A DNA stretch of 64,000 bases. It comes from Candidatus Cloacimonadota bacterium. Its GTDB lineage: Bacteria; Cloacimonadota; Cloacimonadia; Cloacimonadales; Cloacimonadaceae. Within the stretch, counting starts at the first letter, position 1. Each line of letters begins with the position of its first letter. The position numbers and the translations under genes were made by a program. The stretch covers positions 186,001 to 250,000 of the forward strand of contig JAKOXG010000011.1 in assembly GCA_029781115.1 (NCBI GenBank), written 5' to 3'. Under the pieces are notes generated by a model. That model was not told where the DNA came from. It did no database searches and worked only from the letters and a program-made list of their open reading frames with translations. Of this stretch, positions 1 through 64,000 are shown piece by piece.

Positions 1-1642
1 TGTCTCCTGCGTATATGCCGGATATGACACTGCTCACGTCCGCCTTTTGCTTGTTTTCCAAGTCCACGATGCGGTAGTTGGTCACACCGTCTATACTGCT
101 GAGATACATGATCTTATCCGAGGATTGCACATACATGGGATAGCTGCAAGCTGTGTCTTCATCGTTGATCTTTCTCAGCTCGTGGGTATTCAGATCGAGG
201 CTGAAGACGCCGGTGCGGTAGTTGGCGAAGAAGCCCTCGCGCTTGCCTTCTTTGTCGAGGATTCTCTCAGAGGTAAAGACGATGCTTTTGCCATCCGGAG
301 CCCACCGGGCATGCGCATCCCAATAGTGATCATCGGTGACCTTCAGCAGGTCTTTGCGTTGCAGATCATAGGTAAAGATGTCGCTCTGCAAACCTTGCGT
401 GCCGCAGATGAGCAGCTGCGTTCCATCCGGCGAGACGTCCACCTCATAGATGGTGTTCAGCTTGTCCAACTTGATGGTTTGTGTGATCTTGGCCTTTTTG
501 GTATCCAGGATGTGGATCACGTCACCGCTGGCCGCTTTGGCGGTAAAGGCCACACTCCGGTTATCCGGAAACCAGCTCAGGTTGGCTCTATAATAGTGAA
601 ATTCCTGCATCTTGCCGCTCCGCTCTCCGGTGATCAGCTTCTTGGCCTTGGAGAGTCCGTGCGTGGAGGAAAGCCAGATGCTGTAGCGTGCTCCTGCATT
701 GGAAAAGTAGACGTAGCTGTTGCCATCCGGCGAAAAGCGGGGCATGTAGTTGAAAGTGGAGCCATCTTTGGCGCTGAAGGTGCGCTGCTCCATCTGATCC
801 ATGGGGGGATCATAGATGCTCACGCAGGGGTAATAAAGCTTCTTGAGATAAAAGTGCCAGCGACGCTCTAACTGCCCAAAATCCAAACCAAAGACTTGAT
901 TGGTGGCCTCTTCCGTGCTGCGTGCATTGCGCAGGGCAAAGTAGTATTCGCCCACCTTCTCACGTCCCCATTCATCGGCGATAAACTTCAGAAAGCTCTC
1001 GCCCATCCTGTAGGCTATATATCCATCCGAATACTCCAGCGGACGCATCTTGTCGTTGATCACCATATCGAGGATGAACATATTGTTGAAGTCGTCTTCA
1101 CCGCCGATGGAGAGGAACTCCGGCAGCCCTTCCGAAAACCAGAAGGGGAAGGACTGCGGGCGCATATAGCGCAAGAGCCCGCTTGAGGAGCGATCCAGCG
1201 CATTGGTATAGGCGTGCGTAAGCTCGTGCACCAAAAGCTCTTCCAGCTTGGGATAGCTCCCTTCAAAGGGCACCACCACCCTGTTTCTGAGGCTTTCGGT
1301 AAAACCGCCAATGCCTTCTGTGAGCAGGGGATAGATGATGTTGGTATTGAGAAATTCCTTCTGAGTCTCGTAGACGATCAGCGGGATGCGGGATTTGATC
1401 GGGAAGCGCAGGTCGTCTTTGAGCCGGTAGTAGATTTCCTCGCACATCAGGCTCACCAGGCGCCCAAAATCATCATTCCCGGCCGGGAAATACAGGTCAA
1501 AGTGCATGCTGCGGATCATGCTCCACTTGGAATCCACCACGTTCACTTTGTTTTGCCCAAAGTTATAGGCATTGAGGCTAAGTGTTGCCGCCAGTATCAG
1601 CAGCAGCAACAAGGACTTTTTAGAAGAGGCTGAATTTAACAT
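1..1642 (-). CDS. Secreted peptidase-MA-like metalloprotease with C-terminal beta-propeller (3' end cut by window edge)
   Basis: The frame is open from an ATG at 1642 to the left edge, so the C-terminus is missing. Residues 1-25 are a hydrophobic signal peptide (a run of Leu after KKS). A zincin motif HELTH lies near residues 139-143, and a downstream Glu (FSEGLPEF) is the likely third zinc ligand, as in the peptidase MA/gluzincin-like family. From about residue 270 the sequence becomes TolB/WD40-like blades with repeated SPDG, APDG and FPDN turns. The start overlaps the end of the upstream MCE gene by 23 bp, so it is the last visible gene of the lepB operon. The family suggests an exported protease or scaffold; the substrate is unknown. 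The zincin call is firm, the biological role is not. Confidence 0.8.
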   Translation of the reverse strand, partial: MLNSASSKKSLLLLLILAATLSLNAYNFGQNKVNVVDSKWSMIRSMHFDLYFPAGNDDFGRLVSLMCEEIYYRLKDDLRFPIKSRIPLIVYETQKEFLNTNIIYPLLTEGIGGFTESLRNRVVVPFEGSYPKLEELLVHELTHAYTNALDRSSSGLLRYMRPQSFPFWFSEGLPEFLSIGGEDDFNNMFILDMVINDKMRPLEYSDGYIAYRMGESFLKFIADEWGREKVGEYYFALRNARSTEEATNQVFGLDFGQLERRWHFYLKKLYYPCVSIYDPPMDQMEQRTFSAKDGSTFNYMPRFSPDGNSYVYFSNAGARYSIWLSSTHGLSKAKKLITGERSGKMQEFHYYRANLSWFPDNRSVAFTAKAASGDVIHILDTKKAKITQTIKLDKLNTIYEVDVSPDGTQLLICGTQGLQSDIFTYDLQRKDLLKVTDDHYWDAHARWAPDGKSIVFTSERILDKEGKREGFFANYRTGVFSLDLNTHELRKINDEDTACSYPMYVQSSDKIMYLSSIDGVTNYRIVDLENKQKADVSSVISGIYAGD

Positions 1643-2537
1643 ACTTTTTGGGGTTCTTCTTTACGTCTTGCACCAAGGCGTCCAGATTTTCTATGGATTG
1701 TATTGCTTTTGTATAGAGTTCATCGTCGTTCACCAGCTTTCCGGCGGTGCCCGTGGATGAGTTGATCTTGGTCATGGTTTGGCTTACTTTTGCGCTCAAA
1801 ACCCGCAGGCTGTCTAAGGTATCATGCAAGCCGGCGATGGCGGCAGGAGTGGCGCCGATGCTCTTGTTGAGGCTATCGGCATTGCTGGCGATGAGGGAGT
1901 TGATATTGCCGCTCAACTTATCCAGCTTCTTGAGGGTGAGCGAGAAGTCTGCGGCCAATTGATCCGTCTTGTCATCCACATTCCTGATGGTGGAGGATGC
2001 GTCGTCGATCAGCCTTTCGCCCTTGTCGATCATGCCGGATTCCTCTTGCAGCCTGTGCAGTATATCTTCCAGGCTCTTGATGGCAGTTCCCGCCTGCGAC
2101 ACGATGTTCAGAATACCCGAAGCAGGGCTGCCTGTCTGCACCTTGTTCAAATCCAGCCAGGTGTTCCCCTCGCCCGGGATGATATTCAGAGCCATGCCAC
2201 CCATCAGCGAAGAGCTGTCAATGCTGAAGATACTGCCTTCTTTGAGGCGCACGTCACGGCGGATGCGTGAGCTCACGATCACTCGTTCGTCCTTGTGTTC
2301 CACAGCCCTCACTCTGCCCACCTCCATGCCTCTGAACATCACCTTATCGCCCACTTCCAGGCCGGCGACGTTTTCAAAGCTCACCCTCAGGTCTTGATGT
2401 GAGCGCGTGGTGAGGCGGTTGGTAAACCACAGGTAGGAAAACACAAAGATCAGCGTGATCGCCACCGTGAAGATGCCCACTTTGAGCTGCACGCTCTTGA
2501 TATTTGGATAAAACTTTCTCATGCTGCTGCCTCCCAA
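1620..2537 (-). CDS. mlaD: MCE/MlaD-domain lipid-transport protein
   Basis: This 305-residue protein has one N-terminal transmembrane anchor (about residues 15-36). An MCE domain follows at about 45-125, with the family pattern VAGLEVGDKVMFRGMEVG. The C-terminal half is helical with regularly spaced Leu and Asp/Lys, like the coiled tails of MlaD-type substrate-binding subunits. MlaD proteins sit in the inner membrane on an MlaE permease and MlaF ATPase and move phospholipids to or from the outer membrane. Neither partner is next to it here; its neighbours are an unknown secreted protein (4-bp gap) and the peptidase-MA protein. The symbol denotes the family, not proven orthology. Confidence 0.85.
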   Translation of the reverse strand: MGGSSMRKFYPNIKSVQLKVGIFTVAITLIFVFSYLWFTNRLTTRSHQDLRVSFENVAGLEVGDKVMFRGMEVGRVRAVEHKDERVIVSSRIRRDVRLKEGSIFSIDSSSLMGGMALNIIPGEGNTWLDLNKVQTGSPASGILNIVSQAGTAIKSLEDILHRLQEESGMIDKGERLIDDASSTIRNVDDKTDQLAADFSLTLKKLDKLSGNINSLIASNADSLNKSIGATPAAIAGLHDTLDSLRVLSAKVSQTMTKINSSTGTAGKLVNDDELYTKAIQSIENLDALVQDVKKNPKKYVKFSLF

Positions 2538-2540
2538 ACC

Positions 2541-3791
2541 TCAAGTCTTGAGCTCTTTCTTCTGAGCTGCGGGGAAGAGGATGTTGTTGAGGATCAAGCG
2601 GTAACCCGGCGATGTCTTATGCAGTTCCAGAATGGTCTCAGGGTCTCCGATCCTGTGTTGATAATCTTCCGGATCGTGCCCGCCATAAAAGGTGAAAGTG
2701 CCTTTGCCGATGTTGCCGTGGATGTATTTAACTTCATTTGCGCCGGGGACTTCCCCCAGGATGATCACGCTCTTTTTGACCTTGTCCTTGAAGAAGGAGG
2801 TGGTTTGCCCCAAAAAGCCATTGACGATATTGGTGTGGCATTGCGTGAGCATGGTGGGCACGGGGTCATACTTGGCGCTGAAGTCAAAGAGCTGGAAATA
2901 ATCACCTTCCGCACCCCGCAGCCTCGAGTAGTCACTGGCATCGATATCCGCAAATTCATAGACGTAGGGGTCGGTGATCAGGTTGAAGTTTTCAAAGGCA
3001 AAGCAGCGACTGTAGTCCAGCTTTTCCTTGTATTGTGGATCGATGCCATCTCCATCGATCAGCGCATGCACGATGTCCACTCCATAGGCGGCCATGGCGA
3101 TATCGAAGGTATCGGTAGCGGCGCACATGGCAAACATAAATCCGCCTTCAAACACAAATTCCCTGATCTTCTGCGCCACCGCATGCTTGAGCTTCCAAAC
3201 CTTGTCATATCCATGCCTTTGCGCCATGGCTTCGTTTACCTGAACATCGTTTTGATACCAGGCGCTGTTGCGATAGGAGCCGTAAAACTTGCCATATTGG
3301 CCGGTAAAATCCTCATGATGCAGATGCAGCCAGTCATAATCCTTGAGCCTGCCTTCCAGGACTTCGTCGTCCCAAAACCTGTCATACTCCACCTCAGCAT
3401 ACTCCAAAGCCAGCGTCACGGCATCATCCCAAGGCAAGGCGTTGGGCGGGATGTAGACAGCGATCTTGGGCTCTTTTTCCAGAACTACCGCCTCCATATT
3501 GGCATCCTGGATTTCGCTCATGATGGCGGCCACATCGCTGGAGCCGATGACCTCAAAGCGCACACCACGGATATTGCACAAAGCCTGGATCGAGGCGTCG
3601 TCGTTCATCAAAAAGCTGCCGCCACGATAGTTTAGCAGCCATTGAACCACATGCTGCTGCTTGAGCGCAGCGAAGGCCACGCCATAGGCTTTGAGGTGGT
3701 TTGTCTGACTGAGATCCATCGGTATCAGCAGCTCGGCATTCAAACCGCCGCAGAGGATCACCAGCAGCACTATCTGCAATAATCTTTTCAA
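2541..3791 (-). CDS. Secreted protein of unknown function (family often labelled 'asparagine synthetase B' in Bacteroidota)
   Basis: This 416-residue protein has a signal peptide (residues 1-19, ending CGGLNA). The mature part begins LLIPMDLSQTNHLKAYG. It carries a His/Asp-rich motif (WLHLHHEDFTGQYG) and an FAMCAATDTFD stretch that could be catalytic. I see neither a glutamine amidotransferase nor an ATP-pyrophosphatase signature, so an asparagine synthetase function is not supported. I recall similar Bacteroidota proteins carrying that label, but this is memory, not a search. The start overlaps the nucleotidyltransferase stop by 4 bp, so the two genes are translationally coupled. FAMCAATDTFD and the later GGHDPEDYQHR would suit a glutamine-amidotransferase-like or deacylase fold, but that is speculation. 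Confidence 0.6.
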   Translation of the reverse strand: MKRLLQIVLLVILCGGLNAELLIPMDLSQTNHLKAYGVAFAALKQQHVVQWLLNYRGGSFLMNDDASIQALCNIRGVRFEVIGSSDVAAIMSEIQDANMEAVVLEKEPKIAVYIPPNALPWDDAVTLALEYAEVEYDRFWDDEVLEGRLKDYDWLHLHHEDFTGQYGKFYGSYRNSAWYQNDVQVNEAMAQRHGYDKVWKLKHAVAQKIREFVFEGGFMFAMCAATDTFDIAMAAYGVDIVHALIDGDGIDPQYKEKLDYSRCFAFENFNLITDPYVYEFADIDASDYSRLRGAEGDYFQLFDFSAKYDPVPTMLTQCHTNIVNGFLGQTTSFFKDKVKKSVIILGEVPGANEVKYIHGNIGKGTFTFYGGHDPEDYQHRIGDPETILELHKTSPGYRLILNNILFPAAQKKELKT

Positions 3792-5176
3792 GGCATCTCC
3801 TTATCGTTTTCCACCAAAGGTCTGATGAGCTCCAAAAGCTGGTTTTTGCCCAAACCCGGGTCTTCATACCAGGCCTGCTTTGCAGTCTGCAAGAGCTCTC
3901 CCACCTTTTTGGAGGCAGAAATACCAAACTCCTGCAACAAGTCCTTACCTGTCAAGTTAAATTTTGGCAAGTTGGCCTGCAACTGCGCAAAACGGCGCCT
4001 GAGGCAGACCACCTGCTTCGGCATGCAATGTTCCGGCGCATGAGCGAGGTTATCCGCCTCCACCAAGTCCAGCAGCAGCCAGAGATCGTCTTTGTATCTA
4101 TCTGCCAGCCTCAGCAGCGTGCTGTCTTTGATGCGTGATCCATCCTCGCCACTCTGCTTGAAAACCATATGTCCGCCGATGAGCATGGAGATGATTTCCC
4201 TGCTTCTCTTGGGCAGGGAAAAGCGTTTCAGCAGCTCATAAGCCATGGTGGCGCCGAGCTTGTCATGCCCGATGAAGGAGATAGAACCATCCGCTTTGTA
4301 GCGCTTGGTCTGCGGCTTGCCAATATCGTGCAAAAGTGCTGCCCAACGTGCAATCAAGCCGGGTCCGCTGTTCTGAAGCACCAAGAGCGTGTGCTCAAAA
4401 GCATCCAGATGGTGATACTTATTCTGCCCCAGCCCTCTCAGGGCATCCACTTCCGGCAGGATGATGGCCAAGATACCTGTCTCTGCCAGAAGCCGGAGCG
4501 CAGCGATCACCTTCTGCACCTCCGCCTCCAGGAGCATGGCCTCAAATTCCATGGCAATGCGCTCTTCCGAGATATGCACCAGCTGATCTTTGCTATTGAG
4601 GATAGCCTCGTAGGTGGCTGTTTCGATTTCAAAGCCCAACCTTGCGGCAAAGCGGATGCCACGCAAGAGCCGCAGCGGGTCTTCGGTAAACACTCTCTCA
4701 GGATCATCCACGCAGGCGATGACCCTGTTTTCAATATCCCGCATGCCTTTGCCGGATGGATCCAGAATGCTGCCGTCCGAGATCTTCATATACAGCGCAT
4801 TGATGCCAAAATCCCGACGCAGAGCGTCTTCCTTCAGCGTGCCAAAGCTCACCTCCGGCTTGCGGTCATGCTTGCGGTAGGATTCCTTGCGCGTGTGCAC
4901 AAATTCCAGGTTCAGCTTGTCCAAAGTCACCGCAGCTGTGCCAAAAGTATTGTAGACCACGGGCTTGGAGCTGCCCAGCTTCTCATGGATGAGCTCAGCC
5001 AAAAGCCTGCCACCATCGGGAACCTCAACCGCAATATCCACATCCAAAACCAGCTCTTTTCTGCCTTCAAACAGCAGATAATCCCGCACCGCACCACCGG
5101 CAAAGTAGCTCTTTTCCAGCAGTTCCGAGCCCTGAAGTGCCTCAGCCAAAAGCAGGCGCAAGTCCTTCAGCGTCAC
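3788..5176 (-). CDS. CCA-adding / poly(A) polymerase family tRNA nucleotidyltransferase with HD domain
   Basis: A class II nucleotidyltransferase of 462 residues. The substrate-binding motif GGAVRD is at 27-32 and the metal-binding DVD at about 45-47. The RNA-binding head follows (DPLRLLRGIRFAARLGF, around 170). The C-terminal third carries an HD phosphohydrolase domain (HHLDAFEHT, then LLHDIGK near 290). Such enzymes repair or build the 3' CCA end of tRNA in the cytoplasm; the HD domain is typical of one bacterial subgroup. Sequence alone does not separate full CCA-adding from A-adding or CC-adding enzymes. It overlaps hemW by 4 bp upstream and the next gene by 4 bp downstream. Confidence 0.88.
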   Translation of the reverse strand: MTLKDLRLLLAEALQGSELLEKSYFAGGAVRDYLLFEGRKELVLDVDIAVEVPDGGRLLAELIHEKLGSSKPVVYNTFGTAAVTLDKLNLEFVHTRKESYRKHDRKPEVSFGTLKEDALRRDFGINALYMKISDGSILDPSGKGMRDIENRVIACVDDPERVFTEDPLRLLRGIRFAARLGFEIETATYEAILNSKDQLVHISEERIAMEFEAMLLEAEVQKVIAALRLLAETGILAIILPEVDALRGLGQNKYHHLDAFEHTLLVLQNSGPGLIARWAALLHDIGKPQTKRYKADGSISFIGHDKLGATMAYELLKRFSLPKRSREIISMLIGGHMVFKQSGEDGSRIKDSTLLRLADRYKDDLWLLLDLVEADNLAHAPEHCMPKQVVCLRRRFAQLQANLPKFNLTGKDLLQEFGISASKKVGELLQTAKQAWYEDPGLGKNQLLELIRPLVENDKEMP

Positions 5177-6315
5177 AACAGCTCCCCGATCACGCTATTG
5201 GAGATAAACAGCGCATCTTCACTCAGACGCAGCCGGTTGTCGTCCAGCTTTATCATCCCCAGTTTCAACAGCTTGTCGATTGCGGCTTGCCTCTGCTCGG
5301 TCAGGTCATGTCCAAAGTGATGCTTGAACTTATCTCTATCAATTCCCCGGGTCAGACGCAAGCCCATCATCAGAAAGTCGTCCTCTTCATCCTTGCCCTG
5401 TCTCAGCTCCTTGGCCGGCATCAAAAGCTGGGCTTGGATATTGGCTCGATGCTCATTGATATCCGCCGGATTGTCGTAACGCCAGGGAGGCAGCCAACCA
5501 GATGCCGAGGCGCCGATGGCCAGATAAGGCTCACTTTTCCAGTAGCTGAGGTTGTGTTTGCCCTCATAGCCCGGCAGCGCAAAGTTGCTGATCTCATAGT
5601 GAAGATAGCCCGCTTCAGCCAGCAGCCCGCAGATCATTTCATACATATCCGCCGCCAGATCACCTTCTGCCAGGGGTGGTATCTTCTGATTGTCTATCTC
5701 CATCGCCATAGGGCTGTCATCGTCCAAGGTAAGCAGATAGGTGGAGATATGCTGCGGTCTTTGCCCGATGAGTCCTTCCACATCTTTCTCTAACATGGCA
5801 AGAGTCTGCGTCGGCAGACCATAGATGAGATCCAGGCTGATATTGTCATATCCCGCATCCCGCAGCAGCTGCATCTTGGCGGGTGTATCCGCAGCACGAT
5901 GCCTTCTGCCCAATAGCTCCAACATCTCATCATCAAAGGATTGCACGCCCAGGGAGATGCGGTTGATGGGAGTGGTTTTCAATTCATTTGTAAACGAGGG
6001 CGTAATCTGGATCGGATTGATCTCCAAAGTGATCTCCGCATCCGGCTCAAGCTGCATCTCTTGCAGTATCTTATTGATCCCGTCAGCGGTCAGCAATCCA
6101 GGCGTCCCACCTCCGAAGTAGACACTTTTCGCTTCAATCTTCCGCCCAAATTTACGCTTCCATAGCTTCAGTTCGTCAATCAGCAGGCGCAGGTAATCTG
6201 ATTGTTGCCTCTGATGGTAGGGAACCCGGTAAAAAGAACAGTAGGGGCAAGGCTTCAGGCAAAAAGGGTTGTGCAGATATACTGCTATCGGGCCAAGCGG
6301 AAAAACCTGTTCCAT
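5173..6315 (-). CDS. hemW: HemW-like radical SAM protein (coproporphyrinogen III oxidase family)
   Basis: The 380-residue protein has a radical-SAM CxxxCxxC cluster at Cys19, Cys23 and Cys26 followed by SFYR, the form seen in HemW rather than in oxygen-independent HemN. Next come the SAM-binding glycine motif FGGGTPGLL (about 70) and NRISLGVQSFDDEML (about 140). The C-terminal HemN_C winged region ends with ALFISNSVIGELL. HemW proteins bind heme and deliver it to respiratory enzymes; they do not replace HemN in porphyrin synthesis. Its start lies inside the last 31 bp of lepB. A start at a later ATG would remove the cluster, so the overlap is kept. Confidence 0.87.
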   Translation of the reverse strand: MEQVFPLGPIAVYLHNPFCLKPCPYCSFYRVPYHQRQQSDYLRLLIDELKLWKRKFGRKIEAKSVYFGGGTPGLLTADGINKILQEMQLEPDAEITLEINPIQITPSFTNELKTTPINRISLGVQSFDDEMLELLGRRHRAADTPAKMQLLRDAGYDNISLDLIYGLPTQTLAMLEKDVEGLIGQRPQHISTYLLTLDDDSPMAMEIDNQKIPPLAEGDLAADMYEMICGLLAEAGYLHYEISNFALPGYEGKHNLSYWKSEPYLAIGASASGWLPPWRYDNPADINEHRANIQAQLLMPAKELRQGKDEEDDFLMMGLRLTRGIDRDKFKHHFGHDLTEQRQAAIDKLLKLGMIKLDDNRLRLSEDALFISNSVIGELL

Positions 6316-7229
6316 CTGGTGTGAGGCACGTCGTAAAGCTTGTTGTATTCGATGCCTTTGGAAAAGAAGATCAACCAGGGTGTGCCGGTGATGTCAGATC
6401 TGTCCAAAAAGCCCCAATAACGGCTATCCTCACTCACATCGCGATTGTCTCCCAAGACAAAATACTTGCCTTCCGGAACCTTGATGGGGCCAAACCAATC
6501 CCGGTTGAATATGCCTGTATTGATCAGAACTCCTGAGCTGTCGGCCAGTTCCGGCTGCACAATGTAATCTCGATACCAGGGATTGTGGCTGATCAGATCC
6601 ATATCTCCGGGTGCGTAGCGATGCTCAAAGATCCTCACCGGAGACAGCGGCGGAGCGGGGTCGGCGATGTCGTAACACTCATAGCCACGCTCAAAGCGTT
6701 CGCCGTTGATATAGACGATCTTGTCGCGCACCTCTACGGTATCTCCGGGCATGCCGATCACTCTCTTTACCACGTTTTTGCGCGCATAATAGGTGAGGTG
6801 CATGAAGGTGAGCGGAAACTTGCTGAAGGCGGTCTCTTTATTGAGGTAAATGGGGTGGAAAATCTCGATGAAATTGGCTTTGGAAGCGGGATGTTCGGGC
6901 GTGCCCTCTTCGATCTTGGGGTAGCGGAAGGTGACAATGTCCTCGCGTTTGGGATCGGTGAAGAAATACTTGAGTTTGTTGGCCACCAAATAGTCCCCCA
7001 CCAGCAGTGTCTTTTCCATTGAGGACGAAGGGATTACAAAGTTTTGGAAGGTGTAGTTGCGGATGATCATCGCCACTACAAAGGCAAATAAAATGGCCTC
7101 AATCCAATCCTGCAGCCAGGGCTTGCGCCGGCGCACCTTCTTCCCTTCCGGCAGGGGCGTGATCGTGTAGTTGGGCTTAGCCGGATCTATCTTTTTTCTC
7201 AGTGACTTACGGTCTTGCTTTTCTCTCAT
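6285..7229 (-). CDS. lepB: Signal peptidase I
   Basis: A 314-residue S26 peptidase. A basic cytoplasmic head (KKVRRRKPWLQDW) is followed by one transmembrane helix (about 43-58). The catalytic Ser70 lies in PSSSMEKTL, the general base Lys155 in VVKRVIGMPGD, and the box E region GDNRDVSEDSRYWG is near 270. A ~60-residue insertion between the Ser and Lys boxes is usual in this phylum group. It cleaves signal peptides at the outer face of the inner membrane. It is the first gene of a six-gene minus-strand operon that also encodes several exported proteins. The upstream region runs into the CRISPR leader side. Confidence 0.95.
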   Translation of the reverse strand: MREKQDRKSLRKKIDPAKPNYTITPLPEGKKVRRRKPWLQDWIEAILFAFVVAMIIRNYTFQNFVIPSSSMEKTLLVGDYLVANKLKYFFTDPKREDIVTFRYPKIEEGTPEHPASKANFIEIFHPIYLNKETAFSKFPLTFMHLTYYARKNVVKRVIGMPGDTVEVRDKIVYINGERFERGYECYDIADPAPPLSPVRIFEHRYAPGDMDLISHNPWYRDYIVQPELADSSGVLINTGIFNRDWFGPIKVPEGKYFVLGDNRDVSEDSRYWGFLDRSDITGTPWLIFFSKGIEYNKLYDVPHTRWNRFFRLAR

Positions 7230-7441
7230 GCTTTTATCTATACCTGATGGTTTTTCTTAACTGAAGGTCAAATTATTGGTAGGCTGTCATTTGTCAAGCG
7301 ATTCTGTGAAAATGTAGCCGGCGGTCGTCGAACCGCCGCAAGCGAGCGAAGCTTGCTGTTTACAACTGCAGCGCAGCTGGCCAGCAGATCAAGTGCATTT
7401 CGATAAAGTTCACGGGAATTTTTAAAATTAAGCTATATTAA
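7230..7441. other. lepB 5' region and left flank of the CRISPR array
   Basis: No gene is seen. The stretch holds the lepB leader and a hairpin module GGCGGT-N6-ACCGCC at 7320-7337. After that come repeat-like pieces (GCAGCGCAGCTGGCCAGCAG) and an A/T-rich tract just before the first CRISPR repeat (7410-7441). That A/T-rich tract is what a CRISPR leader would look like if the array is read on the plus strand. Confidence 0.45.
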
Positions 7442-7985
7442 GTCTCAATCCCCTCTAACGGGTCATATGCTTTCAGACATGCCAAGGCCTGTTTTCTGAA
7501 AAGGGCCCAAGTGTCTCAATCCCCTCTAACGGGTCATATGCTTTCAGACATGGAACAATGGCACAGAGTTGACGCTTGCTGCTCTAAGTCTCAATCCCCT
7601 CTAACGGGTCATATGCTTTCAGACTATGAAGTTCTTACCCAATACTCCAACTTTAGTCAAGTCTCAATCCCCTCTAACGGGTCATATGCTTTCAGACCAA
7701 CAAATATATGATCAAGGAGAATCAAAATGATCGTCTCAATCCCCTCTAACGGGTCATATGCTTTCAGACGGCGGCCATACTAGTGCATGGCCACGAAAAT
7801 TGTGGTCTCAATCCCCTCTAACGGGTCACATGCTTTCAGACATGTCTACTGGCGAATCGTTTGGAGCTCGCACCCGTGTCTCAATCCCCTCTAACGGGTC
7901 ACATGCTTTCAGACATGGCGAAGGAGGAAGGACTTGAACTCGAATACATGTCTCAATCCCCTCTAACGGGTCAAAACTCTTAGAC
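7442..7985 (+). CRISPR. CRISPR array, 8 repeats of 37 bp, 7 spacers, no cas genes in window
   Basis: Repeats start at 7442, 7513, 7588, 7661, 7733, 7805, 7878 and 7950. Each begins GTCTCAATCCCC and ends GCTTTCAGAC; spacers are 34-38 bp. Repeats 1-5 read TCATATG inside, repeats 6-7 read TCACATG, and the last (7950-7985) is degenerate in its right third and 36 bp long. A degenerate right end and an A/T-rich left flank favour plus-strand reading. However, the reverse complement ends ATTGAGAC, close to the ATTGAAAC 5' handle of type I-A/B and III crRNAs, which favours minus-strand reading. The subtype cannot be assigned without cas genes. None of the spacers obviously matches another part of the window. 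Confidence 0.97.
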
Positions 7986-8180
7986 AGAGCTGGGTCGCTA
8001 TGGCAAGCGACCATACTCCTAACGGGTCACTGATACCACTCTAAAAACCCACACCAAGCTGTCAAGCAAATATCGCCTCCCATCCACTACTGTCAGGTAA
8101 CTGGCAACTACTTCGGCGGTTCAGCGACCGCCCGTACAGGTCGCTATGGCAAGCGACCATACTCCTAACGGGTCGCATTT
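7986..8180. repeat. Hairpin repeats fused to CRISPR-repeat fragments
   Basis: Two copies of GGTCGCTATGGCAAGCGACC (7993-8012 and 8139-8158) are each followed directly by ATACTCCTAACGGGTC. The CTAACGGGTC part matches the core of the CRISPR repeat. The copies are 146 bp apart. A second hairpin, GGCGGT-N6-ACCGCC, is at 8115-8132. It looks as if a repeat unit carrying a piece of CRISPR repeat was duplicated at the right end of the array. No gene is visible. Confidence 0.7.
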
Positions 8181-8306
8181 GTCTGCCACCGTCAGCGGCT
8201 TGTATAGAAAGATCGGACAGAAATCTACCGAAAATTCCCACTTTCTCCCCTTGGAGTTTTGCTCATTTTGGGCTTTATTTTCTTTTGCACAAACCGGATC
8301 ATGACG
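8181..8306. other. Intergenic, nothing recognised
   Basis: No open frame, terminator or repeat shared with the rest of the window was found between the CRISPR-side hairpins and interspersed repeat copy 1. Confidence 0.4.
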
Positions 8307-8586
8307 AAATATTTGACTTTTGGCAGTGGTTGACCACTCGTCAAAACCTCTTTTTTGCTCCCCTTGGCTCTGCCTCCTAACTGCCTGTTTTCCTACTCCT
8401 TACTTACTCGAGGAGCAGGAGAGCAGCAGGGGCGGAGCGGGGAGTCCGCATGAAATCGGCGCTTGAGAGGGGTCGGAAGAGGCGGTTTACTGTGACATTA
8501 TTTCATCTTGGGGTCAAATATTGATTTTGACCCGGCTTTTTCGGGTGGCGGGCAGTGGCAATAAATACCCACTAAAATGGTAGGTG
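8307..8586 (+). repeat. ~280-bp interspersed repeat, copy 1
   Basis: It shares an ordered set of blocks with copies at 20231-20510, 37228-37546 and 60879-61161. These are a TTGACTTT start, CTCCTAACT-type T/C-rich arm, GGAGCAGGAGAGCAGCAGGG, GTCCGCATGAAATCGGC, GTCAAATATTGATTTT, and an end hairpin ACCCACTAAAATGGTAGGT. The C/T-rich arm pairs with the G/A-rich arm (CTCTGCCTCC with GGAGCAGGAGAG, one mismatch). Closest to copy 2. It lies 190 bp upstream of the nucleotide-sugar dehydrogenase. No conserved reading frame runs through all copies, so it is judged non-coding. Confidence 0.8.
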
Positions 8587-8704
8587 ATTTTTCTGTTGCT
8601 GCCGCTTCCATATCCAGGTTTTTGTTTTTCTCGTCTCCGGGGTTGGTTTCAGGTGTATTTCCTCTCACTTTGGGGTGAATATTGGCTAATAATCAAGATA
8701 GTTC

Positions 8705-8733
8705 TTGACAAGATAAGCCTTTAATATTTTCAA
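8705..8733 (+). promoter_or_regulatory. Possible promoter of the nucleotide-sugar dehydrogenase
   Basis: TTGACA at 8705-8710 is a perfect -35 hexamer 65 bp before the gene. The hexamer 17 bp later (TTTCAA) is weak, though the stretch is A/T-rich (TTTAATATT). Only the -35 is convincing. Confidence 0.35.
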
Positions 8734-8775
8734 GGTTTAGATCGAAAAATCATTCAAGGAGACAGATCTAAGTTT

Positions 8776-10308
8776 ATGAAAAATGTGTCTATCGCCCCTG
8801 ACGGGAAGGAATATGCCATCCCCACTGCAGAGGAAAGCGCTGCAGAACGTGAATTACTTGTTAAGATTACCGAAGAGCAACGCCAGAAGGGTCGTAAGAT
8901 CGTAGCTGTTCAAGGTTTAGGATTTGTGGGTTGCGTGATGGCGGCAGTGGTTGCTGATGCTACAGATAAAGACGGCAATCCCTATTATTTTGTGCATGGG
9001 CATCAGCGTGCTTCCAAGCGTTCATATTGGAAAGTCCCCGTGATCAACACCGGAGTTCCGCCCGTTGCTTCTTCAGACCCGGAAGTGCCGGCGATATTCC
9101 ATCGTACCGTGGTGGAAAAGAAGACCTTGCGCGCCACCAGTGAAGAATTTGTCTACACTTTGGCAGATGTGGTGGTGGTGGATATTCAGCTTGATGCCAC
9201 CAAACCCGCCTTTGGTGAAGCGGAGAAGGGATATTGCGATCTCACTCATTTCCGTGATGGGATGCGCACTCTGGGCCAATTGATCCAACCTCACTGCATG
9301 GTGTTGGTGGAGACCACCGTTCCCCCGGGAACCTGTGAAAAGGTGGTTAAACCCATCCTGGAAGAAGAATTTACCAAACGTGGGATTGATATTGAAAAAA
9401 ATCCACCCCTGATCGCTCACTCCTACGAAAGAGTGATGCCGGGCAGCAAATATGTGAGCTCCATCCGTGATTTCTGGCGTGTTTTCAGCGGGGTGAACCC
9501 CAAGAGTATCGAGCTGTGCCATGAATTTCTGTCCAACTGCCTCAATGTTGAAGAATTTCCACTCACTCAGCTTGACAGCACCAACGCCTCTGAGATGGCC
9601 AAGACCATGGAAAACTCCTATCGCGCCACAAATATCGCCCTCACCTTGGAATGGGCTAAGTTTGCCGAGCAGATTGGCGTGGATATCTTCAAGGTGCGTG
9701 ATGCCATCCGCAAACGCAAAGGCACTCACGACAACCTGTTGCGCCCCAGCCTGGGTGTGGGCGGCTATTGCCTCACCAAAGACCCCGTGCTGGCAAACTG
9801 GTCTATGCAGAGCCTCTTCGGTTTGGAAGGCGGCCTGGATGTGGCGATCAACAGCGTGAATATCAACGACACCATGCCCTTGCATACGGTGGAGATCATC
9901 AGAAAAGAGCTTGGCAGCCTCAATAACGCCAAGATCGCCCTGCTGGGTGTTTCCTACCTGGAAAATGTGGGCGATACACGTCACTCACCCTCAGAGACAT
10001 TGGTCACCTTCCTGCGCAAGGAAATGGCTGAAGTCAAGGCCTGTGATCCTTATGTGGAAGCATGGCCGGAGCTGGAAGACGTGAAAGTGGAAAGCGACAT
10101 CAATAAAGTGCTTCCCGGTGCAGACGTAGTGGTCTTTGCCGTGGGACATGATGAGTATAAAAAGCTGACCCCTAAACAAGTGCTGGACATCTGCGGCACC
10201 AAACCCCTGATCGTGGACTGCTCAAACTTCCTCACCGATGAGAAGATAGCAGAATACAAGAAGCTGGGCTGCAAAGTTCGCGGCGTAGGTAAGGGTCATA
10301 TAGTATAA
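8776..10308 (+). CDS. UDP-glucose/GDP-mannose dehydrogenase family (UDP-ManNAc dehydrogenase-like)
   Basis: The 510-residue protein opens with a Rossmann motif GLGFVG at 47-52. The middle has VETTVPPGT (about 185) and the central helix pattern SEMAKTMENSYRATNIAL. The catalytic Cys332 is in GVGGYCLTKDP. A C-terminal UDP-binding domain follows (ALLGVSYLENVGDTRHSPS). These enzymes oxidise a nucleotide sugar to the uronic acid in two NAD-dependent steps for surface polysaccharide synthesis. The WecC-type branch (UDP-ManNAc) fits best, but the substrate is not decided by sequence. It is about 80 residues longer than typical WecC, with extra sequence after the Rossmann motif. It is a single-gene unit with its own terminator. 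Confidence 0.82.
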   Translation: MKNVSIAPDGKEYAIPTAEESAAERELLVKITEEQRQKGRKIVAVQGLGFVGCVMAAVVADATDKDGNPYYFVHGHQRASKRSYWKVPVINTGVPPVASSDPEVPAIFHRTVVEKKTLRATSEEFVYTLADVVVVDIQLDATKPAFGEAEKGYCDLTHFRDGMRTLGQLIQPHCMVLVETTVPPGTCEKVVKPILEEEFTKRGIDIEKNPPLIAHSYERVMPGSKYVSSIRDFWRVFSGVNPKSIELCHEFLSNCLNVEEFPLTQLDSTNASEMAKTMENSYRATNIALTLEWAKFAEQIGVDIFKVRDAIRKRKGTHDNLLRPSLGVGGYCLTKDPVLANWSMQSLFGLEGGLDVAINSVNINDTMPLHTVEIIRKELGSLNNAKIALLGVSYLENVGDTRHSPSETLVTFLRKEMAEVKACDPYVEAWPELEDVKVESDINKVLPGADVVVFAVGHDEYKKLTPKQVLDICGTKPLIVDCSNFLTDEKIAEYKKLGCKVRGVGKGHIV

Positions 10309-10336
10309 AATTCAATTCGCCTCCTACGAAAAGATG

Positions 10337-10367
10337 AAGCCCCGGCCTGTTAAGGTTGGGGCTTTTT
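10337..10367 (+). terminator. Intrinsic terminator of the nucleotide-sugar dehydrogenase gene
   Basis: An AAGCCCC...GGGGCTT stem (10337-10343 with 10358-10364) is followed by a run of T, 28 bp after the stop codon. It sits between two converging genes and may serve both. Confidence 0.85.
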
Positions 10368-10388
10368 GATAGCTTGGGGTTTTGAGCT

Positions 10389-13300
10389 TTACTTGAGGCT
10401 CAGATACTCGGTATCGATCTGATAACCCGTGAAGACAGGCAACTGCTGCAGGGCTTGCTGATAGCTGTCCAACTGCGTGGAATCAGGCTTTTTGCCGCTC
10501 TTGTAATCCACGATCTTCACCCGCTTTTGCTGGGTGTCTATCATCAGCCTGTCCAGCCTCATCCGCTTGTCTGCGATCACCAGCTCAATTTCGTTGAAGA
10601 TCTTGTCCCAGCGGCGGTCAAAGAGCCACTCATGCCGGGCGATGTTGGCTTTTAGCTGCTCAAGCTCGCCGGTTATCAGCTCTTTTGGGAGCAAGGAAGC
10701 GTAGGTGTTCATGGTTCTGCGCAGGGCTGTCTCCTGCTCGGATTCGGTGTTGTAGATGAGGTGGCTGAGGTAGTCGTGACGCATCTCGCCCAAGAGGCGA
10801 TCCCGATCCTGGAGGTATTTCTGTTTGGCTGTTGCGGGGCTCAATTTGTCCTCCTCTTTGAGGGCTTCGGGCTCGCAGGTGGCGAAATCCAGGGCTTGCG
10901 CCAGGTTTTGGGTGTTGAAGAGTGCATCGGCTTGGAGCTGCATCTGAGGCTTGTTTTTGTCCGCTTGCTTTTGGGCATCTTCCAGTTCAGGGCCAATCAC
11001 CTCACCCTCTTTACCATGTTTGCTTACCCATCTGATGCCGGCATCGCAGACCCAGAGGGGCAGCATATTCCGCTTGGTTTTTCCTTTCTTGTATTCTTTT
11101 ATCTTCTCGGGATAGTATTCGTCCCAGTCCTTGCTGGCTTCATAGGCAAAGAGCACGTGGAGCGTGGTTTTGGCACGTGTGAGCGCCACGTAGAGGTTGT
11201 TCATCTCCTCCAGATACTCTTTCTTGCGCTTGTTTTGGTGGAGATGCCCCAGCTGCGAGTATTCCAAGACCTTGCCGTAGTGATAGCTGAGGGCATATTC
11301 GTCCAGGTTGAAATAGTCTTTTTTAAGACGAGCTTTTTCACCCTGATAGCTCACAAACCAGTCCAGGCTGTCATCCGGGCCGCCGCCTTTACCACTGAGA
11401 TTGTAAAACACAAAGACACTGTCAAACTGTAAGCCTTTGGATTTGTGGATGGTTAGCAGCTGCACTCCATCTGATCCTTCAATGGAAATCTGCTTGAGTT
11501 TATCCTGTTCCCTCAGGTCTTCCAGATACTGCAGGAAGGAGGGGATACTGGTGTCTGCGGTGCTGCCGTCCAGCTCAAAGTCTTTGGCGAGCTCCAAAAA
11601 GGCGTCGAGGTTGAGCTGATCACGTTCGCCTAACTGAGTGCGATCCAGGTATTTGAGCACCAGGTTTTGGCAGATGGAGTGGGGACTGCTTTCAGCCTCG
11701 GGTCGCTCATTATACAGCTTTTGCAGATGATGTCCCAGCAGTGTAAAGCCTGGCGGTGTATCATCTTTGCCGCTTGAGTGGATCCAGTCTATTACGTCTT
11801 TGAGCAGTGCTGGTTTGATGCGGATGTAGTCGCTGCGCAGCCAGGTGAGCCAATCTGTCCAATCCCCATAGGCGATCCACCTCATAAAGCTGATCAGGGG
11901 CTGCACCAGGCGGTGATCGGGCAGCTCTGCGTTGGGTTGATAAACACTGGTGATGCCTGTTTCATCCAATATGGATTGCATCTTCACCAGTTCGTTGTTG
12001 GTTCTGCAGAGGATAGCGATGCTTTTGGGTTTGTCCTGCTTATTGGGGTGTTCATCGCCATTGTCATTCAGCTCGGCTCTGAGATACTTTTCCACCCAGT
12101 GTTTACGTAGATCATCCAGGCTGGGGCTGTCGTTCCCTCTGGTTTGAAAAGGCATGGCCTGAAGCGAGATAAAGCTGCGGAAGTCTGGTTTTTCCACGGC
12201 ACTTTCCACCTCGCTATAGGGCCAGATCATACCTTCATCGCCCAGATAAGTGTGTAGTTCCTTATCCCCAAAGATGCTGTTGATCAGATCCATCAGGGTG
12301 GCCGAAGTGCGATATGATTTATCCAATTTGTCCTCACGCACAGCCTGTTTATCGATGGAGGGGATCAGGTTTTTGAGATTGATCAAGAGATCGCGCTCAC
12401 CGCCTCGCCAGCCGAAGATGGATTGCTTTTCATCTCCCACCACGATGAGGCCGCCAAAATCCTTGCTGCCGTAACCAGAGCACACCTCATCGATGATGGG
12501 TTTGAGGATCTGAAACTGCATTAGCGAGGTATCCTGAAATTCGTCAATCAAGATAAAGCGGCTGCGATGCGTGAGAAATTGGTAAAACTCATTGGCTTCA
12601 TTTGCGCTATCCATGGGGAAAGCGGGCGGATCACCTTCAAAGAGCGTCTGAAGCGTAAACCAGGAGATGTCGTCATAGGTCATGTTTTTGTAGCGATAGA
12701 TGAGCTGGTCATATTGCTCGAGGATGGAAGCCCAGATTTGCAGGATCTCATGTTGCTCAGGCAGGAAAAAGCGATAATAGAAGTGTTCTGAGAGCTCTTC
12801 CCTGAGCTGCTCCTTCAGCATGGTAAGCTGATCGTGATGCTTGTTTCTGCTGTTTATCTTCCTTCCGTCATAGAGTTTGAGGTCTTTGACGTTATCAAAG
12901 AAAGTCATGGCTCGAGCGGAGTTTGGCAGCAAGTCTTTGAGTTGAGCGATAAATTCTGGAGGATCAATGGGAAAACCGCGGTGGAAGAGCCTTTTGATGG
13001 TGGAGCCGAAGTGTGTTTCCCAAGGCTCGCCTTTTGCTGAAGCGATCATCTGCACCATATTCAGGATCGCTTCCAGGGTGGGGCAAAGCTGCTTCCAAGT
13101 CTCGTCCATTCTCTGCCGGCGCTCAGCTTCTGAAAGCTGAGTCTGAGGGTTTTGGATGATCATCTGATAGAGCCAACGGTTGTAGATCAGCGAGGCAAAG
13201 AACTCGGAATAGCCATCCAGGGAACGCTTTACCCTGCGCCGCAGCAGCTTGTCCACCTTGGCTTTGAGCTCGTCTGTCATCAGCTCACTCAGCAGGAAGG

Positions 13301-13766
13301 GCATACGCTTCTCCACGGCTAAGGTATCTATCTCGATGTCGCCAATGCTGCGCAAGGGACGCACGATGTTGCGGAAGATGGAGTTGATGTAGCTGTCTAT
13401 GGTCATCACCTGCAAGAGCCTACGGTCTGACATGATGGCCAGGTTGACGCTATCCAGGACGCCCATCTCGGTCTGGCTCAGGGTGGCGTTTTCGCTGCCT
13501 TTGATCTGCCGGATCAGGCTGTTGCGCTCGGCTTGGTCTGTCTCTTTGGTGGAGCACAAGAGCTTGAGATGCTTTTGGATGCGGTCTTTGATCTCAGCGG
13601 TGGCTTTGCGAGTGAAGGTGAGCACCAGGATGCTATCCAGATCAAACTCCGGACGTCTATCGGGGCGATAGTAATCCAATACCAGGCGGATGTATTCGAG
13701 AGCCAGGCGGTAGGTCTTGCCCGTGCCGGCGCTGGCGGTGATGATGACGGGTGTAAATTGCTTCAT
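10389..13766 (-). CDS. addA: AddA/RecB-type UvrD helicase-nuclease
   Basis: This 1125-residue protein starts with a Walker A motif TASAGTGKTYR (10-20), typical of UvrD-like superfamily 1A helicases. It continues with the Walker B/Q-linker region LIDEFQDTSLMQF, motif III VGDEKQSIFGWRGG and motif V HKSKGLQFDSVFV. The last 100 residues contain a PD-(D/E)xK nuclease core (RLDRLMIDTQQ, then IVDYKSGKKPDS). With AddB it would form a heterodimer that processes double-strand DNA ends for RecA-dependent repair. It overlaps addB by 4 bp. The nuclease motif at the C-terminus and the adjacent partner argue for AddA rather than a lone UvrD. Confidence 0.9.
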   Translation of the reverse strand: MKQFTPVIITASAGTGKTYRLALEYIRLVLDYYRPDRRPEFDLDSILVLTFTRKATAEIKDRIQKHLKLLCSTKETDQAERNSLIRQIKGSENATLSQTEMGVLDSVNLAIMSDRRLLQVMTIDSYINSIFRNIVRPLRSIGDIEIDTLAVEKRMPFLLSELMTDELKAKVDKLLRRRVKRSLDGYSEFFASLIYNRWLYQMIIQNPQTQLSEAERRQRMDETWKQLCPTLEAILNMVQMIASAKGEPWETHFGSTIKRLFHRGFPIDPPEFIAQLKDLLPNSARAMTFFDNVKDLKLYDGRKINSRNKHHDQLTMLKEQLREELSEHFYYRFFLPEQHEILQIWASILEQYDQLIYRYKNMTYDDISWFTLQTLFEGDPPAFPMDSANEANEFYQFLTHRSRFILIDEFQDTSLMQFQILKPIIDEVCSGYGSKDFGGLIVVGDEKQSIFGWRGGERDLLINLKNLIPSIDKQAVREDKLDKSYRTSATLMDLINSIFGDKELHTYLGDEGMIWPYSEVESAVEKPDFRSFISLQAMPFQTRGNDSPSLDDLRKHWVEKYLRAELNDNGDEHPNKQDKPKSIAILCRTNNELVKMQSILDETGITSVYQPNAELPDHRLVQPLISFMRWIAYGDWTDWLTWLRSDYIRIKPALLKDVIDWIHSSGKDDTPPGFTLLGHHLQKLYNERPEAESSPHSICQNLVLKYLDRTQLGERDQLNLDAFLELAKDFELDGSTADTSIPSFLQYLEDLREQDKLKQISIEGSDGVQLLTIHKSKGLQFDSVFVFYNLSGKGGGPDDSLDWFVSYQGEKARLKKDYFNLDEYALSYHYGKVLEYSQLGHLHQNKRKKEYLEEMNNLYVALTRAKTTLHVLFAYEASKDWDEYYPEKIKEYKKGKTKRNMLPLWVCDAGIRWVSKHGKEGEVIGPELEDAQKQADKNKPQMQLQADALFNTQNLAQALDFATCEPEALKEEDKLSPATAKQKYLQDRDRLLGEMRHDYLSHLIYNTESEQETALRRTMNTYASLLPKELITGELEQLKANIARHEWLFDRRWDKIFNEIELVIADKRMRLDRLMIDTQQKRVKIVDYKSGKKPDSTQLDSYQQALQQLPVFTGYQIDTEYLSLK

Positions 13767-16651
13767 GCCTCCTCCTTACTCTGCTTTCTCACTGCTTTTT
13801 GCAGTTCTGATCTGGTGATGCCTTGGGATTTGCGCTTATCATCCTGCGAGCTGCCTGTATGATAGCCAAATTCTATGCACTGGGAGAGAGTGGAGCTGAT
13901 CCGTTCGCGCCACTTATACCATTTCTTGGCCTTGGTGCCTTCCGCTTCGGGATTGCTCTCCAGCACCATCCAAAAGAGGGAGAGAATCTCTTTGTGCTGC
14001 TTCCACTCCTCGGGGTCTAAGGTCTTGTAAAAGTCGTAGTAATAATGCTCATAGAAGATGAGTTGATCCTCATCCGCGGAGCCGGTCTTGAAGTCGATGA
14101 TGTAGTCCTGGGCGGGTGAATGGATGCGCAGGTCTGCCCTGCCGCCAATCATCACCCGAAAGCCGAAATCAGCATCCAGGTTGCTCAGCTCAACGTAGCC
14201 GGTTCTGACGCTGCTGTCTTCAGGCAGCACCTCAAAGGTCGCATTCCTCAGGTTGGGCTCCAGCCAGCGGTAATAGAACTGCTGCACGCTGTCCACCAAA
14301 CAATCTGCGACCACTTCCAGGAGGAAGTCCCGGTTGTAGTTTTGCGGCATCTTGAAGTTCCAGTTGTCGCTTTCCAACAGGTCCATCAGCTCCTGTTTCA
14401 GCCCACCGGCATCGCCAAACACCGCCTCCAGCCTGCTGAGATCGCTGTTTCTCCCTGCCACCTTGCCCAGGATCCTGCCCATAAACTCATGTGTGATATT
14501 GCCAAAGAGCAGGGGACTGAGTGTTTCTTCCGGATGCAGCTCCACCGGCTCTATCCTGCGGTGTTTGGTGAGATACCAGGAGAAGGGATTGGAGGTGAAG
14601 TGACTGAGGCTGTAGGAGTTGAACCTCAGCTCGTTGCCAAAATCCTGCTCGCTAAAGGGCAGCACAAAGAAGTCAGCTGCGGGGCTGGGGGAGAAGTCAT
14701 ATTTCCCGGATTGCAGCAGCAGCGGATGCACGGATTCTTCTTGGTGAATCTTGCTTTGCGCTTGGCTGAGGAGAGCAGCGTCTATAGTGGGCTGGATGTA
14801 TTCCAGCGTAATCTGCTTTTGCAGCCTGGGCTCAGTGCGCAAAGGGTCAAGGTGCTGCATGAGCTCATTGAGGTAGGAGCTTGGTTCCAAGTCGTTTTCC
14901 TGCTCGCTGTAGCAGTAGAGGGTGGTCTTTTGGCTGCCCAGGATGAGCCTGAGGAAGTAATAGCGTTCCCAATCGCGGATAATGTCGTAGTTCTTGAGTC
15001 CCAGGCTGAGCTTCTGTGCCTGGTTCAGCAGCCAGACAGGCTCCGGGTTCTTGGGTAAAATGCCTTCCATGCAGTTGAAGACGATCACCTCGTCATAGCG
15101 GAGATTGCGGCTGTCCAGCAGGTTGCTGACCTGATACAAGGTTCTGTCTTTCTTGAGATTGCGCTCGACCTTACCGGCGGCTAAGAAGTCCAGCCACAGC
15201 TTGAAGATCCTGTGAGCAAGCTCGCTGTCCGCAGGAGCGAAGATGTTCTGCCAATCGCTCACGATGCCTAACTCTTCCACACTGAGGAAGTTTGCCAGCC
15301 TCTCATAAAAGCTGGAGATGATGTCTGTGGATTCATATTCTTCTGCGCTGCAGAGCCGCTCCAGCTTGATGCCTGACTCGCTGTCAAAGAGAGCTACCAT
15401 GTGTTTGATGCTGGTGATCTGCTGCAAAGCCTTGAGGATGGCAAAGTGAGCCCGCAGCAGGTTGCAGAGGTTGGCGAGGTCTTTGTCCTTAAGCTCCTTG
15501 AGCTCAAAGACTTTCAATCCCATATCTATATAGAGCACAGATTCTTTGGCCAAGAGGCGCAATTGATCCAAGAGCTGCTGCCTGTCCTGCAGGTTGTAGA
15601 TTTGGATAAATCCCGGTGTGGCAATCGCTTTGGTCACCTCCGAAAGCGGGAGATAGCTCTTTCCCTCATATTGTGCCAAGGCAGCCAGATGGCTTTCATA
15701 GAGCTTGAGCAGTGAGAAAAGCTGCGTCTTGGTCATGCTGATATTGCTGCCAAAGCCAAAGCGGATGGGATCGAAGAGGCGGCTGTAGCCACTTTGCTGC
15801 ATGCCGGCATCGATCAAGACCCGGCGCAGGGGCTTCTCTTCGGCCAAAAGTGCCTCTTTCTGCGAGCCGTAAGTGCTCAGGCAGCTCACGCTCATCTGCG
15901 CCAAGCTCTGGCAATGCACCACCTTCAGCTCTTGCAGTGCGATCTGTTCCGCAGGTATTTGGCTGAGCACCAAGGGCTTGGGCTCCAGGTTCACCTCATC
16001 AAAGCTGTCCGGGATACCCTGATGCAGGATCACGATTTCAAATCCCACCTCATCCAGCTTCCTGATCAGCTCTTTTTCCAGCTTGCTGTAGTGGTATTGA
16101 TTTACAAAGACCAGCTTTTGCGGTTTCTCCAGTGGGATCAGATTTGCCAGATCCAGGTAGAAGATGGCGTCGGAAAAGCCTTTTTCGTTGATGAACTCCT
16201 CATATCGCTTCAGGATGCCCAGCACCCGATCGATGTGCTGTTCCTGCCATTCGCGGGTATTGAGGTTGGGGTTGTTTTTCAGCGCAGACAGCGGCACCTG
16301 CTCATCTCTCAGCTCCCCAAAGAAGGTAAAGAAGCCATTTCCCCAGCTCACCAGGTCGTCATAGCTTTCCAGGTGGAAGGTGTCTTTATCCTCTTTTTCC
16401 AAGACCTGCCAGAGGCAAAGCAATCGCTTTTCATCGGTCAGAGCGGGCAAAGGCGGCACGATGAGCCAATTCACGAACTCCTGGATGGTAAACCAGCGGA
16501 TGCGCTGTAACTGCCACTGCGGCAAAAAGCTTTGGATAGCCCGGTTTTTGGCCGGATGAATGGGGAAGATCAAACAGCAATCATCAACTATCTGCTCCAG
16601 AGCCATGGAGTTGACGTCCTGATTGAAAGGCACATAGATGCATTTGAGCAT
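13763..16651 (-). CDS. addB: AddB-like helicase-nuclease subunit
   Basis: The 962-residue protein lacks a clear Walker A motif. It carries a C-terminal PD-(D/E)xK nuclease (GGRADLRIHSPAQDYIIDF then KTGSADEDQ, about 860-890), the usual plan of degenerate AddB subunits. The middle contains a helicase-like DEVIVFNCMEGILPKNPEP segment. I see no clustered C-terminal cysteines of the kind that hold the AddB iron-sulfur cluster, so the Bacteroidota-type variant seems likely. The ATG at 16651 follows a strong AAGGAG six bases upstream. It lies 18 bp after cls and overlaps addA by 4 bp, giving a cls-addB-addA unit. Confidence 0.82.
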   Translation of the reverse strand: MLKCIYVPFNQDVNSMALEQIVDDCCLIFPIHPAKNRAIQSFLPQWQLQRIRWFTIQEFVNWLIVPPLPALTDEKRLLCLWQVLEKEDKDTFHLESYDDLVSWGNGFFTFFGELRDEQVPLSALKNNPNLNTREWQEQHIDRVLGILKRYEEFINEKGFSDAIFYLDLANLIPLEKPQKLVFVNQYHYSKLEKELIRKLDEVGFEIVILHQGIPDSFDEVNLEPKPLVLSQIPAEQIALQELKVVHCQSLAQMSVSCLSTYGSQKEALLAEEKPLRRVLIDAGMQQSGYSRLFDPIRFGFGSNISMTKTQLFSLLKLYESHLAALAQYEGKSYLPLSEVTKAIATPGFIQIYNLQDRQQLLDQLRLLAKESVLYIDMGLKVFELKELKDKDLANLCNLLRAHFAILKALQQITSIKHMVALFDSESGIKLERLCSAEEYESTDIISSFYERLANFLSVEELGIVSDWQNIFAPADSELAHRIFKLWLDFLAAGKVERNLKKDRTLYQVSNLLDSRNLRYDEVIVFNCMEGILPKNPEPVWLLNQAQKLSLGLKNYDIIRDWERYYFLRLILGSQKTTLYCYSEQENDLEPSSYLNELMQHLDPLRTEPRLQKQITLEYIQPTIDAALLSQAQSKIHQEESVHPLLLQSGKYDFSPSPAADFFVLPFSEQDFGNELRFNSYSLSHFTSNPFSWYLTKHRRIEPVELHPEETLSPLLFGNITHEFMGRILGKVAGRNSDLSRLEAVFGDAGGLKQELMDLLESDNWNFKMPQNYNRDFLLEVVADCLVDSVQQFYYRWLEPNLRNATFEVLPEDSSVRTGYVELSNLDADFGFRVMIGGRADLRIHSPAQDYIIDFKTGSADEDQLIFYEHYYYDFYKTLDPEEWKQHKEILSLFWMVLESNPEAEGTKAKKWYKWRERISSTLSQCIEFGYHTGSSQDDKRKSQGITRSELQKAVRKQSKEEA

Positions 16652-16669
16652 ATTATCTCCTTAAAATGC

Positions 16670-18268
16670 TTATAACAGGGGTGAGAAGAGTCGGCAGATA
16701 GATTCTATCGAGCGCACAAAGAAGTTTTTCTGCTTGATTTGCTCCAGGGTCACCTGCTCGCTTTTGCTCAGGTCTTCATTGAAAGCCTCCACAGCTGTGG
16801 CTACTGTAGGCGGGTGATAGATCATGGCGGTGGCTTCAAAATTGTGTTGGAAGCTGCGCAAGTCCATATTTGCCGTGCCGATGGAAAGTATCTCATCATC
16901 CACGATCAAGACCTTGGAATGCAGGAAGCCGCCCTTGTAATCGTAGATGTTGACGCCCACTTCCAGCAGTTCTTTAAAGTAGGAGCGGCTACCAAACCAA
17001 ACGATGTAGTGATCTGCTTTTCCGGGCACGATGATATCTATCTTCACGCCGCTGAGGGCACTGGTTTTGAGTGCTGCACGCAGGCTTTCATCGAGGATCA
17101 GGTAAGGTGTGGTGATGCGGATACTGCGTTGTGCATTGCAGATGGCAAAGAAATAGGCCTGCATGATGCTGGCATGATCCGTATCCGGCCCGCTGGCGAC
17201 CATCTGTATATGGATGTCTTCCAATAGCTTGACCTCTTCCGGCGGCAGCTTGAGATACCTGGATGCTTGATCCGATTTGAGCAGGTTTTGCTTGCTGACA
17301 AAATACCAATCCACCAAGAACAGAGCCTGCAGACTGATGGCACCCTCGCCATGCACGCGCAGGACGTTGTCTCGCCAGTAACCATAATACTTGCTTTTGC
17401 CCAAGTATTTATCGCCGATATTGAGCCCGCCCAGATAGGCGATATGACCGTCTACGACCACGATCTTACGGTGGTTTCTATAGTTGGTGCGGCTGTTGAG
17501 CAGCGGAATCCAGACCGGCATGAAAGGCACAAATTCCACGCCCGCCTCGCGCAGCTCTTTTTTGAATTTGCGCCCCAATTTCCAACAGGCCACATCGTCG
17601 TAGATAAAGCGCACCTTCACGCCTTCCTTCACCTTGCGGATCAGCGCACGCTTGAGCGTCTGTCCCGTCTCGTCATTGGCCACGGAAAAGTATTCCAGAT
17701 GCACATGATCCTTGGCTTCGGCGATGTCTTTGAGGATGCTCTCCATCGCTTCATCTGTTTCCGCATAGAGTTGCACTTGGTTGTGACAGGTGAGGATGGC
17801 TTTGCTATTGGATTTGAGCAGGTTTTTGATCCTGAGAGCCAAGGGCGAAAGATCATCCGTATCACAATCGGCTCCCGGGAGATTAAGCGCATCCAGGTTG
17901 ATGGAATCTTCCAGACCCTTGCGGTTGAAAAGGCGCACCTTGCGCCAATTGCGGCCGAAGAAGAGATAAAAGATAAAGCCCACCACCGGAATGTAAATCA
18001 ACACCAAAATCCAAGCCAAAGTCTGCACCGGATTTTCGTTTTCCAAAACCAACACGATGATCATCAACACAATGGTAATGGCGAAGAGGGTGCTCAGGAT
18101 TTTGAACGTCAGGTTGGTAAAAGCGAAGATAAATTCGCCCCCTATGATCCAATACACCAGGCTCGCTATCAGCAGCAGAGCGATCAAGAGGATCATGATG
18201 AGCAAAATGCTATCCCAAATATCTCGAGTAAACACCGCAACTCCTTGGCTTTTTGTTGTGGAGGCCAA
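16670..18268 (-). CDS. cls: Cardiolipin synthase / phospholipase D family
   Basis: A 532-residue membrane enzyme. Two N-terminal hydrophobic helices (about 18-45 and 50-72) are followed by a PLDc_N segment with VLIYIPVVGFIFYLFFGRN. Two HKD motifs follow: HRKIVVVDGHIAYLGG (about 265) and HSKVLIVDDEILSIGTAN (about 445). Members join two phosphatidylglycerols into cardiolipin at the inner membrane. Length and two-TM plan match bacterial Cls. It is the promoter-proximal gene of the cls-addB-addA unit; linkage of Cls to AddAB is not functionally obvious. Confidence 0.9.
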   Translation of the reverse strand: MASTTKSQGVAVFTRDIWDSILLIMILLIALLLIASLVYWIIGGEFIFAFTNLTFKILSTLFAITIVLMIIVLVLENENPVQTLAWILVLIYIPVVGFIFYLFFGRNWRKVRLFNRKGLEDSINLDALNLPGADCDTDDLSPLALRIKNLLKSNSKAILTCHNQVQLYAETDEAMESILKDIAEAKDHVHLEYFSVANDETGQTLKRALIRKVKEGVKVRFIYDDVACWKLGRKFKKELREAGVEFVPFMPVWIPLLNSRTNYRNHRKIVVVDGHIAYLGGLNIGDKYLGKSKYYGYWRDNVLRVHGEGAISLQALFLVDWYFVSKQNLLKSDQASRYLKLPPEEVKLLEDIHIQMVASGPDTDHASIMQAYFFAICNAQRSIRITTPYLILDESLRAALKTSALSGVKIDIIVPGKADHYIVWFGSRSYFKELLEVGVNIYDYKGGFLHSKVLIVDDEILSIGTANMDLRSFQHNFEATAMIYHPPTVATAVEAFNEDLSKSEQVTLEQIKQKNFFVRSIESICRLFSPLL

Positions 18269-18530
18269 GATAATAACAAGGCTGGATTTGTGTCAACAAG
18301 TTTAAATTGCCGCTGCCCAAATTGGGATAAAAAGTCTTAATATTCCACCTCAAAAACGAGCCGGCTGATGTTGGCTTTTGATGCGAGAGCGACTCCTCTG
18401 GCCTGGGGTGAGTCCACAAAGATTCACACTTCCAGGTTCCGTCGCCTTGCAAAGCCAACGCAGCCGGCTACACTCTCTCCTGAAAATTTCGCTATCACCA
18501 TCTCGAAGGAGACGATCAAAATACCACCAC
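18269..18530 (-). other. Intergenic region with a long inverted repeat; probable gene remnant
   Basis: Read on the minus strand, AGCCGGCTG...TTGGCTTT pairs with AAAGCCAA...CAGCCGGCT (18361-18469). The arms are about 19 bp with a bulge, and the loop is about 70 nt. The stretch lies directly downstream of an orphan promoter box. Where the sister copy has an ATG, this one has GGT and early stops. No credible gene is left. Confidence 0.45.
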
Positions 18531-18605
18531 TTTGATCTCCTCTGAGACAGCCTTCTATAACATTAGTGTCAAAACTGCCGATTTTGAGATGCTGGAATCG
18601 CAACT
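18531..18605 (-). promoter_or_regulatory. Conserved 75-nt promoter box, orphan copy
   Basis: It aligns without gaps to 39512-39586 at 62 of 75 positions. The conserved core contains AAAATCGGCA, TTTTGACACT and TTATAGAAG, and the box ends in GGAGAT. In the sister copy this drives a small ORF and the 2010-residue surface protein. Here it follows a sigma-like gene in the same order and spacing but has no surface gene behind it. The hexamer in the -10 place is TGTCTC instead of TATTCT, so it may have decayed. Confidence 0.7.
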
Positions 18606-18779
18606 TTTTTTGCTTTTGTGAAAATAATTTTGCATGAGGCGTCCCAAGGCCATGCCTATCTGTCTTTGTGTCAGTGTGTTATGCTGATTTGGAATACCGC
18701 AAAAAAAAGTTCACTTTTTTATTGCACTTTTCTCCCGAAGCCGGGTTTTCCCGGAAAACCGACAGTGAGAATCCACCCA

Positions 18780-18815
18780 CAAAAAAGCCGGCCCCCATCA
18801 AGGAGCCGGCTTCAA
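18780..18815 (-). terminator. Terminator of the sigma-like gene
   Basis: AAGCCGGC...GCCGGCTT stem (18785-18792 with 18805-18812). On the minus strand it is followed by TTTTTT (18781-18786). It lies 20 bp after the stop codon. The same GCCGGC-type hairpin ends the paralogous gene at 39302. Confidence 0.85.
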
Positions 18816-18834
18816 AAAATCTGTGCCGAAGGCG

Positions 18835-19935
18835 TTATTTTCCCTTTAGCAGTGACATTATTTCCTGGTAATTCCAGAGAACCCTGCCTTTATCCACGGG
18901 GATGCGCATGTCTGGAGGAAGCTTGAACGAGCCAGCAACCTGATTGACTTTGAGGTCTTGGATAGAGATGCTGTTTCTTTCGTTCATAACGATATTGAAG
19001 GTGATCGCAAACGGCTCTTTATCCTCAAACAATGTAAATAGAAGCAGCTGATAGCGGTTTTCGCCCCTCATTGAGATCCCCCAATCGAGTATGTTTTTGA
19101 TTCTTTTCACCTCTTTGGCTTGCTCTGGACTCAGATGTCTCAGCCACTCTATCTTCCCGTCTCCGCCAAGCGTTTTCAGCATTTCGCGGATAAACTTCCG
19201 GATTGCGTTGTATTGATTGTAGTCCAAGATCCCAGGAGTATCGCGCCAACCCATGCTGAGCAGGGCTTTTGATTTCAGGTTGCGGATGATCTTTTCCTTC
19301 CTCTTTTGGGCTACCTTTTCGCTGATATCGTGAGCAGTAGCAAAGTCCCTGAGACTCTCAAAGGTCGTCAGTTCGTGATACTGCCGATATTCATCGGTAT
19401 CCAGAAGCTTTTCCATCAAAGTGGGATCCAGCTCTTTGAGTTCCATGGGGTCGCCGGATTCCAGCCACTTTGCATAGGATTGGGATTCCAGAGAGAGCCG
19501 GTTGTACAGCTTCAATTCTTTTTCGGTTTTTCCATGGTGAGCGCAAAGGAGGTTGTAAGTTACCTGGATCAGCCAAGCATTGATGTTTTCTACTTTCCGG
19601 GGAGACAGCAACAGCAATTTGATGGCTTCCTGGGCGATGTCGTTGGAAAGATCGGCGTCCTGAGTTTTATACATGCTAAACCGGTAACAATCTTTCTGAT
19701 AGCCTGCAAACACGTCATCCACCGCCTTGGGGAAAAGAGAATTGGCGACAAATTCTTGCGTCAGCTTTGCCGGATCCTGAGGCATGGAGCTGTCCAAAAG
19801 CTGCATTTGAGCGGCGTTTACGAGATCCGAGGACAGATCCATATTGCTAAAGGTCTGCGCTGCCAATTGGGCGATCTGCCCAAAGATGGCATCACTTTGC
19901 TCTTGGCCGATGTCAGCGATGTAATCCTGTTTCAT
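18835..19935 (-). CDS. ECF-sigma-factor-like protein with long C-terminal extension (paralogue A)
   Basis: I assign this 366-residue protein to the sigma-70/ECF superfamily by pattern. Region 2 is around residues 90-145: DLSNDIAQEAIKLLL, then INAWLIQVTYNLLCAHHG, which mirrors ECF D-x2-QE...AWL...N-L. Region 4 is around 195-225: LRDFATAHDISEKVAQKR..KIIRNL, a helix-turn-helix. A further ~140 residues of unknown function follow, ending WNYQEIMSLLKGK. The N-terminal 85 residues are also unusual for ECF factors. It has two relatives in the window (38175 and 46039). Its 116-nt upstream region is shared with the 46039 copy. It stands between the cls operon and repeat copy 2, followed by an orphan promoter box. 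Confidence 0.7.
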   Translation of the reverse strand: MKQDYIADIGQEQSDAIFGQIAQLAAQTFSNMDLSSDLVNAAQMQLLDSSMPQDPAKLTQEFVANSLFPKAVDDVFAGYQKDCYRFSMYKTQDADLSNDIAQEAIKLLLLSPRKVENINAWLIQVTYNLLCAHHGKTEKELKLYNRLSLESQSYAKWLESGDPMELKELDPTLMEKLLDTDEYRQYHELTTFESLRDFATAHDISEKVAQKRKEKIIRNLKSKALLSMGWRDTPGILDYNQYNAIRKFIREMLKTLGGDGKIEWLRHLSPEQAKEVKRIKNILDWGISMRGENRYQLLLFTLFEDKEPFAITFNIVMNERNSISIQDLKVNQVAGSFKLPPDMRIPVDKGRVLWNYQEIMSLLKGK

Positions 19936-20051
19936 CTTGATAACGTCTCCTTTTTGGCTACCGATGAGCTACAACCTGGCGTATTGGCACCACCTGTCAA
20001 GTTAAGAATTGTAGCTTTTGACCTTAGCTGCGTGCAAGAAGTGAGCCAATT
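19936..20051 (-). promoter_or_regulatory. Conserved 5' region of sigma-like paralogue A
   Basis: It aligns without gaps with 45923-46038 upstream of the truncated paralogue. Shared blocks are AATTGGC, GCTACAATTCTTAACTTGAC, TGCCAAT and an AAAAGGAGA ribosome binding site. TTGACA is in the -35 place, but the hexamer 17 bp on is not a good -10, so it may be read by an alternative sigma factor, possibly its own product. Confidence 0.6.
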
Positions 20052-20230
20052 AAAGAAAAAAAGTCAACTGCTTCGTCCGGCAGCCGGCGGTCACTAAAGC
20101 GCCACCGGCAGGCGTAGTCTGCTCAACTTACTTTCAACCCCTTTTTTGCCGCCCGCTCATTCGGTTTGGAAGCGAGCCAATTAGATACTCAAAGACCCCT
20201 AATATTGCTTGCAGAAAACAGTCGCTGGCG
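20052..20230. other. Intergenic, repeat-like pieces only
   Basis: It contains a GGCGGTCACTAAAGCGCCACCGGC hairpin-like piece split over 20087-20110 and no open frame. Nothing else was recognised. Confidence 0.35.
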
Positions 20231-20510
20231 CAAATATTGACTTTCGGCCGAGGTTGACCACCCCCATGACAGCCCTTTTGCCCCCACTTTGCCCCTGCTC
20301 CTAACTTACTGCTTTCTTACTGCTTACTTACTCAAGGAGCAGGAGAGCAGCAGGGGCGGAGTGGGAAGGCGGCATGAATAAAGGCTTTGAGGAGGGGCTT
20401 TAACAGGGGTTATTTGTCACTGTTTTGTAGGATGGTGTCAAATATTGATTTTCGCCCGACTGTTTGGGCTTACGAACCTCTGAAATAAACTCCTACTATT
20501 TTAGTAGGTG
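20231..20510 (+). repeat. ~280-bp interspersed repeat, copy 2
   Basis: Same block order as copy 1. Two alternative stems are visible in the middle: GCCCCTGCT with AGCAGGGGC (9 bp, perfect) or CTGCTCCT with AGGAGCAG (8 bp). Both use the same C/T arm. The right end is a perfect hairpin CCTACTATTTTAGTAGG at about 20492-20508, only 41 bp from the stop of the ABC permease. On the minus strand this hairpin could act as that operon's terminator. Confidence 0.8.
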
Positions 20511-20551
20511 TTCAGCTTTGATTTTTAAAGAGCGAAAAGAGTGAGGCAGGC

Positions 20552-21814
20552 TCAGCCTATGATCTTGATCGGGTCTACTCTGGCGGCTTTGATGGCAGGA
20601 TAGAGGCCGGAGAGTATGCCGATGATTAGGGAAAAGAAGATGCCCAGGCTCACGCCGGCCAAGGGGAGGTAGAGCGGCATCTTGATGGCGGCACCGATCG
20701 CCACCAGGATCAGCCAGGCGATCAGGATGCCCATCAAAGCGCCGCTAAGAGCCAAAATCACGGATTCGTAGATAAAGTAGAGGAAGATGCTGGTGTCGGT
20801 TGCGCCCACGCTTTTGCGCACGCCGATCTCGGTCATGCGTTCCTGGATGGAGATGAGCAGGGTGGAAAAGAGGCCTATCCCTCCCACGATCAAAGAGATA
20901 GAGGCAATGGCAAAGAGTGTGATATTCCACCTTTGCATTTGTTTATCTATCTCATCGCTGATGGTGATCATGATGGCGCTGATGTCCACAAAGTCAAAAT
21001 TGGGATACATGTTGTGGCGCGAAAGCAGCAGTTGGCGGGCTGCGCTCTTCATGGGTGCAAAGCTTTCCTCATCTTGGGATTGCATGGCGATCATGTGGAC
21101 GGCACCCTGGGGACTGAGGTAGGTGCAGCCATATTTGAGTGGGACGTAGACGGCTTCGAGGTCGTTTCTGCGCTCCCAGCTGTTGAAGTCGAAGCCTTCC
21201 TGTTTGTTGACGGAGTCGTCTGCCAGGATGCCCACCACCTCGAAGCGCTGTTCGCCCAACCTGATGGTTTCGCCCAAGGGTGAACTGGCGGGGAAGTGGT
21301 TTTGGGCAAACCAATAGCCCAAAACGCAGACGGGGAGCAGGTTTTCCTCTTCCACCTGGTTGAAGTATCTACCCTCGAGGATGTCGTAGTTTTTGCTGGT
21401 GAAAAAGTCGACGTTGGTGGCGCGGATACGCACCTGCAAGTCTTTGCCTTTCAAGCGATAAAGGCTGGGGTTTTCTATCATGCCATAGATGCTCTTGTGC
21501 GGGATTTCATCTCTAAGAGCCACGTAGTCGTGATAGTTGATGGGTCTCTGGCTTTGGGCGGTTCTCTTAGGCTCTTTTGTGCGTCGGGAGCCATGAGGCG
21601 ATGGGCCGCCGCCCTTGGCTGCGATGACTAAGGAGTGATCCCAGCCCATGCCCTCCATGTTTTTCTTGATCAGTTCCTTGATGGCATAAACGCTGGAAAA
21701 CATTGTGACTACGGCCAATACGCCTATCACAATCCCCGTGAGGGTGAGCAGCGATCTCAGCTTGTGGCTGAAGATGCTGGTCAGGGCTGCTTTGATGCCG
21801 TCAAGAAAGGCCAT
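20552..21814 (-). CDS. MacB/FtsX-type ABC transporter permease
   Basis: The 420-residue protein has one N-terminal transmembrane helix (about 18-42, LTLTGIVIGVLAVVTMF). A large periplasmic MacB-type domain follows (about 50-285). Three C-terminal helices carry the FtsX signature (ERMTEIGVRKSVGAT, about 330) and end ARVDPIKIIG, a typical MacB tail. Such permeases pair with a LolD/MacB-like ATPase and act on lipoproteins, peptides or drugs from the periplasmic side. No ATPase gene is next to it. It begins 5 bp after topA, so it is probably cotranscribed with secA-topA, an unusual partnership. Confidence 0.87.
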   Translation of the reverse strand: MAFLDGIKAALTSIFSHKLRSLLTLTGIVIGVLAVVTMFSSVYAIKELIKKNMEGMGWDHSLVIAAKGGGPSPHGSRRTKEPKRTAQSQRPINYHDYVALRDEIPHKSIYGMIENPSLYRLKGKDLQVRIRATNVDFFTSKNYDILEGRYFNQVEEENLLPVCVLGYWFAQNHFPASSPLGETIRLGEQRFEVVGILADDSVNKQEGFDFNSWERRNDLEAVYVPLKYGCTYLSPQGAVHMIAMQSQDEESFAPMKSAARQLLLSRHNMYPNFDFVDISAIMITISDEIDKQMQRWNITLFAIASISLIVGGIGLFSTLLISIQERMTEIGVRKSVGATDTSIFLYFIYESVILALSGALMGILIAWLILVAIGAAIKMPLYLPLAGVSLGIFFSLIIGILSGLYPAIKAARVDPIKIIG

Positions 21815-21819
21815 TTAGC

Positions 21820-24039
21820 TCACTCGAAGGTGCTTTTGCATTTGGGACAGAGTTTGTGGTTGCCCTTGGCTTGCGTATACTTCTCAAACATAAAGGGGTT
21901 ACCGCATTTGGGGCAGGTGATGGCGACCGGCTTGTCGTTGGAAATCCAGTTGCAATCCGGATAGCGGTTGCAGGAATAGAAGTTTCTGCCTCGCTTGTTG
22001 CGTCTTTGCACCACTTCGCCAGTGCCGCATTCCGGGCATTTCACGCCCAAGGTTTTGGGGCGGGAATACTTGCATTTGGGGTAGGCGGAGCAGGCGATGA
22101 AGGCGCCATAGCGTCCTTCCCTCTCCATGAGTGGAGCTCCGCATTGGGGGCAGGCTTCGTCAAGCTGCGTGGGCAAAACGATGTGGATTTTGCCGTCAGC
22201 ATCGCGCTTGAAGTTTTTGCTGTTTTTGCAGGCGGGGAAGCGGTCGCAGGCGAGGAATTCGCCATTTTTGGAGTGGCGGATCAGCATCTTGCCTTCTTTG
22301 CACACGTCGCAGACAATGCCGCTGTCCTGCACAAAGGCGCTCTTTTCCTTCTTCACGTCCACTGCGTTGATCAGATCCTGCAGTTTGTCGTGGTATTCCT
22401 TTACCAGGCTGCGCCATTCGACCTTGCCATATTCCACTTCGTCCAGCTTCTCTTCCATATTGGCGGTGAATTTGACGTTGAAGACGTTGTCAAATTTATC
22501 CACCAAAAAGCGGTTGACGTCGTTGCCCAAGTTTGTGGGCACAAAGGCTTTCTTCTCCATGTGCACGTATTTGCGGTTGCGGATGGTGCTGATGATGGAG
22601 GCGTAAGTGGAAGGGCGGCCGATGCCTTGGGCTTCCAGCTCCTTGATCAGCGAGGCTTCGGTGTAGCGTGAGGGTGGCTTGGTGAAGTGTTGGCTGGCAT
22701 CGATGGCGTCATGCTCCAGCTCGTTTCCACTTGCGTAATCCGCATGGATGCTCTCGCCCAAGGGGATGTTGACGTGGGGGTAGCACTTGAGGAAGCCTTC
22801 GCGGGTGATTTGGTTGCCATTTGCCACAAAGACAGCTTCGCCCAGGGTGATGTCCGCTTTGGTGACGGCCAGTCTCACAGATTGCATCTGAGTAGCGACA
22901 AAGCGGCTCCAGATGAGGGTGTAGAGCTTGTGCTGTTCCTTGGTGAGATATTGCTCCATCTTTTCGGGGGTGTTGAAGGGATCGGTGGGACGGATGGCTT
23001 CGTGAGCGTCCTGAGCGGTGTTTTTGTTTTTATAGATGCGCACCGAGCTGTTGATCATATCTTCGCCAAAGCGTTCTTTGATCAGGTCTCGGCAGGCCTG
23101 GTTTGCCTCGTTTGAGATGCGGGTGCTGTCCGTGCGCATGTAGGTGATCAGACCTGTGCTTTCGCCGCCCAATTCCACGCCTTCATAGAGCTGTTGGGCG
23201 ATGCTCATGGTGCGGCTGGCCTGAAAGCCCAAAAGCTTGGAGGCTTCCTGCTGTAAGGTGCTGGTAATAAAGGGCGCCAAGGGCTCCACGCCGCGGGAGC
23301 TGCGCTTGATTTCGCCGAGCACAGCGCTGTGCTTTTCGCAGTTGGTTTTCAGCTCTTCGGCTTGGTCTTTGCTCTCAATCTCTACCTTCTTGCCCTGCCA
23401 TTTCTCCAAAACGGCTTTGAAGGGAGGCAGCTTTTCGCGCCAGAAATTGGCTTCCAAACGCCAGTATTCCTTGGGAACAAAGTCGTTGATCTCCGCTTCG
23501 CGCTCGCAGATGAGGCGCAGGGCCACGCTCTGCACGCGGCCGGCGGAGAGGTCTTTGGCGATCACGCGCCAAAGCAGGGGGCTCACTTGATAGCCCACCA
23601 AGCGGTCAAGCACGCGGCGTGCCTGCTGCGCATCCACCTTGTTCATATCGATCTCGCCTTTGGCTTCGATGGCGGAATTGATGGCTTTGGCGGTGATTTC
23701 GTTGAAGACAATGCGATGCACTTTCTTGCCTTCCAGCTGCTTTTCCAAGGACTTGAGCAGGTGCCAGGCGATGGCTTCACCTTCACGGTCATGGTCGCTG
23801 GCCAGCAGGACTGTATCAACGTCTTTCACGTCTTCCTTGAGGCTGTTGATCACCTTTTTCTGTTTGTCCGTCATCACATAGACGGGTTCAAAATCGCGGG
23901 CTAAATCCACTCCCAGTTCACGCTGAGGCAGATCCCGCACGTGGCCCATGGAGGCCTTTACAAGATACTTGTTTTTGAGAAACTTGGCTATGGTCTTGGC
24001 CTTAGCCGGAGATTCTACGATAATCATACCTTTGGACAT
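21820..24039 (-). CDS. topA: DNA topoisomerase I
   Basis: The 739-residue type IA topoisomerase begins with the Toprim motif IIVESPAKAKTI (6-17) and the acidic DHDREGEAIAWHL (about 82-94). The catalytic tyrosine is Tyr300 in GLITYMRTDST. The C-terminus has three four-cysteine zinc ribbons (starting about residues 583, 630 and 670) plus a fourth CPKC pair near the end. It relaxes negative supercoils. The ATG has AAGGAA seven bases upstream. It lies 40 bp after secA and 5 bp before the permease. Confidence 0.96.
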   Translation of the reverse strand: MSKGMIIVESPAKAKTIAKFLKNKYLVKASMGHVRDLPQRELGVDLARDFEPVYVMTDKQKKVINSLKEDVKDVDTVLLASDHDREGEAIAWHLLKSLEKQLEGKKVHRIVFNEITAKAINSAIEAKGEIDMNKVDAQQARRVLDRLVGYQVSPLLWRVIAKDLSAGRVQSVALRLICEREAEINDFVPKEYWRLEANFWREKLPPFKAVLEKWQGKKVEIESKDQAEELKTNCEKHSAVLGEIKRSSRGVEPLAPFITSTLQQEASKLLGFQASRTMSIAQQLYEGVELGGESTGLITYMRTDSTRISNEANQACRDLIKERFGEDMINSSVRIYKNKNTAQDAHEAIRPTDPFNTPEKMEQYLTKEQHKLYTLIWSRFVATQMQSVRLAVTKADITLGEAVFVANGNQITREGFLKCYPHVNIPLGESIHADYASGNELEHDAIDASQHFTKPPSRYTEASLIKELEAQGIGRPSTYASIISTIRNRKYVHMEKKAFVPTNLGNDVNRFLVDKFDNVFNVKFTANMEEKLDEVEYGKVEWRSLVKEYHDKLQDLINAVDVKKEKSAFVQDSGIVCDVCKEGKMLIRHSKNGEFLACDRFPACKNSKNFKRDADGKIHIVLPTQLDEACPQCGAPLMEREGRYGAFIACSAYPKCKYSRPKTLGVKCPECGTGEVVQRRNKRGRNFYSCNRYPDCNWISNDKPVAITCPKCGNPFMFEKYTQAKGNHKLCPKCKSTFE

Positions 24040-24079
24040 TTATATTTCCTTAATCTTTCTATTTATCTTCATTTGCGGC

Positions 24080-27000
24080 CTATTCTTCCTCGTGGAGACC
24101 ACAACATTTCTTATACTTTTTGCCGCTGCCGCAAGGACAGGGGTCGTTGCGTCCCACTTTGTCGGCAACTCTCACCGGACGCTGCTTTTCCTGCATCACG
24201 GCTTCGTTGGGTGAGGAATACTGCGGTGGGGCGCTCACGTTTTGGGTGAGTTCAGCCTGCTTGGCTGCCAGGAAGGTATCCAGGTCTTCGTGGCGTGCAT
24301 TTGCTTGCTGCAAGAGGCTTTCCACCTGCGCCTTGGTGAGGAAATAGGTGGTGAAAACCTTGCGTGAGACGCCTTCCTGGATGCGCGAGATCAGCTCCTG
24401 AAAGAGCTCAAAGCTTTCTCTTTTATACTCGATCAGGGGGTCTTTATTGGCGTAGGAGCGCAGGTAGACCGCTTCTTTGAGCATGTCCATCTCGTGCAGG
24501 TGGTCGCGCCATTCGTTGTCCACCACCTCCAGCATGCTGCGGCGCTCGATGTCCCGCAGGGTCTCCTCGCCCACGTTTAGTTCTTTGTTTTCATAAGCTT
24601 GCATGCAGATGGCCAGCAGCCTTTCTTCCAGGATGTCATAGTCGAGATCCTTGGGGTTGAGGTCTTCGGGCGTGAGCTGCAGGTTGAAGTTTGCCTTGAA
24701 CCAATAGCAGAGCCGATCCAGGTTCCATTCTTCCACGTAACTGCCGTGGGGGATATGGTTTGCGATCACCTTGAGCACCGTTTCCTGGATCATCTCTTTC
24801 ACTTCGTTTTTGAGGCTGTAACCCTTGAGCACGCTGCGGCGGTAGGAATAGATCACCTCGCGCTGCTGGTTCATCACTTCGTCATATTTGATCAGGTTTT
24901 TGCGGATCTCAAAGTTGTGTTCTTCCACACGCTTCTGCGCCTTTTCCACCGCCTTGGTCATCCAAGGGTGGCGGATGGCGTCGCCCGGTTGCAAGCCCAG
25001 CTTGATCATCATGGGCGCCATCCTGTCGGAGCCGAAAAGCCGCATCAGGTCGTCTTCCAAGCTCAGGTAAAACCTGGAGGTTCCGGGGTCGCCCTGGCGT
25101 CCGGCACGGCCTCTGAGCTGCCTGTCGATGCGGCGGCTTTCGTGACGTTCACTGCCGATCACGTGCAAGCCGTCCAGCGGGATGCCGTAAGGTGTTTCCT
25201 GATTTATGGAGGGGCTGAGGTCGCGGTAGCTTTCCTTGTCTTGCGTGATCACACCTTCGCCCAGCTTGATGTCTGTTCCGCGACCGGCCATGTTGGTGGC
25301 GATGGTGACGGCACCGGGGCGTCCGGCTTCGGCGATGATCTCTGCTTCACGCTGGTGTTGACGGGCGTTGAGCACATTGTGAGCGATGCCGCGCCTCTTG
25401 AGCAAACGGCTCAGCACCTCGGAGACCTCCACGCTCACCGTGCCTACCAGCACCGGCTTTTTCAGCTCGTGCCAGTAGATGATTTCATCCATAATCGCTT
25501 GGTATTTCTCGTTTTTGGTGAGGTAGATCACGTCCTCGTGGTCGATACGGGTGATGGGGACGTTTGTGGGAATGGTCATCACGGGGAGGTTGTAGATCTC
25601 CATAAACTCGCTTTCTTCGGTGACGGCGGTTCCCGTCATGCCGGCAAGGCGTTCAAACATGCGGAAGTAGTTTTGCAGGGTGATGGTGGCAAAGGTCTGC
25701 GTGCCTGCCTCGATGGTGACATTCTCTTTGGCTTCAAGGGCTTGGTGCAGTCCGTCTGAAAAGCGGCGCCCCGGCATCTGACGGCCGGTAAATTCATCCA
25801 CGATCACCACCTTGTTGTCCATCACCACATATTCCTGGTCGTTTTCGTAGAGCGTGAAGGCTTTGAGCAGTTGGTTGATGTTGTGCAGCTTTTCGCTTTT
25901 GTCCATAAACTGATTTGTAGCCAGTTCTTTGCGGCGCATGCGCTCATTGTCGTCCGTGATGCTTGCGTCGTTGTCTATCTCAGCATGCAGCTCATCCAAG
26001 GTGTGCACCACGAAGAGGTTGCGGTCATTTCTGGAGAGCATTTCGCGGCCTTTTTCGCAGAGGTCGACGCTGTTTTGACGCTCCTCCACCACGTAGAAGA
26101 GGTTGTCGTCCAGCTCGTGCATCTTCTTATCTCTCAGGTAGTAACCTTCGGTGTCGTTGACCAGTTTCTGCAGCGTGCCATCCTGCATCATCTTGGCAAA
26201 GACCTTGTTGCGCGGTGCGGCACGCTTCACCAGGAGCAGGTTTTTGGCTAAGAGGTCGTTATTTTGCTTGTCAAAATCCTTCTTGAGCTCTTCTCTCACT
26301 TCGTTTAAATATCTATGTGCCAAGGCGTTTTGCGCTTGCACTACCTGATGCACCAAGGGGCGCATCTCGGGGTAAAAGTTCTTATCCTGAGCGATGGGAC
26401 CGCTGATGATGAGCGGCGTGCGTGCCTCGTCGATGAGGATGCTGTCCACTTCGTCCACGATGGCATAATAGAAGTCGCGCTGCACCAATTGCTCGGGAGA
26501 AATAGCCATGTTGTCCCTGAGATAGTCAAAGCCAAATTCACTGTTCATGCCGTAAGTGACGTGGCAACTGTAGGCTTCTTTGCGTTCATCAAAGGTCATG
26601 CCGGTGGTGATGCAGCCCACGGTGAGATTGTGGAAATTGAAGATGGGAGCCATCCATTCGGCGTCACGGGCGGCCAGGTAGTCGTTCACGGTCACCAGAT
26701 GCGCTCCGCGTCCCAGCAGGGCATTGAGGAAGAGAGGCAGGGTAGCCACCAAAGTCTTTCCCTCACCGGTGGCCATCTCAGCGATCTTGCCATCATGTAG
26801 AGCCATGCCGCCTATCAATTGCACATCAAAGGGCACCATGTTCCACTCGGTTTCATGATCGCGCACGATGAAGGTTTGCCCCAAGAGGCGACGGCAGGTA
26901 TCCTTCACAATGGCATACACTTCCGGGAGATAACCATCCAGCAGGCGCTTGCTTTCTTCCTTCAGCTCCTTCCGGGTGGCGTCTATCTCGTTATCCAGAC

Positions 27001-27247
27001 GGTTGCGGATGGAATCCTCGCTTTCCTCACGGAAGCGTCGCTGCAAATCCTCCAGCTTCTGCCTCAGCGTAGCCAGGCTTTCTGCCAGCTCGTCCTGAAT
27101 CTCGGCAATGCGCTCTCTGAGCTCATCATCTTCATATTGAGCTAAGTTTTGGAAGATGCTGTTGATCTCATCCACCAAGGGCAGATAGGTTTTGAGGTCT
27201 TTGCTGCGTTTATCTCCGAAGACCTTTCTTAGTATTTTTTCCAACAT
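24080..27247 (-). CDS. secA: Preprotein translocase ATPase SecA
   Basis: I place the start at the ATG at 27247 (MLEKILRKVFGDKRS), preceded by AAAGGA. The frame stays open to 27385, but that stretch does not look like SecA. The product is 1055 residues. It has Walker A MATGEGKT at 158-165, DEVDSILIDEART (Walker B), NMAGRGTDIKLG and a zinc-binding tail CPCGSGKKYKKCC. An extra charged coiled segment around 45-100 and the length over 1000 residues are typical of Bacteroidota-like SecA. It powers export through SecYEG, including the sorting-domain proteins seen here. First gene of secA-topA-permease. Confidence 0.96.
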   Translation of the reverse strand: MLEKILRKVFGDKRSKDLKTYLPLVDEINSIFQNLAQYEDDELRERIAEIQDELAESLATLRQKLEDLQRRFREESEDSIRNRLDNEIDATRKELKEESKRLLDGYLPEVYAIVKDTCRRLLGQTFIVRDHETEWNMVPFDVQLIGGMALHDGKIAEMATGEGKTLVATLPLFLNALLGRGAHLVTVNDYLAARDAEWMAPIFNFHNLTVGCITTGMTFDERKEAYSCHVTYGMNSEFGFDYLRDNMAISPEQLVQRDFYYAIVDEVDSILIDEARTPLIISGPIAQDKNFYPEMRPLVHQVVQAQNALAHRYLNEVREELKKDFDKQNNDLLAKNLLLVKRAAPRNKVFAKMMQDGTLQKLVNDTEGYYLRDKKMHELDDNLFYVVEERQNSVDLCEKGREMLSRNDRNLFVVHTLDELHAEIDNDASITDDNERMRRKELATNQFMDKSEKLHNINQLLKAFTLYENDQEYVVMDNKVVIVDEFTGRQMPGRRFSDGLHQALEAKENVTIEAGTQTFATITLQNYFRMFERLAGMTGTAVTEESEFMEIYNLPVMTIPTNVPITRIDHEDVIYLTKNEKYQAIMDEIIYWHELKKPVLVGTVSVEVSEVLSRLLKRRGIAHNVLNARQHQREAEIIAEAGRPGAVTIATNMAGRGTDIKLGEGVITQDKESYRDLSPSINQETPYGIPLDGLHVIGSERHESRRIDRQLRGRAGRQGDPGTSRFYLSLEDDLMRLFGSDRMAPMMIKLGLQPGDAIRHPWMTKAVEKAQKRVEEHNFEIRKNLIKYDEVMNQQREVIYSYRRSVLKGYSLKNEVKEMIQETVLKVIANHIPHGSYVEEWNLDRLCYWFKANFNLQLTPEDLNPKDLDYDILEERLLAICMQAYENKELNVGEETLRDIERRSMLEVVDNEWRDHLHEMDMLKEAVYLRSYANKDPLIEYKRESFELFQELISRIQEGVSRKVFTTYFLTKAQVESLLQQANARHEDLDTFLAAKQAELTQNVSAPPQYSSPNEAVMQEKQRPVRVADKVGRNDPCPCGSGKKYKKCCGLHEEE

Positions 27248-27419
27248 GGCTTGTATCCTTTGGGCTCCCCTCATGCCTCGTTTTCCAGACAAAAGGGAGG
27301 CGTGAAATTCCACTATAGAAGTCAATCTGAGGGAAGGGGATTTTGTGTCAAGCAGGATGTGAAAAATCAGCTCGGGAAGGGGCATCCGGTGCAGGTGGAA
27401 GCCAAAGCTAAGTTTAATC

Positions 27420-27448
27420 TTGACAGCTGCTCCCGCCTTATTTTACTT
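27420..27448 (+). promoter_or_regulatory. Promoter of the small membrane protein gene
   Basis: TTGACA (27420-27425), a 17-bp spacer and TTACTT (27443-27448), followed by the gene 28 bp later. Confidence 0.6.
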
Positions 27449-27475
27449 GTTCAAAAGATAAAGGAAGTCATCGGT

Positions 27476-27775
27476 ATGAACGATTATCAACAACCAGAGC
27501 CTATCAGGCAATATGACCTTCCACCCGCCCCCGAAGCTCCCGTAATGAGCTTGATGGATTGGGTGGTGGTGCTTATCCTTACGGCGCTCCCGATCGTAAA
27601 CATCATTATGCTCATCATTTGGACAGTGGGTGAAAACGTCAACCCCAACAAGAAGAACTATGCCAGAGCTGCTTTGATCATGACCGCCATCAGCATCGTG
27701 TTCTTTGTGGCTTTTATGGGGAGAATGCTTGGCACTTTCCTGAGTATGATGGAACAAATCTCACTGAACTTCTGA
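27476..27775 (+). CDS. Small two-helix membrane protein, unknown function
   Basis: I choose the ATG at 27476 because AAAGGAAG lies just upstream and a good promoter is at 27420; the frame is open further upstream but without signals. The 99-residue product has a Pro/Gln-rich head (QQPEPIRQYDLPPAPEAP). Two hydrophobic helices follow at about 26-51 and 64-90, joined by GENVNPNKKNYARA. This resembles DUF-type small membrane proteins often found near housekeeping loci. No function can be given. Single gene between secA (divergent) and tldD. Confidence 0.75.
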   Translation: MNDYQQPEPIRQYDLPPAPEAPVMSLMDWVVVLILTALPIVNIIMLIIWTVGENVNPNKKNYARAALIMTAISIVFFVAFMGRMLGTFLSMMEQISLNF

Positions 27776-27880
27776 GCTTTGCGCCGTCTGGCCTGTATTT
27801 GCTACCAGTTTTGATATTATATAGTTTAACCAATACACATCCTCCGGGCATCCGCTCCAGCGAGGAAAAGGAGAAGCTTT

Positions 27881-29323
27881 GTGCGTTATCTTGATTTAGC
27901 CATCGGCAAGGCTCTGGATTTGGGAGCCGAATATGCCGATATCCGAGTGCAAAAGACCAGCGACGAGGTGGTGATGCTCCGCAACTTGAGCCTCAAAAAC
28001 ACCTCACACAACGTGATCTACGGCTATGGGATCCGTGTGTTCTATCAAGGAGCCTGGGGCTTTGCACACAACAACGTCTTCAGCGAAAAGGCCGTCTTAG
28101 CCACCACACAGAAGGCCTTTGAGATTGCTCAGCTCTCTGCCAGGGTAAACAAAGACAAGAAGTTGCGCCTGGCACCGGAGCGAAGCTACATCGCCAAATA
28201 TGAAACCCCGCTCAAGATCGATCCCTTCACGGTGCCCTTGAGCGAGAAAGTGGAGCTGATGATGGAGACAAACCGCATCCTGCTTGGCTATGAAGGCATC
28301 AGGCAAGCGATGTTTTACATCATCTCCCACAAGGACGAAAAGCTCTTTGCCAGCACCTTGGGTACGCGCTTGGAGCTCAACACCCAGTGGATTGACCCCA
28401 TGGTAAGTGCCACCGCGGTAACGGATTCCGACAGCCAGAGCCGCACCTTCGATGAAGGCGGACGCTCCACCGGCTGGGAATGGGTCTTGGAGCTCAATCT
28501 GCAGGAAAAAGCCCGTCAGATCGCTCAGGAAGCGCTGATCAAGGTCAAGGCAGACGTCTTGGGCCCTGAAACCAGACGCACCCTCATCCTGGATCCCAAC
28601 CACCTCGGTCTCACCATGCATGAATCCGTCGGTCATCCCACCGAGCTTGACCGCGTCCTGGGTTGGGAAGCGGACTACGCCGGCATCTCATTTGCCACCC
28701 CCGAAAAGCTGGGTAACTACCGCTATGGCTCTGAGATCGTGAACTTTATGGGCGACAACACCCTGGAGGAAGGTCTGGCAAGCTTGGGCTTTGACGATGA
28801 CGGCGTTCCCGCCCAAAAGTGGCACATCATCAAAGACGGCATCCTCAGGGAATACGGCAGCACCCGTGATACCGCCATGGAGATCGGTCTCGACTACTCC
28901 CGTGGCTGCAACCGCGCCACCTACTACTACGATCAGCCCATCAACCGCATCCCCAATCTCTACCTGATGCCGGGCACCAAGCCACTGACGCCCAGCGAGC
29001 TTATCGCCGATACCGAAGACGGCGTCTACATCCAGGGCCGCGGCTCCTTCAGTATAGACCAGCATCGCCTCAACTTCCAGTTTGGCGGTGACTACTTCTG
29101 GGAGATCAAAAACGGCAAGCTGCACCGTCCCTTGAAGAAGGTGCTCTACAAATCCTGCAATCCTGAATTTTGGAACAGCTGCGACGCCATCTGCGACGAG
29201 AGATTCTGGCGTCCCTTTGGCGTGATCAATTGCGGCAAAGGCCAGCCTTCTCAGTCAGCGCGCATGACCCACGGTTCAGCACCCGCAAGATTCAGAAATA
29301 TCAGAGTGGGAGGATCACAATGA
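27881..29323 (+). CDS. tldD: TldD family metalloprotease
   Basis: The 480-residue protein starts at a GTG (27881) with AAAAGGAGA eight bases upstream. The zinc site HESVGHPTELD has HExxxH at 247-252. A Gly-rich C-terminal region (VYIQGRGSFSIDQHRLNFQF) is typical of TldD. TldD and TldE/PmbA form a protease that matures modified peptides and degrades unfolded small proteins. The partner gene starts 4 bp before the end (ATGA), strong evidence of coupled synthesis. The C-terminus is intact. Confidence 0.93.
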   Translation: MRYLDLAIGKALDLGAEYADIRVQKTSDEVVMLRNLSLKNTSHNVIYGYGIRVFYQGAWGFAHNNVFSEKAVLATTQKAFEIAQLSARVNKDKKLRLAPERSYIAKYETPLKIDPFTVPLSEKVELMMETNRILLGYEGIRQAMFYIISHKDEKLFASTLGTRLELNTQWIDPMVSATAVTDSDSQSRTFDEGGRSTGWEWVLELNLQEKARQIAQEALIKVKADVLGPETRRTLILDPNHLGLTMHESVGHPTELDRVLGWEADYAGISFATPEKLGNYRYGSEIVNFMGDNTLEEGLASLGFDDDGVPAQKWHIIKDGILREYGSTRDTAMEIGLDYSRGCNRATYYYDQPINRIPNLYLMPGTKPLTPSELIADTEDGVYIQGRGSFSIDQHRLNFQFGGDYFWEIKNGKLHRPLKKVLYKSCNPEFWNSCDAICDERFWRPFGVINCGKGQPSQSARMTHGSAPARFRNIRVGGSQ

Positions 29324-30597
29324 ACGCAAACTTTGAAAAGATAGCTGCTTACATCAGGCAACACTGCCATGCAGATGACTTCAGCCTCTACATCAGGTGC
29401 ACAGAAAGCCATGAAACGCGCTTTGCGCAAAATAGAGTGACGCAGCACCTGGCAGGCCCAACCTTCTCCATCAACCTTACCGCTGCCTTCGATAACCGCA
29501 CTGGCAGTGCCTCAGTGACCCAGGACGACCCTGCCAGCCTGGATAAACTGATTCAAACCGCCTGCGACATCGCCAGCCTCAACCAGCCGGACCCCGAATT
29601 TATCCCCACGGAAGGTCCCAAAGAGCTTCCCCAAGTGCAAAACTGCGATCCCGCCACCAAGGAGCTTAAGCCTGCCAAGATGATGGACATCGTCCAATAT
29701 ATGATAGACCAGGCTAAAGCCTTTGACGCCACGGTTTCCGGCCTTACGGAAAAGCACTTCCATCAGCACATGCAGGTGACCAAAAACGGCTTTGTCGGCT
29801 ACGATGAATCCACCGACTTCGGCCACTCTATGACACTGAAAAAGAACGACGTAGAGACCAAGGTAAGCTACGATTCCAAAAGCTATGGCGGCTTTGACCA
29901 GGCAGCAGAGTTCAACCGCCTCAAAGAACAGGCTATCAGCCTGGCAGACAAGCGTGATATGGATGCTACACCCATCGCCGTGATCCTGCGCCCTTACGCC
30001 CTGCAAGACCTGATCTGGTATATGACTTGGATGATGGACAGACGCTCGAGCGATGAGGGCTTCACGCCCTTCACAGGCCAGATGGGCAAGCTCTTTTTCG
30101 GCGAAAAGTTCAGCCTTTACAGCACTCTGGACATTCCCGCCATCAAAGCCCGCCCCTATGGTGATGGCATAGCTTCCAAAAACACCACCTGGGTAGAAAA
30201 TGGAGTGATCCGCAACATGCCCACCAACCGCTATTGGGCAAAAACCAAAAACCTCGAACCCAACCATATCTTCAATTTATATGTGCCCGGTGCTGATGCC
30301 ACAGAAGAGCAGATGATGCAGATGGTGCCCCGCGGCTTGATCCTGAACCAGTTTTGGTATATCCGCAGCGTGGACGCCAAAGCAGGCGAGCTCACCGGCA
30401 TGACCAGAGACGGAGTGCTCTACTTTGAAGACGGAAAGGTTCGCCATGCGGTGAACAACTTCCGTTTCAACGAGATTCCACACCTGGCCACTCGCCGCAT
30501 CCTGGCTTTGGGGCCTTCCATCCCCACTGCCTGCTCAGCTATGCTGCCCTCACTGCTGATCGACAACTTCAATTTCGTGGATAAAACCACCTTTTGA
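29320..30597 (+). CDS. pmbA: PmbA/TldE family partner of TldD
   Basis: The start is taken at the ATG overlapping the tldD stop (29320), with GGAGG upstream; the reading frame extends to 29170 but overlaps tldD deeply. The product is 425 residues. It lacks the HExxxH motif, as expected for the non-catalytic TldE side. It keeps the family patterns TRFAQNRVTQH (about 30) and DRRSSDEGFTPFTG (about 235), and the end LLIDNFNFV is typical. It should be the structural partner of the TldD heterodimer. Confidence 0.9.
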   Translation: MNANFEKIAAYIRQHCHADDFSLYIRCTESHETRFAQNRVTQHLAGPTFSINLTAAFDNRTGSASVTQDDPASLDKLIQTACDIASLNQPDPEFIPTEGPKELPQVQNCDPATKELKPAKMMDIVQYMIDQAKAFDATVSGLTEKHFHQHMQVTKNGFVGYDESTDFGHSMTLKKNDVETKVSYDSKSYGGFDQAAEFNRLKEQAISLADKRDMDATPIAVILRPYALQDLIWYMTWMMDRRSSDEGFTPFTGQMGKLFFGEKFSLYSTLDIPAIKARPYGDGIASKNTTWVENGVIRNMPTNRYWAKTKNLEPNHIFNLYVPGADATEEQMMQMVPRGLILNQFWYIRSVDAKAGELTGMTRDGVLYFEDGKVRHAVNNFRFNEIPHLATRRILALGPSIPTACSAMLPSLLIDNFNFVDKTTF

Positions 30598-30731
30598 TAA
30601 ATTGTGATTGACAAAAACGCACCCCCATTAAATGTGCGCAAATCAGTGTGATTTAACATTCCATGAGTTCTCCGCTTTTTGGGGCGCACCTCAGAAATGT
30701 CTAAATCCCCAATACAAAACAGGAGATACCC

Positions 30732-30905
30732 ATGGCCGATAAGACCTTTACCTGCAAAGATTGCGGCAAGGAATTTGTCTTCACCGAAGGTGAACAGGAA
30801 TTCTACCGTGAAAAAGGCTTGCAAAACGAACCTCAGCGTTGTCCTGAGTGCCGCAAAGCCAAAAAAGCAGCCTTCCGCAACCGTGCCCCTAAAAACCAAC
30901 AGTAG
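30732..30905 (+). CDS. Small zinc-ribbon protein
   Basis: A 57-residue product with two CxxC pairs: CKDC (8-11) and CPEC (37-40). The sequence FTCKDCGKEFVFTEGEQEFY matches the widespread 'probable zinc-ribbon domain' family. The lysine/arginine-rich tail suggests nucleic-acid contact. AGGAGA lies upstream of the ATG, and a terminator follows the stop by about 25 bp, so it is a stand-alone, probably highly expressed gene. The molecular role of the family is not established. Confidence 0.85.
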   Translation: MADKTFTCKDCGKEFVFTEGEQEFYREKGLQNEPQRCPECRKAKKAAFRNRAPKNQQ

Positions 30906-30926
30906 TTAGACGGCACACAGACTTCT

Positions 30927-30962
30927 GCCTCTGCCCTTTCCACAAGGGTGGGGGCTTTTTTG
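30927..30962 (+). terminator. Terminator of the zinc-ribbon gene
   Basis: GCCCTTT...AAGGGTG stem then GGGGGCTTTTTTG. A T run follows the G/C-rich arm. Confidence 0.65.
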
Positions 30963-31014
30963 TTGGCTCAAATGCAATTTTAGCAGACAGCTTGATGCCT
31001 GCGCAGCCGCCCCT

Positions 31015-31088
31015 TTCGTGTGTATCCGTGGAAAGCATCAAACTGCGTTTGATTGCGGCGGTTTGGCAACCTCCGGCTACAAGGCCTA
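31015..31088. repeat. Repeat module abutting the UshA-like gene
   Basis: Nearly identical to 37779-37846: GTGTATCCGTGGAAA, then AACTGCGTTTGATTGCGG, then GGTTTGGCAACCTCCGGC. The end of the module runs into the TAG stop of the minus-strand gene at 31086. Confidence 0.75.
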
Positions 31089-32483
31089 CTGCGGCGAAGC
31101 CGCTCCTCCATATTCGATGATCATCTGCCGCACGATCGCATCCAGGATCAGTTCGCCCGTATCATGGACGTCGAAAGGCTCAAATCCCAGATACTTATCC
31201 CATTGTCCCACCAAATAGTCATGACTCACCACCCTGTAGAGTCTGTCCGCCTGGATGGCGCCGGTATCAAAATCCGAATAATCACAGACGTCAAAAGCTC
31301 TGGCGATGGGGTCTGCTTCATTGAGACCCAGCCAAGCGATGAGATCACACCCATAGCAGCTGAAGATGTTGATATAGTTCACAAAAGGCAGCATCTCGTG
31401 CATATCCCGCAACGTCACATCTCCTGCGGGGATAAACCTGCGAAAGCCGCCGTTGTTCACGATGGCGATATCCGCTCTGTCTTGATACTGCTTGAAGAGC
31501 GCATTTGCCATCCACTTGGAAAGAACTGTGGATTCATACTTATTGGGCTGCCAATCCACCGGCAGATGCGCTATCACCCTGCCCAGTTCAGCCTCAATCT
31601 CATCCGAGACCTGCTTTACAAACAGCCTTACGGGATTCTCTTTGGAAGCTTCCAAGGTGATGGGCTCCAAGCGGCTCTGCAGCGACACGATGCGATCATC
31701 CTCCACCTCCAGATCCAACACGCCCAAAAAGCGCAAGTGACTGCCCGCCTGAGCGATCCAGATGCCATTCACCTGCACCGCCGGTTCCAAAACGTGGTGA
31801 CTGTGCCCACCGACGATCAGGTCTACCCGCTCATCCAGCTGAGTCGCCAAAAGACTGTCCGCCTCAAAACCATTATGCGTGATCAACACCACCAGATCGG
31901 TAGCCTTGTCCAACTCATCCAGATAGAGCTCCACCGCCCGTTTATAGGGCAATAGCTTGATATCCGCCACGTTTTGCGCCTTCACCTTTTCGCCCAGTTC
32001 CAGCGTCATCAGTCCCAAAATCCCCACCTTCAGCTCGTCCATTTCTATGATATGCCAAGGCTTAAAGCGCGGCTTGCCATCAGCTTTATTCACGATATTG
32101 CTGCTCACGAAGGGGAAGTTTGCCAGATGCGTGAGCCGCTCCGTGTTGGCCGGACTCTGATCGAATTCATGATTGCCCAAGGTAGCGGCATCCAAGCCCA
32201 AACGGTTGAATACACCGATCACCGCTCCACCCACGGCTCCGGCATAGTTTCTGGCGGAGAAAGCCGAGCCGGTTTGCTGGTCGCCGGCATCCAGATAGAT
32301 GCTCCTTTCCGCCGTGCTGCGGTTGTAATCCAGATGTTCCCAGAGGCTTTCGTAAGATCCTGAAGCGCCTGGCACGCTGCGATATGCGCCGTGGCTGTCA
32401 TTGGTATGCAGGATGCGCAAAGCCACCGCCGGCAGCCCAATGACCAACACGCTCAATACAAGTATAGTCGTTAGTCTTTTCAT
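31086..32483 (-). CDS. 5'-nucleotidase / UshA-like metallophosphoesterase
   Basis: The 465-residue exported enzyme has a signal peptide (1-22). Calcineurin-like metal motifs follow: LHTNDSHG (about 25-32), GNHEFDQ (about 103) and GGHSHH (about 225). The C-terminal 5'-nucleotidase domain starts around 290 and includes NGGFRRFIPAGD. These enzymes hydrolyse nucleotides or UDP-sugars in the periplasm. The last codons (GGAASPQ) and the stop match a repeat module (GGCGGCTTCGCCGCAG) seen elsewhere, so the C-terminus may have been reshaped by repeat insertion. Last gene of the queD operon; overlaps kdsB by 4 bp. Confidence 0.88.
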   Translation of the reverse strand: MKRLTTILVLSVLVIGLPAVALRILHTNDSHGAYRSVPGASGSYESLWEHLDYNRSTAERSIYLDAGDQQTGSAFSARNYAGAVGGAVIGVFNRLGLDAATLGNHEFDQSPANTERLTHLANFPFVSSNIVNKADGKPRFKPWHIIEMDELKVGILGLMTLELGEKVKAQNVADIKLLPYKRAVELYLDELDKATDLVVLITHNGFEADSLLATQLDERVDLIVGGHSHHVLEPAVQVNGIWIAQAGSHLRFLGVLDLEVEDDRIVSLQSRLEPITLEASKENPVRLFVKQVSDEIEAELGRVIAHLPVDWQPNKYESTVLSKWMANALFKQYQDRADIAIVNNGGFRRFIPAGDVTLRDMHEMLPFVNYINIFSCYGCDLIAWLGLNEADPIARAFDVCDYSDFDTGAIQADRLYRVVSHDYLVGQWDKYLGFEPFDVHDTGELILDAIVRQMIIEYGGAASPQ

Positions 32484-33199
32484 TTTATCATCCTCTGCGC
32501 CCGCTCCAGATCTTCAGGTGTATCGATGCCGATGCCCTGATAATCCGTCTCCACCATCTGGATGTCGATTCCGTTTTCCAAAGCGCGCAACTGCTCCAGC
32601 TTTTCCACGCTTTCCAGCTTCCCTACGCTCAGGCTCACAAACCTCAGTAAAGTCTCCTTGCGCCAGGCGTATACTCCGATGTGGCGCATATAGTTATAGC
32701 CAGCATTGCCATCACGGTCATGGGGTATCAAGCTGCGGGAAAAGTAGAGTGCTTTACCTGAGGCGTCCGTTACCACTTTCACGACGCCGGGATCTTTGAG
32801 CATTCCGCCATCCAGGATAGGCGTCATCAGCGAAGCCATCTGCACTTTGGGATCACGAAAGCTGTCAAGCAGCGGTTTTAGCACTTCTGCAGAAATGAAA
32901 GGCTCGTCGCCCTGCACGTTTACGATGATGTCCGCATCCAAGCCGGACGCCACTTCTGCCACGCGATCCGAACCGCTGGGATGGTCACTGCGTGTCATCT
33001 GCGCCTTCCCTCCCGCTGCCAAGACCACATCCAGGATGCGCTGATCATCTGTCGCCACGATCACCTCGTCAAAGAGCGCCGTCTTGACCACCGCCTCCCA
33101 CACGCAATTGATCAGACACTTCCCGCCCAACATGGCAAGCGGCTTTTCCGGGAAGCGCGTACTGCCCAAACGCGCCGGGATTATCGCTGCTGTTTTCAT
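32480..33199 (-). CDS. kdsB: 3-deoxy-manno-octulosonate cytidylyltransferase
   Basis: The 239-residue CMP-KDO synthetase begins IIPARLGSTRFPEKPL (6-21), the signature CTP-binding loop. DVVLAAGG/TRSDHPSGSDR (about 75-90), NVQGDEPF and HIGVYAWRKETL follow. It activates KDO with CTP for lipid A-core assembly, so the cell should make LPS. It overlaps the neighbouring genes by 4 bp on both sides. Confidence 0.95.
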   Translation of the reverse strand: MKTAAIIPARLGSTRFPEKPLAMLGGKCLINCVWEAVVKTALFDEVIVATDDQRILDVVLAAGGKAQMTRSDHPSGSDRVAEVASGLDADIIVNVQGDEPFISAEVLKPLLDSFRDPKVQMASLMTPILDGGMLKDPGVVKVVTDASGKALYFSRSLIPHDRDGNAGYNYMRHIGVYAWRKETLLRFVSLSVGKLESVEKLEQLRALENGIDIQMVETDYQGIGIDTPEDLERAQRMIK

Positions 33200-34002
33200 T
33201 TTCCCTCCTGACTCCTTAGGCTGAGATACACCTTAAAGCTCTGCATCCCCTCCGTTTTCATGGGTATGATAAAGCATTTATCCAAGTATGCTTTATAGGA
33301 GATGGTCACCGTTTCGTCCGTGAACTTGCGGATGTCCATCTCGTCCGAGCTCTCGTGTGAACCGGCTATCTTTTGTAGCCTGTATTTTCCCATCAGCCTC
33401 AGTGCGTTTTCATGCGCCATAAACCAGGCATCCGGGAGCGAGGCTGCCAATGCTGAAGCCACCACGTTTATCACCTTGCCATCCTGGCTGACGGTGGCGT
33501 CTGCACACCAGGCCGGCACTTTATTTCCCTTCATTTTACGGATGCGCCCGTCCACTTTTCCATCGATAAAGCCATAAAGCGCCAGGTGATAGCCCATCAG
33601 GTCTGCACTGTCCAGCTTGATCAAATCCTGATGCGCTTTCTTCAGATATTCCATATCCGCACTCACCACCAGCTTGAGCTTGGCCTCTTTGGAATCCGAA
33701 TTTTCCTCATCCGCCCACTCAAAGATAGCCCTTTTATCCACCACAAAGCTGCTGTGATTGCGTGAAAGCACCACGGCGGCATATTCTCTGGCGATGGAAT
33801 CTGCTCTGGCTTCCCGATGGGTATCCGTGTAGGCAAAACCAATGGCATAGCTGCCTGAAGGCACCTGCCACAGCCAAGCCGGCGCCTCAAAATCGCCAAT
33901 CTCCACCTGAACTTGCGGCTCTGCTGAGACCTGCACCACCTTATTCTGCGTGCAGGCAGCTAAACCAATAATGATCAAAAGCAAGAGCGATACTCGTTTC
34001 AT
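33196..34002 (-). CDS. LPP20-like lipoprotein
   Basis: A 268-residue protein with a lipoprotein signal ending in LAAC (Cys17). The mature part has [14 protein letters not shown] followed by an A-rich helix ([18 protein letters not shown]). This resembles LPP20-type domains that often occur in outer-membrane lipoproteins of unknown function. It overlaps mnmG and kdsB by 4 bp each. No enzymatic motif is visible. Confidence 0.72.
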
Positions 34003-35819
34003 CTTTGCTCCTTGTTTGCATGTTTGCGCAACCAGACCATCAGCGCGCTGGCATCCGTATAATTTACACCCGGCACCCGCAAAGCCTGCGCCAAGTTTCT
34101 GGGGCGAATCTTGGCTAGCTTTTCCCTCGCCTCGGTTGCCAAGGTGGGAATGCTCAAATAGTCTATATCACCGGGCAAAAGGATGTCTTCCGAAGAGCTG
34201 AAGCGGTCGATCTCCTCTTGCGCCCGCTTGAGGTAACCCTCATATTTGATGGCCAGTTCGATGCGCGAAGCGACGTCTCTATCCAGAAGAGGTGAGGGTT
34301 GATAACCATGCTCAACCAACGATGCAAAAGTAATCTCCGGCCTCTTCAATAAAATGGCATAGGGGATGGACTCCCGGCTTTTCTCTCTTTTCAGGCGCTG
34401 CATCTCCTGCTCCTTGAGCTCCAGCATCTTACAAAAGCGTCCGTATCTCGCCTCACTCACCAAGCCCAGTTCATAACCCAGCTGCATCAGCCTTTCATCG
34501 GCATTATCCTGCCTCAGCATCAGCCGATACTCCGCACGGGAGGTGAACATCCGATAGGGCTCGTTGGTGCCCCGCGTGACCAGATCATCCACCAACACCC
34601 CGATATAAGCCTGCGACCGGCTGAGGATGAGCGGGTCTTTACCCTCCAGCGCCAGAGTGGCATTGATGCCCGCCATCAGCCCTTGCGCCGCCGCCTCTTC
34701 ATAGCCCGAAGTGCCGTTGATCTGCCCCGCAAGATACAAACCTTTGATCCGCTTGGATTCCAGCGAACTGTCTATCTCCGCCGCAGGGATGCAATCATAC
34801 TCGATCGCATAGGCATAGCGCATGATGCGTGCCTGCTCCAAACCCGGAATGCTGTGCACGATCTGCTCCTGAATATCCGCCGGCAGCGAAGTGGAGACGC
34901 CATTCACATAGCCCTCAAAAGTATAGAGTCCCTCCGGCTCGATAAAGATCTGATGGCTGTCGCGCTGCGGAAACTTCACGATCTTATCCTCGATGGACGG
35001 ACAATACCGTGCCCCAATCCCCTCTATCATCCCGCCATAAAGCGAGGACAGAGCAATGTTTTCACTGATCAGCCTGTGCGTCTCGGGCGTAGTGCGCGTA
35101 ATATAGCAGGAGGCCAGGTTCTTGAGCTCCACATCCCGATAATAGGAATAGCCGCTGGGCTCCTCATCCCCGGGTTGCTCCTCCAAAAGGCTGTAATCCA
35201 GGCTGCGCAGATCCACCCGCGGTGGCGTGCCGGTCTTAAAACGCAGCAGTTCAAACCCCAAAGACTCCAGCGAGTCGCTCAGCTCGATGGACGCCGGCTC
35301 ACCGCTGCGTCCGCCGGAAACCACGCTTTTGCCCACATGCAGCGTTCCCTTGAGGAAAGTCCCCATCGCCAAAATCACCTTGGGCGCAAAGTATTGCGAA
35401 CCGATCTGACTCTCCAAGCCGTATACCCGCCCCTCATTGACCAGGATCTTGGTGATGGTGGCTTCGATGAGCGTGAGGTTTTCCTGCTCTTCCAAGGTCT
35501 TGTGCATATGCGTGCTGTAGAGCCGTCTGTCGTTTTGGCTGCGGGGTGCCCAGACCGCCGGTCCCTTCTTTTTATTGAGCATGCGAAAGTGGATGCCGCT
35601 CAAGTCTGCGCAGTAGCCCAGCTCGCCGCCCAAAGCATCAATCTCTTTGGCCAGATGCCCCTTGGCCGGCCCGCCGATGCTGGGATTGCAGCTCATGGTG
35701 CCCACATTTTCCAGCTTGATGGTAAAAACAGCCGTTTTGGCACCTCTTCTGGCACTCGCCAAGGCCGCTTCGATGCCGGCATGGCCTGCACCCACCACCA
35801 GGACGTCGTATTTATTCAC
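33999..35819 (-). CDS. mnmG: tRNA uridine-5-carboxymethylaminomethyl modification enzyme MnmG
   Basis: The 606-residue protein starts with an FAD-binding [10 protein letters not shown] (8 on). The family marker [13 protein letters not shown] follows (about 44-56), then [16 protein letters not shown] (around 360) and a C-terminal helical domain. With MnmE it modifies the wobble uridine of several tRNAs. Normal length. It sits 12 bp after engB. Confidence 0.96.
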
Positions 35820-35831
35820 TTGTCCAAGCTC

Positions 35832-36446
35832 TTAGTCGATCACGTGACTGCGCATCCACTCATAGATCTTTTCCACGCCCGTCTTTTTCAGAGCGGAAAC
35901 GGGGAAAATCTGCTCCGGCTCCAAGCCCAAACCCTTGGCCAACTGCTCCACCGTGCCCTTGACCTTGGTTTTGGCAATCTTATCCGCCTTGGTGGCTACC
36001 ACGCAGAAAGGCATCTCTCTGGCTTGCAGGATCTCAACCATCAGGATGTCCTTGGGATCCGCTTCGTGCCGGATATCCACCAAGACCAGGATAGCCTTCA
36101 AGGATTCACGCTCCTCAAAGTAGTGCATCACCATGCGGCGCCATTTCTCCATCTCAGCTTGGCTCACCGAGGCGTATCCATAACCGGGCAGGTCTGTGAG
36201 TTGCAGTCGCCCTTCGGTGGCGGTTTCATCGTCTTTGTAGCGCGTCAAAAAGAAATTGAGCAGCTTGGTCTTTCCGGGTGTATTGCTGGTCTTGGCCAGT
36301 TTGTTCATACCGGTTATCAGGTTGATGAGCGTGGATTTACCCACATTGCTCCTACCCACAAAGGCAAATTCAGTAAAAGCGCTGGCGGGATAATCTGCAG
36401 GCTCCACCGCAGATTTGACGAAAAAGCTTTGCACTAATCTAAACAT
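35832..36446 (-). CDS. engB: Ribosome-biogenesis GTPase EngB (YihA/YsxC)
   Basis: The 204-residue GTPase has G1 GRSNVGKST (31-39), G3 DLPGYGY and G4 TKADK. Length and motifs fit EngB, which assists large-subunit assembly. It overlaps queD by 8 bp and precedes mnmG. Confidence 0.94.
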   Translation of the reverse strand: MFRLVQSFFVKSAVEPADYPASAFTEFAFVGRSNVGKSTLINLITGMNKLAKTSNTPGKTKLLNFFLTRYKDDETATEGRLQLTDLPGYGYASVSQAEMEKWRRMVMHYFEERESLKAILVLVDIRHEADPKDILMVEILQAREMPFCVVATKADKIAKTKVKGTVEQLAKGLGLEPEQIFPVSALKKTGVEKIYEWMRSHVID

Positions 36447-36810
36447 GGCTATAAGTCACCGAACTGCGTTCTGATTCAAAGATTTCCACGCTCTCCACCC
36501 TGCCGGGAAGCTGCGCCAAAGCCGCCTCAAAACGCTCATAGATGTAACGTGATAAGTTCTCGCTGGTGGGGTTTTTATCCTTAAAGTAGGGCAGATCATT
36601 CAGATAGCTGTGATCCAGCTCATCCAGGATCTCCCCCATGAGCCGCTTGATCACCCCAAAATCCAGTGCCATACCGATGTCATCCAAGACATCACAGGCG
36701 AGGGTGACCTTCACCTTCCAATTGTGGCCGTGCAGGTTTTTGCAGGCACCTTCGTAGCCACACAATTTGTGGGCAGCGCTGAAGCTGTCGCTCACACTAA
36801 GTCTATACAT
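36439..36810 (-). CDS. queD: 6-pyruvoyl-tetrahydropterin synthase / QueD family
   Basis: A 123-residue protein with zinc ligands His14, His27 and His29 and the catalytic Cys23 in CKNLHGH. The C-terminal ESERSSVTY is the usual end region. QueD makes 6-carboxy-tetrahydropterin for queuosine. No other queuosine gene is adjacent, so a pterin role is also possible. First gene of a six-gene minus operon (queD-engB-mnmG-lipoprotein-kdsB-nucleotidase). Confidence 0.9.
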   Translation of the reverse strand: MYRLSVSDSFSAAHKLCGYEGACKNLHGHNWKVKVTLACDVLDDIGMALDFGVIKRLMGEILDELDHSYLNDLPYFKDKNPTSENLSRYIYERFEAALAQLPGRVESVEIFESERSSVTYSHV

Positions 36811-37227
36811 TACTATCTCCTAAGATACGCTTATATCAGGTTGTTACGGTTTGGTGCCATTATCTGGAACCATCCCTTTTATGGCAAGTGAAAAATCGTG
36901 CAGCCCCTTACTCTCTCCCTCCTGCAGCGAAGCTGCCCCCCCCCTGAATTCGTGCTAATTCGTGGAAAAGAGTAAAATCAGAAAAACGGCGGTTCGGCGA
37001 CCGCCCGTACATCCCCCCCCCTTCGCTCTCTCTCCCTCATGCCGACACAGTCGGCCAAATCCCCGAAACCAGCGCAGCTCCTAACACCTAAAACCTAACA
37101 CCTAACACCTGGCCGGCGCATCCGGCCTTGTAGCCGGAGGTTGCCAAACCGCCGCAGTATGGTCGCTTGCCATAGCGACCCACCCGTAGCCGGCAAGCGC
37201 CGGCTACCATTTTGCAGTAGTTTATAT
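36811..37227. repeat. Repeat mosaic upstream of queD
   Basis: After the queD leader comes a stack of modules shared with other islands. These are a pyrimidine tract CTCTCTCCCTC (36908 and 37028), TAATTCGTGGAAAA (36957), and the hairpin GGCGGT-N6-ACCGCC (36988-37005). A heptamer array of CCTAACA/CCTAAAA units is at 37081-37110. GGTTGCCAAACCGCCGC is at about 37139-37155, and the hairpin GGTCGCTTGCCATAGCGACC at 37161-37180. No gene is seen. Confidence 0.7.
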
Positions 37228-37546
37228 CCAACTAAAATAGTGGGAGTTTATCTCCACTATCCGGCAGCAAAAAGCAGGCCTAAAATCAACATTTGACATA
37301 TTACTATAACATAGCAACCTATAACCCCCATTACAGACCCTCCTCAAATGCCGATTCCATGCGGACTCCCAACTCCTTCCCTGCTGCTCTCCTGCTCCTC
37401 TAACAAGTAAGCAGTAAGAAAGCAGGCAGTTAGGAGCAGGAGGCAAGTGGGAGGAAAATGGATATCGGGAAGGTGGGTAAGGCGGGCGAAAAGTCAACCT
37501 TTGCGCTTTCCTCCGTTTTCGGCAAACAAATTATGGGCGAGTTTCG
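37228..37546 (-). repeat. ~280-bp interspersed repeat, copy 3
   Basis: Reverse orientation. Very close to copy 4 over the whole length from CGAAACTCGCCCATAATTTG to the TTGATTTT block, and it also keeps the end hairpin (CCCACTATTTTAGTTGG). The middle stem is the best of the four: CTCCTGCTCCT pairs perfectly with AGGAGCAGGAG (11 bp). A 91-codon frame on this strand resembles one in copy 4 but is not kept in copies 1 and 2. Confidence 0.85.
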
Positions 37547-38060
37547 GCAGCAATCAGCCACTGAAATCCAAGAAAGTAGTCCGGTTTTTTTGGCACGAGT
37601 CAGTGCGGCTTCGCCGGTACCTTCGGTGCGCGGCGAGCGACCATACATCCCATAATTCGTGTAATTCGTGGGAAAAACAAGAAAGCACAGAATCGTCCGG
37701 ATTGCCATTAAAAAGCACACGGATTCCCCGAAACCAGCGCAGCGACTGACGACTGGCAAGCGCAGCTTGCTGCCCAGTCGTGTGTATCCGTGGAAAACAT
37801 CAAACTGCGTTTGATTGCGGCGGTTTGGCAACCTCCGGCTACAAGGTCAGTGCGGCTTCGCCGGTACCTTCGGTGCGCGGCGAGCGACCATACATCCCAT
37901 AATTCGTGTTAATTCGTGTAATTCGTGGGAAAAACAAAGAGTTTCAGAACCATCCGGATTCCATCAAAAGCATGCGCCTCTTCGCCACCTGCGTCAGCCG
38001 CTAAAACCTAACACCTAAAACCTAACACCTAACCAACACAGTCTGTCACTCGTGGAAAAT
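37547..38060. repeat. Repeat mosaic between interspersed repeat copy 3 and the sigma-like gene
   Basis: It contains a perfect 64-bp direct repeat (37599-37662 and 37846-37909) starting GTCAGTGCGGCTTCGCCGG. It also holds the GTGTATCCGTGG...CCTCCGGCTAC module (37779-37846) and the AATTCGTG tandem motif (37649-37672, 37897-37930). A heptamer array of CTAAAAC/CTAACAC units is at 38001-38033. No open frame is credible. Confidence 0.75.
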
Positions 38061-38110
38061 ACTCCACTTTTTAGTCATAATTCGTTTTGTTACAAAACCG
38101 CATATTGTGC

Positions 38111-38149
38111 TTGACATATTTTGCGCTTTACTGGATTGATCCTTATAGG
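38111..38149 (+). promoter_or_regulatory. Possible promoter of sigma-like paralogue B
   Basis: TTGACA at 38111-38116. No good -10 at 17 bp (GATTGA); TATAGG lies further on. This 5' region is unlike those of the other two paralogues. Confidence 0.35.
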
Positions 38150-38174
38150 AGAATAACTTGAAGGATGCTGTAAA

Positions 38175-39293
38175 ATGAAAAAAACTGACATCAAAGGCCT
38201 AAGCAAAGAACAAAGCGAAGCCATTTTTGGGCAGATCGCCAAATTGGCAGGGGAGACCTTTCTCAATATGGACCTGTCTCGCGATCTTGTCAAAGCCGCT
38301 CAAATGCTGCTTTTGAAGGACTCTTTATCTCAAGATCCGGCGGAGATCACCCAAGAGTTCGTCGCCAATACTCTTTTTCCCAGGGCGGTAAACAGCGTAT
38401 TTGCGGACTACCAGATTTATTGCCACCGCTATAGTTTGTCCAAGACCCAGGACCCCAACCTCTCTGAAGACATCGCCCAGGAAGCCGTCAAATTGCTGTT
38501 ATCATCCCCCAAAAGAGTGGAAAATATCGGTGCCTGGTTGATCCAAGTAACTTACAACCTCCTTCGGGCTCACTACAAAGAATCCAAGAAAGAAAAGAAG
38601 CTCTATCAAGAGCTCTCTCTGGAGGCCGGTTCCTATGAGAAATGGCTAAAGTCTGAAGACCTCATGGAACTCAAAGAGTTGGATTCCGCCATGGTGGAAG
38701 AGATGTTGAAAAGTGATGAATACCAACAGTATCATGAGATCATCTCATTTGACAGCATCAAAGACTATGCGGCTGCCCATAATATCAGTGAAGAAGTAGC
38801 CCAAAAGAGAAAAGAAAGAGCACGTCGCAACCTGAAATCAATGGTCCTGCTCAGCCTGGGCTGGCGCGATACCCCAAGTATACTGGACTACAATCAATAC
38901 AATGCAATTCGCAAGTTTATCCGCGAGGTGCCAAAAGTGCTAAAAGGTGAAGAGGAGGCAGAGTGGATAAAATCACTGAATTCAGACCATATAGAGGCTG
39001 TTAGAACAATAAAAACGATAGCTGATTGGGGAATTAAAACGCTGGGTGAGCGCAATTACAGGATTACTCTTTTTGCATTTTTAGAGGATAGGAAGCCACT
39101 TGGGATCACCTTCAATATCGTTCTGAGCAAGAGAAACAGTGTCTCTGTTCAAAGCTGCCTGGTCAATACACTTGCTGCCAAATTAGCGGTTGATGCAAAA
39201 GTTCGTGTTCCCGTTAATAGAGGCATGTCGATGTGGACTTTTGAGGAAATAACCACACTCCTGAAGAAAATTCATATAGCTCCCCTTGCCTGA
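38175..39293 (+). CDS. ECF-sigma-factor-like protein with long C-terminal extension (paralogue B)
   Basis: The 372-residue relative of the 18835 gene shares the same architecture. The N-terminus has EQSEAIFGQIAKLAGETF. A sigma region-2-like segment follows (LSEDIAQEAVKLLL; AWLIQVTYNLLRAHYKESK, about 95-145). A region-4-like helix-turn-helix (IKDYAAAHNISEEVAQKR, about 195-220) and a ~150-residue tail ending WTFEEITTLLKK complete it. The strongest conservation between paralogues is in the N-terminal 110 residues, region 4 and the GWRDTP.ILDYNQYNAIRKFIRE segment at about 235-262. It is followed by a terminator, then a 75-nt conserved promoter box, then a giant surface protein. That order suggests it controls the surface gene, by inference. 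Confidence 0.72.
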   Translation: MKKTDIKGLSKEQSEAIFGQIAKLAGETFLNMDLSRDLVKAAQMLLLKDSLSQDPAEITQEFVANTLFPRAVNSVFADYQIYCHRYSLSKTQDPNLSEDIAQEAVKLLLSSPKRVENIGAWLIQVTYNLLRAHYKESKKEKKLYQELSLEAGSYEKWLKSEDLMELKELDSAMVEEMLKSDEYQQYHEIISFDSIKDYAAAHNISEEVAQKRKERARRNLKSMVLLSLGWRDTPSILDYNQYNAIRKFIREVPKVLKGEEEAEWIKSLNSDHIEAVRTIKTIADWGIKTLGERNYRITLFAFLEDRKPLGITFNIVLSKRNSVSVQSCLVNTLAAKLAVDAKVRVPVNRGMSMWTFEEITTLLKKIHIAPLA

Positions 39294-39299
39294 CAGATT

Positions 39300-39332
39300 A
39301 TAGCCGGCTCACCCTGGCCGGCTTTGCTTTTT
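39300..39332 (+). terminator. Terminator of sigma-like paralogue B
   Basis: AGCCGG...CCGGCT stem (39302-39323) followed by TTGCTTTTTG, 8 bp after the stop. It separates the sigma gene from the surface gene, so the latter needs its own promoter. Confidence 0.8.
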
Positions 39333-39511
39333 GTGATATTACCGGAATTTCTCCTGCTTGTTTGGTAGAAAAAACCTCCTCTTCGAGGAAAGCTCCCAAA
39401 AGTGTGAGCTTAGTTTCTCTCCGCCCATTATCCCCTAACATACTGCCACTGTTGCAGATAACCTAAAGATAGCAGCGCCTGTCCCAAAACTAATATCGCA
39501 AAATCGAAAAT

Positions 39512-39586
39512 AGTTGCCATTCCAGCATCGGAAAATCGGCACTTTTGACACTTATATTATAGAAGACTATTCTAAAGGAGATGAAA
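39512..39586 (+). promoter_or_regulatory. Conserved 75-nt promoter box of the giant surface protein gene
   Basis: 83% identical without gaps to 18531-18605. It includes TTGACA (39545-39550), a 17-bp spacer and TATTCT (39568-39573), then AAAGGAGA. Upstream, AGTTGCCATTCCAGCATC and AAAATCGGCA are conserved, beyond what a housekeeping promoter needs; these may be the sites read by the sigma-like protein or an activator. Confidence 0.7.
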
Positions 39587-39588
39587 AA

Positions 39589-39801
39589 ATGAAAGAACCG
39601 ACCTTTTTCAAGCCGATGGAAGCTTTCAAGCTTTACATTGAAGAGACAGGAACAATGTTTGCACCTCTATTTCAGCGTCCCTTCTACCATTGTAATGGCT
39701 ATTCTCCTCTGCAGCACCGGGTACTGATATATAGACTGCAAGCATGTTTACAGCTTTGTAAGATACTGCTATCAGCAGAACAAAAAAGGAGAGAGACATG
39801 A
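39589..39801 (+). CDS. Possible small leader ORF, coupled to the giant surface gene
   Basis: A 70-codon frame starts at ATG 39589 with a strong AAAGGAGA seven bases upstream and ends in an ATGA overlap with the next gene. The product (MKEPTFFKPMEAFKLYIEE... ending LLSAEQKRRET) matches nothing I know. It may be a regulatory leader peptide or simply untranslated leader. The next gene has its own AAGGAGAG. Confidence 0.35.
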   Translation: MKEPTFFKPMEAFKLYIEETGTMFAPLFQRPFYHCNGYSPLQHRVLIYRLQACLQLCKILLSAEQKRRET

Positions 39802-42800
39802 AAAGATTGACGTCTTTGATCGTAGCGATTGCGGTTGGGCTCATCATTGGTCTCAACGCTCTTACGATTACAGTAGGTACGACGATGGAAACAGTTAGCC
39901 TATACCCGATCCATACCCAACGCAGCTACAATTACACCCAACAAATCTACACTCAGTCACAGATCAACCAACAAGGTGAGATCTCCAAGATCAGGTTTTT
40001 CCGTCACCACTCCGGTGAACTTGATAACAGCCACAATTGGGTGGTTTACATGGGGCATACCGCCCGCGATTTTTTCCCAAATACATGGGAATGTGTACCG
40101 GCAGATAGCCTCACGCAGGTATTCTCTGGCAGCCTTCTCGACAACTTTCCTGCTCCCGGACAGTGGATGGAGATCACTTTGGATACCCCCTTCAGCTATA
40201 ACAACTCAAACAACTTGTTGGTAGCTGTTTATGAAAACACGCCCGATTACAGCGAGACCGTGATGTGGGCTGGTTTTGACAGTGGCAATTATAGAGGCTT
40301 GTATTATGGCAGCAATAGCATAGATCCAGATGTCAATGCTCCACCTCATGCCAACCAAAGGTCAAGACGAATCGCCTCCATTCAATTTGTATTTACAGAT
40401 ACTGAGGCTCCCGTGGCACCCGCGCTGGTCTTTCCAGAAAACTACGCCACCATCGTGAATGGTCAGGCCTTGGAATGGGCTTTGCCTACTGGTACTGCAG
40501 ATGTAACTGGTTATGATGTGTATATTGATGGCACTCTGGTAAGCGATAACCAAGTGTCCAATCAGTACTTACTCACTGACTTGGAGTCTGGGCCTCATAC
40601 CTGGCACGTGGTTGCACGCAACGACATCGGCTCTTCGCCTCCCTCTGCAACGGGAAACTTTACCATCGCAACAGGTTTGATAATAGGCGATGGCACGCTG
40701 GAAGGTGTGTTGCCCGTCTATGCCTATCAAGATTACAGCTACACTCAGAGCATCTTTCTGCAATCTGAAATCAACATCAGCAATCAGCGCATTGAACGAA
40801 TCGCCTACTATTGGAATGGTGCGGGTGTGGGAACCAACACCAGCGATTGGAAGGTTTACATGGGTCACGTGCAGAGGAGCGGGTTTGACAGCATGTCAGA
40901 TTGGGTTCCCGTTAGCCATATGATACAGGTCTTTGATGGTCACCTGAATATCCCTGCCACACCCGGCTGGATAGAGATTGAATTGGACACCCCTTTCGTC
41001 TATAACAACATGGATAACTTAGTGATCGCCGTGGATGAAAATACACCCAATCACGATGGTAACAATCAACGCTTTTATAGCACGCCCACGCCAGACCAAT
41101 ATCGTAGCATCCATTACTATTACGGCGGCAGCAATCCTGACCCCGCCTCACCTCCTAACGGGTTCTTGCAGCCCGCATATCCCAATATCATGATTAAGTT
41201 CGGAGACCTGCCCACAAGTCCCGTTTTGGAAGTTATACCCCCAGGCTTAAACTTTGGTACGGTGATATATGGACAGCCCAACGAGCCACTTACCGTGATG
41301 GCTTCCAACATGGGAGGTGGGACTATAAACCTGACCGCTGCAGATGTTAGCCTCATAGGCCAGAATGCGGCTGAGTTTTCCTTTGATCCTGCAAACCTGC
41401 CCGCAACTTTGGGCTCTGGACAATATGTATTTATTCCGGTAACGGTGACAGGATTTACCACAGGCCAGGTCTCTGCTACCCTGCGCATTATCTATGATGG
41501 ACAAAACCATGATGTACACCTGACTGCAGTCGTCTCACCTGTCAACACTATCATGATAGGAAATGGCACCCAAGCGCAAGGATATCCTTTTGGAACGCTA
41601 TGGGGGTTTGAACGCTCTGCTTCCCTCTACACTGCGGATCAGATCGGCATAGTGGGCACTCTCGACATGGTAGCTTGGGATTGTGCCACCCCTGCCAACA
41701 TAAACATTCCCTACAAGATTTGGGCTAAAAACACCACCGAGACAGCCCTGACACCTCAAACCTGGCAGAGTTTTACCGCCGGTGCGACCCTGCTCAAACA
41801 GGGCACATTCACACCTAACACCTCGGGCTGGAAATCCTTTCAACTGGATACCCCCTTTAGCTATACCGGTTCGGGCTTGATCATCGCCATAGAAAGCAAT
41901 TATGGCGGCTCAGGTATAGAAAGTGATCACTCGTTTAGATATACCAACCTCGGTACACAAAGGCATCAGGTGTGGCGTTATGATAACAGTGAACCCACAG
42001 GTAACGGGTGGATTTACGCAGATATTCCCAATATCATGATGCACATTGCCACAGATGTTGAGGACGACCTCTGCGCTATAAACATCAGTGGCAGCCTCAC
42101 GCCCACAGTCGGACAAGAGACCAGCTACACCGTGCGCATAAGAAACAACGGCAGCATCAATCAAAGCAACTATCAGGTAAAACTGATGGGACACAATAAC
42201 GCTCAACTGGCGGTGGTGAACGGACCTCCGATAAACAGCGGCATGACTGCTGATGTAGAGCTCTTGTGGACGCCCACCGTCGTAGGCCCTACCACTCTCT
42301 GCGGCAAAGTGGAGCTTGATGGTGATGAAGTTGCCATCAACAACCAGACCGCTCCCGTGGCAGTAGATGTCCAACCCGCCGGCGTCGTGGCCGTTACTAT
42401 TGGTTCGGGTGATGAACTTGCCCGCATTCCCATGGACTTCTGGGCGCGCAACTCACTCTACGAGACACTGTATCTATCTGATGAGCTTGGCTTTACCACT
42501 GGCACCATCACCTCTATAGCCTTCTTCAACCAGTTCAACAACAATGTGGACATCGGAGCCACCAAGGTCTTCTTGGGAAGCACCACGCAAAACGACCTCA
42601 GTGGAGGCTTTATCCCTGCCACTGAATTGACCATGGTCTACGATGGAGACATATGCTATCCAAGCGGTAACAACACTATCCTCATTGACTTGCAAACACC
42701 CTATATGCACAGTGGTGGCAACCTGGTTATGATGATGAACCGTCCCATGAATGCCCCCTCCTACTCCTCAGGCGAAAACTTCAGATGTCAGACTATCGGC

Positions 42801-45800
42801 AACAACCGCGCTCGTAATATCTCAAGCGGGGGCATCACTATCGATCCCTACGACCCTCCCGAAGGATTACTCACGGGGCAGTTTCCAAAGACTACCTTCT
42901 ACTACACCTCGACTCTGATCGAAAACGACTTGGGCGTCGTAACCATCACCGGCAACACCTGTCCCACCGTGGGTGTACCCTCAACTTACACCGTTCGCTT
43001 GCGGAACCATGGCATAGAGGCTCAAGACACCTACACCGTAAAACTCGTGGATTCAAACAATGTGCAGCTTGCCAGCGTGGCAGGACCTCCCATCCAAAGC
43101 CAGCAAACAGTGGAAGTGGAGCTTCCCTGGACACCTACCACTCAAGGTAATTGCGCAATCTATGGAAAAGTGGAAATGGCTGGCGATCAAATCTCCAACA
43201 ACAACTTCACACGGCCTCTCAACCTCGTGGTCAGTCCCGCAGGAGTGTTGGCACTCACTGTGGGCGATGGCAATGAGAGTGCGCGCATACCCATTGATAT
43301 GTTATATAGACACTTCCTCTTCCAGAGCCTCTACTTTCCGGACGAGATGGGAGGCTCCATAGGAAGAATCACGGGCCTGAGGTTCTACAATCAATTCAAT
43401 AGCAACCTCGATGAGATACCCATCTCTATCTGGCTGGGTACCACCACGCAAAACAGCTTGGTTGAAGGGTTTATTTCCCCTATGGAGCTCACCTTGGTGT
43501 ATGATGGGCCGGTAGATTTACCCAGCGGAGACAACATCATCGACATCGCCTTTGATGAACCGTTTTTGTTCTTGGGTGACACCAACCTGGTGGTATCGGT
43601 CTACAAGAATAACACGAACCCCCTTCCACAGACAAACTGCTTCAAGTGTCAAACTGTGGGAACCAACCGCAGCAGAAAAGCGTCTTCATTCCATGCAAAC
43701 TTCGATCTCACGAATACTTCTTTGGGAACTCCCACTGGTCAATTCCCCATGACCACTTTCGTGACGGTACCGGGTGGAGTGGGGCAGATCTACGGGACTG
43801 TGACAGGTGCAAACAACCAACCCCTCAGCGGCGTGGCAGTAAGCCTCAATGATGGCGAATATTACACCACCACAAACGCTTCCGGACAATATCAACTAAC
43901 CAATGTCTTTACACAGGCCTACACCCTCTCCTTCAGCGTGCATGGTTATCACGAACACACTCAGACCTTGGTAATCGAATCTGACGATGAACTCACCATT
44001 GACGTGACCTTGCAGCTCTTGCCTCAAGTGAGCGTGACCGGAACCATCCTGGCCAGCGACTCTGGAGAAGGAATCCCCGATGTCCTGATTACGCTTAGTG
44101 GCTATGAGCCCTACAGCACCAATACAAACGCTGCAGGTGTTTTCACATTCCCCAACGTATTCGCTGGCCATACTTACGATTACAGCATCCGTGCCCGTGA
44201 CTACACTCCAATAAGCGGCCAGGTGACTATCGGCAACACAAACCACGACATGGGCCAAATCAATCTCATCGAAATACCTTACGCTCCCATGAGTGTAACT
44301 GCTGCAGTAAACGACATCGGCAACGCTGTCAATATCGCTTGGCTGGCTCCAGACTCCGACGCTATGGAGGTCGTCGAGAGCTTTGAAGACACTGAATTCC
44401 CGCCCACTGGCTGGACTCAAACCATCACCAACGAGAGCGCCCCAAACGCCGCGGGCATCTATCCCACCTGGTGCAGAATAGCTACCGTCACCGTCTTGGA
44501 CGAAACTATCACTCCCACCGAGGGCAGCTTCCAAGCCGGCTTGCACTGGGATTACAATCACCAGGACGAGTGGCTGATCACACCATCACTCAACTGCCCG
44601 CCCATTGCCTACCTCAGCTTTGACACCCACGCGTATTTCGGATCCGTGGATGGTGATCACCACTATGTGAAAGTCTCCACAGACAACGGCACCACCTGGA
44701 CAGTTCTCTGGGATGCTTCTGAGCAAACCGGCGGCTGGAACCGTTATTCCTCACCAGTTACCGTTGACTTGAGTGCCTACTCCGGTGAACAAATCAAGAT
44801 CGCCTTCCACGCCGAAGACCCACCTGACAACACAGGCCTCCGCTACTCCTGGTATATAGATAATGTCTACATCGGCTATGGCAGCGTTAGATTACAACTT
44901 GACTTGGATGGCTTTACCAGAGTGTCGGCAGACGGTAATCAACGTCGGGCTTTCGGCAATCTACCCCTCAGAGCAATGTCTCGCAGAGCAAAGGAAGGAA
45001 ATACCCGCGCTGAGCCCAGCGCACCGCGTCCTAACGAGGGTGACCTTGCGCACCGTTCGCCAAGGGTGCTGACCGGTTATATGGCCTACAGATTGCAGGC
45101 AGAACAAGAACAAAACGAAGGCACTTGGGAGGTATTGACGAGCGAACCCACCAATGCGCTCAGCCTCACTGATTCCGGTTGGGATGCGCTGCCAAACGGT
45201 AGCTACCTCTGGGCTATCAAAGCCATCTATACCAACGGCGTCACCTCTGTAGCCAGCTTCTCAAATATCATCAACAAGCATGCTATCACGGGAATTATAG
45301 CAGGAACTGTGAGACGTGAAAACGCCACCGGTATCGCTGGTGCAACCGTAACCAATGGAACCGAGACCACCACCACAAACTCTATGGGTGCCTACACACT
45401 GATCGTTCCCGTGGGTTGTCACTCGGTGACCGCATCTGCTGCGGGATATGCTGACCTGACCGTGGACGATGTGCCGGTCAACCAAGACCTCACTACCACC
45501 GTAAACTTTATCTTGGAGGAAGTGAGCAATGATGATAACCTGCTACCCGTAGCAGTTACTGCACTAAACGGCAACTACCCCAACCCCTTTAACCCTGAAA
45601 CTACCATCAGTTACAGCGTCAAGGAACCCGGGAAGGTAAAGCTGGAAGTCTATAACATCAAAGGACAACTGGTGAGAACCTTGGTGGATGAAGAGCAGGT
45701 TACAGGTCATTATAAACTGATCTTCGATGCGAGGGATGACCGTGGACGCCCCATCTCCAGCGGTGTATACATGCTGAAGATGGTAGCTCCCGGATACCGC

Positions 45801-45830
45801 AAGACATCCAAGATGATCCTCATGCAATAA
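39798..45830 (+). CDS. Giant secreted multidomain surface protein with FlgD-like/type IX sorting domain
   Basis: 2010 residues with a signal peptide (1-22). A ~180-residue beta-rich unit recurs near residues 25-200, 294-470, 585-750, 865-1035 and 1152-1320. Each has an IGDG/IGSG opening and a SYNYTQ or ESLY-type segment. Between them are a fibronectin-like domain (201-293), an ASPM/HYDIN-like domain (475-580) and two CARDB-like domains (754-860, 1042-1150). Carboxypeptidase-regulatory-like domains follow at 1329-1410, 1412-1500 and 1834-1905, and a choice-of-anchor-J/MAM-like domain at 1527-1695. The end (1925-2010) has NYPNPFNPETTISY...GQLVRTL...SSGVYMLKM, the FlgD-like sorting tail. Probably exported and fixed to the outer surface. 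A basic, low-complexity stretch (1712-1758) interrupts a fibronectin-like unit. It has a strong AAGGAGAG. Confidence 0.88.
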   Translation: MKRLTSLIVAIAVGLIIGLNALTITVGTTMETVSLYPIHTQRSYNYTQQIYTQSQINQQGEISKIRFFRHHSGELDNSHNWVVYMGHTARDFFPNTWECVPADSLTQVFSGSLLDNFPAPGQWMEITLDTPFSYNNSNNLLVAVYENTPDYSETVMWAGFDSGNYRGLYYGSNSIDPDVNAPPHANQRSRRIASIQFVFTDTEAPVAPALVFPENYATIVNGQALEWALPTGTADVTGYDVYIDGTLVSDNQVSNQYLLTDLESGPHTWHVVARNDIGSSPPSATGNFTIATGLIIGDGTLEGVLPVYAYQDYSYTQSIFLQSEINISNQRIERIAYYWNGAGVGTNTSDWKVYMGHVQRSGFDSMSDWVPVSHMIQVFDGHLNIPATPGWIEIELDTPFVYNNMDNLVIAVDENTPNHDGNNQRFYSTPTPDQYRSIHYYYGGSNPDPASPPNGFLQPAYPNIMIKFGDLPTSPVLEVIPPGLNFGTVIYGQPNEPLTVMASNMGGGTINLTAADVSLIGQNAAEFSFDPANLPATLGSGQYVFIPVTVTGFTTGQVSATLRIIYDGQNHDVHLTAVVSPVNTIMIGNGTQAQGYPFGTLWGFERSASLYTADQIGIVGTLDMVAWDCATPANINIPYKIWAKNTTETALTPQTWQSFTAGATLLKQGTFTPNTSGWKSFQLDTPFSYTGSGLIIAIESNYGGSGIESDHSFRYTNLGTQRHQVWRYDNSEPTGNGWIYADIPNIMMHIATDVEDDLCAINISGSLTPTVGQETSYTVRIRNNGSINQSNYQVKLMGHNNAQLAVVNGPPINSGMTADVELLWTPTVVGPTTLCGKVELDGDEVAINNQTAPVAVDVQPAGVVAVTIGSGDELARIPMDFWARNSLYETLYLSDELGFTTGTITSIAFFNQFNNNVDIGATKVFLGSTTQNDLSGGFIPATELTMVYDGDICYPSGNNTILIDLQTPYMHSGGNLVMMMNRPMNAPSYSSGENFRCQTIGNNRARNISSGGITIDPYDPPEGLLTGQFPKTTFYYTSTLIENDLGVVTITGNTCPTVGVPSTYTVRLRNHGIEAQDTYTVKLVDSNNVQLASVAGPPIQSQQTVEVELPWTPTTQGNCAIYGKVEMAGDQISNNNFTRPLNLVVSPAGVLALTVGDGNESARIPIDMLYRHFLFQSLYFPDEMGGSIGRITGLRFYNQFNSNLDEIPISIWLGTTTQNSLVEGFISPMELTLVYDGPVDLPSGDNIIDIAFDEPFLFLGDTNLVVSVYKNNTNPLPQTNCFKCQTVGTNRSRKASSFHANFDLTNTSLGTPTGQFPMTTFVTVPGGVGQIYGTVTGANNQPLSGVAVSLNDGEYYTTTNASGQYQLTNVFTQAYTLSFSVHGYHEHTQTLVIESDDELTIDVTLQLLPQVSVTGTILASDSGEGIPDVLITLSGYEPYSTNTNAAGVFTFPNVFAGHTYDYSIRARDYTPISGQVTIGNTNHDMGQINLIEIPYAPMSVTAAVNDIGNAVNIAWLAPDSDAMEVVESFEDTEFPPTGWTQTITNESAPNAAGIYPTWCRIATVTVLDETITPTEGSFQAGLHWDYNHQDEWLITPSLNCPPIAYLSFDTHAYFGSVDGDHHYVKVSTDNGTTWTVLWDASEQTGGWNRYSSPVTVDLSAYSGEQIKIAFHAEDPPDNTGLRYSWYIDNVYIGYGSVRLQLDLDGFTRVSADGNQRRAFGNLPLRAMSRRAKEGNTRAEPSAPRPNEGDLAHRSPRVLTGYMAYRLQAEQEQNEGTWEVLTSEPTNALSLTDSGWDALPNGSYLWAIKAIYTNGVTSVASFSNIINKHAITGIIAGTVRRENATGIAGATVTNGTETTTTNSMGAYTLIVPVGCHSVTASAAGYADLTVDDVPVNQDLTTTVNFILEEVSNDDNLLPVAVTALNGNYPNPFNPETTISYSVKEPGKVKLEVYNIKGQLVRTLVDEEQVTGHYKLIFDARDDRGRPISSGVYMLKMVAPGYRKTSKMILMQ

Positions 45831-45849
45831 TCATCCATAGATAATTGGC

Positions 45850-45882
45850 AAAGCCGGCTCAAATCAGAGTCGGCTTTTTCTT
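45850..45882 (+). terminator. Terminator of the giant surface protein gene
   Basis: AAAGCCGGCTC...GAGTCGGCTTTTTC, 20 bp after the stop. Same GCCGGC-type hairpin as behind the sigma-like genes. Confidence 0.85.
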
Positions 45883-45922
45883 AAGTTAAATGTAAATCCC
45901 TGTTCATCTGTGAACCTTCCCG

Positions 45923-46038
45923 AATTGGCGTACTTTTTGCATGTAGATACAGCCAAGGGCTACAATTCTTAACTTGACAGGCAATGCCAATGTGCCAAAT
46001 TGTGACTCATAGGTGGCCGAAAAGGAGATATTATTCAG
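45923..46038 (+). promoter_or_regulatory. Conserved 5' region of the truncated sigma-like gene
   Basis: Gapless match to 20051-19936 upstream of paralogue A, including GCTACAATTCTTAACTTGAC and an AAAAGGAGA ribosome binding site. Confidence 0.6.
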
Positions 46039-46374
46039 ATGAAACGGGCTTATACAGCTGACATCAGCCAAGATCAAAGTGAAGCCGTCTTTGGGCAGAT
46101 CGCCCAATTGGCAACGCAGACCTTCAGCTATATGGATCTGTCCTCAGATCTCGTCAAAGCCGCTCAGGTGCAGCTTTTGGAGAGCTCTATATCCCAAGAT
46201 TCTGCAGAACTGACGCAAGATTTTGTCGCCAATACTCTTTTCCCAAAGGCGGTAGATAACGTGTTTGCGGGCTATCAGAAAGATTGCTACCGATTCAGTT
46301 TGTCCAAGACCCAGGACGCCGATCTCTCTGATGACATCGCTCAGGAAGCCATCAAATTGCTGTTGCTAAAATAG
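46039..46374 (+). pseudogene. Truncated ECF-sigma-like gene (paralogue C)
   Basis: The 111 residues match the first ~110 of the other two paralogues nearly throughout (QSEAVFGQIAQLATQTF; LTQDFVANTLFPKAVDNVFAG; LSDDIAQEAIKLLL). The frame then stops at LK-stop, inside the region-2-like helix. The rest of region 2, region 4 and the tail are gone; the next CDS starts 65 bp later. The 5' region is intact, so a short peptide may still be made. It would retain the N-terminal domain but no DNA-binding part. Confidence 0.8.
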
Positions 46375-46393
46375 CATCAGTTAGTAACAAGGG

Positions 46394-46424
46394 TAGGGGT
46401 GGCACTCCACCCCTGCCTTTCGTA
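46394..46424 (+). terminator. Hairpin after the truncated sigma-like gene
   Basis: GGTAGGGGTGG-CACT-CCACCCCTGCC is a strong stem followed by only TTTCG. Either a weak terminator or an attenuator before the beta-helix gene 16 bp later. Confidence 0.5.
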
Positions 46425-46439
46425 AATCAAGGAGCGAAG

Positions 46440-48803
46440 ATGAAAGCATATTTGACTGTGATTATATTGATCTTCTCCGGGTTTCTTTGCTCTGTAACCC
46501 GCACAGTTTCCCTGGACGGATCTCAGCAGTTCACCTCTATTCAAGAGGCAGTTTCGGCATCATCATCTTATGACACAGTACTCGTCTACCCGGGCAGATA
46601 CTTTGAAAGCATTACGATCAGCAATGACAACATTAGTTTGGTTAGCTTGGAGGAAAGCACCGGTGCTGCAGCATACATAGATTCAACCATCATTGATGGG
46701 ACTCATACTGTTGGTGGTATTATGGTTAACCAGCACAAGACCGGAATCCTGATCCGCGGTTTCTCTATTGCCAATGGAATAGGCGGCGGAGTGGTACTTA
46801 GCATTTCATCGGAAGCAAGGGTTACCAACTGTAAAATCTTCGGCAGGACAGCACGGAATGGAGCGGGAGTGAATGTGGGGGGAGCATCAGTGTATCTATC
46901 GGGAGTTGAAATATATGACAACTATGCTTTCGGTCTTGGCGGCGGACTATATGCATCGGAGCCCACAGGCTATCCTTGGAACATCACTTTCGATCCTGTC
47001 AATCGCTGTTCTATATACAATAATCGTGCCGGATCTGGCCAGGACATATACATACAGCAAGCACGCAGTGACCTGGATCTGCCCCTGGATACTTTTTCCA
47101 TAGCAAATCCTGATGGATACCATGCGATTTATCTGAGTTATAGATCCAATGACGAACTCTATCATATCAATTTTGATATCCTGAATGCGCATCATCAAGA
47201 GCTTGATTGTGACATCTATGTTTCTCCTACGGGTGACGACGGCAACGATGGTTTGAGCCCCGAAACTGCCCTAAAAACCATCCACAATGCCATTTATTTA
47301 GCCGCCTCTGATAGCCTGAAACCGGTCACGGTGCACATCCTGCCGGGCGTATATTCCCGCACCGATAACGACCAAATCTTTCCCATTGCTCTTAAAAGTT
47401 GGGTTATCCTGCAAGGTGGCGGGATTGATGCAACGAACTTGGTCTTGGAGCCTCATCCTGTTTTTATCGATGGTTATAGACACCAAGACATAACATTTCA
47501 TGCCAACAAAGTGAATGGTGCAACTGTTGCCAACATGAAGCTTACGTCAAGAGACACATATAGTTCTGGCGTATTATCAGGTTCGTATAGTACAATCAAT
47601 TTAAAGAACATTTATATCACTTCATTTTTCTCGGATCACAGCCACATTATCACGCTTTTTACGAGCAGTGAACGAGAGACTGTCTGGGACAATGTTACCT
47701 TTGAAAACATCGTCACATCCGAGGCTGGTCTAATATATATCGATTTGGGTTTTTGGGGCTCAATTAGAAACTCCAGATTCCTGAATATTGAATCAACCTT
47801 CCAATCAGCATCCATAGGAACCCAATTGATTACCATTCACGCGGATAAGTCGTTTGAGTTTGAGAACTGCCAATTCAGCAATCTAAGCCTGCAAGATGAT
47901 GATTCTATCGCCATTGCCGTAGCCTGGATACAGTTCCCCCAACAACAAAACCAGTTTGCACTCCGGAATTGCTTATTTAGCGATAGCTATTCCCAGTTCG
48001 GGCTTGCAAGCGTAGTTGGCAGAAATAACTCTCTTGTTGATATTACCAACTGCACCTTCGCAGGGAATCAGGGCAATAACTTCACTCTGCAGGTTGGTGC
48101 GAATGTGAATATAAGCAATTCCATCTTCTACAATGATACACCCTACCAGATCAGAGAATATCCCGGGTTTGAATCCCCAAATGAGCACGGCAGCATCACC
48201 ATAGACTACTCCTTGGTTAAAGATGGTGTTAACGGCGTCTTGTCGTCTCCGATACCAGGAAGTAGCTTGAACTTCCTGCCCAGCAGCATTGATACCGATC
48301 CTCTCTTTCTGGGTGGATATGACATCAACAACCCGCTGTATTACAGCCTTTCCGCCGTCTCACCCTGTATCAATACCGGCACACCTGATACCGCCGACTT
48401 GAATTTGCCGCCCTATGATCTGGCAGGTAATTGGCGCATCTGGGATGGGCAGATAGATATGGGCTGCTATGAATATGGCAGCGAACCCTGGGTGAGTGTA
48501 GATGATCCCACCATCCCAGAAGCACCTTCGGTAAGTCTGGAAGCCTGGCCCAATCCCTTCAAGGTTTTTACCAATATCAGGGTCAACATGGAAAAAGCCC
48601 AGAGTGCCAGTATCTCTATCTACAACATCAAAGGGCAGAAGGTGAAAACCATCGCACTTGATTCGCAAAAAAGCGGTGAGCAGCATACATATTGGGATGG
48701 CAGGGATGCCGATAACAGGCAATGCTCCAGCGGGATATACCTGATCAATCTGCAAGTAAATGGCAGAAATGTGAGCAATAAGAAGGTGACGTTGGTGAGG
48801 TAG
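46440..48803 (+). CDS. Secreted right-handed beta-helix protein with FlgD-like/type IX sorting domain
   Basis: 787 residues with a signal peptide (about 1-20). The first half reads like a parallel beta-helix (FTSIQEAVSASSSYDTVLVY; repeated N/I-x-N patterns). A DUF1565-type start, YVSPTGDDGNDGLSPETA, is near residue 258, and more helix turns run to ~650. The end (about 701-787) has EAWPNPFKVFTNIRV...NIKGQKVKT...SSGIYLINL, the sorting tail. Such proteins are often polysaccharide lyases or adhesins, but no catalytic residues can be identified. It has CAAGGAG upstream. It follows the broken sigma-like gene and lacks the 75-nt promoter box. Confidence 0.87.
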   Translation: MKAYLTVIILIFSGFLCSVTRTVSLDGSQQFTSIQEAVSASSSYDTVLVYPGRYFESITISNDNISLVSLEESTGAAAYIDSTIIDGTHTVGGIMVNQHKTGILIRGFSIANGIGGGVVLSISSEARVTNCKIFGRTARNGAGVNVGGASVYLSGVEIYDNYAFGLGGGLYASEPTGYPWNITFDPVNRCSIYNNRAGSGQDIYIQQARSDLDLPLDTFSIANPDGYHAIYLSYRSNDELYHINFDILNAHHQELDCDIYVSPTGDDGNDGLSPETALKTIHNAIYLAASDSLKPVTVHILPGVYSRTDNDQIFPIALKSWVILQGGGIDATNLVLEPHPVFIDGYRHQDITFHANKVNGATVANMKLTSRDTYSSGVLSGSYSTINLKNIYITSFFSDHSHIITLFTSSERETVWDNVTFENIVTSEAGLIYIDLGFWGSIRNSRFLNIESTFQSASIGTQLITIHADKSFEFENCQFSNLSLQDDDSIAIAVAWIQFPQQQNQFALRNCLFSDSYSQFGLASVVGRNNSLVDITNCTFAGNQGNNFTLQVGANVNISNSIFYNDTPYQIREYPGFESPNEHGSITIDYSLVKDGVNGVLSSPIPGSSLNFLPSSIDTDPLFLGGYDINNPLYYSLSAVSPCINTGTPDTADLNLPPYDLAGNWRIWDGQIDMGCYEYGSEPWVSVDDPTIPEAPSVSLEAWPNPFKVFTNIRVNMEKAQSASISIYNIKGQKVKTIALDSQKSGEQHTYWDGRDADNRQCSSGIYLINLQVNGRNVSNKKVTLVR

Positions 48804-49339
48804 CGGTTGCGCCTTTGGCGAGGTTTTAGGTGTTAGGTTTTAGGTTCTAGGGGCTGACGCACGTTTCAGGGATGCACGTGCTCTTGTATGGTCGCTTGCC
48901 ATAGCGACCAAAAGGTAGCCGGCGCTTGCCCTTAGCGCCGCATGCAGGCGCAGCCTGCAGAGTCGGCAAATGCAGTTTACCTCGGCCTAACTCCACATAC
49001 CAAAACATACGCATCATCGGAGCTGTGCTGGTGTTGGAGCTGGATATATTATGTGGTAGAGATTGAGGCAGTGGCGAGCTGGAAGGAACATCAAGCTGCG
49101 CTTGATTGCGGCGGTTTGGCAACCTCCGGCTACAGGTGGGTCGCTTTGGCAAGCGACCATACTGCGGCGGTTTGGCGACCGCCCATACAAGACATTCATG
49201 GATAATCATATCACAAACGCAGTTAGTTACACTTTTGCATTGACAAATTTGCCTGATCTCAAAGATGGAATGTAGAAAGACGGAATTTGGTCTGAATTGA
49301 CGCAACTACTACTATAGCATGTAAATAGAGACAAGAGCA
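48804..49339. repeat. Repeat mosaic between the beta-helix gene and the transporter
   Basis: A heptamer array of TTAGGTG/TTAGGTT units is at 48822-48850. The hairpin GGTCGCTTGCCATAGCGACC is at 48890-48909. A GGCGGTTTGGCAACC module is at about 49111-49125. The variant hairpin GGTCGCTTTGGCAAGCGACC is at 49139-49158, and GGCGGT-N6-ACCGCC at 49166-49183. The last ~130 bp look unique and should hold the transporter promoter; no clear hexamer pair was found. Confidence 0.7.
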
Positions 49340-51094
49340 ATGTTTGAGATTACCTTTATGTTCATCATGTTGGGGGTGGCCATCGTTTGGTGGCACTGGG
49401 GTCTTTTGCGTCATGATTTGGTGGCTATGCTTCTGCTTTTTGTCTTGGTTTTTGCCGGTATTGTGCCCGCAACGCGTGCATTCATCGGCTTTTCGCATCC
49501 GGCGGTGATCATGTTGGTCTCTGCAATGATCATCAGCAGATCATTTCAGGAAAGTGGCATTTTCGACTTTTTGGGTAAAGCGTTAGACAAAATGGGTTCC
49601 GATCCCGTGAATCTGATCTTGGTATTATCGCTGATTGCCATGGTTTCCTCGGCATTTCTCTCCTCCTATATCACCGTGATGCTGCTGATGCCTATCGCCC
49701 TCAATCTAACCGGCAAAAGGGGTATCCATGCCTCGCGGGTGCTTTTGCCCATCGCTTTTTCTGCCATTTTGGGCAGCACTATCACCATGATCGGCTCGGT
49801 GCCCAATATCATCGTATCTTGTTTGCAGCCAGAGAGTTTGGGCATCTTTACCTTTGCGCCCAAAAACCTGCCCATCGCTCTGGTAGGCGTACTCTTTTTG
49901 GGGCTGGTGGCGGGGAATATGCTGCATAAAAACCTTTCAAAAGACAAGCGGGATGAGGATATCAACATCGAGGATTACATCACGGAAGTGAAGGTGCTGA
50001 AGGAGTCGCGCTTGGCGGGCTCCACGCTGCGGCGCATCATGCAAAATGCGGATTACGAGGTGACGGTGATCGCTTTGGTGCGTGAGAAGTTGCAGCAGGA
50101 TGTGATCGACCCTGATGAGGAGCTGCTGCCGGACGATATTTTGATCATTGAGGCGGATAGTGCCAACCTCAAGACCTTTATGGAATACACCAATGCCAAG
50201 CTGATGGGAGGGCGTAAGTTCCGCAAGGATATCACGGGTGCCAGGAATATCTCCATGCGTGAGGTGGTGGTACTCAAAGATTCCGTCCTGGCGGGCAAAA
50301 CAGCAGCGGGAATCAATATCCGCAGTCGCTTTGGTGTCAATCTCTTAGCCATCTCCCGCGGGCAGAGGCAGAGCATTCACCGCTTAGCCAAAAGCAAGAT
50401 CAAGATTGGTGATGTGTTGCTCATCCAAGGACGCACGCAGATCTTGGACGAGGTCACCCACGCCATGGGCTGCTTGGGGCTTAAACCTCGGGGAAATAGA
50501 GAGAAAGATGGCCTCAGAGCCACGCTCAGCATCTTGGTGCTCACCACAGCTCTGATCTTGATGGGCTTGAGGGTGCTCAGCGCGCCATTGGCCCTGTCTG
50601 CTGCGGCGTTACTGCTGGCTCTGTGTCGCACGGTGGCACCCTATGAATTGGCTCGCAGTGTGGATTGGAGCTTGGTATTACTCTTGGCGGCGATGATCCC
50701 CGTGGGCGAAGCATTCTTGAGATGCGGTGCGGCGGATATGGTGGCTAATTCCTTGGATCACTTGGGGATAAATGAACCACTGTGGGTGAGACTTGGCATA
50801 CTGATGAGCTTTTCCATGCTGCTCTCAAACCTGATCCACAATATCCCGGCTGCCATTTTGATGTCCATGGTGGCGTTGCAAATGGCGGCCGGAGACGTTG
50901 CCGACAGCCGCATCTTCCTGATGGGAGTGGCTTTGAGCTGCACGGCAAACTTTGTCAGCTCCCAAAGGCAGCCCGTCAATACCTTGGTGAAAGGTGCGGG
51001 GGGCTATCAGAACCTGGATTACTTCAAGGTGGGGCTGGCTTTGCAACTGTTGGTGCTGGTTTTTGGGGTGGTTGTGTTAGGTTTTAGGTTTTAG
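49340..51094 (+). CDS. SLC13/DASS-type transporter with two TrkA-C (RCK_C) domains
   Basis: 584 residues. N-terminal transmembrane helices (about 5-200) contain LGSTITMIGSVPNIIVS, the SNT/DASS-like half-helix motif. Two soluble TrkA-C-like domains follow at about 205-290 (LAGSTLRRI...DDILIIEA) and 300-375 (LAGKTAAGI...GDVLLIQGR). A second membrane half (390-584) contains the matching inverted motif LSCTANFVSSQRQPVN. The family takes up sodium with dicarboxylates, sulfate or similar anions; the substrate cannot be told. The last codons, LGFRF-stop, lie inside a telomere-like TTAGGTT array, so the natural C-terminus may have been replaced. Confidence 0.85.
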   Translation: MFEITFMFIMLGVAIVWWHWGLLRHDLVAMLLLFVLVFAGIVPATRAFIGFSHPAVIMLVSAMIISRSFQESGIFDFLGKALDKMGSDPVNLILVLSLIAMVSSAFLSSYITVMLLMPIALNLTGKRGIHASRVLLPIAFSAILGSTITMIGSVPNIIVSCLQPESLGIFTFAPKNLPIALVGVLFLGLVAGNMLHKNLSKDKRDEDINIEDYITEVKVLKESRLAGSTLRRIMQNADYEVTVIALVREKLQQDVIDPDEELLPDDILIIEADSANLKTFMEYTNAKLMGGRKFRKDITGARNISMREVVVLKDSVLAGKTAAGINIRSRFGVNLLAISRGQRQSIHRLAKSKIKIGDVLLIQGRTQILDEVTHAMGCLGLKPRGNREKDGLRATLSILVLTTALILMGLRVLSAPLALSAAALLLALCRTVAPYELARSVDWSLVLLLAAMIPVGEAFLRCGAADMVANSLDHLGINEPLWVRLGILMSFSMLLSNLIHNIPAAILMSMVALQMAAGDVADSRIFLMGVALSCTANFVSSQRQPVNTLVKGAGGYQNLDYFKVGLALQLLVLVFGVVVLGFRF

Positions 51095-51622
51095 GTGTTA
51101 GGTATTAGGTGTTAGGAGCTGACGCTGGCTTCGGGGATGCGAATGCTTTTAATGGCATTTCGGATGGTTCTGGGCTTTCTTGTTTTTTCCACGGATATAC
51201 ACGGATGAGGCGGCTTCGCCGCAGGTGTTAGGTGATAGGTTTTAGGTGTTAGTCGCTGCGCTTCGTATAGAGATACGCGTGCTTTTGGTGGCAATCCGAA
51301 TGGTTCTGGTGCTCTTTACGGGGATCCGGATGGTTCTGGGCTTTCTGTTTTTTTTCACGGATACACACGAATTAACACGAATTATGGCCAGCTAACGCTG
51401 TTTTGCTTGCTTTTTCGGCGAGTGACAGTGTTCATAAAAGCACACTAACCCCTGAAATCAGCGCAGCTTTCTCTCCCTCTCTCGCTCTCTCCCTCTCTCC
51501 CTCATGCCGACGCAAGCGCCGCAGCTTCTCACGGTCTCGCTCAGCGAGGATAGCACGCGCAGCCCCGAAACTGGCGCAGCTCTAACACCTAACACCTAAC
51601 ACCTAACACCTAAAACCTAAAC
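51073..51622. repeat. Repeat island between the SLC13 gene and clpB
   Basis: Heptamer arrays are at 51073-51117, 51224-51252 and (opposite strand) 51582-51622. The first supplies the stop codon of the transporter, the last the TAG stop of clpB. Between them, 51366-51510 matches 61268-61440: AATTAACACGAATTATGG, GCCAGCTAACGCTG, GGCGAGTGACAGTGTTCA, then a long CTCTCC tract and CATGCCGACGCA. A relative of that insert in the second copy (about 28 bp) is missing here. No gene is seen. Confidence 0.75.
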
Positions 51623-54178
51623 GATTATCAAACCATTATCATAATCCAGCTTCAGCGGTGCATCCGGCTGAATCTTTCCACCCAAGAGGGCTTTGGCCAG
51701 CTCGTCTTCTATTTCTTTCTGGATCAGGCGCTTGAGCGGCCTGGCGCCGAATTGGGGATCGAATCCCGCTTCTGCGATGTAGTCTGCCAGTCTGTCGGTC
51801 CAACTCAGTTCTATACCCTTGGGTTGCAGGCGCTTAGCCAGGACACCCAGCTGGATATCCACGATGGCGCGGATGTTTTCCTTGCTGAGGCGGTGGAAGA
51901 TGATGATGTCGTCCAGGCGGTTGAGGAACTCCGGTCTGAAGTAGCGTTTCAGCTCGTCCATCAGTTGCGGTCTGAGGGCGTCAAGTTCTTCGTCTTGAGC
52001 ATCATAGATCATCTGCGAGCCGATGTTTGAGGTGAGGATGATCACGCTGTGGCGAAAGTCCACGGTGCGGCCTTTCCCGTCGGTGAGTCTGCCATCGTCC
52101 AGGATCTGCAGGAGGATGTTGAACACGTCCGGATGCGCTTTTTCGATCTCGTCGAAGAGGATTACGGTGTAGGGACGCCGGCGCACGCCTTCGGTGAGAT
52201 AGCCGCCTTCGTCGTAGCCCACGTAGCCCGGAGGCGCACCGATGAGACGGGAGACAGAGTGCTTTTCCATGAATTCGCTCATGTCCAGCCGGAGCATAGC
52301 CTTTTCGCTGTCAAAGAGATAGGCGGCCAGGGTGCGTGCCAGCTCTGTCTTGCCCACGCCCGTAGGACCCAGGAAGATGAAGGAGCCGATGGGGCGTTTC
52401 TCATCACCCAAGCCGCTGCGAGAGCGACGGATAGCGTTGGAAAGCGCCACGATGCCTTCTTTTTGGCCTACCACTCTTTCAGCCAAGGTTTCTTCCAGTT
52501 TGAGCAGCTTGGCCATCTCGCTCTGCATCAGCTTTGACACGGGGATATTTGTCCATTTGGCAACCACTTGCGCCACCATTTCCTCGTCAACCTGTTCCTT
52601 GATCATGCGCTCTTCACCACCCGTTCTTTGGGCCATTAGCTCTTCCAGTTTCTTCTCCTGTTCCTTGATCAAGCCGTAGCGGATCTTGGAGGTGGTTTCG
52701 TAGTCGCCGGCGCGCTCGGCCTGCTCGGCACGACCTTTGAGGCTGTCCAATTCGGCACGGATGGTGCGTTCCGCTTCCACCTGCTTGCGCTCGTTTTCCC
52801 ATTTCAGGCGCAGGGTATCGCGTCTTTCCTGGGCTACGCTCATTTCGGCATTGATCTTTTCCAGGCGGGAAGCGGAAAGGGCGTCTGTCTCCTTGGAAAG
52901 TGAGAGCTTTTCGATCTCCAATTGACGCAATTTGCGCTCCACTTCGTCTAACTCTTCCGGCAGGGAATCTATCTCCATGCGCAGTTGGGCGCAGGCTTCG
53001 TCCATCAGGTCTATCGCCTTGTCCGGCAAGAATCTATCCGAAATGTAGCGATCACTGAGCACGGCTGCGGCGACCAAGGCACCGTCGGAGATTTGCACGC
53101 CGTGGTGCACTTCATATTTCTCACGGATGCCGCGCAGGATGGAGATGCTGTCGTCCACATTTGGCTCATCCACCATCACGGGCTGGAAACGTCGCGCCAA
53201 GGCGGGGTCTTTCTCGATGTATTTACGATATTCGTCGATGGTGGTGGCGCCAATGCAGTGCAGGGTTCCACGTGCCAAAGCGGGTTTGAGCATGTTGGAG
53301 GCATCCACGCTTCCCTCAGCGGCTCCTGCGCCCACCACGGTGTGGATTTCGTCGATGAAGAGGATCACGCGTCCTTCGCTCTTTTCCACCTCGCTGAGCA
53401 CGGCTTTTAGCCTTTCTTCAAATTCGCCGCGGAACTTGGCTCCGGCCACCAAGGCGGCCATATCAAGCTCCGCAATCTCTTTGTTCTTGAGGTTTTCCGG
53501 CACGTCCTGAGCGACGACGCGGCGCGCCAAACCTTCCACGATCGCCGTCTTTCCCACGCCCGGCTCACCGATCAGGATGGGATTGTTCTTTCTGCGCCGG
53601 GAGAGGATCTGAATGCTGCGACGAATCTCTTCGTCACGTCCGATCACGGGGTCGAGCTTTTCCTGACGCGCCAAGGCGGTGAGGTTGCGGGCATACTTTT
53701 CCAGAGCTTGAAATTTGGACTCCGGATCGCTGTCCGTGATGCGCTGGTTGCCGCGCAATTCCTTGAGAACCTTGAGCAGGTCGTCTGGGGTCAAACCGGC
53801 TGATTTCAGCACATTAGCCGCAGAGCCGCCCTTGTGCATGAGCGCCATGAGCAGGTGTTCCACGCTGATGTATTCGTCTCTGAACTTGGCTGCCTCTTTC
53901 TCGGCCTGGTTGAGCACGTCCAATACCTCCTTGGAGAGGTAGCTCTGCGCACCGCTGACCCGCGGCAATTTGACCATTTCAGCCTCCAAAAGCTGCTGAA
54001 TCTGCGCCGGCTGGATCTCCAACTTTTGCAAAATGGGCAAAATCAGGGTATCGGTTTGTTGTAACATAGCCTCCAAGAGATGCAGGTCTCTGATCTCCTG
54101 ATGGCCTCGCTGGGAAGCCGCCGCTTGCATGGCTTGCAGCGCTTCCTGGCTCTTGAGTGTAAATCTTTCTAAGTTCAT
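51617..54178 (-). CDS. clpB: ATP-dependent disaggregase ClpB
   Basis: The 853-residue protein has an N-terminal Clp repeat domain. AAA-1 follows with Walker [14 protein letters not shown] (about 203), then a ClpB-type coiled-coil middle domain (about 405-530, [15 protein letters not shown]...). AAA-2 has [15 protein letters not shown] (about 600) and a C-terminal domain with [15 protein letters not shown]. It rescues aggregated proteins with DnaK. AGGAGG is five bases before the ATG. A CIRCE operator 76 bp upstream indicates HrcA heat-shock control. Its TAG stop falls within a heptamer repeat array. Confidence 0.97.
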
Positions 54179-54253
54179 CTATTCCTCCTAAGATGGATTA
54201 ACATGTTTATTTACACATAAGTTAAGCGGTTTTTATTGTGAGGCAAGGGGAAA

Positions 54254-54280
54254 TTAGCAGTCTCTTGAAGAAAGTGCTAA
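54254..54280. promoter_or_regulatory. CIRCE (HrcA) operator upstream of clpB
   Basis: TTAGCAGTC, nine bases, AAGTGCTAA. This differs from the CIRCE consensus TTAGCACTC-N9-GAGTGCTAA at one base in each arm and keeps the exact spacing. It lies in the intergenic region shared with divergent ettA (start 100 bp away), so both genes might respond. No hrcA gene is in the window. Confidence 0.85.
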
Positions 54281-54380
54281 GTTTTTAAAAAAGCGCTTCG
54301 GAGGCCGATCTTACCAAAAGCATTGACATGAAAGCCGCTGCCCTTTCTTTGGTATTATAGCACATTTGAGTGAGGAAAAC

Positions 54381-56057
54381 ATGGACGACAAGAAAGTTAT
54401 CTACAATATGAGCGGTGTGAGCAAGGTTGTGGACGGCAACCGCTACATCCTCAAGGACATCTGGTTGGGCTACTATTATGGTGCCAAGATCGGCGTGGTG
54501 GGGCTCAACGGCTCCGGCAAAAGCACGCTGCTCAAGATCATGGCCGGCCTGGATACAGACTTCATCGGTGAAGTGGCGATCAGCAAGGGTTATAGCATCG
54601 GCTACTTGGAGCAAGATCCCGTTTTGGACGATGATAAGACGGTGCTGGAAATCGTGCAGGAAGGCGTGGCTGAAACGATAGAACTGATGCGGCGTTTTGA
54701 TGAGATCAACATGAAGTTTGCCGAACCCATGGATGACGATGAGATGAACAAGCTTTTGGAGGAGCAGGGCAAGGTTCAGGATGAGCTGGACGCCCGCAAT
54801 GCCTGGGACTTGGATAGCCGGCTGGAACTGGCCATGGATGCGCTGCGTTGTCCTCCCTCAGATCTGCCTGTGAAGGTGATCTCCGGGGGTGAAAGGCGCC
54901 GCGTTGCGCTGTGTAGATTGCTTTTGCAGGAGCCGGACATCCTGCTCTTGGACGAGCCTACCAACCATCTGGACGCCGAGACCGTGCTCTGGTTGGAGCG
55001 ACATCTGAAGCAGTATAAAGGCACTGTGATCGCCATCACTCACGATAGATATTTCTTGGACAACGTGGCGGGCTGGATTTTGGAGCTGGATCGGGGCGAA
55101 GGCATCCCTTACGAAGGCAATTATTCCAGTTGGCTTGAACAAAAGCAGGAGCGCCTGGCGCGTGAAGGCAAGAGCGAAAGCAGGCGTCAGAGGGCTCTGG
55201 CGGACGAACTGGAGTGGATCCGCAGTAGTCCCAAGGCACGTCAAGCCAAGAGCAAAGCCAGGATCAAGCGCTTTGAAGAGCTCTCCAAGGTGGAATATCA
55301 AAAGGAAAACGCCACCGATTCCATCATCATTCCGCCCGGGCCCAGACTGGGCAGGCAGGTGATCGAGGCGGTGAATGTCAGCAAGGCCTTTGATGACAAG
55401 CTGCTTTACGACGACCTCAGCTTCACGCTTCCCGCTGGTGGAATTGCGGGCATCATCGGTCCCAACGGCGCAGGTAAAACCACACTTTTTGAACTGATTA
55501 TGGGCACCCAAACTCCGGATAGCGGCAGCATCAACATCGGCGAAACGGTGAAGATCTCCTACGTGGATCAAAAGCGCATGATGAATCTGGATAAAACCAT
55601 CCTGGAGCTGATTGCCGATGGACGTGATGTGCTCAAGGTGGGCGATAGGGAGATCAATGCGCGTGAGTATATCAGCAAGTTCAATTTCGGTAAAAACGAG
55701 CATACCAAGCCGCTCAATATCCTCAGCGGCGGTGAGAAAAACCGTGCTTATCTGGCGCTCACGCTCCAAGGGGGCGGCAACGTGCTGCTGCTGGACGAAC
55801 CCACCAACGACCTGGACGTCTACACCATCCACGCCCTGGAAGAAGCGCTGCTGGAATTTGCCGGCTCGGCCTTGGTGATCAGCCACGATCGCTACTTCCT
55901 GGACCGCGTCTGCACGCATATCCTGGCCTTTGAGGGAGATAGCAGCTACAGGTGGTTTGAAGGCAACTTCAGCGATTATGAGGAGGATAAGATCCAGCGT
56001 CTGGGTGAAAGTGCGGCGATACCCAAGAGGATCACGTATCGAAGGCTGACGAGATAG
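54381..56057 (+). CDS. ettA: ABC-F translation factor EttA
   Basis: I use ATG 54381 (558 residues, preceded by GAGG), which gives a length near the 555 residues of known EttA; a TTG 15 bases earlier is less likely. Two ABC cassettes carry Walker A GLNGSGKST and GPNGAGKTT, signatures SGGERRRVA and SGGEKNRAY, and LLDEPTNHLD/LLDEPTNDLD. They are joined by a linker with the charged arm typical of ABC-F. EttA binds the ribosomal E site and gates translation with energy status. The stop is followed within 4 bp by a hairpin module (CGGTcgccgaACCG, 56061-56074). Confidence 0.9.
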   Translation: MDDKKVIYNMSGVSKVVDGNRYILKDIWLGYYYGAKIGVVGLNGSGKSTLLKIMAGLDTDFIGEVAISKGYSIGYLEQDPVLDDDKTVLEIVQEGVAETIELMRRFDEINMKFAEPMDDDEMNKLLEEQGKVQDELDARNAWDLDSRLELAMDALRCPPSDLPVKVISGGERRRVALCRLLLQEPDILLLDEPTNHLDAETVLWLERHLKQYKGTVIAITHDRYFLDNVAGWILELDRGEGIPYEGNYSSWLEQKQERLAREGKSESRRQRALADELEWIRSSPKARQAKSKARIKRFEELSKVEYQKENATDSIIIPPGPRLGRQVIEAVNVSKAFDDKLLYDDLSFTLPAGGIAGIIGPNGAGKTTLFELIMGTQTPDSGSINIGETVKISYVDQKRMMNLDKTILELIADGRDVLKVGDREINAREYISKFNFGKNEHTKPLNILSGGEKNRAYLALTLQGGGNVLLLDEPTNDLDVYTIHALEEALLEFAGSALVISHDRYFLDRVCTHILAFEGDSSYRWFEGNFSDYEEDKIQRLGESAAIPKRITYRRLTR

Positions 56058-56510
56058 GGTCGGTCGCCGAACCGCCGAAGCAGCTGCAAGCGATGACCAA
56101 GATGCAGCAGGGAGTGATGCATCAGAGAAAGGAATTTCAAGATTGAGAAATCGGCCAGAGGCGCTGGTTTGATGCCTGTTTCCGCAGCAAGTGGCAGAGA
56201 TTAACAAATAGATTACTTGACTTATTTGCGGGGTTGGATAGATTTGACTCAACTGACTGATAATAGCTAAGACTGTTTCTACAAACAGCTCTTGGCCGTA
56301 TTGGTCTTTCGCGTACTACGTAACCGCAGCTTTGAGAAGAAAAATGAATTTCAAGAACATTGGCATGCCGGTAAATTCAGGAAGTAGTGCTCTGAGTCCG
56401 ACGGGATTTTCGTGCTCTGCTTTAGATTCTCATTGCTGCAGACTCACAATTTCTTGTATTCGCCCTTAGCCGGGGAAGGAAGCCTTCTTGTGTGCGCTTT
56501 TTTATTAGAG
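56058..56510. other. Intergenic, mostly unique sequence
   Basis: Apart from the hairpin module after ettA, no repeat, gene or clear terminator is visible. Short frames here have no ribosome binding site. Confidence 0.4.
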
Positions 56511-56516
56511 TATAAT
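56488..56516 (+). promoter_or_regulatory. Promoter of a candidate non-coding RNA
   Basis: TTGTGT (56488-56493), a 17-bp spacer and a consensus TATAAT (56511-56516), with no gene in the next 370 bp. Confidence 0.5.
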
Positions 56517-56522
56517 CGTCGC

Positions 56523-56755
56523 AAATTAAACTTGTGCGTGCACAAGAAAGAGCCATGATTCCTCAGGCGAGGACCCGATACCCAAATTTGTCATGTCTAA
56601 CTTGGCCTTGTCTATCTCGTTGGGTAGATAGGCAAGGCCGCAATCTTTTGAGTCCCACTCAGTGGGTAGTTGCGGCGGTTCAGCGATCGCCGGATGCAGA
56701 GTAGTTACGAGTTTAGCTTTTTCGGTTTTTGGCCTCCAAGTGAGGCCATCAGTGC
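56523..56755 (+). ncRNA. Candidate structured RNA (unverified)
   Basis: Downstream of a TATAAT promoter lie three inverted repeats. The first is the perfect CTTGTGC-GT-GCACAAG (56531-56546). The second is a long stem of GGCCTTG-TCTATCT with AGATAGGCAAGGCC (56604-56639). The third is TGGCCTC...GAGGCCA (56731-56749). One hairpin repeat GGCGGT-N6-ATCGCC (56674-56691) is embedded. There is no clear coding frame. The 3' end is not defined by a T run, so this is a hypothesis. Confidence 0.35.
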
Positions 56756-56848
56756 ATAGTGAGGGCATGTTCTTCTTTCTTCTCTTTTCAACATTTGTGT
56801 AAATCCATGTCCATCCGTGGAGAGAAATCTGATTTAAGTTGACATTTT

Positions 56849-56877
56849 TTGGCTGATGAGTTTAATGACCTTATAAT
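56849..56877 (+). promoter_or_regulatory. Promoter of the M20 peptidase-dapBF operon
   Basis: TTGGCT (56849-56854), a 17-bp spacer and a perfect TATAAT (56872-56877), 20 bp before the ATG. The leader is very short; GGAGTTCAG serves as ribosome binding site. Confidence 0.65.
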
Positions 56878-56896
56878 GTAAATTTATGGAGTTCAG

Positions 56897-58024
56897 ATGA
56901 ATACAGATGTCGTAAAGTATTTCTTGGAGCTCGTTTGCATAGATAGTGAATCTGGGAACGAGCGTAAAGTGGCAGATAAGCTCAAGGCGGATTTGACTGC
57001 CATGGGAGCCGAGGTGTTTGAAGATGAAGCTCATCTTGAACATGGCGGCAATGCGGGCAACGTATTTGCACGTTTTGAGGGCAATCCGGAGAAGGAGCCC
57101 ATCCTCTTTTGTGCGCATATGGATACGGTCAAACCGGGCAATGGTATCAAACCCATCATCACCGATGGAGTGATCCACACGGATGGCAGCACGATTTTGG
57201 GATCCGACGACAAATCCGGCGTGGCGGAGATCATGATCGGCATCAAACGAGTGATAGATAGCGGCGAAGACCATGCTCCGATCGAGGTTCTCTTTACCAT
57301 CTGTGAAGAGATAGGCCTCCTGGGTGCGCGTTCTTTTGACAAGAGCAAGATCAAGGCCAAGCTCGCCTATGCCTTCGACAGCCATGAAGTGGGCGAAGTG
57401 ATTATCGGCGCACCTTCGGCGGAAAAGTTCAAGATCATCATCAAGGGCAAGGAAGCGCATGCGGGCGTGGAGCCTGAAAATGGGATCAACGCCATTCGCG
57501 TGGCCTCCGAAGCCATTGCCATGATGCCCAATGGGCGCATAGACCACGAATCCACCTGCAATATGGGTAAAATCTCCGGCGGTATCGCCACCAACATCGT
57601 GCCCAATGAGATCGTGATCCATGGCGAGGCCAGAAGCCATGACAACTCCAAGCTGGACAGGATCATCGGTGAGGTCAAACAGGCTTTGGATACGGCGGTG
57701 CAACGTTATCAACTGCCGCATGGTCAGGCTTCATATGAGTTCATCAATTCCCGTGATTATGTGGCTTTCAGCATTGCGGAAGATCATCCTGCGGTGCTGC
57801 TGGCCAAAAACGCACTCACCAGCCTGGGCATAGAACCCAATATCAAGAAAGGTGGCGGCGGCAGCGATGCCAATATCCTCAATCTGGCCGGTATTTCCAC
57901 CCTCATCTGCGGCAGTGGCATGGACAACGTGCACACCGTGCGCGAGCGGATCAAGGTCTCTGAGCTGGAAAAAGGCGCAGACTTGGTGCAGGCCATGATC
58001 GTCGCACATTCCAAACAGGAGTGA
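56897..58024 (+). CDS. M20 family peptidase (PepT-like)
   Basis: The 375-residue zinc aminopeptidase has FCAHMDTVKPGNG (about 75, His-x-Asp zinc site), GSDDKSGVAEI (about 110) and the Glu pair CEEIGLLG (about 138). A dimerisation domain follows (about 185-290), and the terminal GGGSDANILNLAGI...MDNVHT carries the last zinc ligand. PepT-type enzymes cleave tripeptides or related substrates in the cytoplasm. It is first in a five-gene operon with dapB and dapF; the peptidase stop overlaps the dapB ribosome binding site. Confidence 0.9.
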   Translation: MNTDVVKYFLELVCIDSESGNERKVADKLKADLTAMGAEVFEDEAHLEHGGNAGNVFARFEGNPEKEPILFCAHMDTVKPGNGIKPIITDGVIHTDGSTILGSDDKSGVAEIMIGIKRVIDSGEDHAPIEVLFTICEEIGLLGARSFDKSKIKAKLAYAFDSHEVGEVIIGAPSAEKFKIIIKGKEAHAGVEPENGINAIRVASEAIAMMPNGRIDHESTCNMGKISGGIATNIVPNEIVIHGEARSHDNSKLDRIIGEVKQALDTAVQRYQLPHGQASYEFINSRDYVAFSIAEDHPAVLLAKNALTSLGIEPNIKKGGGGSDANILNLAGISTLICGSGMDNVHTVRERIKVSELEKGADLVQAMIVAHSKQE

Positions 58025-58026
58025 AG

Positions 58027-58773
58027 ATGCTCAACATCGCTTTGATCGGTTATGGCAAGATGGGCAAGATGCTCCACAGCCTGGCGGAAGCGCATGGTTG
58101 CTGCGTGAAAGCCATCATCGACCCCGCACATCCGGAACATGCCGGCAAGATAGATGCAGACCTGTTGCGGGAGGTGGAGGTGTGTCTGGACTTCACGCAT
58201 CCTCAAGTGGTGATGGATAACATCAGGCAGCTTGCCGCTTTGAAGAAGAATTTAGTGATCGGCACCACAGGCTGGTATGAGCAGATGGATGAGGTGAAGA
58301 AGCTCGCTGAAGAACACCAGATCGGCATCGTCTATGGCGCAAACTTCTCCATCGGGATGAATATCTTTGACCGCATCCTGGCGCATGCTACAGATCTGAT
58401 GGATAAATTCAGGGCTTACGACGTCTGGGGCATGGAGATGCATCACAATCAAAAGGCAGACAGCCCCTCCGGCACAGCGATCCAGCTGGCCAATACCATC
58501 ATCAAACACCATGGCCTCAAGGAGAAAGCCGTGTTTGAAAAGGTGGATTATGTGATCAAGCCTGAAGAATTGCACTTTGCATCCGTGCGCGGCGGCAGCA
58601 TTCCGGGCGTGCATCGCATTGGCTTTGATAGTGAAGCCGACAGCATCACGCTGGAACACAGCATCCGCAACCGCAGTGGCCTGGCTCTGGGAGCCTTGGA
58701 AGCGGCCTTATGGATACGGGGCAAGAAAGGTTTTTACAGTTTCAATCAGATGATGGACGAGCGGCTATGTTGA
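58027..58773 (+). CDS. dapB: 4-hydroxy-tetrahydrodipicolinate reductase
   Basis: I prefer ATG 58027 (CAGGAG five bases upstream); a GTG at 58021 is in frame. The 248-residue product has the NAD(P) motif GYGKMGKML (about 8-16), DFTHPQVV and the central EMHHNQKADSPSGTA (about 138-152, catalytic His and Lys). The C-terminal GLALGALEAALWIRGKKGFY is typical. It performs the second committed step to lysine/diaminopimelate. It overlaps dapF by 7 bp. Confidence 0.93.
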   Translation: MLNIALIGYGKMGKMLHSLAEAHGCCVKAIIDPAHPEHAGKIDADLLREVEVCLDFTHPQVVMDNIRQLAALKKNLVIGTTGWYEQMDEVKKLAEEHQIGIVYGANFSIGMNIFDRILAHATDLMDKFRAYDVWGMEMHHNQKADSPSGTAIQLANTIIKHHGLKEKAVFEKVDYVIKPEELHFASVRGGSIPGVHRIGFDSEADSITLEHSIRNRSGLALGALEAALWIRGKKGFYSFNQMMDERLC

Positions 58774-59546
58774 TTCCCTTCACCAAGATGCAAGCGCAGG
58801 GAAACGACTTTATTTTCCTGAAGCAGCCTCAGCAAGAGGCGCAGGAACTGCCTCGCTTGGCGCAAAGCATCTGTGACCGCCACTTTGGCGTGGGTGCGGA
58901 TGGCTTGGTCTTGGTGATCGATGATGAGGAAGCGGACGCCCGCATGGTGATCTACAATTCCGATGGCACACGCCCGGCGATGTGCGGTTCAGCCTTGCGT
59001 TGCACCGGCTGGTTGGTGGGTCAGAAAAAGCAGAAAGACGCCTTGAGGATCAGGACAGATTCCGGCTTCCGTGAGGTGCAGGTGGACAGGGACAAGGGCG
59101 AAGTTACAGCCGTCATCGGCTATCCGCAGCTCAGGGAGAAGGATCTGGTCTTGTTTGGGCTCAAGGGCTCTTTGGTGGACGTGGGCAATCTGCACTTTGT
59201 GACTTGGTGGGATGATCTGGAGCCAAAGCCGCATCTGCTCTTTGGAGCCAAGATAGAAAAGACGGCGGGCTATGAGAGCGGCATCAATTCCATGTATGCG
59301 CGGCGCATCTCAGCAGACGAAGTGGAGCTGCTGATCTGGGAAAATGCTTGCGGAGCCACCTTAGCCTGCGGGACGGGTGCCAGTGCTACGCTCAAGGTAG
59401 GCGTGGAGCTGGGGCTGCTCAATAGCGAAGTCACCATCCACATGCCCGGCGGCAGCGTGCAGGCATGCTTGAATCCGGATCAGGGCGTGAGCTTGGGTGG
59501 CGCAGTGAAAGAGGTGTTTGAAGGAGCCTTTCCTTGGAAAATTTAG
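58767..59546 (+). CDS. dapF: Diaminopimelate epimerase
   Basis: The start is ATG 58767, inside the dapB end; the frame runs further up, but MLIPFTKMQAQGNDFIFL is the family start. The 259-residue protein has both catalytic cysteines: PAMCGSALRC (about 75) and ACGATLACGTGAS (about 205). It converts LL- to meso-diaminopimelate, needed for peptidoglycan. It overlaps dapB by 7 bp and the next gene by 13 bp. Confidence 0.94.
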   Translation: MLIPFTKMQAQGNDFIFLKQPQQEAQELPRLAQSICDRHFGVGADGLVLVIDDEEADARMVIYNSDGTRPAMCGSALRCTGWLVGQKKQKDALRIRTDSGFREVQVDRDKGEVTAVIGYPQLREKDLVLFGLKGSLVDVGNLHFVTWWDDLEPKPHLLFGAKIEKTAGYESGINSMYARRISADEVELLIWENACGATLACGTGASATLKVGVELGLLNSEVTIHMPGGSVQACLNPDQGVSLGGAVKEVFEGAFPWKI

Positions 59547-60157
59547 GGCAATATCTCAAGAAACAGCGTGAAGCTCAAGGCCTTGATTACTTCATGGTCT
59601 ACACGGATATACGCCTCAAAGAAGAGCAGGTGAAGCTGATCGAGGACAATCGATTCTTCGAGCTGGGGCCGCACGGCATGGTCAGGTCTATCGTTTACAA
59701 CTACGCCCGCTACTTGGGCGCTGACTTGACCGAAGTGAAAAAAGAGCTGGAAATCCTGATCCCGGAAGTCTCCCACAAGCTGCAACTGCCGCAAGAAGAT
59801 AAGAAAGAAAAGAAGATAATGCTTTCCACCAACCTTTTGTGGGGCTTGGGGATTGCCGTATTTGTGGTGATCCTGGGGATGATCGTCTATCATGCCTATA
59901 TCAATGGCTGGCTCACGCCTCCGCCCATTCTCAAGCAAGGCAGCGACAGCCTGAAGACCACCACCGTGGTGCCGGATGAGGAGATCCCGCTGCCGGACAG
60001 CAGTAGGCTGAAGATGCTGGAACTCACCGAGGAATTGAACAAGAAACCCAAGCCCGACGACGAAGATAAGGACGGCAAACGCACCAGACCCAAAAAGACG
60101 GATAATACAGACTACATCAAGACTTTCATGGAAGATAGCCCCGTGAATCGGGAATAG
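59534..60157 (+). CDS. RodZ-like helix-turn-helix membrane protein
   Basis: The TTG at 59534 with AAGGAG seven bases upstream gives 207 residues. The head is a cytoplasmic helix-turn-helix of the HTH_25 type (LGQYLKKQREAQGL...DIRLKEEQVKLIEDN, 4-70). A single transmembrane helix follows (about 97-118). The short periplasmic tail is rich in Lys, Asp and Pro (about 120-207). This is RodZ architecture without the usual C-terminal beta domain. RodZ links MreB to the cell-wall machinery, which suits its place behind dapB-dapF. Confidence 0.78.
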   Translation: MENLGQYLKKQREAQGLDYFMVYTDIRLKEEQVKLIEDNRFFELGPHGMVRSIVYNYARYLGADLTEVKKELEILIPEVSHKLQLPQEDKKEKKIMLSTNLLWGLGIAVFVVILGMIVYHAYINGWLTPPPILKQGSDSLKTTTVVPDEEIPLPDSSRLKMLELTEELNKKPKPDDEDKDGKRTRPKKTDNTDYIKTFMEDSPVNRE

Positions 60158-60184
60158 GCTTCCTGTGAAATGAGGAACCAGACA

Positions 60185-60496
60185 ATGACCGAGAAATCAT
60201 GCGTATTCTGCAACATAGACCCTGATAAATACATCGCTTCAAACGAGCTTTTCTATGCCATCCCAGACCATAAACCCGCTGTCAAAGGGCACACGCTGAT
60301 CATCAGCAAGCGCCACGCGGAGACCTATTTTGAGCTGAATGCCGAAGAAGCTGCGCAGATGCAGGAAATCATCCTGACAGTGAAGCAGCACCTGGATGAA
60401 AAGTATCAGCCCAGAGGCTATAAAATGCTGATGAACTGCGGCAGAGCGGCCGGACAGCAGGTCTTCCATTTCCATCTGCATTTGTTGCCTTTTTAG
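60185..60496 (+). CDS. HIT family hydrolase
   Basis: ATG 60185 gives 103 residues starting MTEKSCVFC; a second ATG at 60170 is in frame but less likely. The zinc-type CxxC (CVFCN) and the histidine triad HFHLHLLPF at the very end are clear. Members hydrolyse nucleotide phosphoramidates or dinucleotides (HinT/YcfF type). It ends three residues after the triad, as usual for short HinT proteins. Last gene of the operon. Confidence 0.9.
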   Translation: MTEKSCVFCNIDPDKYIASNELFYAIPDHKPAVKGHTLIISKRHAETYFELNAEEAAQMQEIILTVKQHLDEKYQPRGYKMLMNCGRAAGQQVFHFHLHLLPF

Positions 60497-60878
60497 GGCC
60501 GACTGTGGCGGTTAGGTGTTAGGTTTTAGGTGTTAGGTTTTAGGTGTTAGGGCTGACGCTCGCAGTATGGTCGCTTGCCAAAGCGACCCACCCGTAGCCG
60601 GCGCTCGCCGTAGCGCCGCAATCAAGCGCAGCTTGATGTTTACAAAGGCAAAACAGCGTTAGCTGGCCATAATTCGTGTAATTCGTGGGAAAAACAAGAA
60701 AGCCCAGAACCATATGGAATGCAACCAAGATCACACACATCTATGAGACCAGCGCAGCTTTCTCTCCCTCTCTCGCTCTCTCCCTCATGCCGACGCAAGC
60801 GACCCTACAGCGAGCGTCAGCGACCGACGGGGCCTTCGGCAAGTTATGAGTTGCCAGTTGTGAGTCGCTGCTTCCTAT
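60497..60878. repeat. Repeat mosaic after the HIT gene
   Basis: A heptamer array of TTAGGTG/TTAGGTT units (60511-60551) begins 15 bp after the stop. The hairpin GGTCGCTTGCCAAAGCGACC is at 60569-60588. CGCAGCTTGATG, GCGTTAGCTGGCCATAATTC and the AATTCGTG motif (60668-60690) follow. A pyrimidine tract CTCTCCCTCATGCCGACGC is at about 60777-60795. No terminator of the classic type is seen; the hairpins may serve. Confidence 0.7.
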
Positions 60879-61161
60879 CGAAACTCGCCCATAATTTGTT
60901 TACCGATAACTGAGGTAAGCGCAAAGGTTGACTTTTCGTCCGCCTTACCCACCTGCCCGACATCCATTTTCCTCCCACTTGGCTCTTCCTCCTAACTTAC
61001 TGCTTTCTTACTCGTTAGCTGTTCGAGGAGCAGGAGAGCAGCAGGGAAGGAGTTGGAAGTCCGCATGGAATCGGCATTTGAGGAGGGTCTTTGATAGGGG
61101 TTATAGGTTGCTGTGTTATAGTAATGTGTCAAATGTTGATTTTTGGCCTGCTTTTTCTGAC
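60879..61161 (+). repeat. ~280-bp interspersed repeat, copy 4
   Basis: Nearly identical to copy 3 from CGAAACTCGCCCATAATTTG to TTGATTTTTGGCCTGCTTTT. It lacks the end hairpin, which is cut off at GACAGTGGCGG where a heptamer array starts. So the repeat is truncated at its right end by another module. Confidence 0.85.
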
Positions 61162-61598
61162 AGTGGCGGTTAGGTGTTAGGTTTTAGGTGTTAGGTGTTA
61201 GGGCTGCGCTGGTTTCAGGGATGCGCGTGCTTTTGGTTGAGATCCATATGGCTTTGGGGCTTTCTTGTTTTTCCCACGAATTACACGAATTAACACGAAT
61301 TATGGCCAGCTAACGCTGGCTTTGCTTGCAAGGCGGGTAATGATGGGCTTAGCTTGCTTTTTCGGCGAGTGACAGTGTTCACTAAAGCACACTAACCCCT
61401 GAGATCAGCGCAGCTTTCTCTCCCTCTCTCCCTCATGCCGGCACAGCCGGCCCCGTCCATACAGCGAGCGTCAGCTCCTAACACCTAACACCTAAAGCCT
61501 AACACCTGGCCGGCGCAGCCGGCCCCCGTCCATACAGCGAGCGTCAGCTCCTAACACCTAACACCTAAAGCCTAACACCTGGCAGGCGCAGCCGGCCC
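61162..61598. repeat. Repeat mosaic with a 73-bp tandem duplication, next to the alcohol dehydrogenase 3' end
   Basis: Heptamer arrays are at 61169-61203, 61477-61507 and 61550-61580. The block 61268-61440 matches 51366-51510 but has an extra ~28 bp. A 73-bp unit (CGGC-CAGCCGGCCCC, GTCCATACAGCGAGCGTCAG, then heptamers) is present twice in tandem (61438-61583), with GTCCATAC at 61455 and 61528. The island ends at the TAG stop of the alcohol dehydrogenase gene (61599-61601). Confidence 0.75.
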
Positions 61599-62738
61599 CT
61601 AATAAGCCAGCAACAAAAGCGCTTCGATATCCGCTCTTTCCAGCTTGCTAAAGCCTCCCAGGGTTCCGGATGAGGTGATGATCTCCAAAAGCACGGGCAG
61701 GTCTTCATCCTGGATGCCCAGTTCTCTCAATGAGGTCGGGGCGCCCCAAGCGGAGATTTTCTCCCTGAACTTATGTAGAGCACGGCAGACGTTATCCTCG
61801 TCCCAGACGTCTTTGGCCCAGCCGGAGAAGCGTTTGGGCATCTTTTGGTTCATATATTCAATCCAGGCGGGGAAGACGACTCCCAAGCCTTCACCGTGAG
61901 CGATCTGGGGTTTGAGCGCGGAAAATGCATGTTCGATGGTGTGGCAAGCCCAATCGCCTCCCTTATGACCCACGCCGCTGATGCCGTTGAGGGCTAAAGT
62001 GGCGCACCAAGCCAAATTTGCCCTGGCTACCATATCCGCCGCATTCTCCTGCAGCCTGTCCGTCATCTCCATGATGGTCTTGAGCAGGGCGGCATTGATG
62101 GCATTGGTGGCGATGGCATCTTCTTCGGCAAAGTAATATTCCAGAATGTGGGCGGTGGCATCCAAGGCGCCGCTGACGGTCTGCCGGAAAGGTAAACTGG
62201 CCTGCACCGTGGGGTCAATAATGGTAAACTTGGGGAAAAGCAGCGGCGAACCGAGCCCTGCTTTGCAGGTGGTCTCGCTGTTGGTGATCACGGCAAAGCT
62301 GTTCATTTCGCTGCCTGTGGCGGAGAGGGTGAGCACGGTGTAGACGGGAAGCGCCGCTTTGATGCTTTCTTCACCGGTGACAGCTTTCCAGATGTCGTCC
62401 ATATAAAAGCCGGCAGCTACCGCTTTGCCACTATCGATCACGCTGCCGCCACCCACGGCCAAGACGGAATCCACCTGCTCCTGATGGGCCAAAGCGATGA
62501 TCTCACGCACCTTTTCCAAGGTGGGATTGGATTGCACGCCCCAAGCTTCCACCCAGTCTATACCTGAATCTTTAAGGCTTTGCACCACTTGGTCATAGAC
62601 GCTGTTTTTGCGGATCGAGCCTCCACCCGCAACCAGCAATACTTTCTTGGCACCATGCTTCTGCAACTGAGTGCCCAAAACGCTTATCATACCACTACCA
62701 AAAAACACCCTGGTGGGATTGTGAAAAACAAATTCCAT
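61599..62738 (-). CDS. Iron-containing alcohol dehydrogenase (butanol dehydrogenase/YqhD-like)
   Basis: I choose the ATG at 62738 (MEFVFHNPTRVFFG), with AGGAGT six bases upstream, over the longer frame. The 379-residue product has the cofactor motif VGGGSVIDSGKAVAAG (about 94-109), LSATGSEMN (about 143) and DATAHILEYYF. The metal ligands lie in HTIEHAFSALKPQIAHGEGL (about 260-280). The group reduces aldehydes with NADPH. Alone on its strand; the promoter region holds a strong upstream terminator (62962-62998), which may attenuate expression. Confidence 0.88.
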   Translation of the reverse strand: MEFVFHNPTRVFFGSGMISVLGTQLQKHGAKKVLLVAGGGSIRKNSVYDQVVQSLKDSGIDWVEAWGVQSNPTLEKVREIIALAHQEQVDSVLAVGGGSVIDSGKAVAAGFYMDDIWKAVTGEESIKAALPVYTVLTLSATGSEMNSFAVITNSETTCKAGLGSPLLFPKFTIIDPTVQASLPFRQTVSGALDATAHILEYYFAEEDAIATNAINAALLKTIMEMTDRLQENAADMVARANLAWCATLALNGISGVGHKGGDWACHTIEHAFSALKPQIAHGEGLGVVFPAWIEYMNQKMPKRFSGWAKDVWDEDNVCRALHKFREKISAWGAPTSLRELGIQDEDLPVLLEIITSSGTLGGFSKLERADIEALLLLAY

Positions 62739-62961
62739 AGTGTTACTCCTAAACAACTTAGCAACCGGAACGAGCCCGGCTTTGACTGACAAAATGCTTT
62801 GAAAAAGCTGCGGAAAACCACAAGTCCTTCATGATGAAAATATAAGCTGCCGGACTGAATAGACAAGGGGAAATTGCCTCGCCTGTGCGGTGGTGGTTTT
62901 GCTGAGGGGAAGGGAGCGTAAGTGAGTATATATAGTTAAGGACGGCCTCTATGGCAGATAT

Positions 62962-62998
62962 AAAAAAACGTGGAGTTCGCCGGAGAGGCGACTCCACG
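62962..62998 (-). terminator. Strong intrinsic terminator in the leader of the alcohol dehydrogenase gene
   Basis: CGTGGAGT...ACTCCACG with inner CGCC...GGCG (62969-62998) is followed on the minus strand by seven T. No gene on this strand ends here. A promoter-like TTGACA-18-TATGGT lies 40-70 bp upstream, so it would end a ~70-nt transcript. Confidence 0.8.
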
Positions 62999-63031
62999 CT
63001 TCGGAGGGCATTCTATGTAGGGTCTGTATGA
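62962..63031 (-). ncRNA. Candidate ~70-nt leader or small RNA
   Basis: It is bounded by a promoter-like pair (63037-63066) and the terminator at 62962-62998. It could be an independent small RNA or an attenuated leader of the alcohol dehydrogenase gene 224 bp downstream. No known riboswitch was recognised. Confidence 0.35.
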
Positions 63032-63036
63032 TGTTC

Positions 63037-63066
63037 ACCATATTATTCCGCCTGTTCTGGTGTCAA
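63037..63066 (-). promoter_or_regulatory. Promoter upstream of the terminator
   Basis: On the minus strand: TTGACA (63066-63061), an 18-bp spacer and TATGGT (63042-63037). A perfect -35 and a fair -10. Confidence 0.5.
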
Positions 63067-63306
63067 GAGTAATCTTCATCAATTTGGATTTGGCTTGTGG
63101 AATAAAATCAACTTTTCTGGACTGCGGATGCCTATGTATCTGATTCTATAGACGATTATGAAACGTCAAATTAGCCGGATAAAATGAACATAATTTTTGG
63201 GAAGGCTCCGATTTTCCCCCGGATGGGTTGATAAAAGGCAACTGCTGCCACATGGCTTTTTGATGTTGGTGCACAAATTCCTGCTATCTTGCTGCAAACA
63301 AAAGCG

Positions 63307-64000
63307 ATGGCCATCTTTTACCACTTTGGTATTGACAGAATTGCGCCCTCCTCTCAGGCTTACCTCGTGCATTACATCGTTCACTTTCCCCTCAATTTGG
63401 CTAAAGAATTCAGCTATCACAGCCGGCAGCGTTTGGAGCCCGGCTGCCGCGTCCTGGTGTCTTTAAACGGCAAGGATACCATCGGCATCACCGGTGAAGA
63501 GGTCTTGAATCCGCCCCAGGGTATCCGCTACCGGGACATCCTGGAGGTCTTGGATACCGAGCCCATCATCACGCCGGAATTGATGCAATTGGCCGCTTGG
63601 ATGGCAGATTATTATCTGTGCAGCATGGGGATATGCCTCTTCAGCATGCTGCCCGGAAACCTGATTCCCGATCCGAGTGCGCTCATCCAAAAGAGGGAAG
63701 GTGCCCAAGTGAGCGATCCGGAGCTGGCAGAACTGCTGAAGGACGGCCTTTGGCATCAGCTGGCTCAAATAAAGGCAGACCTGCCCAACCGTCCCATTTA
63801 CAAGCTGATAGAGCAGGCTGAAGAGGCGGATGAGATCGAGGTGGAACGCAGTGTGGGAGCCAAGGACAAGCCAAGATACGCAAACTTCGTAAGTCTGCTG
63901 CCTGCCCCTGATCCCTTTCCCAAAGTGGCTGATCGACAGAGCGAGGCGATTGAGGTGCTCAAGGCTTCCGGAGGCAGGATGCCCATGGCGGAGCTGGCGC
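63307..64000 (+). CDS. priA: Primosomal protein N' (PriA), N-terminal part
   Basis: Open from ATG 63307 to the right edge; 231 codons are present. The N-terminal 3'-end-binding domain is recognised by VHFPLNLAKEFSYHSRQRL, then GCRVLVSLNGKDTIGI. LAAWMADYYLCSMGICLFSML matches PriA's A-x2-Y-x(C/S)-G-x3-LP pattern. The helicase motifs would lie beyond the window. PriA restarts stalled replication forks. The upstream ribosome binding site is poor; GTG 63369 lies inside conserved sequence and is unlikely. Confidence 0.85.
   Translation, partial: MAIFYHFGIDRIAPSSQAYLVHYIVHFPLNLAKEFSYHSRQRLEPGCRVLVSLNGKDTIGITGEEVLNPPQGIRYRDILEVLDTEPIITPELMQLAAWMADYYLCSMGICLFSMLPGNLIPDPSALIQKREGAQVSDPELAELLKDGLWHQLAQIKADLPNRPIYKLIEQAEEADEIEVERSVGAKDKPRYANFVSLLPAPDPFPKVADRQSEAIEVLKASGGRMPMAELA

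Follow-up and report, generated by a model that had tools for sequence, protein, structure and literature searches.

ECF41 is the nearest described system in layout to the locus studied here. The ECF41 sigma factors of B. licheniformis and R. sphaeroides, with SigJ and SigI of M. tuberculosis, are sigma-2/sigma-4 proteins to which a C-terminal domain is fused, and their target promoter, a conserved one, adjoins the sigma gene (PMC3426412, PMC8999054); this promoter is given as TGTCACA-N16-CGTC (PMC3426412). A comparable arrangement was found in a window of 64,000 nucleotides (the whole stretch of DNA that was analysed) from a Candidatus Cloacimonadota bacterium, where a putative sigma-2/sigma-4 protein, the C-terminal part of whose model gave weak NTF2-like matches, stands beside a promoter-like box. 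However, TGTCACA-N16-CGTC did not agree with the consensus of 25 boxes obtained in our study. The neighbours of ECF41 are carboxymuconolactone decarboxylase, oxidoreductase or epimerase (COE) genes, whereas no COE family was present among the scanned neighbours of the box and the sigma gene, the first open reading frame (ORF) matching a secreted peptide of about 69 amino acids in 15 of 23 sigma-adjacent boxes instead. The present genomes also differed from ECF41 in containing several boxes each, some of them away from the sigma gene. The PorXY-SigP system of Porphyromonas gingivalis is similar in that an ECF factor is tied to proteins of the type IX secretion route (PMC4800418); it differs in that SigP, with a two-component system, regulates the secretion machinery, whereas the box described here fronts peptide and cargo-like surface genes.

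The locus was pointed out in a preliminary description as a promoter box behind a sigma-like gene, matching a second box in the window but followed by no target gene, and was read as a cassette that has lost its surface gene. The features of this orphan locus and of its twin are listed in Table 1. A 46-base pattern built from both boxes matched exactly at 18552–18597 on the minus strand and 39520–39565 on the plus strand and nowhere else in the window, whereas 100 shuffled sequences gave no match (0 expected); the observation of two related boxes was thus sound, and a chance match was rejected. The whole genome contained four copies, namely the two of the window, one on contig C2 and one on contig C19. 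For wider searches we used two sequence-only models of the box, trained on 8 and 17 copies; at E ≤ 0.001 the second found 42 boxes, which were spread over 16 of the 49 genomes in the bacterial family. The orphan box obtained the top score with both models, having been in both training sets. The box contained the anchor stretch GACACT and the further stretch TTCCAGCATC and had a TATA-like end, and conservation spanned most of about 50 neighbouring positions. Judged from these comparisons, the box is a real, conserved, promoter-like element of about 80 nucleotides. The preliminary description was to fall if relatives never had a gene at this place and the box was both silent and unconserved; it does not fall on this count, because the box is conserved.

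Table 1. Features of the orphan locus and of the twin cassette (positions in the window)
Feature	Position	Strand	Basis
cls-like gene (phospholipase D family), the first one downstream of the orphan box	16670..18268	-	
Conserved region upstream of cls, common to G002 and G005, with sigma-70-like promoter match	18269..18317	-	
Gene-free 234-nt interval between box and conserved cls upstream region; proposed rearrangement junction	18318..18551	.	
Long inverted repeat/stem, then five U (18352–18356), terminator-like	18358..18471	-	fold z -4.11
Hairpin enclosing ribosome-binding site and start codon	18497..18551	-	fold z -4.81
GTG start and four-codon frame (Met/Val-Val-Val-Phe-stop)	18516..18530	-	read from sequence
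AGGAG, ribosome-binding-site-like	18537..18541	-	read from sequence
Orphan promoter-like box	18553..18632	-	pattern and box-model matches
Terminator-like hairpin and U-run, 3' of P0002	18785..18812	-	fold z -5.78
Intact ECF-like sigma gene P0002 (366 aa; 59% identity with P0001)	18835..19935	-	family match
ECF-like sigma gene P0001, 372 aa, twin cassette	38175..39293	+	
Twin box	39485..39564	+	pattern and box-model matches
Leader ORF of 70 aa, immediately behind the twin box, without family match	39589..39801	+	
Gene of a 2010-aa surface protein with C-terminal sorting domain, behind the leader ORF	39798..45830	+	

The family of P0001 and P0002 is called ECF-like here. P0002, which was full length, gave no Pfam match alone at E ≤ 1, and P0001 alone reached 13.5 bits against Pfam sigma region 2, under the 24-bit cut-off. 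In the family, Pfam Sigma70_r2 was matched by 17 of 19 members at E ≤ 0.5 (best 3.3e-7) and Sigma70_r4_2 by one of 19 (E 0.013). TIGR02985 (Sig70_bacteroi1) was matched by all 19 members at E ≤ 0.5 (best 1.6e-12); however, P0001 scored 21.9 bits with TIGR02985, whose curated cut-off is 126.4, and the match left some 140 residues uncovered at the C-terminal end. The full-length ECF models SigZ and SigM covered residues 72–225 of P0001 (E 7.7e-8 to 2.4e-6). Among solved sequences, the family profile had 12 matches at E ≤ 1 (best 2.7e-5), and every one was a named sigma factor. The structure model (pLDDT 82.0, pTM 0.52) weakly resembled ECF sigma chains, and Foldseek found no match to this model at E ≤ 0.001. 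For its C-terminal part, NTF2-like chains were listed at E 0.2–0.7 with probability up to 0.96, with unrelated hits mixed in, and SnoaL was absent from the Pfam families shown for the 19 homologues. The named records of the homologues were mostly Candidatus Cloacimonadota or Cloacimonetes bins, one of 18 loci being labelled Firmicutes and one only "bacterium". A truncated sigma copy of 111 amino acids was present at 46039–46374 of the window, between two surface genes and without a box behind it (79% identical to P0002 and 66% to P0001 over 105 amino acids), and further 5' pieces of the sigma gene were found at the ends of contigs C21 and C22.

The two cassettes of the window were homologous at the DNA level, 18531–19938 aligning with 38172–39586 at 69% identity over 1430 columns. 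The homology began at the start codon of the sigma gene, took in the box and the ribosome-binding site and ended just before the twin ATG at 39589; on the orphan side its end, 18531, is the left border of the finding. The box started 208 nucleotides behind the sigma gene at the orphan locus and 197 nucleotides at the twin, so that the equal box length and the equal place relative to the sigma-like gene, about 200 nucleotides in both, were rightly described. In an ungapped alignment from the ribosome-binding site, the twin ATG aligned with GGT, as the preliminary description had stated, and its remark that stops follow at once agreed with the frame GTG GTG GTA TTT TGA. The GTG of this frame was found two bases upstream of GGT and 40 nucleotides behind the start of GACACT, within the range of the other copies, and AGGAG preceded it. 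The two sigma-box modules lie in opposite orientation, as an inverted repeat that flanks about 18 kb; on both sides the gene order is changed compared with G005, and the modules are possible hot spots of rearrangement.

Across the bacterial family, 23 of the 42 boxes were located directly behind an ECF-like sigma gene, from overlap with the gene end to 327 nucleotides away. An ORF was counted as following the box when it had a ribosome-binding site, a start codon 30–55 nucleotides behind the GACACT anchor and a length of at least 20 amino acids. Such an ORF followed 21 of the 23 sigma-adjacent boxes, with the start 39–42 nucleotides behind GACACT in 20 and 51 nucleotides behind it in one. One exception was G063_C14, with a 10-codon frame at +40 and the start of a surface ORF at +86, 46 nucleotides further on; the other was the orphan locus at 18531. 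In a smaller earlier set, partly of named records, 19 of 20 boxes had the ORF and the sole miss was again the orphan box. Of the 19 boxes away from sigma genes, nine had the ORF by script, four more had an ATG in place on reading (G005_C73, G069_C13, G070_C74 and G069_C107), one had a 7-codon frame (G004_C8a) and five had nothing at the start place (G005_C13, G033_C18, G018_C2b, G034_C11b and G030_C127). Gene-less boxes thus exist away from sigma genes, and therefore a box need not imply a gene.

The box and the sigma gene co-occurred across genomes. Nine genomes had a match to P0001 at E ≤ 1e-69 and all nine had a box at E ≤ 1.1e-4, which was found in only three of the other 51 genomes (G018, G045 and G051). 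Two genomes speak against recognition of the box by the sigma factor. In G005, the boxes and the sigma gene were on different contigs. G018 contained two boxes (L141:1054-1123 and 14486-14555) and no match to P0001 at E ≤ 1e-5; one of its boxes was followed by no ORF and the other by just 29 codons, and they look like decaying leftovers. From the linkage and co-occurrence of gene and box we infer that the sigma factor probably reads the box. Another reading takes the box as a site for a different DNA-binding protein, or as a recombination site for the exchange of surface cassettes, and not as a sigma promoter. The conservation of more positions than two short hexamers would account for, the boxes apart from sigma genes in some genomes and the inverted repeat with its changed order on both sides would suit such a site, whereas the fixed distance to the start codon in 20 of the 23 sigma-adjacent boxes, the sigma linkage and the TATA-like end argue for a promoter and make the site reading very improbable.

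The undescribed secreted peptide found behind most sigma-adjacent boxes (alignment of 13 sequences) matched no Pfam or NCBIfam family in the four members scanned. Its predicted fold was confident (pLDDT 90.7), and no solved structure matched the model at E ≤ 0.001. The peptide was present in 19 of 60 genomes, all within this bacterial family. By a count from coordinates, 16 of 26 peptide matches followed a sigma match of like orientation at a distance of up to about 550 nucleotides; of the remainder, one adjoined a sigma gene on the other strand and nine were elsewhere or at contig ends. Among 36 genomes of the family, 18 contained both sigma gene and peptide, three the sigma gene only, one the peptide only and 14 neither (p 3e-6, Fisher, uncorrected for kinship). 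At several loci, there followed ORFs with the same sorting tail as the surface proteins of the window. Another type of first ORF (39589–39801 in the window; L010, L107), of 70–82 amino acids with similar ends and no evident signal peptide, preceded large surface genes and may be coding or a leader RNA. At the box of contig C19, which precedes the only secreted-peptide match of the genome (L011:7594-7900), the ATG at the usual place was in another frame than the peptide, whose own frame opens at a later ATG. Sigma gene, box and secreted peptide, often with surface proteins, are by these sequence comparisons a recurrent unit of an uncultured lineage; no description of such a cassette was found in the titles and abstract beginnings covered in the open-licence literature, which in some searches were those of part of the hits.

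The idea of a lost surface gene stands in part. An ORF followed 21 of the 23 boxes and the other exception has a surface gene a little beyond, but the usual next gene is the secreted peptide or a leader ORF and not the surface gene itself. The explanation that we regard as probable, though well short of certain, is that the orphan cassette was separated from its operon, a rearrangement being the probable cause, while its regulator and promoter stayed intact. The box would be a promoter region belonging to the ECF-like sigma family, in whose usual order the sigma gene comes first, then the box, and then a unit driven by the box and opening with a small secreted peptide or leader ORF and continuing, in several loci, with surface proteins. 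A rearrangement, whose junction probably falls between 18317 and 18551, would have parted the box from this unit, so that it now faces the unrelated cls; what would be left is the sigma gene, the box, a ribosome-binding site and a start codon. It is the architecture of the cassette, and not an orthologous locus, that suggests the loss of a gene over its absence from the start. The good preservation of the box fits a recent loss and also a retained function.

The surroundings of cls were compared with those of relatives. The homology upstream of cls stopped at 18317 in G002 and at 18315 in G005, and the segment 8776–18268 was inverted relative to G005. Both relatives contained a surface gene between cls and the signal peptidase gene; it was directly upstream of cls and in the same direction in G002, whereas the counterpart in G005 pointed away from cls. 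No sigma gene or box was found near cls in G002 and G005; part of the G002 stretch reads N, and therefore a box could be hidden there. The proposed comparison with relatives, for a surface gene between the box and cls, thus had a mixed outcome: G002 has a surface gene upstream of cls, but without sigma gene or box, and G005 has it in the opposite direction. A search of the genus found no orthologous locus at which a sigma gene and a box were accompanied by a following gene. When the interval in front of the conserved cls upstream region was compared with 60 genomes, only the extension of the box homology (to 18531) and a 20-base match in G023 (E 0.005) were obtained. No second copy was found in its own genome, the next matches having E > 1, and a copy of a mobile element was rejected on this ground. 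A remnant of the leader, peptide or surface gene in 18278–18527 was not significant in local alignments with six box-downstream regions (80 of 500 shuffles were as good over the six targets and 25 of 500 for the best single target). Because of this, a AGGAGAGA stretch near 18480, resembling the ribosome-binding site of the surface gene at 39787, was set aside and not used as evidence of a remnant. A junction within the interval is the simplest account of the changed order, and rearrangement would be the cause of the orphan box. A CRISPR-like array with eight repeat copies at 71–75-nucleotide spacing, the last degenerate, was present at 7440–7990, with the signal peptidase gene on one side and the inverted segment on the other. 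It lies at the far end of the proposed rearrangement and, as far as seen, is unrelated to the finding.

The close position of cls, 284 nucleotides downstream in the same orientation, allows for a capture of the promoter, by which the intact box would add sigma-controlled transcription of cls with the long stem as an attenuator. We consider this quite unlikely, since a strong terminator-like stem lies in between, and since cls has retained an upstream region that G002 and G005 share, although neither showed a box there. After a cut from the operon, the transcript from the box would hold only the four-codon frame; its probable end is the long stem near 18352–18358, before cls.

The preliminary description had also proposed that the box now drives a non-coding RNA with a long inverted repeat at 18361–18469. 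This repeat is real and was located at 18358–18471, although a simple scan with a loop limit of 3–8 did not list it. In its full form, the proposal is a functional small RNA of about 190–200 nucleotides, in which a 5' hairpin masks the ribosome-binding site and a single-stranded linker leads to the long terminator stem. The folds of both hairpins on the minus strand (Table 1) agree with it, and the 200 nucleotides behind the orphan box had a fold z of -5.16, the most extreme of the 24 box loci folded out of 25. In the opposite-strand control, however, the plus strand folded better (z -6.6) than the minus strand (-4.2), and four of 102 other intergenic windows reached z ≤ -4, which weakened the case for a structure specific to the transcript. 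The interval had no homologue in the 60 genomes and no second genomic copy. Rfam gave no match at the gathering score and only chance-level rows below it, and no known RNA family or tRNA was found at the locus. The structure signal, extreme for the window, is that of an inverted repeat in the DNA, for which a terminator suffices as explanation. A non-coding RNA is possible from the sequence but unsupported, because the opposite strand folds better and no homologue was found; of that earlier proposal the inverted repeat stands, and the functional small RNA is unlikely.

A more far-reaching idea is that Cloacimonadota switch their surface proteins by an undescribed cassette of sigma gene, box and secreted peptide, the peptide perhaps feeding back on the sigma factor, and that the freed promoter at 18531 now gives a sigma-controlled structured RNA between box and terminator; taken as a whole, we hold this to be quite improbable. 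With its full-length sigma gene, best-scoring box and no operon, the locus is a natural promoter-only control. A comparison with the twin at 39485 would tell whether the box is the target of the sigma factor and what the operon contributes. The recurrent unit of sigma gene, box and peptide is a testable entry to the choice of surface proteins in an uncultured lineage.
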